DNA of 51,518 nucleotides from Pseudomonas sp. Ga0074129 (lineage in GTDB: Bacteria > Pseudomonadota > Gammaproteobacteria > Pseudomonadales > Pseudomonadaceae), in the NCBI GenBank assembly GCA_001465025.1, contig LNDO01000077.1, positions 1-51,518 on the forward strand, read 5' to 3'. The notes below the pieces were generated by a model. That model saw only the letters and a list, made by a program, of their open reading frames with translations, ran no database searches and had not been told where the DNA came from. The position numbers and the translations under genes were made by a program. Within the stretch, counting starts at the first letter, position 1. Every line of letters starts with the position of its first letter. Of this stretch, positions 1-51,518 are shown in pieces.

Positions 1-45
1 TGCGAGGTGCTCGCGGGGGCTAGAAACTCAGAAATAAACGGATGA
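1..45 (+). CDS. possible C-terminal tail of a gene running in from the left
   Basis: From base 1 one plus-strand frame is open and encodes 14 residues (CEVLAGARNSEING) before a TGA stop at 43-45. This could be the end of a gene that begins outside the window. I do not recognise a family from so short a piece. The following 46-265 holds no open frame of note, and codes for nothing I can support. Because the right edge of the window lies inside an insertion sequence, the left edge may also lie in a repeated element, but that is only an inference. Confidence 0.15.
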   Translation, partial: CEVLAGARNSEING

Positions 46-265
46 CTTGATCGGTTTTGGTCGAATCGCCGCTTTTAAAATCGGCAAGAGCTGAAGTCAG
101 CCAGAAATACACAACTACTTCAGACCATCCTTAGTCATTACGAGCTAATCGCCTTATTTAAGGGTCGGTTGACTTGCCAAAACAGAGTAGCTCAAGCAAC
201 AGAACCAAAGTCCCAAGTCGGTAACGAAAAACCGTGATAAACAGACGGGCTCAGGGATCAGTCGA

Positions 266-1615
266 TTAAGCAGCCGCCTTCAAGCGAAAACTCAGGCGCA
301 GCCCTTCGCCGGTGTTCTCAGCCCACATTATCCCGCCCTGCATCTGCATAGCACCACGGGCAATCGCCAGGCCCAAACCAAAACCATCGCCACCGGGTCG
401 GGCGGTGGTGAGTCGGGTAAAAGGCAAAAACATCTGCTGCAGTTGGTCGGGAGCCACACCGCCGCCCTGATCCTCCAACCAGAACAGCCAGTCACCCTGT
501 TCACGGCGGCCATCCAGACGGATCACGCCGTCAGGTGGGGAATGCCGAATGGCGTTGCGCAAGCCATTTTCCAGCGCCTGAGCCAAGGCATTGAGATGCC
601 CATGAACGCAGCAGTCATCCGGCAGCAGGCAACGCAATTGAGCCTGCGGCCAGGCACTTTCAAAGCAGGCATCTTCGGCCAACAACGCCCAGAGTGACGG
701 CAGGCTGATAGGTTCAAGTGGCGGTTGCGGACGCTCGTTGCCCAGCCAGATCAGCTCTAAAGTGTCATCCACCAATTGCTGCATGCAGCCGATTTCACGC
801 TCCAGACGCTGACGCAATGGCTCAGCCTCAAGGCCACTTTCACAGGCCACGCGCAATCGGCTAAGGGGCGTGCGCAACTCGTGGGACAGATCGCACAACA
901 ATTGGCGTTGCACGTTCAACATGCCCTGCAAACGTTCCGCCATGTGATCGAAAGCGCGACCCAGTTCGCCCAACTCGTCGCGACGCGCGCTGATTTGGCT
1001 GGCCGTGCGCACGCTCAGTTTCTCATCACGCAAGGCATTAGCTTGTTCGCGCAGGTGCTGCAGTGGGGTAATCAGCAGACGATAAAGCACTGCACAGAGC
1101 AGCAATGCCAGCGCGCAAGGTAGCAGGCCATGCACCAGCAACTGGGCGTGCCAGGTAAAACCCTCAGGCATAAAGCGCGCAGGCAGTTGCATCGCCAATT
1201 GACCGCTGAGCGGTTCGAGTGGGAACGGCACGGCAATCACTGGCAAGCCTCTACTGCGCTTGCTCATCGGCCAGTCGATACGGCGCATCGCGGTCAAACG
1301 CTCGCTGTCTTGCAGACTCAAGGCCTGCGTGCCCAGCGCGCGCAAATCACGCCCTACCACCTTTAGCCACACAGGCTCCCGTTCTTGCATGTGCTGTTGC
1401 CATTGCGCCACACCCTCGGCACCGCCAGTGCGCCAGGCTTGCTCGGCCTGAGCGGCATAATCACGCAACTGCTGTTGCGCCGCGCTACTGAGCAGGTAAC
1501 CGCGAAACTCGATGCGCCCACCCCAAGACCAACTGAGCCAGATGATCAGCAGACAAAACGCCATGACCAGCAGTGCCAGCCGCCAATACAGTGAATGACG
1601 CCCCGGCACGCTCAC
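266..1615 (-). CDS. PirS-like sensor histidine kinase
   Basis: This is an inner-membrane sensor histidine kinase of 449 residues. Two membrane segments (about 12-31 and 163-183) flank a periplasmic domain. A HAMP linker follows at about 184-235, then the dimerisation/phosphoacceptor helix with DLSHELRTP (His245), then the ATPase domain with Asn350/Asn354, DQGGG at 383 and GFGLGLAI near 411. The GTG start overlaps the stop of the response regulator gene as GTGA, with GAGGAG just upstream, so the two are translationally coupled. The position beside gacS matches P. aeruginosa PirS, which responds to iron-siderophore status; the signal sensed here is inferred, and no TonB-dependent receptor (pirA) is seen in the 265 bases to the left. 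PfeS-like is an alternative name. Confidence 0.9.
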   Translation of the reverse strand: MSVPGRHSLYWRLALLVMAFCLLIIWLSWSWGGRIEFRGYLLSSAAQQQLRDYAAQAEQAWRTGGAEGVAQWQQHMQEREPVWLKVVGRDLRALGTQALSLQDSERLTAMRRIDWPMSKRSRGLPVIAVPFPLEPLSGQLAMQLPARFMPEGFTWHAQLLVHGLLPCALALLLCAVLYRLLITPLQHLREQANALRDEKLSVRTASQISARRDELGELGRAFDHMAERLQGMLNVQRQLLCDLSHELRTPLSRLRVACESGLEAEPLRQRLEREIGCMQQLVDDTLELIWLGNERPQPPLEPISLPSLWALLAEDACFESAWPQAQLRCLLPDDCCVHGHLNALAQALENGLRNAIRHSPPDGVIRLDGRREQGDWLFWLEDQGGGVAPDQLQQMFLPFTRLTTARPGGDGFGLGLAIARGAMQMQGGIMWAENTGEGLRLSFRLKAAA

Positions 1616-2322
1616 TCCTCCTCACGGGTGAAGACATAGCCTTTGCCCCACACCGTTTCCAACCGCCCGGCGCTGTAGCCCAATGCCTGCAATTTGCGCC
1701 GTAGGTGGCTGACATGCATGTCCAAGCTGCGGTCATGCCGTGAATAGGCGCGGCGCAACACCTGCTGATAAAGAAAGGCTTTGCTCATCACCGCCTGCGG
1801 ATGGCGCAAAAACAGCTCCAACAGACGAAACTCGGTTTGCGTCAACTCTGCCCATTGCCTCTGGAGCGACACATCCATGCGTGCCTCATCAAGTTGCAAC
1901 TGCGGGTCCAGCTCAACCTGCTGCAACTCGCGCCGCTCATAGGCCACACGGCGCAACACAGCAGCCACGCGCACCTTCACTTCATCCATGCTGAAGGGCT
2001 TGGGCAAATAATCGTCGGCACCCTGACTAAACCCGGCAATCCGGTCCTGTTCGCCGCCCAAGGCCGACATCAGAATAACCGGCACACTTCGCCGCTCGCG
2101 CAAGCGCTGCAGCGCCTGCAAACCCGTGATGCCGGGCAACAGAATATCGAGCAAGACCAGATCAAAATCACCCGTAGACGCCTGCTGTAGGCCTTCATTG
2201 CCGTCCTGACACAAGCAGACCTGATAGCCGACCGCACACAGTTGCTGTTGCACATGACTGGCCAGTAACGGATCGTCTTCCACCACAAGTATTCGGGCAC
2301 TGGGCACGTGAGCGCTGAGCAC
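1612..2322 (-). CDS. PirR-like OmpR-family response regulator
   Basis: This 236-residue response regulator has a receiver domain at about 9-122 and a winged-helix OmpR-type DNA-binding domain at about 135-232. The acidic pocket is EDD at 15-17, the phosphoacceptor is Asp59 in LVLLDI, and the conserved Lys lies in LPKPF. Transcription starts from the region shared with gacS, and the gene is followed immediately by its kinase. A GTG start is used, with AGAAGG about ten bases upstream; a second in-frame GTG five codons later is possible. By synteny with gacS it corresponds to P. aeruginosa PirR, an activator of a ferric-enterobactin receptor gene. A Fur-like site overlaps its promoter (see 2338-2356). 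The regulon in this organism is unknown. Confidence 0.9.
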   Translation of the reverse strand: MLSAHVPSARILVVEDDPLLASHVQQQLCAVGYQVCLCQDGNEGLQQASTGDFDLVLLDILLPGITGLQALQRLRERRSVPVILMSALGGEQDRIAGFSQGADDYLPKPFSMDEVKVRVAAVLRRVAYERRELQQVELDPQLQLDEARMDVSLQRQWAELTQTEFRLLELFLRHPQAVMSKAFLYQQVLRRAYSRHDRSLDMHVSHLRRKLQALGYSAGRLETVWGKGYVFTREEE

Positions 2323-2337
2323 GATAAAGACGCCTTC

Positions 2338-2356
2338 TCAAATGAGAACAATTCTA
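2338..2356 (-). promoter_or_regulatory. candidate Fur box at the pirR promoter
   Basis: TCAAATGAGAACAATTCTA matches the 19-base Fur consensus (GATAATGATAATCATTATC) at 11 of 19 positions by eye, including the central AATGA and the ATT. It lies just downstream of a TATAGT hexamer on the minus strand, so it would cover the start of transcription of the two-component operon. Iron repression would fit a PirRS-type system. Confidence 0.4.
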
Positions 2357-2359
2357 CCC

Positions 2360-2365
2360 ACTATA
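2360..2365 (-). promoter_or_regulatory. probable -10 element for the pirR-pirS operon
   Basis: The minus strand reads TATAGT here, about 38 bases upstream of the GTG start. No good -35 hexamer sits 16-18 bases further upstream (AATCTT at 17 bases is weak), which would suit a promoter that needs an activator. Confidence 0.4.
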
Positions 2366-2438
2366 GAAGCGACACTCACCTAAAGATTCTCGCCGATTGA
2401 ATCGCTACACTGCCGAACATTCCCCCAGGAGGCGTCGC

Positions 2439-5189
2439 GTGATAAAGGATTTAGGCATCAAAGGCCGTGTGCTAATGCTCACCCTGCTGCCCACCAGCTT
2501 GCTGGCGTTGGTATTGGGTGGTTATTTCACTTGGGTGCAGCTCTCGGGCCTGCAAGGGCAGTTGGTGCAACGCGGGGAGATGATTATCGAGCAACTCGCC
2601 CCGTTGGCAGCACCTGCGCTCAATAGCGGCGACCGTGATGTACTGCAACGCATTGCCAATCAAGCCTTGGAGCAACCCGATGTGCGCGCCGTGAGCTTTC
2701 TGGCGAGCGAACGCAGTCCCCTGGCGCATGCCGGCCCCAGCATGCTCAACAGTCTGCCGAGCGTAAGCCAACAGCAACCCGCACAAAGCAGCAACCCAGA
2801 TGCCACGCGCTTTCTTTTGCCTGTCTACGAACAGCACTTAAGCCTTACCGGCCAAGCCACCGATAAACCCGGTAGCCAATTGCTCGGTTGGGTGGAGTTG
2901 GAGCTGTCGCACCACAGCACCTTGCTCAGCGGTTACCGCAGCCTGCTGGCCAGCCTGCTGCTGATTGTCACCGGTTTGATGGTCACCGCTCTGCTGGCGG
3001 TGCGCATGAGCCGCACCATCAACGAGCCGTTGCGGCAAATCAAACACAGCGTCGCCCAGCTTAAAGACGGCCATCTGCAAACACGCCTGCCGCCGCTGGG
3101 CAGCCATGAACTGGACGAGTTGGCCTCGGGCATCAACCGCATGGCCGAGTCCCTGCAAAATGCCCAGGAAGAGCTGCAACACAGCGTGGATCAAGCCACC
3201 GAAGACGTGCGGCAAAACCTGGAAACCATCGAAATCCAGAACATTGAACTGGACCTGGCGCGCAAAGAAGCGCTGGAAGCCAGCCGCATCAAGTCGGAAT
3301 TTCTCGCCAACATGAGCCATGAAATCCGCACGCCGCTCAATGGCATTCTTGGCTTCACCAAGTTACTGCAAAAAAGCGAACTCACCCCGCGCCAGCAAGA
3401 CTACCTGGGCACCATCGAAAAATCCGCCGACAGCCTGCTGGCGATCATCAACGAGATTCTCGACTTCTCGAAAATTGAAGCCGGCAAGCTGGTACTGGAA
3501 AACATTCCGTTCAACCTGCGCGATGTGCTGCAAGACACCCTGACCATCCTCGCCCCCGCCGCTCATGTTAAACAGCTGGAGTTGCTCAGCCTGGTTTATC
3601 GCGACACGCCGCTGTCGCTGATTGGCGACCCGCTGCGCCTGAAACAGGTGCTGACCAATCTGGTGAGCAATGCCATCAAATTCACCCGTTCCGGCACCAT
3701 TGTCATCCGCGCCATGCTGGAGGATGAAAGTGCAGACCAGGCACAACTGCGCATCAGCGTGCAGGACACCGGCATCGGCCTGTCTGATGACGACCTGCGC
3801 GAACTGTTCCAGGCGTTCAGCCAGGCTGACAACTCACTCAGTCGCCAGGCTGGCGGCACGGGCCTGGGGCTGGTGATTTCCAAACGCTTGATCGAACAGA
3901 TGGGCGGTGAAATTGGCGTCGACAGCACACCTGAGCAGGGCTCGGAATTCTGGATCACCCTCAACCTGCCCAAAGCCCGCGACGACGCCGAAGACCTACC
4001 GCGGCCGCCGCTGCTTGGCCGCCGTGTGGCGGCCCTGGAACACCACGATTTGGCCCGCCAAGCCCTGCAACACCAGCTTGAAGACTGCGGCCTGATCGTC
4101 AGCAGTTTCGAAAACCTCGACAGCCTGCTCAATGCCGTCACCGACGCCCGGCATAGCGCCCAACCAATTGAACTGGCGGTGCTCGGCGTCAGCACCCAAA
4201 CCCTGCCGCCCGAGCGCCTGGAAGTGTACCTGCGTGACCTCGAACACCTGGGCTGCAAACCGCTGCTGCTATGCCCCACCACCGAGCATGCGCTGTACCA
4301 AACACTGCTGCCGGACGCCTACAGCCAACTACAAGCCAAGCCCCCTTGCACGCGCAAGCTGCAACGCGGCCTGGCCGAGCTTATCAGCCCGCTGCATAGC
4401 CCAGCTGAAGTCACCCACCAGCCGCCTAGCCGTGCGCCGGTCATCCTCTGCGTAGACGACAACCCGGCCAACCTGTTGCTGGTGCAAACCCTGCTTGAAG
4501 ACATGGGCGCGCAAGTGACGGTGGCCAGCAGCGGCTTTGAAGCCGTGGAAAAAGCGGCCAAACACCTCTACGACCTGATCTTTATGGACGTGCAAATGCC
4601 GGGCATGGACGGCCGCCAAGCCACGCAAGCAATACGTCAGCACGAGAACACCCAAGAGCTAAACCCGGTGCCGATTGTCGCCCTCACGGCCCACGCCTTG
4701 GCCAACGAGAAACGCGCGCTGTTGCAAAGCGGCCTGGACGATTACCTGACCAAGCCGATCAGCGAACGCCAGTTGGCCCAGGTGGTGCTGAAATGGACCG
4801 GCCTGGCGTTGCGCAATCAGCCAAGCGAACACAGCCTCAGCAGCAGCGCCAAACCTAGCCTCAGCGTACTGGATAACGAAGAAGGCCTGCGCCTGGCCGC
4901 CGGTAAAGCTGATCTCGCCGCCGACATGTTGAACATGCTCCTGGCCGGCCTGCCCGGCGACCGCCAGGCCATTCGCCAGGCCCGCGAAAGCGCTGAGCGC
5001 AACAGCCTGATCGAACGCGTGCATCGCCTGCACGGCGCCACCCGTTACTGTGGCGTACCGCAACTACGCGCCGCCTGCCAACGCAGCGAAACCCTGCTCA
5101 AACAGAACGACCCAGCCGCCCAACAAGCCCTGGACGAACTGGATGCGGCCATTGAGCGACTGGCCGACTATGCGCTGACCAGCGCCTAA
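2439..5189 (+). CDS. gacS: GacS hybrid sensor kinase
   Basis: GacS is the membrane-bound unorthodox kinase that phosphorylates GacA and so switches on the small RNAs that titrate RsmA/CsrA, controlling secondary metabolism, biofilm and virulence. I chose the GTG at 2439 because AGGAGG lies seven bases upstream and the protein then begins [11 protein letters not shown], like known GacS proteins; a TTG at 2397 would add 14 residues without a ribosome site. The 916 residues hold a membrane segment (about 12-32), a periplasmic region, a second membrane segment (about 170-190) and HAMP. HisKA follows with His294 in NMSHEIRTP, then HATPase with DTGIGL and GTGLGL. The receiver domain has Asp717 in IFMDVQMPG, and the Hpt domain has His865 in RLHGATR. 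All phosphorelay residues are intact. Confidence 0.97.
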
Positions 5190-5206
5190 AAATTCAGAGG
5201 ATGCCC

Positions 5207-6202
5207 ATGCGCGTTGTTCTATTCAGCAGCAAACCCTACGACCAGCAGAGCTTCAACGCCGCCGCACTGCCTCAAGACTGGCAGCTGAACTTTCAGGACG
5301 CTCACCTGCGCGCGGATACCGCCGGCCTGGCGGCGGGGTATGAGGTGGTGTGCGCGTTTATCAACGACGACCTCAGTGCCACGGTGCTGCAGCAACTGGC
5401 AGCAGGCGGAACCCGGCTGATTGCCCTGCGCTCGGCCGGTTACAACCACGTTGATCTGCACGCCGCGCAGCGCCTTGGCTTAACCGTGGTACGGGTACCC
5501 GCCTATTCACCGCACGCCGTCGCCGAACATGCGCTGGCCTTGATCATGACCCTAAACCGCCGCACGCACCGCGCGTTTAACCGCACCCGCGAGGGGGATT
5601 TCAGCCTACGCGGGCTCACCGGTTTTGATCTGCACGGCAAAACTGTCGGCATTATCGGTGCGGGGCAAATCGGCCTGACGTTCGCTCGCATCATGGCCGG
5701 TTTTGGCTGCCACCTGCTGATCAATGACCCTTTGCCAGTGGCGCAGTTAAATCAGCTGGGCGCGCAGCAGGTGAGTCTGGATGAGGTGCTGCAACGCAGC
5801 GACATCATCAGCCTGCATTGCCCACTGAACGCTGCCACCCACCATTTGATCAACGCCGCGCGCCTGCAGCAGATAAAACGCGGCGTCATGCTGATCAACA
5901 CCGGACGCGGCGCACTGATCGACACCCCAGCCCTGATTGGCGCACTGAAAAGCGGCCAACTGGGCTACCTGGGCCTGGATGTGTATGAAGAAGAAGCCGA
6001 CCTGTTCTTCGAGGATTGCTCAGAGCAACCGCTGCAGGATGATGTGCTGGCGCGCTTGCTAAGCTTCCCCAATGTGCTGATCACCGCGCACCAGGCTTTT
6101 CTCACCCACGAAGCCCTGGCGGCCATTGCCAACACCACCCGCGACAACATAACCGCCTGGCTGGCCGGTAAACCCATCAATCAGCTGCTTCCGAGCGCGT
6201 GA
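5207..6202 (+). CDS. ldhA: D-lactate dehydrogenase (2-hydroxyacid dehydrogenase)
   Basis: This is a cytosolic NAD-dependent D-2-hydroxyacid dehydrogenase of 331 residues that interconverts pyruvate and D-lactate. The Rossmann motif is GIIGAGQIG, the substrate-loop Arg lies in INTGRGALID, and the acid and His of the active site lie in LDVYEEE and TAHQAF. An ATG at 5201 abuts the AGAGG ribosome site with no spacing, so the ATG six bases later (MRVVLF) is the better start. It follows gacS by 17 bases, the same order as gacS-ldhA in P. aeruginosa, and may share its transcript. Other 2-hydroxyacids are possible substrates, but the EEEADLFFED stretch is typical of LdhA. Confidence 0.93.
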   Translation: MRVVLFSSKPYDQQSFNAAALPQDWQLNFQDAHLRADTAGLAAGYEVVCAFINDDLSATVLQQLAAGGTRLIALRSAGYNHVDLHAAQRLGLTVVRVPAYSPHAVAEHALALIMTLNRRTHRAFNRTREGDFSLRGLTGFDLHGKTVGIIGAGQIGLTFARIMAGFGCHLLINDPLPVAQLNQLGAQQVSLDEVLQRSDIISLHCPLNAATHHLINAARLQQIKRGVMLINTGRGALIDTPALIGALKSGQLGYLGLDVYEEEADLFFEDCSEQPLQDDVLARLLSFPNVLITAHQAFLTHEALAAIANTTRDNITAWLAGKPINQLLPSA

Positions 6203-6229
6203 TAGCATTTGCATCTATTTGGAGGATTC

Positions 6230-6667
6230 ATGGCTGAACACGACTTTCGCTACAACCTGCTCAACCCCGAGCACACCCTGATTGAATGCCGCGCATTGGC
6301 ACCGGGCCGTTATCAGGTCACCGGCAATGGCGGCTCGATCCAAAGCGGAGACACCTTACTGGTAACGCTGAAAGGCAGCCGCGAGCTGTCCATGCGCCTG
6401 CAGGCTGACAAAGTCCGCCACCTGATCAACCCGCGTGGCCAGTGGGTAGCTGTAGCCACCGGGCCGGCCTTCAAGGAATTGGCGATTTTCAACTGGCAGG
6501 CCAACTGTGACAGCTGCAATGCGCAACTGAATTTCGAGTTTGCCGTTGATGCCAGCCTCGGCAAAAAAGCCCAGGCGCCGGCTGCCGAGGCGCGTATCAA
6601 GGAACTCGGTTGGCCGAAAAACGCCAAGCACCTGTGCCCCGCGTGCATCAACAAGGAGGCTGCATGA
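6230..6667 (+). CDS. conserved hypothetical protein with two CxxC pairs
   Basis: The product is a 145-residue soluble protein of unknown function. Its first 80 residues look like a small beta-rich domain. Its second half carries CDSC (Cys93/Cys96) and CPAC (Cys136/Cys139), four cysteines that could bind one zinc ion. No signal peptide or membrane segment is visible. The ATG at 6230 has GGAGG five bases upstream; an upstream TTG at 6209 has no such site. It ends in an ATGA overlap with the lipoprotein gene, so the two are coupled. The same pair follows ldhA in P. aeruginosa as I recall it. Confidence 0.8.
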   Translation: MAEHDFRYNLLNPEHTLIECRALAPGRYQVTGNGGSIQSGDTLLVTLKGSRELSMRLQADKVRHLINPRGQWVAVATGPAFKELAIFNWQANCDSCNAQLNFEFAVDASLGKKAQAPAAEARIKELGWPKNAKHLCPACINKEAA

Positions 6668-7068
6668 AACGCGTACTGACGATCGGCCTGCTCGCTGCAG
6701 GCTTGATGGGCTGCGCCACGCCTGAAGCGCAACTGGAAACAGAGCACACCTACCGGGTGGAATGGATTGGCGAGCGCCCGCTGATCGACCGCAGCAACCT
6801 GACCATAATTTTCGGTCAAGACGGCCGTGCCTACGGTAACGCCGGCTGTAACCACTGGTTCGCCGATTACACGCTGGACGGAAAAACACTGACCTTCAGC
6901 ACACCCGGCAGTACGCGCAAACTCTGTGCGCCCGCGCTGATGGAGCAAGAACAACGCTTCCTCAGCAGCCTCGGCCAAGTCCAGCGCTGGGACTTCTCCG
7001 CCATCGAACAACTGCGTTTGTGGCCGGCCGAAGACAAACCGCTGCGCCTGTGGCACGAAACGCCGTAA
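6664..7068 (+). CDS. META-domain (HslJ-like) lipoprotein
   Basis: This is a 134-residue lipoprotein. The signal peptide ends in the lipobox LMGC with Cys17 as the acylated residue. The rest is a single META domain, recognisable by the GNAGCNHW segment and the LCAPALMEQEQRFL helix. META/HslJ proteins are small envelope proteins linked to heat or antibiotic tolerance in other bacteria, without a known biochemical activity. The start was set at 6664, where ATGA overlaps the preceding stop and AAGGAGG lies just upstream. It is the last gene before a strong terminator, so gacS to this gene may form one transcription unit. Confidence 0.85.
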   Translation: MKRVLTIGLLAAGLMGCATPEAQLETEHTYRVEWIGERPLIDRSNLTIIFGQDGRAYGNAGCNHWFADYTLDGKTLTFSTPGSTRKLCAPALMEQEQRFLSSLGQVQRWDFSAIEQLRLWPAEDKPLRLWHETP

Positions 7069-7088
7069 CGTCCACGTCATCACCGAAC

Positions 7089-7140
7089 GCCCAATAAAAA
7101 ATCCGCTGCCAGTGTCCTGACAGCGGATTTTTTATTGGGC
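7089..7140. terminator. bidirectional terminator, 20-bp perfect stem
   Basis: Bases 7089-7108 and 7121-7140 form a perfect 20-bp inverted repeat around a 12-nt loop. The stem contains an A6 run on one arm and T6 on the other, so it can end transcription in both directions. It separates the plus-strand gacS group from the minus-strand deaD gene. Confidence 0.92.
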
Positions 7141-7203
7141 TGGCCTGCGGGAGACAAACTCGGTTAACCCGTGTTATGCCTCCTCAGGCGAACCGGCGCG
7201 ATA

Positions 7204-8895
7204 TTAATCTTCGCGATAACGACGCAGCTTGAGCGGCTTGCCACCCACACGGGTGTCTTTCAGCTTGCCCAACAGGCGATCAAGACCTTCTTCCGGCAAC
7301 TCGACCAGGCTGAAGCTCTCGCGCACCTGGATGCGACCGATATCTTCACGGACCAGGCCGCCTTCATTGAGGATTGCACCCAGCAGGTTCTTCGCGGCGA
7401 TACCGTCGCGAGCGCCCAAGGCGGTACGGCAACGCGCTTTGCCTTCACTCAACGGTACTGGAGCACGACGCTCACGGCCGCCTTCGCGCTCAGGACGATC
7501 ACCGCCACGGTCACTGCGCTCGCTGCGTTCACGCGGAGCGCTGCTGCCGCTACCCGGAACCAGCGGCTGATCACGCTGGACTTCAGCCAGGGTCAGGGCT
7601 TGGCCATTGGTGGCCTTGCGCAGCAGAGCGGCAGCCAAAGCACGTGGGCTGCAACCGATGTCGGCCGTCAAGCGATCAAGCAGATCACCATGGCTGGCTT
7701 CAGCATCGGCCACCAGCGGTGCCAAGCTGTTGGTCAACTTCTTGATGCGTGCGTCCAGTACTTGCTGGGCGTCCGGCAGCTTCACTTCACCGACTTTCTG
7801 CCCGGTTACACGCTCGATCACCTGCAGCATGCGACGCTCACGTGGCGTTACCAGCAGCAGCGCACGACCGGTACGACCAGCACGACCGGTACGGCCGATA
7901 CGGTGAACGTAGGATTCCGGATCGTAAGGCATGTCCACGTTCATCACGTGGGTGATGCGCGGTACGTCAAGGCCGCGAGCGGCAACGTCAGTGGCGATCA
8001 CGATGTCCAGGCGGCCATCTTTCAGCGAATCGATGACGCGCTCACGCTGGTTCTGCGCGATGTCGCCGTTCAATGCGGCAGCCTTGTAGCCCTTGGCTTC
8101 CAGCGCGGCGGCCAGGTCCAGGGTAGCTTGCTTGGTACGCACGAAACCGATCAGCGCGTCGAACTCTTCGACTTCCAGCAGACGCAGGACAGCGGCGTGC
8201 TTCTGGTCGGCGTGAACCATCAGATGCACCTGTTCAATAGCAGTTACGGTCTGGGTTTTGGTTTCGATTTTGACGTGCTTAGGATCACGCAGGTGTTTTT
8301 CTGCGATGGCACGGATTGAGTGCGGCAGCGTGGCGGAGAACAACACGCTCTGACGGCTTTCCGGCATGGCCTTGAAGATGACTTCGAGGTCATCCATAAA
8401 GCCCAGCTTGAGCATTTCGTCCGCTTCGTCGAGGACCAGGTGCTGAATAGTCGACAGCACTTTCTCGTCGCGACGCAGATGGTCAACCAGACGACCTGGG
8501 GTAGCCACAACAATTTGTGCGCCATTGCGGATGGCCTTGAGCTGTGGGCCCATCGGCGCACCGCCGTAAACGGCAATAACACTGACGCCCGGCATTTGCT
8601 TGGCGTAGGTTTCAAACGCAGTGGCAACCTGCAACGCCAGTTCACGCGTCGGTGCCAGGATCAGCGCTTGTGGCTGACGCTTGGCCGGGTCGATACGGCT
8701 GAGGATTGGTAAAGCAAAGGCTGCGGTTTTACCGGTGCCGGTCTGCGCCTGGCCGATCATGTCGTGGCCAGCGAGGATGACTGGAATCGCTTGAATCTGA
8801 ATAGCCGAAGGCTCTTCATAGCCAGTAGCGATTACAGCAGCGAGAACATTGGGGTGTAGATCGAGAGCGGCGAAGCCGCCGATTTCCTGGGTCAT
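7204..8895 (-). CDS. deaD: DEAD-box ATP-dependent RNA helicase DeaD/CsdA
   Basis: This RNA helicase (563 residues) acts in ribosome assembly and mRNA turnover, most often at low temperature. The core carries the Q motif (GYEEPSAIQIQAIP), AQTGTGKT, PTRELA, the DEAD box, SAT, and HRIGRTGRAGRTGRA. After the core comes an Arg/Ser/Asp/Glu-rich linker (near RERSERSDRGGDRPE), then a C-terminal DbpA-type RNA-binding domain of about 75 residues ending KLRRYRED. I start at the ATG of MTQEIGGF, which has AGAGG seven to eight bases upstream; the longer frame back to 8928 adds 11 unlikely residues. The leader is long (see 8896-9246). Confidence 0.95.
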   Translation of the reverse strand: MTQEIGGFAALDLHPNVLAAVIATGYEEPSAIQIQAIPVILAGHDMIGQAQTGTGKTAAFALPILSRIDPAKRQPQALILAPTRELALQVATAFETYAKQMPGVSVIAVYGGAPMGPQLKAIRNGAQIVVATPGRLVDHLRRDEKVLSTIQHLVLDEADEMLKLGFMDDLEVIFKAMPESRQSVLFSATLPHSIRAIAEKHLRDPKHVKIETKTQTVTAIEQVHLMVHADQKHAAVLRLLEVEEFDALIGFVRTKQATLDLAAALEAKGYKAAALNGDIAQNQRERVIDSLKDGRLDIVIATDVAARGLDVPRITHVMNVDMPYDPESYVHRIGRTGRAGRTGRALLLVTPRERRMLQVIERVTGQKVGEVKLPDAQQVLDARIKKLTNSLAPLVADAEASHGDLLDRLTADIGCSPRALAAALLRKATNGQALTLAEVQRDQPLVPGSGSSAPRERSERSDRGGDRPEREGGRERRAPVPLSEGKARCRTALGARDGIAAKNLLGAILNEGGLVREDIGRIQVRESFSLVELPEEGLDRLLGKLKDTRVGGKPLKLRRYRED

Positions 8896-9246
8896 GGGTC
8901 TGCCTCTAGTGCATCCGCAAAGACCCATATTCCAAAGCTACGCATGCCGTGTAAGACCCGGAGGTCACCCTGGCAGCCATGTCAGCGGGGATTTGCGAAA
9001 ACGTGTGATAAATGAATCGTCAAGGATAGTCCGCAAAAGGGACTAACTGCCAAAGTTAACCTTCGGGCGAGCTGTACTACCTGAACGTGGCCAAGAATTG
9101 ACCGGCGCGCACTATACCGGAAAACCTGGCTGATGTGCCGACTTTTCCACAAATAGATCATTAATAGCGCGTATACCTCGCCATACAGCCATCCTCTGAT
9201 AGCCTGCTCAAAGCGCTTCACAGCCCAACCCATAGGAGTCAGCCCC
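8896..9246. other. intergenic region: probable long deaD leader and crotonase upstream region
   Basis: These 351 bases hold no gene. On the minus strand TATAGT at 9111-9116 is a possible -10 for deaD, with a poor -35, which would give a 5' leader of about 210 nt. Cold-induced csdA/deaD genes often have such leaders. A 6-bp hairpin (TAGTCC/GGACTA, 9027-9045) sits in that leader. On the plus strand the last 30 bases give the crotonase ribosome site (AGGAG, eight bases before its ATG). I see no clear plus-strand promoter. Confidence 0.4.
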
Positions 9247-10038
9247 ATGAGCCAAAGCAGTAACGGCCGCGTCAGCCGTGAAAAACGCGGTGCCATCATG
9301 TTGATCGGCCTCGATCGCGCGAGTAAGCGCAACGCCTTCGACATGCCCATGCTGGATGACATGTGCCTGGCTTATGGCGAGTTCGAACGTGACGATGAGG
9401 CGCGGGTGGCGCTGGTGTTTGCCCACGGCGAGCACTTCACCGCAGGGCTGGACCTGGCCAACGTGGCGGCTCAGTTTGCCGCCGGTTGGAAAATACCCGA
9501 AACAGGCTGCGACCCCTGGGGCGTTTTTGGCGGGCCGCGCGTGAGCAAGCCGGTGATCGTTGCTGCGCAAGGCTACTGCTACACCATCGGCATCGAGCTG
9601 ATGCTCGCCTCAGACATCAACCTGTGCTCCAGCAACACCCGCTTTGCGCAGATGGAAGTGCAGCGCGGCATCTTCCCCTTTGGCGGAGCCACCCTGCGTA
9701 TGCATCAGACGGCGGGCTGGGGTAATGCCATGCGCTGGCTGCTCACCGGGGATGAGTTCGATGCCCATGAAGCCTACCGCTTGGGGCTGGTGCAAGAGGT
9801 GGTGGCCAGCGAAGAATTAATGCCTAAAGCGCTGTGGCTAGCCGAGCGTATTGCCGCGCAAGCTCCGCTTGGCGTGCAAGCCACCTTGGCCTCCGCACGC
9901 CAGGCGGTGGTGGAAGGCCCGAATGCTGCGGCCGCCAGCCTGCATAAAACCGTCACACGGCTGATGGCCAGTGAAGATGCGCAGGAAGGTGTAAAGGCCA
10001 TGCTTGAACGCCGGCCGGGTGACTTCAAAGGTCGATAA
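9247..10038 (+). CDS. enoyl-CoA hydratase/isomerase family protein (crotonase)
   Basis: A 263-residue crotonase-fold enzyme, likely to hydrate or isomerise an enoyl-CoA. The oxyanion-hole segments are visible (GEHFTAGLDL and GYCYTIGIEL). Both positions of the usual catalytic glutamates are Glu, in GIELMLASD and QMEVQRGIFPFGG. The substrate cannot be read from the sequence. The gene is divergent from deaD, as in P. aeruginosa. No other beta-oxidation gene lies nearby, so it may be a stand-alone accessory enzyme. The ATG has AGGAG eight bases upstream and no competing start. Confidence 0.9.
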   Translation: MSQSSNGRVSREKRGAIMLIGLDRASKRNAFDMPMLDDMCLAYGEFERDDEARVALVFAHGEHFTAGLDLANVAAQFAAGWKIPETGCDPWGVFGGPRVSKPVIVAAQGYCYTIGIELMLASDINLCSSNTRFAQMEVQRGIFPFGGATLRMHQTAGWGNAMRWLLTGDEFDAHEAYRLGLVQEVVASEELMPKALWLAERIAAQAPLGVQATLASARQAVVEGPNAAAASLHKTVTRLMASEDAQEGVKAMLERRPGDFKGR

Positions 10039-10046
10039 GCCCGCTC

Positions 10047-10084
10047 GCTCTACGCCACACTGGCACAGCCAGTTGGCGTAGAGC
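10047..10084. terminator. long hairpin between convergent genes
   Basis: GCTCTACGCCA (10047-10057) pairs perfectly with TGGCGTAGAGC (10074-10084). An inner ACTGG/CCAGT extends the stem by five pairs past a one-base bulge. It lies nine bases after the crotonase stop. No T run follows, so it may be a Rho-independent-like or mRNA-protecting hairpin rather than a classical terminator. Confidence 0.5.
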
Positions 10085-10152
10085 GCAGCTAAATCGAGCA
10101 AATAGGAGCACGGTGTTTCTCGCCCCGCACCATAAGAAAACCGACGACGAGC

Positions 10153-10926
10153 TCAGGTCGCCGGACGCAACGCGTTAATCAACGATTCCAGCGAATAACC
10201 GAACTGCGGCGCCAGCAGCGCATTGCGGCGGCGCAGCTCAGCAAAATCAATCTCTTGATCCACATCAGCGGGGATCAATAACACCACGTTGCCCTCTTTC
10301 ACCGGGCATTCCCAGTAATGCCGGTGGTAAAGGCCGCGCAGCAGTGGCGCGCCGAGTGGCTTGCCGTCATTGCCGGCCCACTGATTAATAATCAACCAAC
10401 CGCCGGGATTAAGCTGCTTCTGGCAGTCTTCCAGAAAGCGCCAGGCCAGATGCCCGGTGGCCGGCCCGTGGTCGGTATACAGGTCAACAAACAGCAGGTC
10501 GGTTTTCTCGGCGCTGTCCAGCAGTTGCATGGCATCGCCAATGCGGATGGTCAGGCGCGGATCGTCGGTCAGGCCCATGTGTTCCATAGCAAGGCGCGGC
10601 ACATCGGGACGCAGTTCGATCACTTCCACATCGTCCAGCGGCAGGAACTTCAGGCAGGCCTGCGTCAGGTTGCCCGCACCCAACCCCAGAAACAGCGCGC
10701 TCTCCGGCTGTTCATGGCACAGCGCACCGAGCAGCATGGCGCGGGTGTAGTCGTACTCCAGCCAGCTGGGGTCAGGCATGTACACGCAGCTCTGCTCAAT
10801 CGCCTCACCGAATTCAAGAAAACGGTAGGCCCCCATCTCGACCACCTGAATTACGCCAAAGGCGTCATGCACTTCAGCGATCAAGACCGGGTCAGGCATC
10901 TGACCAACCGGGGGTAAACCTGGCAT
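10153..10926 (-). CDS. spermidine synthase-like methyltransferase-fold protein
   Basis: This 257-residue protein has the spermidine synthase (SpeE) type Rossmann fold: ALFLGLGAGNLTQ is the nucleotide-binding glycine loop, VEVIELRPDV carries the acidic residue, and DLLFVDLYTDHGPA corresponds to the active-site strand. It binds S-adenosylmethionine or decarboxylated SAM by family expectation. I cannot tell aminopropyl transfer from methyl transfer by eye, and no speD is nearby. The ATG at 10926 has GGAG eight bases upstream; a GTG three codons earlier is the alternative. It is monocistronic, converging on the crotonase gene. Confidence 0.75.
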   Translation of the reverse strand: MPGLPPVGQMPDPVLIAEVHDAFGVIQVVEMGAYRFLEFGEAIEQSCVYMPDPSWLEYDYTRAMLLGALCHEQPESALFLGLGAGNLTQACLKFLPLDDVEVIELRPDVPRLAMEHMGLTDDPRLTIRIGDAMQLLDSAEKTDLLFVDLYTDHGPATGHLAWRFLEDCQKQLNPGGWLIINQWAGNDGKPLGAPLLRGLYHRHYWECPVKEGNVVLLIPADVDQEIDFAELRRRNALLAPQFGYSLESLINALRPAT

Positions 10927-11085
10927 CCCGCACACTCCACCGTGACATCTGCGACCATTCCGGCCGCAGGAAAGGCGCTAATTGTCATTGAGCCAACGCC
11001 CCCCGGTCACGCAATAATTTGCCTTATCAAGCCACCTGCCCTGCGCGGATGGTTAAAACAATAAAAACAACGATCGAGGTTTGCC

Positions 11086-11130
11086 ATGCACGCCATCATC
11101 GGTGCCGCCCCCCCGCATAAGATGACGTGA
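11086..11130 (+). CDS. possible 14-codon ORF or gene remnant
   Basis: An ATG with GAGG six bases upstream opens a frame for MHAIIGAAPPHKMT and then stops at TGA. The A-rich run and ribosome site before it look like the start of a normal gene, but nothing follows. It could be the truncated start of a lost gene, a leader peptide or chance. It is the only notable item in the 242 bases between the spermidine synthase-like gene and metZ, apart from a 6-bp hairpin (AGTCAG/CTGACT) just after it. Confidence 0.2.
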   Translation: MHAIIGAAPPHKMT

Positions 11131-11168
11131 GTCAGCAGACTGACTTTGGGCCTTTTCTGGGGCCTGTA

Positions 11169-12380
11169 TTAGAGCGCTGCCAGACCGCGTGCCAGATCGG
11201 CCTTAAGGTCGACCAAGTCTTCCAGACCCACAGCAACGCGGATCAGGTTGTCGCGAATACCGGCATTGGCACGCTCGGCCGGAGTCAAACGGCCATGCGA
11301 AGTGGTCGCCGGATGTGCGATGGTGGTTTTCGTATCACCCAGGTTGGTGGTGATGGAAATCACCCGCGTGGCATCGATAAAACGCCAGGCAGCTTCTTTA
11401 CCGCCCGCCACCTCAAAGCTGACCACAGCACCGAAGGCGCTCTGCTGACGCTTGGCCAGTTCATGCTGAGGGTGGCTGGGTAAACCGGCGTAATACACGT
11501 GCTCAATACCGGGCTGCTGCTCCAGCCACTGCGCCAAGTGCAGCGCACTGGCGCAATGGGCCTGCATACGGATGCGCAGGGTTTCCAGGCCTTTGAGGAA
11601 GATCCAGGCATTGAAGGGGCTCAGCGTCGGCCCGGCGGTGCGCAGAAAACCCACCACATCGGCCATCAACTTGGCCGAGCCCGCCACCACCCCACCCATG
11701 CTGCGGCCTTGGCCGTCGATGTACTTGGTGGCCGAATGCATCACCACATCCGCACCGAGCTTGATCGGCTGCTGCAAGGCCGGGGTGCAAAAGCAGTTGT
11801 CCACCGCCAGCAACGCGCCGTTGCGATGGGCGATGTCGGCCAGCGCGGCGATGTCCACCAACTCGGCCAGCGGGTTGGACGGAGACTCGACAAACAGCAA
11901 CTTGGTGTTGGGCTTGAAGGCAGCCGCCCAGCCGTCGAGATCCGCCAACGGCACATAATCAACCTGCACACCAAAGCGCTTGAGGTACTTCTCGAACAGG
12001 CTGATGGTCGAGCCGAATACGCTGCGCGACACCAGCACATGGTCACCCGCACTGCACAGGCTCATGACAATAGCCAGAATCGCCGACATGCCAGACGAGG
12101 TCGCCACGGCTTGCTCGGCCCCTTCCAGCGCGGCGATACGCTCTTCAAAGGCACGTACGGTCGGGTTGGTATAGCGCGAGTAAACATTGCCCGGCACTTC
12201 GCCAGCAAAGCGCGCAGCCGCATCGGCCGCAGAACGGAACACGTAGCTGGACGTCGGATAAATCGCCTCGCTGTGCTCGCCCTCGGGGGAGCGATGCTGA
12301 CCGGCGCGCACCGCCAAGGTGTCGAAGCCGACGCCTTCAAGATCGCTGTCCAGACGTCCCGCTTGCCATTCCTGACTCAT
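11169..12380 (-). CDS. metZ: O-succinylhomoserine sulfhydrylase
   Basis: MetZ makes homocysteine directly from O-succinylhomoserine and sulfide in methionine synthesis, using pyridoxal phosphate. The 403 residues are the full family length. The cofactor Lys is in HSATKYIDGQG, the YSRYTNPT segment is the phosphate-binding tyrosine region contributed by the neighbouring subunit, and SSGMSAI contacts the cofactor. It is the last gene of the accD-folC-cvpA-purF group, the same place as in P. aeruginosa. Start: ATG with AGAGGTAGG just upstream. Two hairpins stand between it and purF, so its expression may be partly uncoupled from purF. Confidence 0.95.
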   Translation of the reverse strand: MSQEWQAGRLDSDLEGVGFDTLAVRAGQHRSPEGEHSEAIYPTSSYVFRSAADAAARFAGEVPGNVYSRYTNPTVRAFEERIAALEGAEQAVATSSGMSAILAIVMSLCSAGDHVLVSRSVFGSTISLFEKYLKRFGVQVDYVPLADLDGWAAAFKPNTKLLFVESPSNPLAELVDIAALADIAHRNGALLAVDNCFCTPALQQPIKLGADVVMHSATKYIDGQGRSMGGVVAGSAKLMADVVGFLRTAGPTLSPFNAWIFLKGLETLRIRMQAHCASALHLAQWLEQQPGIEHVYYAGLPSHPQHELAKRQQSAFGAVVSFEVAGGKEAAWRFIDATRVISITTNLGDTKTTIAHPATTSHGRLTPAERANAGIRDNLIRVAVGLEDLVDLKADLARGLAAL

Positions 12381-12400
12381 ACCTACCTCTTCACAGCAAA

Positions 12401-12421
12401 AGCCCGGATAGGCTCCGGGCT
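12401..12421 (-). terminator. terminator-like hairpin between purF and metZ
   Basis: AGCCCGGA (12401-12408) and TCCGGGCT (12414-12421) form a perfect 8-bp stem with a 5-nt loop. On the minus strand it is followed by TTTTGCTG. A second hairpin (GGCCCG/CGGGCC, 12436-12455) lies just before it, next to the purF stop. Confidence 0.6.
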
Positions 12422-12475
12422 AAAGATTGCAAACGGGCCCGCATACATCCGGGCCGACCGCCAAGAACTAATGGC

Positions 12476-13984
12476 TTAGTTGTTGTACAGGTCGATAATC
12501 GCGCTGACCGCCTGCGACTTGACCTTCGAAACATCGTTGCGCGCCTGCTCAATCTTGTTCAGATAAGCCTCGTCAACGTCACCGGTGACGTACTTGCCGT
12601 CGAATACCGCGCAGTCGAAATTGTCGATCTTGATCTTCTTGCTGCCGCTGACGGCCTCGATCAGGTCTGGCAGATCCTGATAGATCAGCCAGTCAGCACC
12701 GATCAGCTCGCAAACTTCTTCAGTGGTGCGACCGTGCGCAATCAACTCGTGGGCGCTAGGCATGTCGATGCCGTACACGTTCGGGTAACGCACCGCTGGC
12801 GCTGCCGAGCAGAAGTAAACGTTCTTCGCCCCGGCTTCGCGGGCCATCTGGATGATCTGCTTACAGGTGGTGCCGCGCACGATGGAGTCATCCACCAGCA
12901 TCACGTTCTTGCCACGAAACTCCAGTTCGATGGCATTGAGCTTCTGGCGCACGGATTTTTTGCGTGCGGCCTGACCGGGCATGATGAAGGTGCGGCCGAT
13001 GTAACGGTTTTTCACGAAGCCTTCGCGGAACTTCACACCCAAGTGGTTGGCCAACTCCAGCGCAGCGGTGCGGCTGGTATCCGGAATCGGGATGACCACG
13101 TCGATGTCATGCTGCGGACGCTCACGCAGAATTTTATCGGCCAGCTTCTCGCCCATGCGCAGACGCGCCTTGTACACCGAGATGCCGTCCATGATCGAAT
13201 CCGGACGCGCCAGGTAGACGTGTTCGAAGATGCACGGCGCGTACTTCGGGTTCGCCGCGCACTGACGGGTAAACAGCTTGCCTTCCTCGGTGATGTACAC
13301 CGCTTCGCCCGGTGCCAGGTCACGGATCAAGGTAAAGCCAAGCACGTCGAGCGACACGCTTTCCGAGGCGATCATGTATTCGACGCCTTCATCGGTGTGA
13401 CGCTGGCCGAAGACAATCGGGCGAATGCCGTTAGGGTCGCGGAAACCGACAATGCCGTAGCCGGTGATCATCGCCACCACCGCGTAGCCACCCAGGCAGC
13501 GCTCGTGCACGTCGGTCACAGCGGCGAACACGTCTTCTTCGGTGGGCTGCAGTTTGCCGCGTTGCGCCAGCTCGTGCGCGAACACGTTAAGCAGTACTTC
13601 CGAGTCGGAATTGGTGTTGACGTGGCGCAGGTCAGATTCGTAAATCTCCTTGGCCAGTTGTTCAACATTGGTCAGATTGCCGTTGTGCGCCAGGGTGATG
13701 CCGTACGGCGAGTTGACGTAGAACGGCTGCGCTTCGGCCGAGCTGGAGCTGCCAGCCGTCGGGTAACGCACGTGGCCAATGCCCATGTGGCCGACCAGGC
13801 GCTGCATGTGGCGCTGTTGGAAGACGTCACGCACCAGGCCGTTATCCTTGCGCAGGAACAGACGGCCATCGTGGCTGGTGACAATACCGGCAGCGTCCTG
13901 GCCGCGATGCTGAAGAACGGTAAGCGCGTCATACAGCGCCTGATTAACGTTCGATTTACCGACGATGCCGACAATGCCGCACAT
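12476..13984 (-). CDS. purF: amidophosphoribosyltransferase
   Basis: PurF catalyses the first committed step of purine synthesis, converting PRPP and glutamine to phosphoribosylamine. The N-terminal glutaminase begins MCGIVGIVG, with Cys2 as the nucleophile after Met removal; this fixes the start at the ATG at 13984, not at the TTG three codons upstream. The PRPP-binding loop is [12 protein letters not shown]. The 502 residues match the family. The gene follows cvpA by 54 bases, the widely conserved cvpA-purF pair. It is free of internal anomalies, although a long open frame runs antisense to it by codon bias. Confidence 0.97.
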
Positions 13985-14038
13985 GTGACGCAACCCCTAC
14001 TCAATGAAACACGAAAACTCTGAATGCACGCGCAACCG

Positions 14039-14584
14039 TTAAGGCTGCAGCAGCGCCTCTTTAAACGGTAGCTCCACCGGCGCCGTTACACCGCTGGCCA
14101 GCCATTGGCTGGACAAGCCTAGAATCAAATTCTTCGACCAGTCCGCCACCAGCAAAAAATGAGGTACGAGCGTTGATTGTTGCCACCAGCTGTCCTGTTC
14201 AACCGGTGCCAGGCTGATCAACCCCACCAGCACCACGACCAGCAAACCGCCGCGCGCAGCACCGAAAACCATACCGAGGAAACGGTCTGTACCGGACAAA
14301 CCCGTGACCCGAATCAGCTCACTGATCAGATAATTGACCAGCGCACCCACCATGAGTGTCAGCACAAACAAAATGGCACAACCGGCGATAACCCGCGCCG
14401 AAGGCATGTCGATATAAGGGACCAGATGCTGTGACAGCGCACCGCCAAACATCCAGGCCACTACGCCTGCAATGATCCAGGTGAGCAACGACAGGGCTTC
14501 CTTGACGAAGCCTCGGCTCAGACTGATCAAACTTGAAACAGCCACTATGGCGATAATCGCCCAATCAACCCAGGTGAATGCCAC
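14039..14584 (-). CDS. cvpA: CvpA family membrane protein (colicin V production)
   Basis: CvpA is a 181-residue inner-membrane protein with four hydrophobic helices (about 5-25, 28-48, 65-88 and 105-125). In E. coli it is required for colicin V production and lies upstream of purF; its molecular role is not settled. The start MAFTWVDWAIIAIV is typical. It lies between the SPOR-domain gene and purF in a head-to-tail arrangement. The 133-base gap before it (14585-14717) holds no gene that I can see. Confidence 0.92.
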   Translation of the reverse strand: MAFTWVDWAIIAIVAVSSLISLSRGFVKEALSLLTWIIAGVVAWMFGGALSQHLVPYIDMPSARVIAGCAILFVLTLMVGALVNYLISELIRVTGLSGTDRFLGMVFGAARGGLLVVVLVGLISLAPVEQDSWWQQSTLVPHFLLVADWSKNLILGLSSQWLASGVTAPVELPFKEALLQP

Positions 14585-14717
14585 GATGCAGATTACCGAC
14601 GGGAAAGGCGCGGCATTTTAGCAGAGCCCCCGCCAAGGGGTAAGCAAAGGATTTAACCCAAGGGGAATTGCTTGCCGCACAGGTCTAAGCGCCAATACGG
14701 CAAAGCACGCGGTACGA

Positions 14718-15320
14718 CTAATTAGTTTCAGGCTGGAAGCGAACCACAAAACCATTCAGTTTGTGCTGGCGATTGAGCTGATCTCGCACGCGATTGGCCT
14801 CCGCACGCTCGATTAAAGGCCCGACAAACACTCGATTCATACCGTCAAAGGTACGGGTGTAAGCGTTGTAACCTTGGCTGCGCAGGGTTTTCTGCAAGGC
14901 TTGAGCTCCCTCGCGACTGGACAGGCTGGCGAGTTGCACCGACCAGCTAATCGGCAAGCTATTGGCGTCGAGTTTGTTCGCGACAGGCGCTTCAACTAAA
15001 GGCTTTGGCTCGGGAGGAGTCACAGCCGGGGCGACGGACGTCGTTGCAGCAGCGGCAACTGGGGCTGAAACAGGGGCAGGATTAGGCACGGGAGTATCGA
15101 CCAGCGGCTCATCAACCAGCGTCTGTGGCTCAGGCACGACAACCGGCTCCAACTCAACCACTGGCATGCTCGGCGCTGCAGGCATCTGCGGCGCATCGAC
15201 CTGCACATGACGCAATTCATCTTCACGCGATAACAGCATGGGCAGGAAAATCACCGCCAGCGCCAACAACACCAATGCACCGACTATGCGCTGCTTTAGC
15301 CCACTATCCAGCAATGCCAT
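14718..15320 (-). CDS. SPOR-domain protein (DedD-like)
   Basis: This 200-residue bitopic membrane protein has a short cytoplasmic start, one membrane helix (about 11-30, IVGALVLLALAVIFLPMLL), a Pro/Ala/Val-rich periplasmic linker, and a C-terminal SPOR domain (about 123-198, SWSVQLASLSSREGAQAL). SPOR domains bind denuded glycan at the division septum, and the folC-dedD-cvpA order supports a DedD-type cell-division role. The ATG at 15320 overlaps the folC stop by 17 bases; an open frame continues upstream inside folC but is not a credible part of this protein. Confidence 0.88.
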   Translation of the reverse strand: MALLDSGLKQRIVGALVLLALAVIFLPMLLSREDELRHVQVDAPQMPAAPSMPVVELEPVVVPEPQTLVDEPLVDTPVPNPAPVSAPVAAAATTSVAPAVTPPEPKPLVEAPVANKLDANSLPISWSVQLASLSSREGAQALQKTLRSQGYNAYTRTFDGMNRVFVGPLIERAEANRVRDQLNRQHKLNGFVVRFQPETN

Positions 15321-16611
15321 CCTGCACGCTCCCATTGGCTTGACGGGCCAGCCAATCCAGGGCCTCGGCCACGCAAAAGAAAGATCCAAACAACAGCACT
15401 TCATCACCCGACGAAGCCTGCACACATAGCGCCTCGATTGCTGCCGGGACATCCGCATGCACCGTCGCATTCGCCCCGACGCTCTGCAAATACACCTGCA
15501 ACTCTGCACCCTCACGACTGCGACTGGTAGGCAACGTGGTCACCGCCCAAAGGTGAATCTCACTCAACAACGGTGCGACAACACCGGCCAGATCTTTGTC
15601 TGCCAACAACCCAAACACAGCCAGACGCTTACCTGCCGCGGGCCGACTGTTCAGGCGTTGCGCCAGGTACTCAGCAGCATGGGGATTATGCCCAACATCC
15701 AGCAGCAGCGTGAGTGACTTACCCTGCCAGTTGAACGCCCGTCGATCAAGGCGACCGGTTACACGCGTGCGCAGCAGCGCCTCACGGATAACTTCAGGCT
15801 GCCAAGGCAGCTGCATAATGGCATAGACCTGCAAAGCCAACGCGGCGTTCTCCATGGGCAGATCCAGCAACGGCAACTGCTCCAGCGTTAACACTTCGCC
15901 GCGCTCGTTAAGCCCGTTCCAGGACCATGTTTGCCCTTCAACAATCAGGTTGAAGTCGCGTCCACGCAAGAAGAATGGCGTATCCAGTCGCGCCACCTGA
16001 TCCAGCAGCGGCTGAGGCGGGTCAAGATCACCGCACAGGGCGGGTTTGTCGGCGCGGAAGATGCCGGCTTTTTCAAAAGAAACCGACTCGCGGCTATTTC
16101 CAAGCCAATCGGCATGATCAATACCAATGCTGGTGACCACGGCAATATCGGCGTCCAACAGATTCACCGCATCCAGCCGACCACCCAGACCAACCTCAAG
16201 CACTAAAGCATCCAGATTGGCCTGTTGAAAGAGCCAAAAAGCAGCCAGCGTGCCCATCTCAAAGTACGTCAGCGAGGTTGCACCGCGCGCCGCTTCAACC
16301 ACCGCGAAAGCCTCGCAGAGCATGGCATCAGTGGCTTCAACCGCCTCAATCTGCACACGCTCGTTGTAACGCAGCAGATGCGGTGAACTGTAGACACCCA
16401 CTTTGAGCCCCTGAGCCTGTAGCAGAGACGCCACGAATGCACAGGTTGAACCCTTGCCGTTGGTGCCGGTGACCGTGATGATCCGTGGAGCGATCTGACC
16501 TAAATCCAGCCGCTGCAAAACCTCACGCGAGCGCTCCAACCCCATATCAATGGCGCTGGGATGCAGTTGCTCCAGATAACTCAGCCAATCGGCAAGGGAA
16601 CGCGCGGTCAT
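15304..16611 (-). CDS. folC: bifunctional folylpolyglutamate/dihydrofolate synthase
   Basis: FolC adds glutamate to dihydropteroate and to folates in the cytosol. The 435-residue protein carries the ATP loop [10 protein letters not shown], the conserved YSSPHL and the Mur-ligase-type C-terminal domain ([13 protein letters not shown]). The gene starts with an ATG that shares ATGA with the accD stop, and its own end overlaps the SPOR gene by 17 bases. Those overlaps indicate translational coupling across accD-folC-SPOR, a combination of lipid, one-carbon and division functions conserved in gammaproteobacteria. Confidence 0.96.
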
Positions 16612-17492
16612 GCAGCGGCCGGCTCAACCACGGGCGATGGAAGACCCATCAATTGAGCCAACAGACGCGCCAGGCGCGGACGCAACTCAGCTCGGTGAAT
16701 GATCATGTCGATAGCGCCGTGCTCAAGCAGGAACTCACTGCGCTGGAAGCCTTCAGGCAGCTTCTCACGCACAGTCTGCTCAATCACACGCGGGCCGGCG
16801 AAACCGATCAGCGCTTTGGGTTCGGCCACAATAATGTCGCCGAGCATCGCCAAACTGGCCGATACGCCGCCATACACAGGGTCGGTCAGAACGGAAATAA
16901 ACGGAATACCTTCTTCACGCAGACGCGCGAGCACCGCTGAAGTCTTGGCCATCTGCATCAGGGAGATAAGCGCTTCCTGCATGCGCGCACCACCGGAAGC
17001 GGAGAAACATACCAGCGGGCAGCGCTGCTCCAGCGCCGCGTTGGCGGCACGCACAAAGCGCTCGCCGACGATGGCACCCATGGAGCCACCCATAAACGAG
17101 AACTCAAAGGCACATGTGACCACAGGCATGCCTTCCAGCGTGCCACGGATAGCAACCAGGGCATCTTTTTCGCCCGTCTGCTTTTGCGCGCCAGCCAGGC
17201 GATCTTTGTACTTTTTGCTGTCGCGAAACTTTAGACGATCGACCGGTTCAAGGTCAGCGCCCAGCTCTTCACGGCCTTCGGCATCGAGGAAAATATCCAA
17301 GCGCGCGCGCGCATCGATGCGCATGTGGTGATTGCACTTGGGGCAAACATCCAAGGTCTTTTCCAGCTCAGGCTTGTACAACACGGCGTCGCACGATGGG
17401 CATTTGTGCCACAGGCCTTCAGGCACCGAACTCTTTTTGACCTCGGAACGCATGATCGATGGGATCAGTTTATCTACCAACCAGTTGCTCAT
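16608..17492 (-). CDS. accD: acetyl-CoA carboxylase carboxyltransferase beta subunit
   Basis: AccD pairs with AccA to transfer the carboxyl group from biotin to acetyl-CoA, giving malonyl-CoA. The 294 residues begin with the zinc ribbon (CPSC at 31-34 and CPKC at 50-53), which can bind nucleic acid in E. coli, followed by the crotonase-like carboxyltransferase core ([11 protein letters not shown], and [20 protein letters not shown]). The start is the ATG of [11 protein letters not shown] 211-base gap separates it from trpF, so it may have its own promoter. The gap holds no gene. Confidence 0.97.
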
Positions 17493-17663
17493 GCTCTTGA
17501 CTCTCCAAAGCGATTGACCGCGCTGGCGGCACTGAATGCGACCAAGCCTTTGCGGGAAAATTCATAAAAGCAGCGGTATTAAGGGGCCGGCACCTGAACA
17601 CTTTGCAAAGCCGCCACCGACCCAACTGCGTGCAACGTCAATACAACCTGCAGCAGGGGTATG

Positions 17664-17687
17664 GACGGCACAGCCCGGCGTGCCGTC
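17664..17687 (-). terminator. hairpin downstream of trpF
   Basis: GACGGCAC (17664-17671) pairs perfectly with GTGCCGTC (17680-17687) around an 8-nt loop, 17 bases after the trpF stop. No U run follows on the minus strand, so termination is uncertain. Confidence 0.4.
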
Positions 17688-17703
17688 ACATCACCGGGCA
17701 GCC

Positions 17704-18324
17704 TTAAACGCTGCGCACAGCCTCCATAAAAGCGTGAATTTTTGCCGCGTCTTTAATGCCCTTGGCTGACTCAACTCCACCGCTGATATCAACGGCAAAG
17801 GGGCGCACCTGCCCAATAGCCTGAGCCACATTGGCAGCGGTAAGGCCACCCGCCAAGATAACCGGCTTACTCAATTGCGCCGGCACCAATGACCAGTCAA
17901 ATGCCTCCCCAGTACCGCCGGGAATACCTGGCACAAAGGTATCGAGTAACACGCCACGCGCATTGGCATACCGGGCGACCTGCGCCGCGATGTCATCACC
18001 CGGTTTGACCCGCAACGCTTTGATGTAGGGACGGCCGTAGTGATCGCACTCATCCGGCGTTTCGTCACCATGAAACTGCAGCAGATCCAAGGGTACAGCG
18101 TCGAGAATTTCGCCCAGCTCACAACGACTGGCGTCAACAAACAGCCCTACGCTGGTCACAAAGGGCGGCAGTGCCGCGATAATTTCTCTGGCCTGCTGCA
18201 CAGACACGGCGCGGGGACTTTTTGCGTAAAAAACCAGGCCAATCGCGTCCGCACCTGCCTCAGCTGCAGCCAGGGCATCCTCTACGCGGGTAATACCGCA
18301 AATCTTGCTGCGAACGACTGCCAA
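17704..18324 (-). CDS. trpF: phosphoribosylanthranilate isomerase
   Basis: TrpF isomerises phosphoribosylanthranilate in tryptophan synthesis. It is a single-domain TIM barrel of 206 residues. The catalytic Cys is in SKICGITR, the catalytic Asp is in [10 protein letters not shown], and the phosphate loop is [10 protein letters not shown]. It stands apart from other trp genes, between truA and accD, which is the standard Pseudomonas location. No trp leader peptide or attenuator is visible before it. The 102-base gap to truA contains no gene. Confidence 0.96.
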
Positions 18325-18426
18325 CAGGATGACCTCAACAAATACGAAGAATGCCGGATGCTAGAGGTTGAAGACGTGTCGATGCAAGTCGCACAGCCTT
18401 TAAAGCCAGTGCTTAGCAACCGAACC

Positions 18427-19293
18427 TCAGGTTTTGGCCGCCACATCAGGCAAACCGGACAAAAAGTGCGGCCCAAGATAACGTTTGGGCAGATCAAACT
18501 CGTCGGGATAATCCACCTGCACCAGGTACAAGCCATAAGGATGCGCAGTTACTCCACCGGTACGCCGCACGCGGGTTTCCAGCACCTCTTGCGCCCATTC
18601 AACCGGGCGCTCACCGGCACCGATGGTCATCAGTACGCCGGCAAGATTGCGCACCATGTGATGCAAAAAGGCATTGGCGCGAATATCCAGCACAATAAAA
18701 CGACCGTGCTGCAATAACTCCAGATGGTGCACCGTCTTGATCGGCGATTTGGCTTGGCATTGGCGGGCGCGGAACGCGCTGAAGTCGTGAGTACCGATAA
18801 AGCACTGCGCCGCCTGGCGCATCCGCTCAATATCAAGCGGCCGGTGATTCCAGGTGACTTCTTCGGCCATGTGCGCGGGACGAATCTGATCGTTGTAAAT
18901 CACATACCGATAGCGCCGCGCTTGAGCGCAGAAACGCGCATCAAAATGTGCCGGCATCGACTTGGCCCAGGTCACGCTGATATCGCCGGGTAGGTTCATA
19001 TTCGCGCCCATCACCCAGGCATGCATGGAGCGATCAACCAGGGTATTGAAATGCACGACCTGAGCACTGGCATGCACCAAGGCATCGGTGCGTCCCGCGC
19101 AACTCAGGGTTACCGGAACGCCGCCTGCAACTTTGGCTAGGGCTTTTTCCAGCGATTCCTGAACAGACGGCACGCCCGCACGCTGACGCTGAAAACCGCG
19201 ATACCGCGAACCCTTGTACTCAACACCCAAGGCTATCTTGAAAACGCCAACGGCAGCCGATTCGGCTGCCGCTGTAGTGAGACCATCAGACAT
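18427..19293 (-). CDS. truA: tRNA pseudouridine(38-40) synthase
   Basis: TruA makes pseudouridine at positions 38-40 in the anticodon arm of many tRNAs. The catalytic Asp lies in CAGRTDALVHA. The protein has 288 residues, with about 18 extra at the N-terminus before KIALGVEYKGSRY, where many homologues begin. The ATG lies three bases after the fimV stop, so the pair is transcribed and probably translated together. An internal start would lack a ribosome site, so I kept the longer form. Confidence 0.95.
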   Translation of the reverse strand: MSDGLTTAAAESAAVGVFKIALGVEYKGSRYRGFQRQRAGVPSVQESLEKALAKVAGGVPVTLSCAGRTDALVHASAQVVHFNTLVDRSMHAWVMGANMNLPGDISVTWAKSMPAHFDARFCAQARRYRYVIYNDQIRPAHMAEEVTWNHRPLDIERMRQAAQCFIGTHDFSAFRARQCQAKSPIKTVHHLELLQHGRFIVLDIRANAFLHHMVRNLAGVLMTIGAGERPVEWAQEVLETRVRRTGGVTAHPYGLYLVQVDYPDEFDLPKRYLGPHFLSGLPDVAAKT

Positions 19294-19296
19294 GTA

Positions 19297-22125
19297 TCAA
19301 ACCAGTTTAGCGATCAGCTCTCGCGCTTCCTGTTGCTGACCGTCGTTACCTTCGGTGATGACTTCATCGAGAATATCGCGGGCACCTTCTGTGTCCCCCA
19401 TGTCGATGTAGGCGCGAGCCAGATCAAGCTTGGTGGCTGTTTCATCAGTACCCGACAGGAAGTCGAAGTCATCGTCATTATCCAGCGCCGCCGAGGCAGT
19501 TGAGGAAGCAGCCGGCATATCAAAGCCCATTGGCTGATCCAAATCTTCAGTCAGCAGATCCAACTCGGCAGTCACCTCATCCAGTTGCGCGGCAAAGCTA
19601 TCGCTGGACGGCTGCGCTGGTGTTTCTTCACCCAGAGACAGATCAAAATCAGCCGAGAGATCAAAATCACCAGCAGGTTCATCCGCAGGGAGATCAAAAG
19701 AAGCATCTGCAATGGCAGGTGCCGCAACAGGCTCATCATCCAAACTCAGCAGGAAATCATCTTCAGCCGCCTCAGCAGGCTTGGCTGGCGTATCAAGATC
19801 AAGACTGAAGTCCGCCAGATCACTGCCCATGTCCAGACTGTCGCTAGCGCTGTTGTCCAAGGCAAGGTCGAAGTCCAAATCATCACCTTTGGGCTCGGCT
19901 TGCTCAACGGGGGAACTGAAATCGAGGTCATCCAGAGAGAGCTCATTGAGATCAGAACCGGCATGAGTGCCAGCGGCTGCTTGCAGGTCACGATCCATTT
20001 CGGACTCAAGGTCGTCCAGGCTCAGGTCAAATGCATCATCCTGATCACCCGTGACGGCCTTTGGAGCAGGATCATCAAGCGTCAAATCATCCAGACTGAA
20101 GCTGTCGAAGTTATCTTCGGCAACCGCTGCGCCAGCAATGCCTGCCACTGCTGCTACGGCCATGGCAGGGTACTTGGCTTTGATCATATCGACTTCAGCA
20201 GCGCTGCCGCCGATTTCACGCAGTTCGCTGTCCTGGCGGGCGAAACCATTGCGATCACCCATCTCAGCATGCACTTCCATCAATTTGAGACGCAGATCGC
20301 TGCGCTGAGGCTCCTCATTGATAGCAGTCTGCAAAAGCTCAGCGGCCTGAGGGAAACGCCCATAGGCGATATAAATATCCGCTTCACCCAACGCGTCACC
20401 GGTTTGCGCGGTAACACGCTCCTCGGTTTGCGCAGCGGCGGGCTGATCGTTCAGGTCATCGTTGAGTTCGGCAAAGCTGTCGTCCGGCAAGTCTAAGGCA
20501 TCGCCCAAGCTCGACTCACGATCTTCAGCGGCCAGGCTTTCTTGCAGTTCAGCTTCTTTCATCGCATTGCGACGCGAAAGCATCATCAGCGCAACCAACA
20601 GCACCAGCAAAGCACCGCCGCCTGCCACTCCCAGCAACATTGGGTTAGCCATCAGGTCATCAAGAGCACTTGTTTCAGGCTGTGGCTCAACAGCAGCGGG
20701 GGCAGCTTCAATAGCCGGGGCAACCGGAACCGGCTCGGCAGCCACCACCGGCGCAGGCTCTTCTGCAGCTACAGCAGGCGTTTCAGGCTGTGCGGCGGGC
20801 TCTTCGCTGTAATTGAAATCTGTTTCGGTCGGTTTTTCCGGCTCAACGACCGGGGCAACCGGGGCGACGTCTGCTGGTGCCTGCTCGGCAGCAGGCTCAG
20901 CAGGGGCAACCGAAGGTTCTACAGCCGCCGGGGCTTCAGGCGCGGCGACAGGTGCAACTGCTTTTCCTTGCGCAGCAAGGTCGGCTTGCAGCTTGGCCAT
21001 TTGATCGTCTTTGAGCTGAATCAAGCGCTGCAGTTTGTCGAGTTGGCTCTGCAGGTCGGTCATGCGGCCTTTCAGCTCATCATTTTCACGACGACTGGAG
21101 TCCAGGCTCTCCTGCGTCACAGCGAGCTTGTCGTTCAGCGCTTTACTGTCAGCCGCACCTTTATCACTGCCTGCCGTGGCCTTGCCGGCATCAGTAGCAA
21201 CCAGTTTGAGGTTGTCAGCAGGGGCAACAGTCGTAGGGGTCGCTGCTGCGCTGGTTCGCTTGGTGGCATCCAACTGACGAGCGCTTGCGGCTACGCTGCG
21301 ACCTTCACGCCAGGCGGCATTCTGCTCCGCCACTTGAGCCAGTGCTTCGCCCTGCGCACGCTTCGTGATTTGTTGCTCATCCGGCAGGCGCAAAACCTGG
21401 CCACTTTTAAGGCGATTGATGTTGCCGCCGATGAACGCTTCGGGGTTAAGGTCCTGAATCGCCAACATGGTTTGATGAACGCTGCCACCGGCACGCGCAC
21501 GCAGGGCAATTTCCCAAAGCGTGTCATTGGCGGTGGTCTTGTACTCATTGCCTTGCAGGGCCGGTGCGGCTGCGGCTGCCGGTGCAGCGGGCGCAACCGG
21601 ACGCGGCGTCGGGGCAGCTACTGCAGCAGGGCGCGGAGCAGGTGTAGGTGCGGGCGTTTGAATACGAGGCGCGGGGGCTGCAACTGGCAGCTGAGCCGAC
21701 GCAGGTATAACGCTTTGCGGGGTGTAAAGCGGCGGGTCCAGCAGTACGGTGTATTCACGCAATAAACGGCCATTAGGCCAGAGCACTTCCACCAGGAAAT
21801 TCAGGTAGGGCTCACGCATGGGTTTGGTAGACGTAACCCGGATGACGCTTTTGCCATTGGGTTTGAGCATCGGAGTGAACTTGAGGTCAGTTAAGAAGAA
21901 CTGACGTTCCACACCGGCTTTGGTAAACGCTTCGGGGCTTGCGAGAGTAGGAATAACCTCATTGGAAGCCAGATCACGCACTTCCAGCAATTCGATTTCC
22001 GCGACCAGCGGCTGATTGAGCGCCGACTGTAGAGTCACCTCACCCAGTCCCAGCGCGTGCGCCATACCGGATGACAGCGCCGAAGCAGCTGCAATTGCCA
22101 GCACCAGTTTGCGAACCCGAACCAT
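19297..22125 (-). CDS. fimV: FimV, peptidoglycan-binding motility hub protein
   Basis: FimV is an inner-membrane protein that binds peptidoglycan and organises the type IV pilus secretin and polar cAMP/twitching signalling. The 942-residue form starts at the ATG at 22125, giving a signal peptide (1-24, cut after AHA). Next come the FimV N-domain, a Pro/Ala-rich linker, a LysM domain (about 192-250), a coiled coil (about 325-385) and one membrane helix (496-517). The cytoplasmic half is very acidic, with repeated LDDL-type segments, and ends in the conserved FimV TPR motif (LDLARAYIDMGDTEGARDIL). A longer frame to 22260 has no ribosome site. Confidence 0.96.
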   Translation of the reverse strand: MVRVRKLVLAIAAASALSSGMAHALGLGEVTLQSALNQPLVAEIELLEVRDLASNEVIPTLASPEAFTKAGVERQFFLTDLKFTPMLKPNGKSVIRVTSTKPMREPYLNFLVEVLWPNGRLLREYTVLLDPPLYTPQSVIPASAQLPVAAPAPRIQTPAPTPAPRPAAVAAPTPRPVAPAAPAAAAAPALQGNEYKTTANDTLWEIALRARAGGSVHQTMLAIQDLNPEAFIGGNINRLKSGQVLRLPDEQQITKRAQGEALAQVAEQNAAWREGRSVAASARQLDATKRTSAAATPTTVAPADNLKLVATDAGKATAGSDKGAADSKALNDKLAVTQESLDSSRRENDELKGRMTDLQSQLDKLQRLIQLKDDQMAKLQADLAAQGKAVAPVAAPEAPAAVEPSVAPAEPAAEQAPADVAPVAPVVEPEKPTETDFNYSEEPAAQPETPAVAAEEPAPVVAAEPVPVAPAIEAAPAAVEPQPETSALDDLMANPMLLGVAGGGALLVLLVALMMLSRRNAMKEAELQESLAAEDRESSLGDALDLPDDSFAELNDDLNDQPAAAQTEERVTAQTGDALGEADIYIAYGRFPQAAELLQTAINEEPQRSDLRLKLMEVHAEMGDRNGFARQDSELREIGGSAAEVDMIKAKYPAMAVAAVAGIAGAAVAEDNFDSFSLDDLTLDDPAPKAVTGDQDDAFDLSLDDLESEMDRDLQAAAGTHAGSDLNELSLDDLDFSSPVEQAEPKGDDLDFDLALDNSASDSLDMGSDLADFSLDLDTPAKPAEAAEDDFLLSLDDEPVAAPAIADASFDLPADEPAGDFDLSADFDLSLGEETPAQPSSDSFAAQLDEVTAELDLLTEDLDQPMGFDMPAASSTASAALDNDDDFDFLSGTDETATKLDLARAYIDMGDTEGARDILDEVITEGNDGQQQEARELIAKLV

Positions 22126-22279
22126 AGCGTTATCCCTTGTTTTATCTTTTTTTCTCGACCAGCGAGAGGGTCTTGGAAATTGCCGCTTGCACCACCCGAA
22201 GGTGTAGCCCCATTCAGCAATCAACTCAGCCAGTATTGCCAAGCTCGAAAGATTCTTCAAATTTCTTGGTAAGTATCTT

Positions 22280-23290
22280 TTACAGATAGTGTTTTATCAA
22301 CAACTCGGCCAATTGCACAGCATTCAGCGCCGCGCCTTTTCGCACATTATCAGACGTAATCCACAAATTGAGTTCGGCTGGGTCGGTTAACCCGGCACGA
22401 ACCCGACCGACATAGATCACATCCTGCCCCACCGCATCACCGACAGCGGTTGGAAAATCATCCAATTCCACCAATTCAAGGGCGGGGGCCGTATCCAAGG
22501 ACGCATAAACGGCTTTCAGATCAATACTCGCCTCGGTTTGCAATGAAACACTCAGGCTATCGCCAAAAAAAACTGGGGCCTGGATGCAAGTCACTGCAAC
22601 GGGTAGATCGGGTAATGCCATCAACTGCTTAATGTCATCGGCAATCTGTCGCTCAAGCGCGCTGTGACCTTCAGCATCCGTTTGCTCAACCTGGGCCAGC
22701 AAATTAAACGCCATCTGCCGATCAAATAAACGCGGCTCGAGCGCGCGGGCATTGAGCAACTCAGCCGTTTGCCGGGCCAATTCTGCAACGGCCTCACGGC
22801 CACGACTGGATACCGCCAAGCAGGCAGTAACTGTCATGCGTTGTATACGGATGTGCGCAGGTAAGGCTGTCAGCACAGCCGACAGAGCAACCGCGCAAGC
22901 GCTTGGACTGGTTAGCAGGTAAGGCGCTTTCATCGCGGCCACAGCTTGCGGGTTGACCTCGGGCACCACGCGCGGCGCTTGCGCGGCAGTCAGTCCGCCG
23001 GCCAAATCAATCACCGCGCAGCCCGCAGCACCGGCCAAAGCAGCGTACTTCTGCGTCACCTTGCTGCCAGCAGCGAAGAAAACCAGGCGCACGCTGGAAA
23101 AATCGAACGTTTCCAAGTCGCGAACCCGCAGACTTTTGCCTTTAAAAGACAGCGCACGCCCGGCCGACTCACCACTGGCCAGCAGATGCACGGTAGCAAC
23201 TGGAAACTCACGCTCTTCCAATAACTGCACCAAGGCTTCGCCAACGCTACCAGTGGCGCCGATTACGGCAATGTCGAAGGTACGGGTCAT
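22280..23290 (-). CDS. aspartate-semialdehyde dehydrogenase paralogue, probably not an active Asd
   Basis: This 336-residue protein has the ASADH fold: NADP loop GATGSVGEAL at 11-20, AAGSKVTQKYA, and RVRAGLTDPAELNLWI near the end. In true enzymes the nucleophile lies in a PNCST motif. Here the matching segment is SPSACAV, so Ala131 occupies the Cys position and Cys132 is one residue late. The GHS histidine of the acceptor site is GDS here (Asp244). It therefore resembles the Usg-type paralogues found near asd and fimV/truA in gammaproteobacteria, of unknown role. A genuine asd gene lies immediately upstream. Confidence 0.85.
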   Translation of the reverse strand: MTRTFDIAVIGATGSVGEALVQLLEEREFPVATVHLLASGESAGRALSFKGKSLRVRDLETFDFSSVRLVFFAAGSKVTQKYAALAGAAGCAVIDLAGGLTAAQAPRVVPEVNPQAVAAMKAPYLLTSPSACAVALSAVLTALPAHIRIQRMTVTACLAVSSRGREAVAELARQTAELLNARALEPRLFDRQMAFNLLAQVEQTDAEGHSALERQIADDIKQLMALPDLPVAVTCIQAPVFFGDSLSVSLQTEASIDLKAVYASLDTAPALELVELDDFPTAVGDAVGQDVIYVGRVRAGLTDPAELNLWITSDNVRKGAALNAVQLAELLIKHYL

Positions 23291-23347
23291 GACAGGACTT
23301 CAAGGCAAATTGGCCGAGCACTGTATAGCCGGACCTTGCAAATGCAA

Positions 23348-23400
23348 AGAAGCGGGATGGTGTGCATTCGATTTAACTCGAAAACCCACCTCCCGCTTCT
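23348..23400 (-). terminator. terminator after asd
   Basis: AGAAGCGGGA (23348-23357) and TCCCGCTTCT (23391-23400) form a 10-bp stem that extends past a one-base bulge (GGTG/CACC), with a small inner hairpin (TTCGA/TCGAA) in the loop. On the minus strand it is followed by TTTGCATTT. A TATACA hexamer further along could be the -10 of the paralogue gene. Confidence 0.7.
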
Positions 23401-23436
23401 TATTGATCGCGTCAGTTGCGCGGTCTTAACGCCCTA

Positions 23437-24549
23437 CTAGCGCTCCAGCAGAATCCGCAACATACGGCGCAATGGTTCAGCCGCACCCCACAGCAGTTGG
23501 TCGCCCACGGTAAACGCACCGAGGTACTGCGAGCCCATGTTGAGCTTGCGCAGGCGACCGACCGGCACACTCAAGGTGCCCGTTACGGCGGTCGGGCCGA
23601 GATCGCGGATGCTGGCTTCGCGCTGGTTTGGCACCAGTTTGACCCAAGGGTTGTGCTGGCTGATCAAGCTTTCGATGTCTGCCATCGGCACGTCTTTGTT
23701 CAGCTTGATGGTCAGCGCCTGGCTGTGGCAACGCATAGCACCGATGCGCACGCACAGGCCATCGACCGGGATCGGGTTCTTGAAACGACCGAGAATCTTG
23801 TTGGTTTCGGCCTGCCCTTTCCACTCTTCACGGCTCTGCCCGTTCGGCAGTTCCTTGTCGATGTAGGGGATCAGGCTGCCCGCCAGCGGCACGCCGAAGT
23901 TATCCACCGGGAAGGACTCACCACGCATGGCTTCGGCCACTTTACGGTCGATATCCAGAATCGCGCTGGCAGGATCAGCCAGTTCATCAGCCACGGAGGC
24001 GTTGATCGCACCCATCTGCTTGATCAGCTCACGCATGTTTTGTGCGCCAGCGCCGGATGCCGCCTGATAGGTCATGGCGCTCATCCACTCAACCAGACCG
24101 GCTTCATACAAGCCGCCCAACGCCATCAGCATCAGGCTGACAGTGCAGTTACCGCCGATGTAGTTCTTGGTGCCAGCATCCAACTGCTGGTCGATCACTT
24201 TGCGGTTGACCGGGTCAAGCACGATCACCGAGTCATCAGCCATGCGCAGGCTAGAAGCCGCGTCGATCCAATAGCCCTGCCAACCGGCTTCGCGCAGCTT
24301 GGGGAACACTTCGCTGGTGTAGTCGCCGCCTTGGCAGGTCAGGATCACATCAAGACTTTTCAGCTCATCAATGTTGTAGGCGTCCTTCAAAGGCGCCGTT
24401 TCCTTGCCAATCGCCGGGCCATGGCCGCCGACATTGGAGGTGGTAAAGAACACCGGTTCGATCAAGTCGAAATCCTGCTCTTCCAGCATGCGCTGCATCA
24501 GCACGGAACCCACCATGCCACGCCAACCGATCAGACCTACACGTTTCAT
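23437..24549 (-). CDS. asd: aspartate-semialdehyde dehydrogenase
   Basis: Asd reduces aspartyl phosphate to aspartate semialdehyde, the branch point to lysine/diaminopimelate, threonine and methionine, and is usually essential. The 370 residues include the NADP loop [10 protein letters not shown], the nucleophile Cys135 in GGNCTVSL, and the histidine in RCHSQAL. The start is the ATG of MKRVGLIGW at 24549; the frame continues upstream without a plausible ribosome site. It follows leuB by 55 bases, which hold only a small hairpin (CCGCCG/CGGCGG). Confidence 0.97.
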
Positions 24550-24604
24550 AACCACTACACCTATATAAGCTGACCGCCGAAGACCGTCCGGCGGGCCAGG
24601 AAGA

Positions 24605-25687
<1,083 letters not shown>

Positions 25688-25709
25688 GCTTTTCTCAACT
25701 CATTAAATC

Positions 25710-25732
25710 GGCGAGTGATGGATGCACTCGCC
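25710..25732 (-). other. intercistronic hairpin between leuD and leuB
   Basis: GGCGAGTG (25710-25717) pairs perfectly with CACTCGCC (25725-25732) around a 7-nt loop. No U run follows on the minus strand, so it more likely protects or tunes the leuCDB mRNA than ends it. Confidence 0.5.
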
Positions 25733-25738
25733 CGTTGA

Positions 25739-26386
25739 TTACTTGATGGCACCGAACAGCCAGGGGCTGCGCTGCTGATAGGTGCTTTCAAAGGTTTTGA
25801 TGGCATCGCTGTCCTGCAAGGTCAGGCCGATATCGTCCAGACCATTGAGCAGGCAGTGCTTGCGGAAGGCGTCGACCTCAAAGCTGTACTGCACGCCATC
25901 TGGACGAGTCACGGTTTGCGCCGCCAAATCAACGGTCAACTGGTAGCCAACGTTGGCCTCAGCCTGCTGGAACAGCACGTCTACTTCTTCCTCTTTGAGG
26001 ATGATCGGCAGCAGACCGTTCTTGAAGCTGTTGTTGAAGAAGATATCGGCAAAACTCGGTGCGATGATGGCGCGAAAGCCGTATTCCTCAAGTGCCCAGG
26101 GCGCGTGCTCGCGCGATGAGCCGCAACCGAAGTTCTCCCGTGCCAGCAGCACGCTAGCCCCTTGGTAGCGCGCAAAGTTCAGCACAAAATCCTGATTGAC
26201 CGGGCGCGTGGAGTTGTCTTGGTTCGGCTGACCGACATCGTGGTAGCGCCACTCATCGAACAGGTTCGGACCGAAGCCCGTACGCTTGATCGACTTCAAG
26301 AACTGCTTGGGGATGATCTGGTCGGTGTCGACGTTGGCGCGATCAAGCGGAGCAACCAGGCCGGTGTGTTGGGTAAAGGCTTTCAT
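25739..26386 (-). CDS. leuD: 3-isopropylmalate dehydratase small subunit
   Basis: LeuD is the swivelling small subunit of isopropylmalate isomerase and works with LeuC. At 215 residues it has the full length of the proteobacterial form. The substrate-binding motifs [12 protein letters not shown] and [15 protein letters not shown] are intact. It starts 11 bases after leuC with GAGG upstream, so both subunits come from one message in matching amounts. Confidence 0.97.
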
Positions 26387-26397
26387 CTATGTAGTCC

Positions 26398-27825
26398 TCA
26401 GGCCTGGATCAATTCACGCACATCGATAAAGCGACCGGTCACTGCTGCCGCAGCCGCCATCGCTGGGCTGACCAGGTGCGTACGTCCACCAGCACCTTGA
26501 CGGCCTTCGAAGTTACGGTTGGAGGTCGAGGCGCAATGCTCGCCATTGCCGAGTTTGTCCGGGTTCATCGCCAGGCACATGGAGCAGCCCGGTTCGCGCC
26601 ATTCAAAACCGGCCTCGATAAAGATCTTGTCCAACCCTTCCTGCTCAGCTTGCGCCTTGACCAGACCGGAGCCCGGTACCACCAGCGCCTGCTTGATGGT
26701 GCTGGCAACTTTGCGGCCTTTGGCCACCTCGGCGGCGGCGCGCAGGTCTTCGATGCGCGAGTTGGTGCATGAGCCGATAAACACGCGATCAAGCTGAATA
26801 TCGGTAATCGCCTGATTAGCCTGCAGCCCCATGTATTTCAGCGCGCGGATGATCGAATCTTTCTTCACCGGGTCGCTTTCAGCAGCCGGGTCCGGGACAT
26901 TCTGGTCCACAGCCAAGACCATTTCCGGCGAGGTGCCCCAGCTGACTTGCGGCTTGATGTCTTCCGCTTTCAGTGTGACCACGGTGTCGAACACCGCATC
27001 GGCGTCGGAAACCAAGTCCTGCCACTGCGCCACGGCGGCGTCCCAATCGGCACCTTTGGGCGCAAACGGGCGGCCTTCAACATAAGCAATGGTCTTCTCA
27101 TCCACCGCCACCAGGCCCACACGAGCGCCAGCTTCGATAGACATGTTGCAGATGGTCATGCGCCCTTCCAGCGACAAGTCGCGGATTGCACTGCCTGCGA
27201 ATTCCAGAGCGTGACCGTTACCGCCTGCGGTGCCGATTCGGCCGATTACGGCGAGCACGATGTCTTTGGCGGTGACGCCAAACGGCAGCTTGCCCTCGAC
27301 CAACACCTGCATGTTCTTCATCTTCTTGGCCACCAGGCACTGGGTTGCCAGTACATGCTCGACCTCGGAAGTGCCGATGCCGTGGGCCAATGCGCCGAAT
27401 GCGCCGTGGGTGGAGGTGTGGGAGTCGCCGCACACCACGGTCATGCCCGGCAAGGTAGCGCCCTGCTCCGGGCCGACCACGTGGACGATGCCCTGGCGCA
27501 CGTCGTTCATCTTGAATTCGAGGATGCCGAAGGCATCGCAGTTTTCATCCAGGGTTTGCACCTGAATACGCGACACTTCATCAGCAATGGCTTCCAGACC
27601 GCCCTGGCGTTCAGCCTTGGTGGTCGGCACGTTGTGATCCGGGGTAGCGATGTTGGCGTCGATGCGCCATGGCTTGCGGTTTGCCAGACGCAGCCCTTCG
27701 AAGGCCTGAGGCGAGGTCACTTCATGGAGGATATGACGGTCGATGTAGATCAGCGATGAACCATCATCACGGCGCTTCACCTCGTGCATGTCCCAGAGCT
27801 TGTCGTACAACGTTTTGCCGGCCAT
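26398..27825 (-). CDS. leuC: 3-isopropylmalate dehydratase large subunit
   Basis: LeuC is the aconitase-type subunit carrying a [4Fe-4S] cluster. Cluster ligands are visible as the Cys in GSCTNSR and the two in GCSMCLA. The HTSTHGAFG and CGDSH segments are also typical. The ATG at 27825 ([11 protein letters not shown]) has GAGGGA seven bases upstream, giving 475 residues; longer frames are less likely. It is the first gene of leuC-leuD-leuB and is divergent from a LysR regulator, with a good promoter in the gap (27888-27916). Confidence 0.97.
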
Positions 27826-27887
27826 CAGCGGATCCCTCATCAGCGTCTTTCTATGCCTGGGCGAATAGCCCTTTGGCTTATGTGACA

Positions 27888-27916
27888 ATCCTATGGACTT
27901 GAATGAAATTACTCAA
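27888..27916 (-). promoter_or_regulatory. sigma-70 promoter of leuCDB
   Basis: On the minus strand TTGAGT (27911-27916) and TAGGAT (27888-27893) are 17 bases apart, about 60 bases upstream of the leuC start. The short leader has no leucine-rich leader peptide, so attenuation is unlikely. Confidence 0.65.
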
Positions 27917-27921
27917 ATTCA
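27900..27921. promoter_or_regulatory. candidate LysR-type operator
   Basis: TGAAT (27900-27904) and ATTCA (27917-27921) are inverted repeats within an AT-rich gap, with T-N-A spacing like LysR boxes. The site overlaps the -35 and spacer of the leuC promoter, so the divergent LysR protein could regulate leuCDB. Confidence 0.4.
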
Positions 27922-28037
27922 TATTTTTTATTCGAAAGATTCCTTAGCGGAATAGCGCTACTCTGCGAACACTGAGCCGCCAGAATGCTTCGCCATTCTT
28001 ATGCGCCTTTATGGCTATTACTTGGAGTCCGTGCGTT

Positions 28038-28943
28038 ATGGATCTCGCTACCCTCAATGCGTTTATCGCCATCGCCGAGCTGGGCAGCTTTTCAGAAGCG
28101 GCAGAGCGCCTGCACTTGACGCAACCGGCCGTGAGCAAGCGCATCGCCAGCCTGGAACAACAACTGAGTGTGCGCCTGTTTGACCGCCTTGGCCGTGAGG
28201 TCAGCCTGACCGAGGCAGGTCGCGCCCTGCTGCCGCGTGCATATCAAATTCTCAATGTGCTTGATGACACGCGCCGCGCGCTGACCAATCTCAATGGCGA
28301 GATATGCGGTCGCCTGACACTCGCCACCAGCCATCACATCGGCCTGCATCGCCTGCCGCCCTTGCTGCGTGCCTTTACCCGCGCCCACCCGCAAGTGGCC
28401 TTGGACATTCAGTTTCTTGACTCTGAAGTGGCCTACGAAGAAGTGCTGCACGGCCGCGCTGAACTGGCCGTGATCACCCTCGCCCCGGAAACCCGCGAAC
28501 CCGTGCATGCGGTGGCGGTATGGGATGACCCGTTGGACTTTGTAGCGGCGCCCGAGCACCCGCTGGCCCGCAATCAAGCCATCACCCTGGCCGATGTGGC
28601 CCATCATCCAGCCGTGTTTCCAGGCGGCAATACCTTTACTCATCATATTGTGCGACGCCTGTTCGAAGCCCAGGGGCTAACGCCCAACATCGCCATGAGC
28701 ACCAACTACCTGGAAACCATCAAGATGATGGTGTCTATCGGCCTGGCTTGGAGCGTTCTGCCGCGCACCATGCTTGATGAACAAGTGGCGCGCTTGCCAC
28801 TGCCAGGCATTCAACTGACGCGCCAACTCGGCTACATCAGCCACACCGAACGCACCTTATCCAACGCTGCGCGAGCCTTTATGAATCTGCTCGACGCCCA
28901 GCGCGATGACCTTGCGCAGGTCAGCGCGAAGCAGCTAACGTGA
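28038..28943 (+). CDS. LysR-family transcriptional regulator, divergent from leuCDB
   Basis: This 301-residue regulator has an N-terminal winged helix (about 2-60; AFIAIAELGSFSEAAERL and TQPAVSKRIASLE) and a C-terminal periplasmic-binding-type effector domain. The ATG at 28038 has GGAG ten bases upstream; an upstream in-frame start adds nine residues without support. Its head-to-head position with leuC and a palindrome in the shared promoter suggest control of leucine synthesis. The effector (for example isopropylmalate) is a guess from position only. Confidence 0.9.
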   Translation: MDLATLNAFIAIAELGSFSEAAERLHLTQPAVSKRIASLEQQLSVRLFDRLGREVSLTEAGRALLPRAYQILNVLDDTRRALTNLNGEICGRLTLATSHHIGLHRLPPLLRAFTRAHPQVALDIQFLDSEVAYEEVLHGRAELAVITLAPETREPVHAVAVWDDPLDFVAAPEHPLARNQAITLADVAHHPAVFPGGNTFTHHIVRRLFEAQGLTPNIAMSTNYLETIKMMVSIGLAWSVLPRTMLDEQVARLPLPGIQLTRQLGYISHTERTLSNAARAFMNLLDAQRDDLAQVSAKQLT

Positions 28944-28970
28944 GCTGATAACGATAAGAAAGGTTTCTGC

Positions 28971-29051
28971 ATGACTCAGCCCAAACGCTTAGCCAACGCC
29001 CACGGAAGCCACGCCCACAAAGGAGCGCTTGGCCGTGGCCAAACACTCTGA
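28971..29051 (+). CDS. possible 26-codon upstream ORF overlapping the PAS gene
   Basis: An ATG with AAGAAAGG seven bases upstream opens a frame starting MTQPKRLANAHGSHAHKG and ending at TGA. It overlaps the start of the PAS gene by 17 bases in another frame, so its translation could couple to that gene. The peptide is basic and His-rich, and I recognise no family. Chance is quite possible. Confidence 0.25.
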   Translation: MTQPKRLANAHGSHAHKGALGRGQTL

Positions 29052-31017
29052 TCGCCGTCCGCCATTGCCATTTATCTCGGCCTTGGACCCTGCCGAGTTT
29101 GAAAGCACCTGGAATGATGCCCCCAGGCTGCTGCGCGCCCTTAACGCTGCCAAACTGGGCACCTGGTATTGGGACATTGAAAGCGGGCGGGTCAGTTGGT
29201 CACGCGGCGCACAGGCGCTGTTTGGTCTTGACCCAAAGCAACCGCTGCGCGAGCAGGTCAATTACATCGATTTAATCCCCGAGGAAGACCGCGACGAGGT
29301 CGTCCGCCTGTTCGAATTGATGCTCAGCGGTACGCCCACCAATCGCGCCTATCGACATCGTATTCGCTGGCCTGATGGCAGCCTGCACTGGCTGGAAATC
29401 AGCGGCAGCCTGCAACAAGACGCCGATGGCAAACAACGCGTCATGGGCGTCATTCGTGATGTCAGCAGCCAACAAGCTCGCGAGCAAGCACTGCGCAGCA
29501 GTGAAGAAAAGTTTGCCCAGGCATTTAATTACAGCCCGGATGCCGTGGTCATTACCGACAAGGTCAGCGGCCGTTTTATCGAAATCAATGCTGGTTTTGA
29601 GCGCCAATTCGGCTGGAGCAGCGAGCAGACCCTGGGCCGCACCTCCATGGAGCTGGGCATCTGGGCGTGCGCGGAAGATCGCCAGCGCATGATTGATGCG
29701 CTCAACAACAACGCATTAAACGGCCTTGAAGTTGCGCTTTATCACCGCGACGGCAGCATTTGTTACAACCAGTTGTTTGGCGGTGAAATCACCCTGGCCG
29801 GGCATGTCTGTCTGGTGTTATCGCTGCGCGACATTACTGTGCAACGCCAACAAGAACAGGCTCTGCGTGATAGCCAAGAGCGCCTTGACCTGGCTCTGGA
29901 TTCAGCTGATCTGGGCACTTGGGACTGGCACATCCCCAGCAACATGCTCTTCGGCTCCGCACGCGCGTCCAAACTGCATGGCTTAAATGAAGCGCCGTTT
30001 CACGATGATTTCCGCCAGTTTTTCAGCTGCGTGCCCATGGCGGATCGGCATGCCATGCGCAAACGGTATCAGCAGTTGGCGCAGGGCTTGTGTGCGGACT
30101 ATCAAGTCACCTACCGGGCGATTTATCTGGACGGTGAGGTGCACTACCTGGAGAGCACCGCCAAACTCTATCGCGATGCTCAAGGTCAACCCCTGCGCAT
30201 GGCAGGCATTTTGATCGACATCAGCGAGCGCGTGCGCCGCGAACAAAGCCTCGCCGCCTCGGAAGCCAAGTTTTCCAGCCTGTTCCAAGCCAGCCCAGAC
30301 CCCGTCGCGCTCACCACCCTGCCCGACGGCTTTGCCATGGAGATCAATACAAGCTTCAGCCAGATTTTTGGCTGGCAACCGCACGAGGTGGTGGGCCGCA
30401 AAATGGTCGACCTCAACCTGTGGGCCGATTTAAGCCAACGCACATCGCTCTATGAGAAACTCGAACGCGAGCAGACACTGGACAACGAGGTGGTCAACTT
30501 TCTCGACAAACAGGGGCGGCTGATCACCTGCGTGGTTTCATCTCGGCCCATCACGCTCAATGATCAGCGCTGCATACTCACCATCTTCCGCGACATCAGT
30601 GAACGGCAGAAAGCCCAAGCCATGCTGCAGGCCAGTCAGGAAAAGTTTGCCCTGGCCTTCCACTCAAGCCCCGACGCCATCACCATTACTGAACGCGACA
30701 CCGGACGCTACATTGAGGTCAATGATGGCTTTTATAGGCTCACTGGCTACCTCCCGGAGGAGGTTATTGGCCGCAGCTCAAAGGATTTGAATGTCTGGGC
30801 TGACCTGGCTGAACGCGAACAGATGATTGAGCGGCTCAAACGCGACGGCCATGTGTACCACATGGAAATGCGCGGCAAACACCGCGATGGTCGCATCAAG
30901 CTGGTGGAGGTATCCGTTGAGTCGATCGCCCTCAACAACGTTCCCTGCCTGCTGCTGACCGCGCGCGACATCAGCGCCCTGAAGGATGCCCAGGCGCAGG
31001 TGCAACACCTAGCCTAG
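29035..31017 (+). CDS. five-PAS sensor part of an interrupted PAS-GGDEF-EAL protein
   Basis: The 660 residues up to the stop are five successive PAS/PAC sensory domains (roughly 25-145, 150-275, 280-400, 405-530 and 530-655) with no membrane helix. Recognisable repeats are FNYSPDAVVITDK, FQASPDPVALTT and FHSSPDAITITE. The last residues AQVQHLA are the usual linker into a GGDEF domain, but the next codon is TAG (31015-31017). The same frame then continues HDSLTNLPNR without a gap. A full-length gene would have about 1,099 codons. GTG at 29035 has AGGAG nine bases upstream; TTG at 29029 is only three bases from it. The truncated product has no output domain of its own. Confidence 0.85.
   Translation: MAKHSDRRPPLPFISALDPAEFESTWNDAPRLLRALNAAKLGTWYWDIESGRVSWSRGAQALFGLDPKQPLREQVNYIDLIPEEDRDEVVRLFELMLSGTPTNRAYRHRIRWPDGSLHWLEISGSLQQDADGKQRVMGVIRDVSSQQAREQALRSSEEKFAQAFNYSPDAVVITDKVSGRFIEINAGFERQFGWSSEQTLGRTSMELGIWACAEDRQRMIDALNNNALNGLEVALYHRDGSICYNQLFGGEITLAGHVCLVLSLRDITVQRQQEQALRDSQERLDLALDSADLGTWDWHIPSNMLFGSARASKLHGLNEAPFHDDFRQFFSCVPMADRHAMRKRYQQLAQGLCADYQVTYRAIYLDGEVHYLESTAKLYRDAQGQPLRMAGILIDISERVRREQSLAASEAKFSSLFQASPDPVALTTLPDGFAMEINTSFSQIFGWQPHEVVGRKMVDLNLWADLSQRTSLYEKLEREQTLDNEVVNFLDKQGRLITCVVSSRPITLNDQRCILTIFRDISERQKAQAMLQASQEKFALAFHSSPDAITITERDTGRYIEVNDGFYRLTGYLPEEVIGRSSKDLNVWADLAEREQMIERLKRDGHVYHMEMRGKHRDGRIKLVEVSVESIALNNVPCLLLTARDISALKDAQAQVQHLA
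31015..31017 (+). other. in-frame amber codon splitting the PAS-GGDEF-EAL gene
   Basis: The family motif at this point is normally HLAYHDxLTxLPNR. Here it reads HLA-stop-HDSLTNLPNR, so a Tyr codon (TAT or TAC) has become TAG by a single base change. No bases are gained or lost on either side. Confidence 0.85.
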
Positions 31018-32334
31018 CACGACTCACTGACTAACCTGCCTAACCGGGCGCTCTTGCTTGATCGCCTCACACAACAGATCGCCTTGCTCAAACGCCATGA
31101 TTTGCGGGGCGCGTTGATGTTTATCGATCTCGATCACTTCAAACACATCAACGACTCCCTGGGTCATCCCGTTGGCGATGCCGTGCTCAAGTTGGTCACC
31201 GCCCGCCTGCAATCGAGCGTGCGTCTGGAAGACACTGTGGCGCGCCTGGGTGGCGACGAGTTTGTTGTGCTGATTTCGGGCCTTGAGGGTAAACGCTCGG
31301 CCGTGGTCAGCCAGGTACGCAACGTGGCAGAAAAACTGCGCCAGGTATTGGCCGAGCCGATGCTGCTTGAGGGTCATCAACTGCAGGTAACGCCCAGTAT
31401 TGGCATTGCCTTGATTCCTGATCACGGCGACACGCCCTCCGACTTGCTCAAACGGGCCGATATCGCCCTGTATCGCGCCAAGGATGCCGGTCGCAACAGT
31501 ATTCGCCTGTTTCGCAACACCATGCAAAAAGCCGCCAGCGAACGCCTGCGCCTGGAAAATGACCTGCGTCTGGCCCAAGCGCGTGGCGAATTCGAACTGC
31601 ACTTCCAGCCACAGGTCGATGCCCGCAATAACCAGATCATCGGTGCCGAAGCGTTGCTGCGCTGGATACACCCCACTCAAGGCGCACAGTCACCGGCACT
31701 GTTTATTCACATCCTGGAAGAAAGCGGCCTGATTCTCGAAGTCGGCGGCTGGGTATTGGCCGAGGCATGCCACGCGTGCGCCGAATTCCTGCGCAAAGGG
31801 CTGGTTACCGAACATCAATTCAGCCTGTGCGTAAACATCAGTCCGCGGCAATTTCGCCAGCACGATCTGGTCGAGCGTGTGGAAACCAGCTTGGCCAACA
31901 GCGGCCTGCCCGCGCACATGCTCAAGCTGGAAATCACCGAAGGCATCGTGATTCAGAATATCGACGACACCATCGCCAAGATGAATCGCCTCAAGCGCCT
32001 TGGCGTAAGTTTTGCCATGGACGACTTTGGCACAGGCTACAGCTCATTGACCTACCTCAAGCGCTTGCCCGTGGATGTGCTGAAGATTGATCAGTCGTTT
32101 GTACGCGACGCCACGCATGACGCCAACGATGCCGAAATCATCCGCGCCATCGTCGCCATGGCACGCAGCCTGGGGCTGGACATGATTGCCGAGGGCGTTG
32201 AGCAAATTGATCAACTTGATTTCCTCCAGCAACAGGGCTGCTTCCTCTATCAGGGTTATCTGTTCAGCAAACCCGTGGCGCTGGAGCAGTTCCAGCAAAT
32301 GCTTAACGACAACCGCTTACCCATGTCGCTATAG
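31018..32334 (+). pseudogene. GGDEF-EAL part of the interrupted gene
   Basis: This part encodes a diguanylate cyclase domain followed by an EAL phosphodiesterase domain. The GGDEF signature is exact (ARLGGDEFVVL) and is preceded by RLED five residues before it, the inhibitory I-site. The EAL domain keeps AEALLRW, EITEG, DDFGTGYSSL and LKIDQSFV, so both activities look intact. It can be made only by reading through the TAG or by restarting; the first in-frame starts (TTG at 31054, later ATG) have no ribosome site. The gene ends before a strong hairpin shared with dusC. I call it a recent pseudogene or a readthrough case; a sequencing error is the third option. Confidence 0.8.
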
Positions 32335-32401
32335 AGGCGATGCCGAATTAACCGCTACAGGTTTGAGACTCTTGCAACACGCCCTGCGCCTAGGGCATGT
32401 C

Positions 32402-32432
32402 GCGAGTTGCTTAACGCCTGTTAAGCACTCGC
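32402..32432. terminator. convergent hairpin at the ends of the EAL gene and dusC
   Basis: GCGAGT-T-GCTTAAC (32402-32415) pairs with GTTAAGC-ACTCGC (32420-32432), giving 13 pairs with one bulged T and a GCCT loop. It includes the dusC stop codon. No long T run is present on either side. Confidence 0.55.
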
Positions 32433-33401
32433 CTGCTCGGCAGCCTCAGCTTGACTGAAGTGCACGCCCAGCAGTGCATCAATACGCAGGCAATCGCTTT
32501 CGCGGCGCAGCAGATTGAACAACTCGGTCGCCTCGGGATAGCTGCGGGTCAGCATCGCCAGCCATTGTTTGAGTCGTCCCGGTGCATAGCGTGGCGACAT
32601 CTTGCGCCGCGCCTGCAACCAAAAATCAGCCAGCAGCGGTTGCAGTTCAGCCCAGCTCATGGGCACCACGTCCTGCCCAGCTCTGGTGGCCGCGATTTGC
32701 CGGGCCAGGTCCGGGCGCGCCACCAGGCCACGACCGAGCATAATGTCTTCAACCCCACTGACCTCGCGGCAACGCCGCCAGTCGTCCAAGGTCCAGATCT
32801 CGCCGTTGGCGAATACCGGCACCTTGACCGCCTCCTGCACCCGCGCCACCCATTCCCAATGCGCCGGCGGTTTGTAGCCTTCGACCTTGGTGCGCGCGTG
32901 CACCACAATCTGCGCGGCGCCGCCATCAGCCAGTGCCTGAGCACACTCCATGGCATCGTCCTTGTGGTCGAAGCCCAAACGCATTTTTGCGGTTACTGGA
33001 ATGGCGGCCGGCACCGCGCGACGCACTTCACGCACAATGGTATGGAGCAACTCGGGCTCCTTGAGCAGCACCGCGCCGCCACGGGATTTATTTACCGTTT
33101 TGGCGGGGCAGCCAAAGTTGAGGTCGATCACTGGGGCGCCGAGGGTGCAGGCAAAGGCGGCGTTGTCGGCAAGGCAGGCGGGATCTGAGCCGAGGAACTG
33201 CACGCGAAGCGGCGTGCCAGCGGCTGTTCGCGCGCCACTGAACAATTCAGGCGCGAGCTTCTCGTAGCTGCTGACGGGCAACACACGCTCGGTCACACGA
33301 ATAAATTCCGTCACGCACCAGTCGATACCACCCACCTGGGTGAGCACATCGCGGAGGATTTCGTCGACCAACCCCTCCATCGGGGCCAGGGCGATTTGCA
33401 T
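32421..33401 (-). CDS. dusC: tRNA-dihydrouridine synthase, DusC type
   Basis: A flavin enzyme that reduces uridine in the tRNA D-loop; DusC acts at position 16. The 326-residue protein starts [18 protein letters not shown], has the catalytic Cys in [13 protein letters not shown], and GAQIVVHAR-like FMN contacts ([18 protein letters not shown]). The subfamily is assigned from the [10 protein letters not shown] start and C-terminal [10 protein letters not shown] region and from synteny. The ATG at 33401 is preferred to an earlier start that adds ten basic residues. Confidence 0.9.
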
Positions 33402-33467
33402 AGACACTCTCTTCAATAACCTGCAACGCACACAACCGGAACAGACCCTAAGCGCCGGACAGAAAAA

Positions 33468-33488
33468 CGCCGCGTAGTGTACGCGGCG
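33468..33488 (-). terminator. Rho-independent terminator of the pgl-edd-eda-thioesterase unit
   Basis: CGCCGCGTA (33468-33476) pairs perfectly with TACGCGGCG (33480-33488) with a 3-nt loop. On the minus strand TTTTTCT follows directly. It lies 37 bases after the thioesterase stop. Confidence 0.85.
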
Positions 33489-33525
33489 CGGATATTCAGC
33501 GCGCAGGCATTAGCCAGACGGCGCG

Positions 33526-33963
33526 TTAGAGTGCACCAGGCAAAGCAGCCCCGTAGCCTTCAACAAATTCGACCGGCATGCGCTTGGGTTTGCCCGTCGA
33601 CAGTTCGATGCAGACAAAGGTGGTTTTCGCCCGCAGCAGGGTTAGACCGTCTTCCGGACGGATCAGCTGAAAACGTCGATCCATTTTCAGGCGTTGGTCC
33701 GACTCGACAATCCAGGTAGCCATTTGCAGGTGCTGGTCTTCATAGGCGCTGGCCAAGTAGTCGATTTCGTGACGCAGCACGGCCATGGCCCGATTCAGGC
33801 GGCGGTACTCGGCCAGATCCAACCCCAAATATTGTGAATGCCGCCAAGCGCAACGTTCGAGCCAGCTGACATAGACCGCGTTGTTGGCGTGTCCGAGGCC
33901 ATCGATATCGTCTGCCGTCACCTCAATATCGATGACAAATGGATTACTCAAATCCCAACTCAT
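33526..33963 (-). CDS. acyl-CoA thioesterase, hot-dog fold
   Basis: A 145-residue single hot-dog domain of the 4-hydroxybenzoyl-CoA thioesterase/YbgC group. The Asp-containing loop DDIDGLGHANNAVYVSWLE holds the usual active-site segment. It would hydrolyse an acyl-CoA thioester; the substrate is unknown. Its ATG shares one base with the eda stop (TGATG), so it is translated with the aldolase. The dusC-thioesterase-aldolase order occurs in P. aeruginosa. Confidence 0.88.
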   Translation of the reverse strand: MSWDLSNPFVIDIEVTADDIDGLGHANNAVYVSWLERCAWRHSQYLGLDLAEYRRLNRAMAVLRHEIDYLASAYEDQHLQMATWIVESDQRLKMDRRFQLIRPEDGLTLLRAKTTFVCIELSTGKPKRMPVEFVEGYGAALPGAL

Positions 33964-34610
33964 CAGGATTGCTCCAGACGGCTAACCAGCGCACGCGCTT
34001 CAGCGGCCAGTTGAGTGATCTGATCCCAGGCGCGAGCACGCACCAAGTTACTCGGCGCTATCCAGGTGCCACCGACACAAGCCACGTTGGGCAAGCGCAG
34101 GAAGCTCAGCAGATTGTCCGGGGTCACTCCGCCAGTGGGGCAGAAACGGATGCCCGTGAACGGCCCCTTAAAGCTTTTGAGCATCTTGATACTGGTGGCA
34201 CCGTTAGCCGGAAACAGCTTCAGCGAGCGATAGCCATACTCCAGCGCCAGCAGCACTTCGGAGGGCGTCATAACACCCGGCAAGTAAGGCAGGCCAGAGG
34301 CTTCCGCCGCCGCCGCGAGGCGTTCGGTGCAACCCGGGCTAACCGCAAATTGTGCACCCGCCTCCCGCGCTTCCTGGAACTGTTCGGCATGAATCAAGGT
34401 GCCAGCGCCCACCAGCAGGTCTGGCAATTCCTTGCGCATAGCCGCCAGGGCATCCAACGCGCCGGGAGTGCGTAGCGTCACCTCCAGCACACGAATGCCC
34501 CCGGCGTGCAGCGCACGGGCCAGGTCCACCGCGAGGCTGATATCGTCGATCACCAACACCGGCAACACCGGGCGGGCCTGTTGCAGCACCATATCCATCG
34601 TCAGGCTCAT
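33963..34610 (-). CDS. eda: KDPG/KHG aldolase
   Basis: Eda splits 2-keto-3-deoxy-6-phosphogluconate to pyruvate and glyceraldehyde 3-phosphate, the last step of the Entner-Doudoroff pathway. The Schiff-base Lys is in LKLFPAN, the proton-handling Glu is in LEVTLRTP, and the phosphate loop is CPTGGV. The ATG at 34610 (MSLTMDMVLQ) has GGGGAG six bases upstream and gives 215 residues. It follows edd by 36 bases, so the dehydratase and the aldolase that uses its product are co-expressed. Confidence 0.95.
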   Translation of the reverse strand: MSLTMDMVLQQARPVLPVLVIDDISLAVDLARALHAGGIRVLEVTLRTPGALDALAAMRKELPDLLVGAGTLIHAEQFQEAREAGAQFAVSPGCTERLAAAAEASGLPYLPGVMTPSEVLLALEYGYRSLKLFPANGATSIKMLKSFKGPFTGIRFCPTGGVTPDNLLSFLRLPNVACVGGTWIAPSNLVRARAWDQITQLAAEARALVSRLEQS

Positions 34611-34646
34611 GCCTTGCTCCCCGCTCTCAAGATTCAATCGTTGCCG

Positions 34647-36458
34647 TCATTCTTCAAACAGGCTACTGGCGCCCTGCTCCGCCGAGCCAACCAGGCGGCG
34701 TTGGCCGGCGAACATAGCCAGCCCGTAGCCCACCTCCAGTGGCGCACTGGCCATGCTCAGCGCGCGCGCAGCCAACTGCTGGTCGTCAAGCTCCACCCGC
34801 AGCACCCCTTGCTGCGCATCCAGCACCAGCCAATCGCCTTCCTCAATCCGTGCCAACGGCCCACCTGCTTCCGCCTCTGGCGTCAGGTGCAGGACGCACA
34901 ACACCTGGCCAGACGCTCCGGACATGCGCCCATCCGTGATCAAGGCGACGCGTTGACCGGCCTGCTGCAGATTGGCCAACAGCGGCATCAGTTTATGCAG
35001 TTCAGGCATGCCATTGGCTTGTGGGCCTTGGAAGCGCACCACCAGCACCAGGTCACCGTTCAACTCACCGGCGCTGTATGCCGCCTGCACCGCAGCCTCA
35101 GAGTCAAAGATGCGCGCCTGGGCACGAATGCTCCAGAAAGCCGGATCCACCGCCGAGGTTTTCGCCACCGCGCGGCCCAAGTTGCCTTCGAGCAGAACCA
35201 GGCCGCCTTCTTCGGCAAAGGGCTCTTCGGCTGGCCGCAGAATATCAAACGCAGGGCTCTGCAGCGGCAGTTCACGCCAGGCCAGCGCATCGTCTTGCAA
35301 CCAGGGTTCACGGGTGTAAGCACGCAAGCCTTGGCCGGCGACAGTGGCAACATCCTCGTGCAGCAACCCGGCATCCAACAATTCACGAAACAGCCATGCT
35401 GGACCACCCGCGGCCTGAAACTGATTCACATCCGCTGCGCCATTGGGGTAAACCCGCGCCAGTAAAGGCACCACGCGCGACAGCGCAGCGAAGTCATCCC
35501 AGTTCAGTTCATACCCAGCCGCACGGGCAATGGCAGGTAAATGCAGGGTATGGTTGGTGGAGCCGCCACTGGCCAGCAGTGCCACCACAGCGTTGATCAG
35601 CGCCCGCGCATCAATCTGTTGGCCAACCGGCAGGTAGCGCTCGCCCTGACGACTGTTGCTGGCCACCCGGCGCGCGGCCTCATCGGTCAGGGCATCACGC
35701 AGCGGCGTAAAGGGATGCACAAAAGCACTGCCCGGCACATGCAGGCCCATGACCTCCATCAACAATTGATTGGTGTTGGCGGTGCCGTAAAAGGTGCAGG
35801 TGCCCGCCTGATGATAGGCGGCCAATTCAGCAGTCAACAGTTCTTCACGACTGGCTTCACCACGGGCATAGCGTTGGCGAATGGCGGCTTTTTCCTTATT
35901 GGGCAGGCCAGACTGCATCGGGCCTGCGGGCACAAAAACCGCCGGTAAATGACCAAAGTGCAGCGCACCAATCAGCAACCCCGGCACGATCTTGTCGCAC
36001 ACACCCAAGTAAAGCGCGCCATCAAAAATACCGTGGGTCAGGCCAATCGCGGCGGCTTGGGCAATCAGGTCACGGGAAAACAGCGAGAGCTGCATGCCCG
36101 CCTCGCCCTGAGTGATGCCATCGCACATCGCTGGCACCCCTGCCGCAAACTGAGCGGTCGCACCTACCCTGGCCAGGGCCACTTTCAACCGTTCTGGGTA
36201 ATCCCTGAGCGGCGCATGGGCAGAGAGCAAGTCGTTGTAACTGGAGATGATCGCGATATGCGGCGAGCCGCCTTGCTTCATGATCAAACGGGCATCAACG
36301 GGTTGCGCCGCCAACGCATGGGCCAAATTGGAGCAGCCCAGCGACTGCCGTGAGGAGCGGCCAGCGGCTTCTTGCAGGCGCTGCAAGTACCGCGTGCGAC
36401 GAACCATCGAACGCTGCTCCAATGCAGCGGTGACCTGCTCAACAATCGGATGCAGCAT
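34647..36458 (-). CDS. edd: phosphogluconate dehydratase
   Basis: Edd dehydrates 6-phosphogluconate to KDPG with an iron-sulfur cluster. The 603 residues are close to the usual 608. Cluster cysteines are seen in LGCSNLAH, YLGVCDKIVPG and GTCTFYGTANTN, and the IlvD/Edd signature LITDGRMSGASG is near the C-terminus. I start at MLHPIVEQV (36458); upstream in-frame starts lack a better ribosome site. It lies between pgl and eda, so three consecutive Entner-Doudoroff steps are in one unit; zwf, glk and hexR are not in the window. Confidence 0.95.
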   Translation of the reverse strand: MLHPIVEQVTAALEQRSMVRRTRYLQRLQEAAGRSSRQSLGCSNLAHALAAQPVDARLIMKQGGSPHIAIISSYNDLLSAHAPLRDYPERLKVALARVGATAQFAAGVPAMCDGITQGEAGMQLSLFSRDLIAQAAAIGLTHGIFDGALYLGVCDKIVPGLLIGALHFGHLPAVFVPAGPMQSGLPNKEKAAIRQRYARGEASREELLTAELAAYHQAGTCTFYGTANTNQLLMEVMGLHVPGSAFVHPFTPLRDALTDEAARRVASNSRQGERYLPVGQQIDARALINAVVALLASGGSTNHTLHLPAIARAAGYELNWDDFAALSRVVPLLARVYPNGAADVNQFQAAGGPAWLFRELLDAGLLHEDVATVAGQGLRAYTREPWLQDDALAWRELPLQSPAFDILRPAEEPFAEEGGLVLLEGNLGRAVAKTSAVDPAFWSIRAQARIFDSEAAVQAAYSAGELNGDLVLVVRFQGPQANGMPELHKLMPLLANLQQAGQRVALITDGRMSGASGQVLCVLHLTPEAEAGGPLARIEEGDWLVLDAQQGVLRVELDDQQLAARALSMASAPLEVGYGLAMFAGQRRLVGSAEQGASSLFEE

Positions 36459-36549
36459 AGCGGCTAGCCTTTTCATCAAGGTGTGGGGGTGCAGTGTAAC
36501 GGCTTAGCGCCGCTTACAGCCCTGACTATCACGCACAGCAAAGCGCCCC

Positions 36550-37230
36550 TCAAGGTGCCCAGTAAATATTCACCGGTCGAGGACTGCGCTGCAGCCAGGC
36601 ATACAGCGGCAATTCACGCGCCCCGGCTTGGTCTTTTTGTACCGCCTCTATTAAATCGCGCTTATTTGCGCCAAACGCTAACAGCCCCAACCACTGTCCA
36701 CGCTGCAACATGGCCAGGTTTAATGACAGGCGTTCGCGGGGTTCCTGCGGGGCCAGGGCTGGCAGGCCCGCAGGCCTAGCATCTGGATCAAGCGCTGCCT
36801 CTATGCCCGGCATGCCGGGAAACAACGAAGCAATATGGCCATCATCGCCCATGCCCAACAGCACCGCGCTAAACGGCGGCCACTGCAGCAATTGCGCCCC
36901 CCAGTTCTGCGCAGCCTGGGTTTGCGTCAGCCCCTGGCGCGGGTCTAGACAGGTCGTCAACGGCAGGCCATCACTGAGCAAGCGCCAGTTGCTGTGCGCG
37001 GCATGAGCTGGCACCCAGCGTTCATCACTCGGCGTTACATCCACTCGCGCATTGTCCAGCCCCTGCGCCAGCAGCGGCAATAACGCCTGCGGGCTGCTGC
37101 CGCCCGGCAGTACCAAGCCTGCCCGTGGCCGTTCAAGCAACGTGGCGTTAACCTGCGCCAGCAAGTCATTCGCCAGCGCGTGAAGACAAAGATCACGTTG
37201 CGTGAAGCAATGCAGCATATTTTGGTTCAT
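36550..37230 (-). CDS. pgl: 6-phosphogluconolactonase
   Basis: Pgl hydrolyses 6-phosphogluconolactone, feeding edd. The protein is of the DevB/NagB-like type: GLVLPGGSSPQALLP near the start, SDERWVP, and GMGDDGHIASLFPG, the characteristic signature. With the ATG at 37230 (MNQNMLHCF) it has 226 residues; an ATG-like start 45 bases earlier would add 15. The ribosome site is weak in both cases. Only about 46 bases separate it from the divergent diguanylate cyclase gene, so their promoters must overlap. Confidence 0.92.
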   Translation of the reverse strand: MNQNMLHCFTQRDLCLHALANDLLAQVNATLLERPRAGLVLPGGSSPQALLPLLAQGLDNARVDVTPSDERWVPAHAAHSNWRLLSDGLPLTTCLDPRQGLTQTQAAQNWGAQLLQWPPFSAVLLGMGDDGHIASLFPGMPGIEAALDPDARPAGLPALAPQEPRERLSLNLAMLQRGQWLGLLAFGANKRDLIEAVQKDQAGARELPLYAWLQRSPRPVNIYWAP

Positions 37231-37276
37231 AAGCAACTCTGGCTTAGCTATCGGTATGTCATAAGGCAACGTCATA

Positions 37277-39187
37277 ATGCACGCCGGTTGTTTTTTGCCA
37301 ACGCCCTATCATGGAAAGATTGCTTTGATTGCGCTGCTGCGAGCCTGCCTTCTGCTCTTGCTGCCCGGACTGGTGCAGGCCACCAGCTTGTCGCTGGTTG
37401 AGGGTCATACGCCCTTGCTGGCTGGCCCGGCTCTGTATGTTTGGGAAGATCCGCAAGGACAAGCGGATATCGACAGCGTACGTCAGCTGCCACAATCCGC
37501 CTGGCAGCCCGTGGCGCGGCGCGATGCCAGCTTTGGCTACAGCACCCACGCCTATTGGCTGCGCCTAAGCCTGCACAACCCAGCCGACCAACCGATTAAC
37601 TGGGTGCTGCTGATTGGCAACCCACTACTCGACTCGCTGGACGCCTATGGACTGGACGGTGAGCGCGTTTATCAAGCAGGTGATCAACGCCCATTCGAGC
37701 AACGCTGGGTCGATCATCGCCAGTTGGTTTTGCCCTTTACTTTGGCGGCCGGTGAAGAGCGCGAGCTGATCCTGCGCATGCAAACCGATGGCTCGGCGAA
37801 TTTGAGCGCCAGCCTGATGAGTGCCAAGGCGTTCAACCATCACGAGCAAAGCACCCTGCTGCTACAAGGCCTGTTTTTCGGCGCACTGCTGGTGATGATG
37901 ATCTACAACCTGTCGATCTTCATCATCACGCGCGACCGCAATTACCTGTGGTACAGCCTGTTTGTTGCCAGTTTCAGCCTGTATCAATTCATCCAGCTCG
38001 GCTTTGCCTTGCAGTGGCTGTGGCCGCAATCGCCGATCTGGCATCAGATGAGCTTCCCCTTTAGCTCTGCGCTAGCGACCCTCTTTGGCATCCTCTTCGC
38101 CCACGGCCTCCTCGACCTTAAGTCACAGCACCCAGCCTACAGTTGGATCACTCGCGCCCTAATTGCCTGCAGCCTGCTGGTGATGGGACTGGCCTTATCA
38201 GCGCCCTATCTGATTGCCCTGATCGGCAGTTTTGTACTGTTGGTTGCCTGCGCGCTGGTTGGCGGCGTCTTTATTGCGCTGCGCTGGCACGACGGCTACC
38301 AACCGGCCAAATTGTTTGCATTGGGCTGGTCGGCATTGATCATCGCCAGCCTGTTTAGCGTCGTCAGCGGCACAGGGCTGATCGCCAACTCCCTACTCAC
38401 TCTGCACGCCCAGCAAATCGGCAGTCTGCTTGAGATGGTGATTTTCTCGCTCGCCCTTGGTGTACGCATCCGTCAAAGCCAACGCGCCGAACAGCTGGCC
38501 CAAGCCCAGTTGCTCGCCAACGAGCAGCAACTGCGCCACGAACAAGCAAAAAGCCTGAAATTGCAGCATGAAATTAACGAGAGCTTGGAAACGCGTGTGC
38601 AAGAACGTACGGCATCTTTGCAGGCGGCCCTGCACGAACTTTCTGCCGCAAACCAGAAACTCGCCGAGCTAAACCGGCACGATGGCCTAACCGGCTTGCT
38701 CAATCGTCAAGTGCTTGATGACGGCCTGGAACGCATGCTCGCTCAGGCCAAACGCAGCGGACGCCCCATTGCGGTATTGATGATGGATCTGGACCATTTC
38801 AAGAGAGTCAACGATGAATACGGCCACCTCGTCGGCGATGCATGCCTGCAACATGCAGCCCGCCGCATGCAGCAACGCATGCGCCGTAACGACCTGCTAG
38901 TGCGTTTTGGCGGTGAGGAATTTGCGGCAGCGCTTTCCGATACCGATTTGTTCGGCGCAATCGACTTGGCCGAACAGCTGCGTCAGGACTTGGCCAGCAC
39001 GCCATGCATTCACCTGGGACTGAACATCTCACTGAGCCTGAGCATTGGCGTCTATTCAGTGATTCCTGGCCCCGACTGTGAACGCGAACACCTACTGCGT
39101 CACGCCGACAACGCACTATACCGCGCCAAGGCAAATGGTCGTAATCGCGTCGCCACGCACGAGCCAGGACTCTTGGGCAACGCCTGA
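37277..39187 (+). CDS. 7TM-DISM diguanylate cyclase
   Basis: This 636-residue membrane protein makes c-di-GMP. A signal peptide (about 1-36) leads to a periplasmic 7TMR-DISM extracellular domain (about 37-190), seven membrane helices (about 195-395), a coiled coil (about 405-460) and a GGDEF domain with VRFGGEEFAAAL. RRND five residues before GGEEF is the inhibitory I-site. The DISM domain is thought to bind sugars or other small ligands, which would suit its place next to sugar-catabolic genes, but that link is inference. The ATG has AAGG about ten bases upstream. Confidence 0.9.
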   Translation: MHAGCFLPTPYHGKIALIALLRACLLLLLPGLVQATSLSLVEGHTPLLAGPALYVWEDPQGQADIDSVRQLPQSAWQPVARRDASFGYSTHAYWLRLSLHNPADQPINWVLLIGNPLLDSLDAYGLDGERVYQAGDQRPFEQRWVDHRQLVLPFTLAAGEERELILRMQTDGSANLSASLMSAKAFNHHEQSTLLLQGLFFGALLVMMIYNLSIFIITRDRNYLWYSLFVASFSLYQFIQLGFALQWLWPQSPIWHQMSFPFSSALATLFGILFAHGLLDLKSQHPAYSWITRALIACSLLVMGLALSAPYLIALIGSFVLLVACALVGGVFIALRWHDGYQPAKLFALGWSALIIASLFSVVSGTGLIANSLLTLHAQQIGSLLEMVIFSLALGVRIRQSQRAEQLAQAQLLANEQQLRHEQAKSLKLQHEINESLETRVQERTASLQAALHELSAANQKLAELNRHDGLTGLLNRQVLDDGLERMLAQAKRSGRPIAVLMMDLDHFKRVNDEYGHLVGDACLQHAARRMQQRMRRNDLLVRFGGEEFAAALSDTDLFGAIDLAEQLRQDLASTPCIHLGLNISLSLSIGVYSVIPGPDCEREHLLRHADNALYRAKANGRNRVATHEPGLLGNA

Positions 39188-39305
39188 GCCCGCCCAAACA
39201 ACCATTCGCTAGACGCTCGCGATGGGTTCATCTGCGCGTTCCAGGCACGCCAAAGTGCAGCGCAAACGGCGCTTCTGCGGAAGTATTGGTAGCCCAGAAA
39301 AACAA

Positions 39306-39333
39306 AAGGGCCATTCAATAATGAATGACCCTT
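39306..39333 (-). terminator. terminator of the tRNA-Ala/Glu operon
   Basis: Bases 39306-39317 and 39322-39333 form a 12-bp stem with one G-U pair and a 4-nt loop. On the minus strand TTTTGTTTTTC follows. It lies 26 bases after the last tRNA-Glu. Confidence 0.85.
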
Positions 39334-39358
39334 CAAAATCCCGCATAGCAGGCAAAAA

Positions 39359-39434
39359 TGGCGTCCCCTAGGGGACTCGAACCCCTGTTACCGCCGTGAA
39401 AGGGCGGTGTCCTAGGCCACTAGACGAAGGGGAC
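39359..39434 (-). tRNA. tRNA-Glu (anticodon TTC), copy 1
   Basis: The minus strand folds as a complete cloverleaf of 76 nt with encoded CCA. The acceptor GTCCCCT pairs with AGGGGAC, and the anticodon loop CTTTCAC gives TTC. It is identical to copy 2 at 39625-39700 and is the last gene of the operon. Confidence 0.97.
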
Positions 39435-39498
39435 GAAACCTTCGAAGAACAAGGCCAGCTGATGCTGGCCCCGTGGCAGTTCTTACATCTGCAAAATT

Positions 39499-39574
<76 letters not shown>

Positions 39575-39624
39575 GATTTATCGCCTCTCGGCTCACAGTC
39601 CAAACCAGCACTGCTTTTTGAAAC

Positions 39625-39700
39625 TGGCGTCCCCTAGGGGACTCGAACCCCTGTTACCGCCGTGAAAGGGCGGTGTCCTAGGCCACTAGACGAAGGGGAC
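39625..39700 (-). tRNA. tRNA-Glu (anticodon TTC), copy 2
   Basis: Complete 76-nt cloverleaf with encoded CCA, identical to copy 1. The Glu-Ala pair is repeated with an offset of 266 bases, but the spacers between the tRNAs differ. Confidence 0.97.
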
Positions 39701-39763
39701 GTAACCCTTCTACAACCAACCAGCTTCAAGAGCTGATTGTGGCAAGCCTTACGGCTTTGAAGA

Positions 39764-39839
<76 letters not shown>

Positions 39840-39857
39840 ATCGCAAGGACGGGGCGC

Positions 39858-39886
39858 ATGTTAAGAGCACGCCCCACACCTGTCAA
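39858..39886 (-). promoter_or_regulatory. strong promoter of the tRNA operon
   Basis: On the minus strand TTGACA (39881-39886) and TAACAT (39858-39863) are exactly 17 bases apart. The next bases, GCGCCCC, form a GC-rich discriminator, the mark of stable-RNA promoters under stringent (ppGpp) control. Confidence 0.85.
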
Positions 39887-39985
39887 CAAAATTTTTAGCT
39901 GGAACTGCATTCTTTATGCTGACAGAACAACCACTTACCCCATCCAGACCAAGCCGAACAACCGCCGGACGGGGCGCACAGCGGA

Positions 39986-41467
39986 TTAGGCGATAGCAGC
40001 CAGCAGCTTCTCCCACTCCTTATTTTCTTTCTTTGAAACACCACCCAGCAACTCAATGGCTTGGCGCAGACGGAAGCGAGTCAGATCCGGACCAAGGATC
40101 TGCATGGCATCGAGCACCGACACAGAACTGGCTTGCCCGGTGATGGCGGCGAACATCAGCGGCATGGCGTCACGCAGCTTCAACTCCAGGTGCTCGACCA
40201 CAGCCTGAATGCAGGCGGTGATGCTGTCCTTTTCCCACTGGCGCAGCGCCTCAAGCTTCCACAGGATCAACTGCATCACTTGGCGCACCTGATCGGCGCT
40301 GAGCTTCTTACTCTCGAAGAGTTTGGTGTCCAGAACCAGTCCGCCGGCAAAGAAGAAGCTGGCCAAGGGCGCAATCTGGCTGAAGGTTTCAACGCGACCC
40401 TGCACGTGCGGAGCGATCTGCATCAGGTAATCGCTATTGAATGCCCACTTCTGCGCGCCAGCAGCAAATTCCTCGACACTCAGCTCACGCATCCATTGAC
40501 CGTTAAGCCAAGAGAGTTTCTCCAGATCGAAAATCGGTCCACCGAGGGAAACCCTGTTGATGTCGAAGTGTTCAACCATCTCGTCGAGACTGAACTTCTC
40601 TCGCTCATCTGGCATCGACCAGCCCATACGGCCGAGGTAGTTGAGCATGGCCTGGGGCAGGAAGCCCATGCGCTCGTAGAAGGTGATCGAGGTTGGGTTC
40701 TTGCGCTTGGACAGTTTGCTCTTGTCCGGGTTGCGCAGCAGCGGCATGTAGCACAGCTGCGGCTTGTCCCAGCCGAAGTATTCGTACAGCAAAATAAGTT
40801 TGGGGGCCGACGGCAGCCATTCTTCGCCGCGCAGGACGTGGGTGATGCCCATCAGGTGGTCATCGACGACGTTGGCCAGGAAGTAGGTCGGCAGGCCATC
40901 GGTCTTCATCAGCACCTGCATGTCCATGCGATCCCACGGGATCTCCACTTCGCCACGCAGCATGTCCGGCACCACGCATATACCTTCGGTCGGCACCTTC
41001 ATGCGCACCACATTCGGCTCGCCTGCTGCCAAACGCTGCTGCACATTCTCTGCGGACAGATGCATGCAGTGACCGTCATAGCGCGGGGTCTGCTTGGCTT
41101 CCATCTGTTCAGCGCGCAGCTTGTCCAGCCGTTCGGCGCTACAGAAGCAGTGGAAGGCATGACCCTTATCGACCAGTTCGGCGCTGTACTTCTGGTAGAT
41201 ATGACCACGCTCGCTCTGCCGATACGGGCCGTGCGGGCCGCCGACGTCCGGCCCTTCGCTCCATTCGATGCCCAGCCAGCGCAGGGCGTCGTATATTTGC
41301 TGCTCCGACTCACGGGTCGAGCGCACTTGATCGGTGTCTTCAATGCGCAGAATAAATTCGCCGCCGTGCTGACGCGCAAAGCACAGGTTGAACAAGGCAA
41401 TGTAGGCAGTGCCTACATGTGGATCGCCTGTAGGCGACGGCGCAATACGGGTGCGAACGGTAGTCAT
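39986..41467 (-). CDS. gltX: glutamyl-tRNA synthetase
   Basis: GltX charges tRNA-Glu, two copies of which lie just downstream. The 493-residue class I enzyme has the HIGH-type motif in [12 protein letters not shown] and KLSKR in [10 protein letters not shown], and full length at both ends. The ATG is preceded by GAGAG. It is transcribed toward the tRNA cluster but is separated from it by the tRNA promoter, so the tRNAs have their own start. A long antisense open frame here is a codon-bias shadow. Confidence 0.97.
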
Positions 41468-41562
41468 GGCAGCTCTCTAACAGGCAAAGCGGATTAAATC
41501 GAGGCGGCGATATTAACAGGCTGGTAGCCGTCGGCTCCAGCAAGCCTGCCGCACCTTTGCGC

Positions 41563-41618
41563 GAGGGGCTTTAGCAGGCCGCTAAAAACCCGTCACCCTG
41601 TCGCGGCTAAAGCCCCTC
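41563..41618. repeat. REP-type palindrome
   Basis: GAGGGGCTTTAGC (41563-41575) and GCTAAAGCCCCTC (41606-41618) are a perfect 13-bp inverted pair around 30 bases. The arm GGGAGGGGCTTTAGCCGCGA is of the kind seen as scattered REP elements in Pseudomonas genomes. It sits between the ends of uvrB and the gltX upstream region; I see no second copy in the window. Confidence 0.65.
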
Positions 41619-41632
41619 CCACATTCGACGAC

Positions 41633-43648
41633 TCAGACCTGCAACAGACGATCACGCAGCTTCTGGATTTCGTCTCGCAGTTGCGCGGCAGCCTCAAACT
41701 CCAGATCGCGAGCCAGGGCATACATCTTCTCTTCGAGCTGACGAATGCGCTTAGTAATCTCACTGGGTGAGCGCAGTTCGTTTTCATAACGCGCACTCTC
41801 TTCTGCGGCTTGGGCCATGCCTTTGCGCTTCTTGCTACGCGCACCCGGCACAACAGCACCCTCGAGAATATCCTTAACATCTTTGAATACGCCTTTGGGT
41901 GTGATGCCATTGGCTAGGTTGAAGGCAATTTGCTTATCGCGCCGCCGCTCAGTTTCGCCAATAGCCCGCTCCATCGAGCCCGTCATGCGGTCGGCATAGA
42001 GAATCGCCCGACCGTTAAGGTTACGTGCCGCACGACCAATGGTCTGAATCAACGAGCGTTCGCTGCGCAAAAAACCTTCTTTATCCGCATCAAGAATCGC
42101 CACAAGCGATACTTCAGGCATATCCAAGCCTTCGCGCAACAAGTTGATGCCCACCAGCACATCAAACGCACCGATGCGCAGATCGCGGATGATCTCGACC
42201 CGCTCCACGGTGTCGATATCCGAGTGCAGGTAGCGCACCTTGACGCCATGATCCGCCAGGTAATCGGTCAAATCCTCGGACATACGTTTTGTAAGGGTGG
42301 TGACCAGCACACGCTCCTCAAGGGCCACACGCTTGTGGATTTCAGAGAGCAAATCATCCACCTGAGTCAACGCGGGCCGCACTTCAATTTGCGGGTCGAC
42401 CAGCCCCGTCGGGCGCACCACTTGCTCGATCACCCGCCCGGCATGCTCGGCTTCATAGTTACCCGGCGTGGCCGAAACAAAGATGGTTTGCGGACTGGCC
42501 GCTTCCCATTCTTCAAACTTCATCGGCCGGTTATCCAGCGCTGAAGGCAAGCGAAAACCGTACTCCACCAGCGTTTCCTTACGCGAGCGATCGCCCTTGT
42601 ACATGGCACCGACCTGCGGCACCGACACGTGCGACTCGTCGATCACCAGCAATGCTTGATCCGGCAGGTAGTCGTACAGCGTCGGTGGCGGCTCGCCGGA
42701 ATCACGCCCGGAGAGATAGCGCGAGTAGTTTTCGATGCCGTTGCAGTAACCCAGCTCTAAGATCATCTCCAGATCAAAACGGGTGCGCTGCTCCAAGCGC
42801 TGAGCCTCGACCAGCTTGTTGTTGCTGCGCAGGTACTCCAGCCGCTCGGCCAGCTCAACCTTAATCTTCTCAACAGCCTCCAGCAGCACTTCACGCGGGG
42901 TAACGTAGTGACTCTTGGGGTAGAAGGTGAAGCGCGGCAGCTTGCGGATCACCTCCCCGGTCAGGGGATCGAAGGCCGAGATGTTTTCTACCTCGTCGTC
43001 AAACAGCTCAAGACGAATGGCTTCCAAATCCGATTCGGCCGGGAAAATATCGATCACATCACCGCGTACACGGAAGGTTGCGCGGGCAAAATCCATGTCA
43101 TTGCGGGTGTATTGCAAGTCGGCCAAGCGACGCAGCAAAGCCCGCTGATCCATCTTGTCGCCGCGATCAACGTGCAACACCATTTTCAGGTACGACTCAG
43201 GGCTGCCCAGGCCGTAGATGCACGACACGGTAGTGACGATAATGGCGTCCGGCCGCTCCAGCAGCGCCTTGGTCGCTGAAAGGCGCATCTGCTCGATATG
43301 GTCGTTGATCGAGGCGTCCTTCTCGATAAAGGTATCGGAAGACGGCACATAGGCTTCCGGCTGGTAGTAGTCGTAATAGGAAACGAAGTACTCCACCGCG
43401 TTGTTCGGGAAGAAACTCTTGAACTCACCGTACAGCTGCGCTGCGAGCGTTTTGTTGGGCGCCAGAACCAAGGTTGGCCGCTGAATTTGTGCAATCACGT
43501 TGGCGATGGAAAAAGTCTTACCCGAGCCCGTCACACCCAGCAATGTCTGGTGCGAAAGGCCGGCCTCAAGCCCCTCAACCATCTGCCGAATAGCCTCGGG
43601 CTGATCGCCGGCCGGCTGAAAACGTGTAACCAATTGAAACTCGGACAT
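41633..43648 (-). CDS. uvrB: excinuclease ABC subunit B
   Basis: UvrB is the damage-verifying helicase of nucleotide excision repair. The 671 residues begin [20 protein letters not shown] and contain the Walker [13 protein letters not shown], the beta-hairpin [25 protein letters not shown], and the C-terminal UVR motif that binds UvrC ([20 protein letters not shown]). The start at 43648 removes 12 residues of upstream frame. No LexA-like CTG-N10-CAG box is visible upstream, so SOS control is not supported here. Confidence 0.97.
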
Positions 43649-43824
43649 GGCAAACCTCGACGAGCGGTTGTGACGCGACTTCAAAGCCTACGTCATAACC
43701 GGTGAAAAGCATGTGCCCGCTGTCGCGGCACAAGTTATGCGTCGGTATACTACCGGCCCACTAACGCAACCCCTAGCGGGCGTTGCCTGAACCTCAACCT
43801 CCCCTCTTCAGAGCTGCCGCATCC

Positions 43825-45021
43825 ATGAGTCTGTTCTCTGCCGTCGAAATGGCTCCGCGCGACCCCATCCTGGGCCTCAACGAAGCATTCAACGCCGATA
43901 CCCGTGCAACCAAAGTGAATCTGGGTGTAGGCGTTTACTACAACGAGGAAGGCCGCATTCCCCTGCTGCGTGCCGTAGCCGAAGCTGAGAAAGCCCGCAT
44001 TGAAGCGCATGCACCGCGCGGCTACCTTCCGATCGAGGGCATTGCAGCGTATGACAACGCCGTGCAGAAACTGTTGCTGGGTGCAGACTCCGAGTTGATC
44101 GCTGCTGGCCGAGTGATAACCACCCAAGCCGTTGGCGGCACGGGCGCACTGAAAACAGGTGCCGACTTCCTTAAGCGCCTGCTGCCCAATACCGTGGTCG
44201 CGATCAGCGACCCGAGCTGGGAAAACCATCGCGCCCTGTTTGAGGCTGCCGGGTTCCCGGTGCATAACTACCGTTATTACGACGCGCAAAGCCACGGCGT
44301 GAACCGTGCTGGTATGCTTGAAGACCTACGCAACTTGCCCGCACGCTCGGTTGTCGTACTGCACGCCTGCTGCCACAACCCGACCGGCGTCGATCTGTCG
44401 CTGGACGACTGGAAAGCTGTGCTCGACGTTGTGCGCGAGCGCGAGCATGTGCCATTCCTCGACATCGCCTACCAAGGCTTTGGTGATGGCATCGAGCAGG
44501 ATGCCTTCGCTGTGCGTCTGTTTGCGGCCTCCGGCATCCCATTCTTCGTCTCCAGTTCGTTTTCTAAATCCTTCTCGCTCTACGGCGAACGCGTTGGCGC
44601 GCTGTCCATCATCACGGGCAGTCAGGAAGAAGCTGGTCGTGTGCTGTCGCAAGCCAAACGCGTGATTCGCACCAACTACTCAAATCCGCCGACTCATGGC
44701 GCCACCGTAGTCGCCAGCGTGCTTAACAGCCCCGAGTTGCGCGCCATGTGGGAAGAGGAGCTGGCCGGCATGCGTGAACGTATTCGCGGCATGCGCATGG
44801 CCATGGTTGAGCAACTGGCTGCCCTGAATTGCAAACGTGATTTCAGCTTTGTGGCTCAGCAACGCGGCATGTTCTCCTATTCAGGCCTGACCGCCGAACA
44901 GGTCGAGCGGTTGAAAAACGAGTTCGGTATTTATGCCGTTAGCACCGGACGCATTTGCGTCGCGGCACTCAATTCGCGCAACTTGCCAGCCGTGACCCAA
45001 GCCATCGCTCAAGTCCTGTAA
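43825..45021 (+). CDS. tyrB: aromatic amino acid aminotransferase
   Basis: A class I pyridoxal-phosphate aminotransferase of 398 residues. SSSFSKSFSLYGERVGAL holds the cofactor Lys and the phosphate-binding Arg region, and ACCHNPTGVDLS is the cofactor-ring segment. It begins MSLFSAVEMAPRDPILGLNE, like AspC/TyrB proteins. I call it TyrB because of its position next to uvrB in Pseudomonas; aspartate aminotransferase activity is equally possible by sequence. Divergent from uvrB. A TATACT hexamer at about 43745-43750 may be its -10. Its ribosome site is weak. Confidence 0.88.
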   Translation: MSLFSAVEMAPRDPILGLNEAFNADTRATKVNLGVGVYYNEEGRIPLLRAVAEAEKARIEAHAPRGYLPIEGIAAYDNAVQKLLLGADSELIAAGRVITTQAVGGTGALKTGADFLKRLLPNTVVAISDPSWENHRALFEAAGFPVHNYRYYDAQSHGVNRAGMLEDLRNLPARSVVVLHACCHNPTGVDLSLDDWKAVLDVVREREHVPFLDIAYQGFGDGIEQDAFAVRLFAASGIPFFVSSSFSKSFSLYGERVGALSIITGSQEEAGRVLSQAKRVIRTNYSNPPTHGATVVASVLNSPELRAMWEEELAGMRERIRGMRMAMVEQLAALNCKRDFSFVAQQRGMFSYSGLTAEQVERLKNEFGIYAVSTGRICVAALNSRNLPAVTQAIAQVL

Positions 45022-45030
45022 AAATCACTG

Positions 45031-45060
45031 AGGGGAAGTTTCAGATACTTGACTTCCCCT
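45031..45060 (+). terminator. hairpin after tyrB, overlapping the tRNA-Asn promoter
   Basis: AGGGGAAGT (45031-45039) pairs with ACTTCCCCT (45052-45060). The right arm contains most of the -35 of the tRNA-Asn promoter. The T content after it is low, so termination is probably partial. Confidence 0.55.
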
Positions 45061-45076
45061 TGTGAATCAGTAGGAT
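45049..45076 (+). promoter_or_regulatory. promoter of tRNA-Asn
   Basis: TTGACT (45049-45054) and TAGGAT (45071-45076) are 16 bases apart, and ACGCGCCG follows as a GC-rich discriminator. The tRNA begins 12 bases after the -10. Confidence 0.75.
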
Positions 45077-45088
45077 ACGCGCCGTTGT

Positions 45089-45164
45089 TCCGCGATAGCT
45101 CAGTCGGTAGAGCAAATGACTGTTAATCATTGGGTCCCTGGTTCGAGTCCAGGTCGCGGAGCCA
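45089..45164 (+). tRNA. tRNA-Asn (anticodon GTT)
   Basis: A complete 76-nt cloverleaf: TCCGCGA pairs with TCGCGGA, the anticodon loop CTGTTAA gives GTT, the T-loop is TTCGAGT, and the CCA is encoded. Its last 22 bases are the start of the first of the tandem units described at 45143-45541. Confidence 0.97.
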
Positions 45165-45173
45165 AATTCAAAA

Positions 45174-45198
45174 GTCTCGGTTAAACCGGGGCTTTTTT
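45174..45198 (+). terminator. terminator in repeat unit 1
   Basis: GTCTCGGT and ACCGGGGC form an 8-bp stem with G-U pairs, followed by TTTTTT. It lies nine bases after the tRNA CCA, so it should end the tRNA-Asn transcript. Confidence 0.85.
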
Positions 45199-45322
45199 GT
45201 GCCTGTTGGACTCTCACCAGGGACTGCGTCCCAGGTTATTCGCTAACGCTCACCCCTTCGGGGTCGTGCTAAAGCACGTTCAGCTGCGCTGTCGAATCCA
45301 GGTCGCGGAGCCAAATTCAAAA

Positions 45323-45348
45323 GCCTCGGTTATCGCTGGGGCTTTTTT
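45323..45348 (+). terminator. terminator in repeat unit 2
   Basis: GCCTCGG and CTGGGGC form a 7-bp stem followed by TTTTTT. The loop has changed from that of unit 1, but the stem is kept. Confidence 0.75.
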
Positions 45349-45473
45349 GTGCCTGTTGGACTCTCACCAGGGACTGCGTCCCAGGTTATTCGCTAACGCT
45401 CACCTCTTCGGAGCCGTGCTAAAGCACGTTCAGTTGCGCTGTCGAGTCTAGGTAGCGGAGCCAAATTCAAAAG

Positions 45474-45498
45474 CCTCGATCAACACCGAGGATTTTTT
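45474..45498 (+). terminator. terminator in repeat unit 3
   Basis: CCTCG and CGAGG form a 5-bp stem with an 8-nt loop, followed by ATTTTTT. Both the stem and the loop differ from units 1 and 2. Confidence 0.65.
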
Positions 45499-45566
45499 GT
45501 GCCCGCCAAACTCCAACTAGAGACTGCGCCCTAGAAGTCGCTGCAACAGACCAAATTAAGCACAAT

Positions 45567-45598
45567 AAAAAACCGCGGCCCAAGGGCCGCGGTTTTTT
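45567..45598. terminator. bidirectional terminator between the repeats and the RND gene
   Basis: A 15-bp perfect stem (A6 plus CCGCGGCCC, paired with GGGCCGCGG plus T6) with a two-base loop gives A and T runs in both directions. It separates the plus-strand repeats from the minus-strand RND cluster. Confidence 0.92.
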
Positions 45599-45615
45599 TG
45601 ACACTGCGAAGAGGC

Positions 45616-47970
45616 TTAAGCCTTGTTGCGCAGCTTCTCTGGATTAATCAGGAAGCGAGCCAATGCAGGCAGCAGCCAGATTGCGCCAATCATGTTCCAG
45701 AGGAACATAAAGGTCAGCATCAAACCCATATCAGCCTGGAACTTAATCGCCGAGAAGATCCAAGTTGCCACACCAATAGCCAAGCAAATACCGGTAAACA
45801 GTACCGCCTTACCCGTGGACTTCAACGTCTCGTAGTAAGCATCCTGCAGCGATAACCCCTGACGCAGGTAGGTCTCCATACGGCTGTAGATGTAAATGCC
45901 GTAGTCGACACCGATACCTACACCCAACGCGATCACCGGCAACGTTGCTACCTTGACGCCAATACCCATGAACGCCATCAGTGCGTTACCCAGGACGGAG
46001 GTCAATACCAGTGGCAGCATCACGCAAAGCGTTGCAGCGAAAGAGCGGAATGTCACGAGACACATGATGCCAACCGCCGCATAAACGGCCAACAGCATCG
46101 TCGTCTCGGATTTAGCAATAACCTCGTTGGTAGCAGCCTCAATGCCCGCGTTGCCCGCAGCCAAGATGAACTCCAAATCTTCTTTGTTGTTTTCCTTGGC
46201 AAAATCCTCGGCAACCTTCACCACGCGGGTCAGGGTTTCGGCCTTGTGGTCGGTGAGAAACACAAGCACTGGCGCTACAGAACAGTCGCCGTTATAGAGA
46301 CCGTCGGCACGCGCAATGGAGTTGTTCAATACGTCTTGGTTACGCGACAGGGTTTCCCATTTCAGGTTGCCCTCGTTCATACCCTTGATCACCTGACGCG
46401 AAACCGTAACCATCGAAATGGCCGACTGAACGCCTTCAGTGTTTTCCATTTTCCACATCAGCTCGTCCATAGCCGACAGCGTCTGGAAGGTTGAACATCC
46501 TTCCGGCGGAGTCTTGACCATGATGACCAGCACATCGGAACTGGTGGAGTAGTTACGAATAACAAAGTCGTTGTCTAGGTTATAGCGAGAATCGGGATGA
46601 AGCTCCGGCGCACCTTGGTCAAGATCGCCGATCTTCAGATTCTGCCCATACCATACGCCACCACCGAGTGCCACGACGGCGATGACAACGGAGATGGGGG
46701 CCACCATCGGGTGAGCGCAGTTCGAAATAAAGCGCCAGAAAGGATGTTCTCTAGTGGCATCTTCTCGACTGATTCTCACTGCTTTTTTACTGATGCCGAT
46801 GTAAGAAATCATCACAGGCAGCAGAATCAGGTTGGTCAGAATGATAACCGCCACACCCATGGATGCGCCGATGGCCAACTCGCGAATCACGCCGATATCA
46901 ATCAGCAGCAGAGTAACGAAACCTACGGCATCGGAGAGCAGCGCAACCAGCCCGGGGATAAACAACTGACGGAAGGCCATCCGAGCAGCAGATAACGAAT
47001 CTGTCGCATCGCCCGACGCCATGGCAATACCGTTGATCTTTTGCACACCATGGGAAATACCGATGGCAAAGACCAGGAACGGCACCAGCATCGAATACGG
47101 GTCAAGACCAAAGCCCAACGTGTGCAGCAAGCCCAGTTGCCAGACCACTGCAATAAGCGTGGCTAGTACCACCGCCAACGTACTCTTGAAACAGTGGGTG
47201 AACCACAGCAACAGAACGAAGGTAATGGCGATTGCCACTGCAAAGAAAATAGCCACACCGATCAAACCATCAATCAGATCGCCGACCTTCTTCGCAAATC
47301 CAATGATGTGAATTTTGACATTAGGATTTTGCAGCTGGTATTTCTCGCGGATTTTCTCTTCAAGTTCATGAGAGAACTTTTGATAGTCCAACGGAATTTG
47401 TTTGCTCTGATCATTTGGATCAGCATAGGTTTCCAACAGCGGCAAATCGATGATGCTGGATTTAAAGTTGTTGGCAACCAAGCGTCCAATTTGACCCGAT
47501 TTGAGAATGTTGCTACGCAATTCCTCAAGGCTTTCCGCTGAACCGTCGTAGGTTTGCGGAATCACTTCACCGCCAGCGAAACCCTCTTCAGTCACTTCAG
47601 TCCAACGTACACTTGGACTCCAAAGAGACTTAAGACCGGAGCGGTCTACCCCCGGAATGTAGAAGGCTTCGTCATTGATCTGACGCAGCGTCTCCATGTA
47701 TTCCTTGGAGAAAATATCACCATCAACCGCCTCAACCGAAATACGTACAGTGTTTCCAAGGTTGGCTAGGTCATTGCGGTGTTCGAGCATCTTCTGAATA
47801 TAAGGATGCCCCAGCGGAATCATCTTCTCAAAGCTGGTTTGCGGGCGAACTTGCGCCGCTTGATAAAAAAGAAAAATGCTGATCAACAAGCACAGCAGAA
47901 TCACGGCCGGGCGGTTGTTGAAAATCAACCGTTCCAAAAAAGAGGACGATTGTTGTTGATGCTTACTCAT
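45616..47970 (-). CDS. RND-superfamily exporter (MmpL/HpnN-like, two SSD halves)
   Basis: This inner-membrane protein of 784 residues is a compact RND-type permease. One helix (about 20-40) precedes a first periplasmic domain (to about 235), then helices at about 240-410, one more near 420-440, a second periplasmic domain (to about 620) and helices at about 630-770. The internal duplication is seen in GLIGVAIFFAVAIAITFV and TTMLLAVYAAVGIMCLV. It is shorter than AcrB and has no membrane-fusion partner next to it, so it belongs with lipid-type exporters (COG1033-like). Substrate is unknown. It starts 15 bases after the Ycf48-like gene, with GGGAG seven bases before the ATG. Confidence 0.9.
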   Translation of the reverse strand: MSKHQQQSSSFLERLIFNNRPAVILLCLLISIFLFYQAAQVRPQTSFEKMIPLGHPYIQKMLEHRNDLANLGNTVRISVEAVDGDIFSKEYMETLRQINDEAFYIPGVDRSGLKSLWSPSVRWTEVTEEGFAGGEVIPQTYDGSAESLEELRSNILKSGQIGRLVANNFKSSIIDLPLLETYADPNDQSKQIPLDYQKFSHELEEKIREKYQLQNPNVKIHIIGFAKKVGDLIDGLIGVAIFFAVAIAITFVLLLWFTHCFKSTLAVVLATLIAVVWQLGLLHTLGFGLDPYSMLVPFLVFAIGISHGVQKINGIAMASGDATDSLSAARMAFRQLFIPGLVALLSDAVGFVTLLLIDIGVIRELAIGASMGVAVIILTNLILLPVMISYIGISKKAVRISREDATREHPFWRFISNCAHPMVAPISVVIAVVALGGGVWYGQNLKIGDLDQGAPELHPDSRYNLDNDFVIRNYSTSSDVLVIMVKTPPEGCSTFQTLSAMDELMWKMENTEGVQSAISMVTVSRQVIKGMNEGNLKWETLSRNQDVLNNSIARADGLYNGDCSVAPVLVFLTDHKAETLTRVVKVAEDFAKENNKEDLEFILAAGNAGIEAATNEVIAKSETTMLLAVYAAVGIMCLVTFRSFAATLCVMLPLVLTSVLGNALMAFMGIGVKVATLPVIALGVGIGVDYGIYIYSRMETYLRQGLSLQDAYYETLKSTGKAVLFTGICLAIGVATWIFSAIKFQADMGLMLTFMFLWNMIGAIWLLPALARFLINPEKLRNKA

Positions 47971-47985
47971 GCAAAGGCTCCCGGC

Positions 47986-49074
47986 TTATTGTTGTTGGCC
48001 CAGATCGGCGCCTGTAGGCGTGGCAGCGTGTACGCCCCCTTGCCCTACCAAAATCAGATTGCCGTTTTCCATTGCTGCAACGCCTGCCAGCGAAAGCCGG
48101 TCGGCACGGTTGGTCACGGTAAAGTTTTGGCCATTATCGGTACTTTTAAGCACAGTGCCCCCATGCCCAATAATCACAATAGAGCCATCAGCCAGGCGAT
48201 TACCATCTGCCAGACCGAACTCCAGAGGACCGTTGTTAGCGGTATTTAGGCTAATTGCCTGCCAGGTGCTTCCGAAGTCTGTAGAACGGAACAGATGGCC
48301 ACGCAGGCCATAGACCAGAAGCGTACCAGCTTCATTTGTACCCAAAGCGCCAAATAAGGACCCTTCATATGGGCTATCCAAGGTTTCCCAAGTCTGCCCC
48401 CAATCAGGTGAGCGAAACATCATGCCCTGCTCGCCGACAGCGAAGAGACCTGAGTTTTTAACCTCAACAATCGCGTTAAGGTGATAGGCATCTTCGTTAT
48501 CCATACGGTCACTGACATCTTCCCAGTTGGCACCACCATCAGTGGTTTCAAGGAGAACACCGTAGGCACCGACCGCATAGCCTAGGCTGCGATCTTTGAA
48601 CCATATATCAAGCAGAGGAGACTCCAACTCAAGATCCTCGTACTGCTTAACCCATGTGGCACCAGCGTCCGTAGTGGCCAGAATCTGGGCGTCATGACCA
48701 ACAGCCCAGCCATGCGAGTCATCAATAAAATACACGGCGGTTAGCATTTGCGTGGTTGGCACCTTGGCCTGAACCCAATTCGCGCCATTGTCATCAGAGA
48801 AAAGCACGTGACCGCGATCCCCAACAGCGACCAACCGCTTCCCGACGCTGGAGACATCCAGAAGCAGACTCTGTTGCGCTTTGTTGGAGATGACTGAATA
48901 TCGGCTGGCTTCCTCCGAAGAAGCCTGAACAGGTGCGCTGGCAAACATCAGCACAGACAACACACTACACAATGACAGCACCTTGACTATCGGTGCGTGG
49001 ACGCGAAGTACAGAAGGGCAGGACGAACCCACTGCACAACTGGACTGGGTGCGCCACATTACGGGCTCACTCAT
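47986..49074 (-). CDS. secreted Ycf48-like/BNR beta-propeller protein
   Basis: The 362 residues contain a signal peptide with a long basic start (hydrophobic stretch at about 31-50, then PVQA-SSEE) and a periplasmic beta-propeller. Repeated blades carry BNR/Ycf48 motifs: LFSDDNGANWV, LATTDAGATWV, LETTDGGANWE, FRSPDWGQTWE, FRSTDFGSTWQ and LKSTDNGQNF. Ycf48 is an assembly factor for photosystem II in phototrophs; here, beside an RND permease, it is more likely an adaptor or assembly partner of the transport system. It has its own possible promoter (49128-49157) and is co-transcribed with the RND gene. Confidence 0.88.
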   Translation of the reverse strand: MSEPVMWRTQSSCAVGSSCPSVLRVHAPIVKVLSLCSVLSVLMFASAPVQASSEEASRYSVISNKAQQSLLLDVSSVGKRLVAVGDRGHVLFSDDNGANWVQAKVPTTQMLTAVYFIDDSHGWAVGHDAQILATTDAGATWVKQYEDLELESPLLDIWFKDRSLGYAVGAYGVLLETTDGGANWEDVSDRMDNEDAYHLNAIVEVKNSGLFAVGEQGMMFRSPDWGQTWETLDSPYEGSLFGALGTNEAGTLLVYGLRGHLFRSTDFGSTWQAISLNTANNGPLEFGLADGNRLADGSIVIIGHGGTVLKSTDNGQNFTVTNRADRLSLAGVAAMENGNLILVGQGGVHAATPTGADLGQQQ

Positions 49075-49127
49075 ATACCTTCCCCCTTATTCTTATAGGT
49101 AGCACTACCCTTTTTAGCAGTGCGTCT

Positions 49128-49157
49128 ATCCTACTGAGCTTTGAAAAGGCCTGACAA
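49128..49157 (-). promoter_or_regulatory. possible promoter of the Ycf48-like and RND genes
   Basis: On the minus strand TTGTCA (49152-49157) and TAGGAT (49128-49133) are 18 bases apart, 54 bases upstream of the Ycf48-like ATG and downstream of the DUF1329 terminator. Confidence 0.5.
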
Positions 49158-49223
49158 TCAGCGCGACGTTATGTTTTGTTAAACCCGCCCGACTGACATG
49201 CCTCGTTGTACCGATAAAAAGCA

Positions 49224-49251
49224 AAAGGCCGCTACAACAGTAGCGGCCTTT
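49224..49251 (-). terminator. terminator after the DUF1329 gene
   Basis: AAAGGCCGCTAC (49224-49235) pairs perfectly with GTAGCGGCCTTT (49240-49251); on the minus strand TGCTTTTT follows. It lies 19 bases after the DUF1329 stop and divides the cluster into two parts. Confidence 0.85.
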
Positions 49252-49270
49252 CGCTCAAATCACACGCTGA

Positions 49271-50641
49271 TTAGCGCGTGCCGCGACGGCGCAGAGCGGC
49301 AGGCTTGAAATAGCCGTCGTCGGGAACCGCTTGGCTGAAATCAATCGTGCTTGGCTCTTCGTTATCCAGGTTCTGCACGTGGTAACGACGGGCTTGCAGG
49401 TCATGGAACGTATCCAGAGCAGACCAAGTGGTCGGCAAGTCATAGTAGTTTTTCAGGTAGGCAATCGAAACACGCCACAGATCGCCACGACCGTCGTACT
49501 GATCCACCACAGCGGCTTGCCAGCTGTCTTCATCCAAGAACAGGGTGCGCTTGGAGTAGATATGACGGGCGCTGGACTTCAGCGTGCCCTCGACCACCCA
49601 TACACGGTGCAGTTCATTGCGAGTAAACGCCGGGTTCAAGTGACCCACTTGCAGCAAGTCCTTGTACTTGACGTCAGGGCTGGTGACTTTGTAGCTGTTG
49701 TAAGGGATATAGATTTCCTTCTTACCTACCAGCTTCCAGTCGTAGCGATCCGGAGCACCGTTGAACATATCGGTGTCGTCAGCCGTACGCAGGCCATCGG
49801 CGGCAGCAATTGGGGTGTCATAAGCCAGGTTAGGCGCACGACGCACACGACGCTGACCGGCGTTGTAGCCCCACGCCTGGCGCGGCTCTTTCACCTGATC
49901 AAGAGTTTCGTGCACCAGTACTGCACCGCCGGCTAAGCGTGCCGGGCTCTTGGTGAAGGACAGGTAGTAAAACATGATGTTGTTCAGGTCGGCTGCAGTC
50001 CCTTTCGGGTTGTAGAACTTGAACATGGCTTCCTGTTGCGAGGTCACCAGCGAGTAACTGCCGTTACGCTGAACAGCGACTTCCGACGCGCGACGCACAA
50101 TGTAGGTACCACGGTAGCGTGCGATGTGGTTCCACAGCGCTTCAACACCATTTTGTGGAATCGGGAACGGGATGCCGCCATAAGCGTCGGAGAAACCGTT
50201 GCCGCCATCAAGCAACTTCGCAGTGCTGGCGTTCTTGATGCTGTTGTCATACACCCACTGCGGCGCAGAACCCGAACGGCGAGTCGGGTAGACCGGCATT
50301 TGGTAGCTGTTTGGGTAGGTATTGAACATGGCAATCTGACCTGGGGTCAGGTTGTCTTTGTACTGATCCAGATTGGCTTTGGTGATGGTGAACAGCGGCT
50401 TGTCATCCGCGAACGGATCAACGTGATGCTGACCCGGTGTTTTATAGCCCGCAGGCGGCTGGGTGATACCACCGGTCCACTCGGGAATGGTGCCCGCAGC
50501 GTTACCCGCTTTCTCGGCACCAAAGGGTGTCAGGCTCGCACCCAACTTGGCCACTTCCTGCGGCGACACAGCAGCAAAGGCGCTACCAGCGGACAGTGCC
50601 AGCGCAATGGCGGCACCCATCAGCGTATGCTTTTTCAGCAT
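49271..50641 (-). CDS. DUF1329 periplasmic/outer-membrane lipoprotein-sorting-like protein
   Basis: This 456-residue exported protein has a signal peptide (1-23, cut at AFA-A). The mature part starts VSPQEVAKLG and is typical of DUF1329, a family with a LolA/LolB-like fold, which suggests that it carries a hydrophobic ligand in the periplasm. Recognisable pieces are GTIPEWTGGI, PFPIPQNGVEALWNH and RHIYSKRTLFLDEDSW. It occurs next to DUF1302 in many Pseudomonas and related bacteria. The ATG has GGAG seven bases upstream. A hairpin before it (50670-50691) may set its level against that of the DUF1302 gene. Confidence 0.88.
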   Translation of the reverse strand: MLKKHTLMGAAIALALSAGSAFAAVSPQEVAKLGASLTPFGAEKAGNAAGTIPEWTGGITQPPAGYKTPGQHHVDPFADDKPLFTITKANLDQYKDNLTPGQIAMFNTYPNSYQMPVYPTRRSGSAPQWVYDNSIKNASTAKLLDGGNGFSDAYGGIPFPIPQNGVEALWNHIARYRGTYIVRRASEVAVQRNGSYSLVTSQQEAMFKFYNPKGTAADLNNIMFYYLSFTKSPARLAGGAVLVHETLDQVKEPRQAWGYNAGQRRVRRAPNLAYDTPIAAADGLRTADDTDMFNGAPDRYDWKLVGKKEIYIPYNSYKVTSPDVKYKDLLQVGHLNPAFTRNELHRVWVVEGTLKSSARHIYSKRTLFLDEDSWQAAVVDQYDGRGDLWRVSIAYLKNYYDLPTTWSALDTFHDLQARRYHVQNLDNEEPSTIDFSQAVPDDGYFKPAALRRRGTR

Positions 50642-50669
50642 CTTGATTCTCCGTGAAATAAGTCATCAA

Positions 50670-50691
50670 CCGAGTGCCTACGGGCACTCGG
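50670..50691 (-). other. hairpin between the DUF1302 and DUF1329 genes
   Basis: CCGAGTGCC (50670-50678) and GGCACTCGG (50683-50691) form a perfect 9-bp stem with a TACG loop. No U run follows, so it probably acts on mRNA stability or partial termination between the two genes. Confidence 0.55.
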
Positions 50692-50707
50692 TATTTTCTA
50701 GTTATGT

Positions 50708-51427
50708 TTAGAAGGAGTATTTGACGTTAACACCGATATTGTCGCGGTCGCGACTGCCGTTATTCTGACCAGCACCGAAGAACTCAGTATATTGAACCTC
50801 GGCTTCCAAACTGTTTAGGTAGCTAGCACGGAGACCCAACGTATAAGCCTGACGGCCCTCGATAAAGTTTCCCGTCTGATGCGAATTTCCATCGAAGTCA
50901 TGCTTATAAACAGCAAAGGGAGAAAGATTTACACCAGCGTAAACATCGTTCCAAGTACCGGAGGCTACTAGAGTATAGCCGTAGGCATTCTTATTAACTT
51001 GATCTTTTCGATTATCGCGCCCTTCGTTACCAGCATAAGAGGTATTTCCTCGCCCTGCATAGTAACGCACGTTACCCAAGTAATCAGTGTACTGCAAATC
51101 ACTGCCACGCAAATGTTCAGATGCTAGTTCAGCCACACCAAACAGAGAGTCAAAACCTAGCACCGGCCCAAAGTTATGAATAGCACCGACGGATGAGTTG
51201 AAAGCCTCTACTCTTTCGTTGTTTATCAATTGGTCTCGCAAACTTAAACGCTGCCCCGCAACACTAACTTGCTGACCTAATGCTAGCTGGGTGGCCTGCC
51301 CCAAAAGCTGCTGCAGAGCATCATTGGTAGCCGCAATACCAATAGGCATATTGGGGCGATAAGCCAGCTCACCAAAAACAGAAGTCTCATTCAGCGTAGT
51401 GTTAAAACTCAGACCATAGGCACCTGA
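50708..51427 (-). pseudogene. DUF1302 outer-membrane protein gene, 5' part lost to an IS30 insertion
   Basis: About 240 C-terminal residues remain. The segment begins GAYGLSFNTTLNETSVFG, then ELAYRPNMPIGI, typical of DUF1302, and ends in beta-strand repeats with the terminal phenylalanine (NVKYSF) of outer-membrane barrels. Full-length DUF1302 proteins are usually over 500 residues, so more than half of the gene is missing. Upstream of about 51427 the sequence is that of an insertion sequence. The frame continues for a few codons into the element, so the exact join (51420-51433) cannot be fixed by eye. Loss of the signal peptide would stop export. Confidence 0.8.
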
Positions 51428-51429
51428 AT

Positions 51430-51518
51430 TCAACCCATAAGTGCAACGCTCACCCCTGCATACACTTCGTACGGTGTCTTCCAGCCCAGGCGTTTGCGTG
51501 GGCGTAAATTGATCTTCG
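51430..51518 (-). mobile_element. IS30-family transposase, C-terminal end
   Basis: The last 89 bases encode 28 residues and a stop: KINLRPRKRLGWKTPYEVY, then AGVSVALMG. RPRKRLGWKTPYEV is the C-terminal signature of IS30-family transposases, part of the DDE-type catalytic end. The rest of the gene lies outside the window. The stop codon region is close to the terminal inverted repeat in this family, so the element ends within a few bases of 51430. It is oriented the same way as the DUF1302 gene it interrupts. Confidence 0.85.

Follow-up and report, generated by a model that had tools for sequence, protein, structure and literature searches.

Repeated units behind a Pseudomonas tRNA-Asn gene share a hairpin core, in inverted orientation, with E. 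coli TLRs

Behind a tRNA-Asn(GTT) gene of Pseudomonas sp. Ga0074129, the last 22 bases of the gene recur in tandem at a spacing of about 150 bp, which raises the question of what these units are, where they came from and whether they do anything for the cell. We analysed the whole contig that carries them, a stretch of 51,518 bp referred to here as the window, and collected the parts of the array in Table 1. An earlier note on this DNA had counted three units in a row. The tRNA end does recur twice and the third remnant is real, but there are only two complete extra units, because the first unit of that count opens with the tRNA's own end. Two further points of that description were borne out: units 1 and 2 (149 and 150 bp) are nearly identical, with a repeat search of the window returning a 150-nt family at 45188-45337 and 45338-45487 with 92% identity and TRF giving a period of 150, 2.4 copies and a score of 610, and unit 3 is decaying, its remnant showing neither hairpin core nor third tRNA-end copy by sequence inspection, repeat search and the covariance model R2 described below. 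A hairpin also follows each tRNA end as claimed, with stems running into T6; folding revealed those of unit 1 (11 bp) and unit 2 (12 bp), which a terminator scan of the window left unreported, picking up the hairpin of the remnant alone.

Table 1 Parts of the array behind tRNA-Asn, in window coordinates.
Feature	Position	Strand	Evidence and remarks
tRNA-Asn(GTT) gene	45089-45164	+	ARAGORN; Rfam tRNA 71.3 bits; repeated end is the last 22 bases, 45143-45164
Unit 1, 149 bp	45165-45313	+	closes with tRNA 3' end copy 45292-45313, 1 mismatch in 22
Unit 1 terminator-like hairpin and T run	45171-45198	+	fold
Unit 1 antisense T-arm copy	45207-45224	+	inverted repeat, 89% of 18 complementary to 45134-45151
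Unit 1 hairpin core with T-arm borders	45233-45299	+	model R2 57.3 bits, E 3.7e-15; inverted relative to E. coli RtT
Unit 2, 150 bp	45314-45463	+	closes with tRNA 3' end copy 45442-45463, 2 mismatches in 22
Unit 2 terminator-like hairpin and T run	45319-45348	+	fold
Unit 2 antisense T-arm copy	45357-45374	+	inverted repeat
Unit 2 hairpin core	45383-45449	+	model R2 39.6 bits, E 9.4e-10
Decayed unit 3	45464 to ~45541	+	terminator-like hairpin 45474-45491, degenerate T-arm antisense

Each complete unit presents its parts in the same order: the terminator, the antisense T-arm, a three-base loop, a T-arm-like 5' half and the hairpin cluster, after which the unit closes with the 3' half of the T-arm, the acceptor strand and CCA. 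Read from the sequence, the hairpin cluster lies inside the T-loop of a partial T-arm copy. In unit 1 the final 17 bases match the tRNA end exactly. The gene neighbourhood is ordinary, with Pfam matches upstream to a class I tRNA synthetase (E and Q type), UvrB and a class I/II aminotransferase, and downstream to a convergent MMPL-family protein, a YCF48-like protein and a DUF1329 protein. Elsewhere in the window, a tandem duplication at 39355-39840, of period 266, contains two tRNA-Glu/tRNA-Ala pairs.

The repeated end is not a chance event. A survey of the tRNA genes of this genome (41 distinct entries in 30 loci, out of 50 tRNA matches in total) revealed partial 3'-end copies at this tRNA-Asn only; the remaining repeats at the surveyed loci are whole tRNA genes, and the second tRNA-Asn, on contig C36, has no 3'-end copies. 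Searching relatives with the unit, as the earlier note had proposed, gave a match at E<=1e-3 in 86 of 298 sampled genomes of the genus, of which 32, the genome under study included, reached at least 90 bits. The other 54, characterised from a subset of their loci, have matches that are shorter or weaker, in the form of terminator-like ends, decayed units (G013, G284) or the core in dispersed elements. Thirty unit loci were retrieved, and tRNA-Asn lies within the stretch in 28 of these, L026 and L032 showing no tRNA. We also scanned 84,980 species genomes for pairs of tRNA-Asn ends spaced 139-167 bp from each other; this pattern yielded 70 stretches, all named Pseudomonas or Stutzerimonas except L173, a MAG titled Gammaproteobacteria. 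After pooling both searches and removing duplicates, we counted 81 distinct tRNA-Asn loci with at least one complete unit: one unit in 50, two in 25 and three in 6. Since the units occur in these relatives, the idea of an RNA role, which the earlier note would have abandoned had they been absent from all of them, is not refuted on that ground. Five more tRNA-Asn loci are without an intact unit (L059, L060, L065, L066 and L073), with decayed remnants at L065 and L073. At L058 (G255), an insertion that is IS66-like by eye interrupts the second unit, and a piece of the unit end appears again ~2.3 kb further on.

The architecture had been likened to the E. coli tyrT locus, with its RtT units, and this likeness held. 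The units of that locus are among the tRNA-linked repeats (TLRs) of E. coli. According to the cited passages, E. coli K-12 carries 22 TLRs at ten loci, one to five at each, whose last 18-19 bp are the 3' end of the upstream tRNA or rRNA gene, and their spacing at rrnB is 150 bp (PMC8144298); at tyrT we measured 175-178 bp. The units of the window stand directly behind the tRNA gene in the same manner. Across the 81 loci, the copied end of the first unit is perfect over 22 bases in 76, an identity of which both units of the window fall short by their one and two mismatches. At its own cut-offs Rfam reported tRNAs only over the window, and RtT (RF00391, gathering score 45) was unmatched there.

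To compare the cores across families, we built model R1 from 40 Pseudomonas and Stutzerimonas cores, and the covariance model R2 from 54 R1 matches at 36 loci of other families, none of them of the window's own family; R2 is not fully independent, as its training set was found with R1. R2 recognises both complete units of the window (Table 1) and eight E. coli TLRs at the three loci examined: all four tyrT-locus units (42.0, 39.3, 39.0 and 36.4 bits), three repeats at argVYZQ (32.0, 31.1 and 22.5 bits) and one in the rrnB T1-T2 spacer (25.6 bits). R2 gave no match at E<=5 across a further 100 kb of MG1655 DNA, nor at the glnX, proM, glyY and leuV stretches, which are without such repeats. R1 alone scored the E. 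coli rtT repeats at 15.4-18.5 bits (E 0.005-0.04) and gave no match on the tyrT-tyrV spacer. By Smith-Waterman alignment, the score of the tyrT-tyrV spacer in the opposite orientation was reached by 0-4 of 500 shuffles and that of one rtT repeat by 17-86 of 500; such pairwise scores are only a hint of kinship, and it is the covariance models that decide. The Rfam RtT model, which is independent of R1, reached its cut-off at three of 17 other-family loci, namely at the tRNA-Gln loci L198 and L193 (68.9 and 54.4 bits) and, just at the cut-off, at tRNA-Ser L203 (45.4 bits), and fell short at 14. The Rfam comparison suggested by the earlier note thus finds RtT behind other tRNAs and not in the window. 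Within the window, R2 also has a weak match at 12256-12329 (15.6 bits, E 0.019).

The earlier note had also held the sequence to be unrelated to that of the tyrT locus. This we reject: the core modelled by R2 is common to the window and the E. coli units, although its orientation to the tRNA is opposite, being inverted in the window relative to all eight E. coli TLRs examined. By the match of its core, the array therefore belongs with the TLRs, and it is a variant of them because of that inversion. In the literature searched, Rudd 1999 being outside its scope, we found no description of these repeats in Pseudomonas. Measured against the cited passages, what is new here is the host genus, the host tRNA, the inverted core and a family wider than described.

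We then asked how far the core structure is conserved. In alignment A2 (40 cores), the 17 named pairs are 99.1% paired and 43 double-change cells stand against a shuffled mean of 15.0 and 0-2 in slid controls; further pair types, at 9 versus 10.0 shuffled, go in the opposite direction. Alignment A4, which was fitted to the structure, is 98.0% paired, with 136 double-change cells versus 37.4 shuffled and 12-23 slid. Judged from these alignments the core structure is maintained, but compensatory changes alone do not prove function, because templated repair of palindromes can yield such changes too. RNAalifold, run on the whole unit, found three of 28 pairs covarying and left the second hairpin gapped, and the core was realigned afterwards. 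Folding of whole units gave z-scores of -2.15 and -1.82.

The loops carry a second signal. Outside Pseudomonas and Stutzerimonas the loop of the middle hairpin is GNA in 48 of 49 distinct modules, read on one constant strand of the core, and within these two genera it is GNA or GNNA on that strand in 67 of 77, so that the loop strand is fixed although the transcribed strand differs between the two orientations. In the other hairpins elsewhere, GNA or GNNA occurs in 47 of 143 and the complementary TNC/TNNC type in none. GNA loops form very stable mini-hairpins in DNA. The fixed strand of the loop favours a constraint that would act at the level of DNA, beside which there may be roles as RNA.

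These data bear on the proposal that the units give rise to a small RNA. Modelled on RrA/RrB/RrF of the E. coli rRNA operons, this reading supposes that read-through of terminator 1 would yield a structured, putative RNA of ~115 nt, cut at the repeated tRNA end and acting as a sponge or ligand. The conserved structure with its compensatory changes is in keeping with it, as are the TLR RNAs that arise in E. coli by read-through between T1 and T2 in rrnA, rrnB and rrnD and, in the cited passages, show interactions with both Hfq and CsrA (PMC8144298). The same passages, however, report that the 19 tRNA-operon TLRs score below 0.01 as CsrA ligands, and they give the TLRs no known function, an early claim for tyrT having been withdrawn (PMC8144298). 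Moreover, with the core inverted, an RNA made here would be complementary to that of E. coli, the GNA loop keeps to one DNA strand in both orientations, the 115-nt core by itself folds no better than shuffles (z -0.56), and units have decayed in some relatives (L065, L073). On balance we consider a small RNA rather unlikely.

How the units change along an array was examined next. Core identity is 0.944 within genomes (41 pairs) and 0.859 between them (600 pairs). Mean 3'-end mismatches to the own tRNA are 0.09 in unit 1 (n = 81), 0.35 in unit 2 (n = 31) and 1.0 in unit 3 (n = 6), the first figure being biased since some loci were picked out by a pattern to which their first two tRNA ends had to conform exactly. 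By a rough test, the terminator-like part is present in 79 of 81 first, 31 of 31 second and all six third units, and a terminator is recognised beyond the final tRNA end of 66 of 80 arrays but not of the other 14. The tRNA T-stem carries a flipped pair in 12 of the 81 loci, and the T-stem base of the units tracks the type of their tRNA in every unit where it could be called. The antisense base in first units is A at all 69 unflipped loci; at the 12 flipped ones it is T in six, deleted in five and A in one. Later units show T in four, A in one and an uncalled base in one at flipped loci, and A in 29, C in one and G in one at unflipped loci.

Control by antisense pairing or by a decoy has to be weighed here: the antisense T-arm would pair with its counterpart in the tRNA precursor, or the repeated ends would titrate the enzymes of 3' processing. 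The antisense base follows the T-stem flip (T at six of 12 flipped loci, A at 69 of 69 unflipped), and this flip needs at least three changes on a tree of 79 flanks, in which two rows (L027 and L125) have absurdly long branches. Yet the same tracking is expected from templated repair of inverted repeats; in addition, loop mismatches are conserved, L013 does not follow, the base is deleted in five loci and the terminator precedes the antisense stretch. Mean antisense scores are 10.5 for the cognate tRNA, 7.2 for other isotypes and 5.8 for shuffles. We regard control of this kind as very unlikely.

The core is found well beyond tRNA-Asn. Over 369 genomes of the class, R1 matched at least 74 at E<=0.05, many of the matches being tandem; repeated 3' ends of the own tRNA were present at 19 of 29 other loci with R1 matches, and 19 of 40 further R1 loci stand behind a tRNA, where by estimate (~50 tRNAs in 4 Mb) well under 1% of matches would fall by chance. 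A phylum-wide search with R2 matched 78 of 398 genomes at E<=0.001, families of another class included, and 23 of 29 newly retrieved loci adjoin a tRNA. Fifty distinct first units, defined by the tRNA end, are distributed over Ser (14), Arg (13), Gln (8), Pro (6), Asn (6, of which five are Pseudomonadaceae tRNA-Asn), Glu (2) and Phe (1). The motif of the middle hairpin is present in 49 of the 50, and R2 matches all 41 other-family loci that hold first units, as expected for loci chosen for their core. The orientation is that of E. coli in 17 of 19 and 18 of 23 other tRNA-linked loci (two samples), the exceptions being tRNA-Asn (L223 of another family and five Pseudomonadaceae loci) and tRNA-Phe (L230).

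At several of these loci the core interrupts a copy of a tRNA. L222 holds, at 1190-1704, three tandem tRNA-Gln copies with the core in each T-loop, followed by an intact tRNA-Gln. Whole tRNA-Ser copies at L210 and L211 have the T-loop interrupted by the core; like the L222 copies, they have an altered 3' end. In other tRNA-Ser copies the core splits the D-loop (L209, L221) or the anticodon loop (L233). All these cases were read by eye, and in G534, G419 and G484 the interrupted copies stand before the intact tRNA. At L221 a single tRNA-Ser is flanked on both sides, by a D-loop copy with the core upstream and a T-loop copy with the core downstream. By eye, the core is also part of dispersed elements (L192, L214-L216, L206, L217-L219 and L242), and in Pseudomonas it occurs in dispersed MITE-like elements (L005, L007 and L038-L057), with L005 and L007 in the genome under study. 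L274 has two core-like clusters within one larger element, which we take to be ERIC-like.

Could each unit instead be the scar of an integration? The earlier note had raised this possibility; here a unit would be the remnant of an element that a tyrosine recombinase had inserted at the 3' end of the tRNA, or else a mini-element mobilised in trans. The directly repeated 3' ends, of which the fresh copies lie beside the tRNA, fit this reading, as do the sites in T-, anticodon- and D-loops elsewhere. Against it, one common core is found at many different tRNA targets, and the integrases whose presence at this site in relatives was to favour it did not appear. PF00589 was absent within 60 kb of tRNA-Asn in ten of ten complete unit-bearing chromosomes (the nearest matches lie ~61-62 kb away, in G113 and G255) and on the 51.5-kb contig itself, which extends 45 kb upstream and 6 kb downstream of the site. 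Nor did any of 50,697 phage or 72,556 plasmid records cover 80% of the tRNA end plus unit, and viral contigs gave no exact match of one module pattern. Two large Pseudomonas phage genomes, MK599315 and LC765218, contain a 32-base stretch that matches, without a mismatch, the tRNA-Asn end together with the bases that follow. The scar reading is left unsupported by these searches, and we judge it unlikely.

Given the directly observed anatomy, the presence in many relatives, the relationship to E. coli TLRs as well as to units that follow other tRNAs, and the compensatory changes, we propose a TLR array of the RtT type, in which a hairpin element in the T-arm copy has been multiplied by exchange between repeated tRNA ends, with a terminator in every unit, and we give this explanation an even chance of being right. 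A hairpin cluster of ~55-70 bp sits in the T-loop of a partial T-arm copy behind tRNA-Asn. Its core may be a non-autonomous hairpin element that lodges in the loops of DNA palindromes, T-loops above all, as suggested by the interrupted tRNA-Gln and tRNA-Ser copies, the D- and anticodon-loop sites and the dispersed elements. The recurring tRNA 3' ends would then allow slippage or unequal exchange, by which copies multiply and are homogenised, so that the freshest units lie nearest the tRNA and distal ones decay; the higher core identity within genomes, the trend with distance and the T-stem tracking point to such exchange with the tRNA. The terminator would be kept in each unit by virtue of its position behind a stable-RNA promoter, and for this reason the putative effect on the cell would most likely be back-up termination and trimming of read-through RNA, not that of a dedicated regulator. 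Set against this explanation are the weak preference for the cognate tRNA, whose T-arm beats every other isotype as antisense source in 15 of 50 units only, the 14 of 80 arrays without a recognised final terminator, the terminator scan that picked up only the remnant's hairpin in the window, the bias in the trend with distance, the dependence of R2 on R1 and the RtT cut-off missed at 14 of 17 loci. The core is, moreover, conserved over dozens of species, as is hardly to be expected of a purely neutral scar; selection on an RNA could also account for it.

A broader proposal, possible but on the less likely side, is that one mobile hairpin module in Pseudomonadota underlies the TLRs, RtT, the rrnB T1-T2 spacer and the Pseudomonas units. 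It would enter tRNA loops (T-, anticodon- and D-) at TCGA-like sites in either orientation and act as folded single-stranded DNA, with the GNA mini-hairpin on one fixed strand, the host tRNA being kept intact by copying of its 3' or 5' half. A small circular intermediate would fit, because the core is inverted here and the order of parts is shifted. How the units spread, and whether the cell gains by them, are matters of inference from these patterns.

In the published accounts cited, TLRs are a little-studied and unexplained feature of E. coli and its kin. In other families the same core follows tRNA genes of seven isotypes or more; it is inverted in Pseudomonas and occurs in dispersed elements too; the inverted copies separate a role as RNA from a role as DNA, which makes the nature of TLRs directly testable. 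The kinship also touches the rrnB T1-T2 terminator cassette, which is widely used on plasmids according to the cited passages (PMC8144298).

Among known systems, the E. coli TLRs (RtT RF00391 and rrA/rrB/rrF) resemble the array most closely in what they share with it: a position behind a tRNA or rRNA gene, a copied end, a similar spacing and a common core. The window differs from them in its genus and tRNA, in its inverted core and in not reaching the RtT cut-off. Integrative elements at tRNA attachment sites likewise have direct repeats of the tRNA 3' end, whereas the array has no cargo, and no integrase nearby in the genomes examined. ERIC, YPAL/RU-2 and other MITE-like palindromes are, like the core, small, structured and dispersed, and YPAL targets span or adjoin dyad symmetry in the cited passage (PMC2229807); in contrast to these elements, the units of the window are fixed behind one tRNA, in tandem and with tRNA ends.
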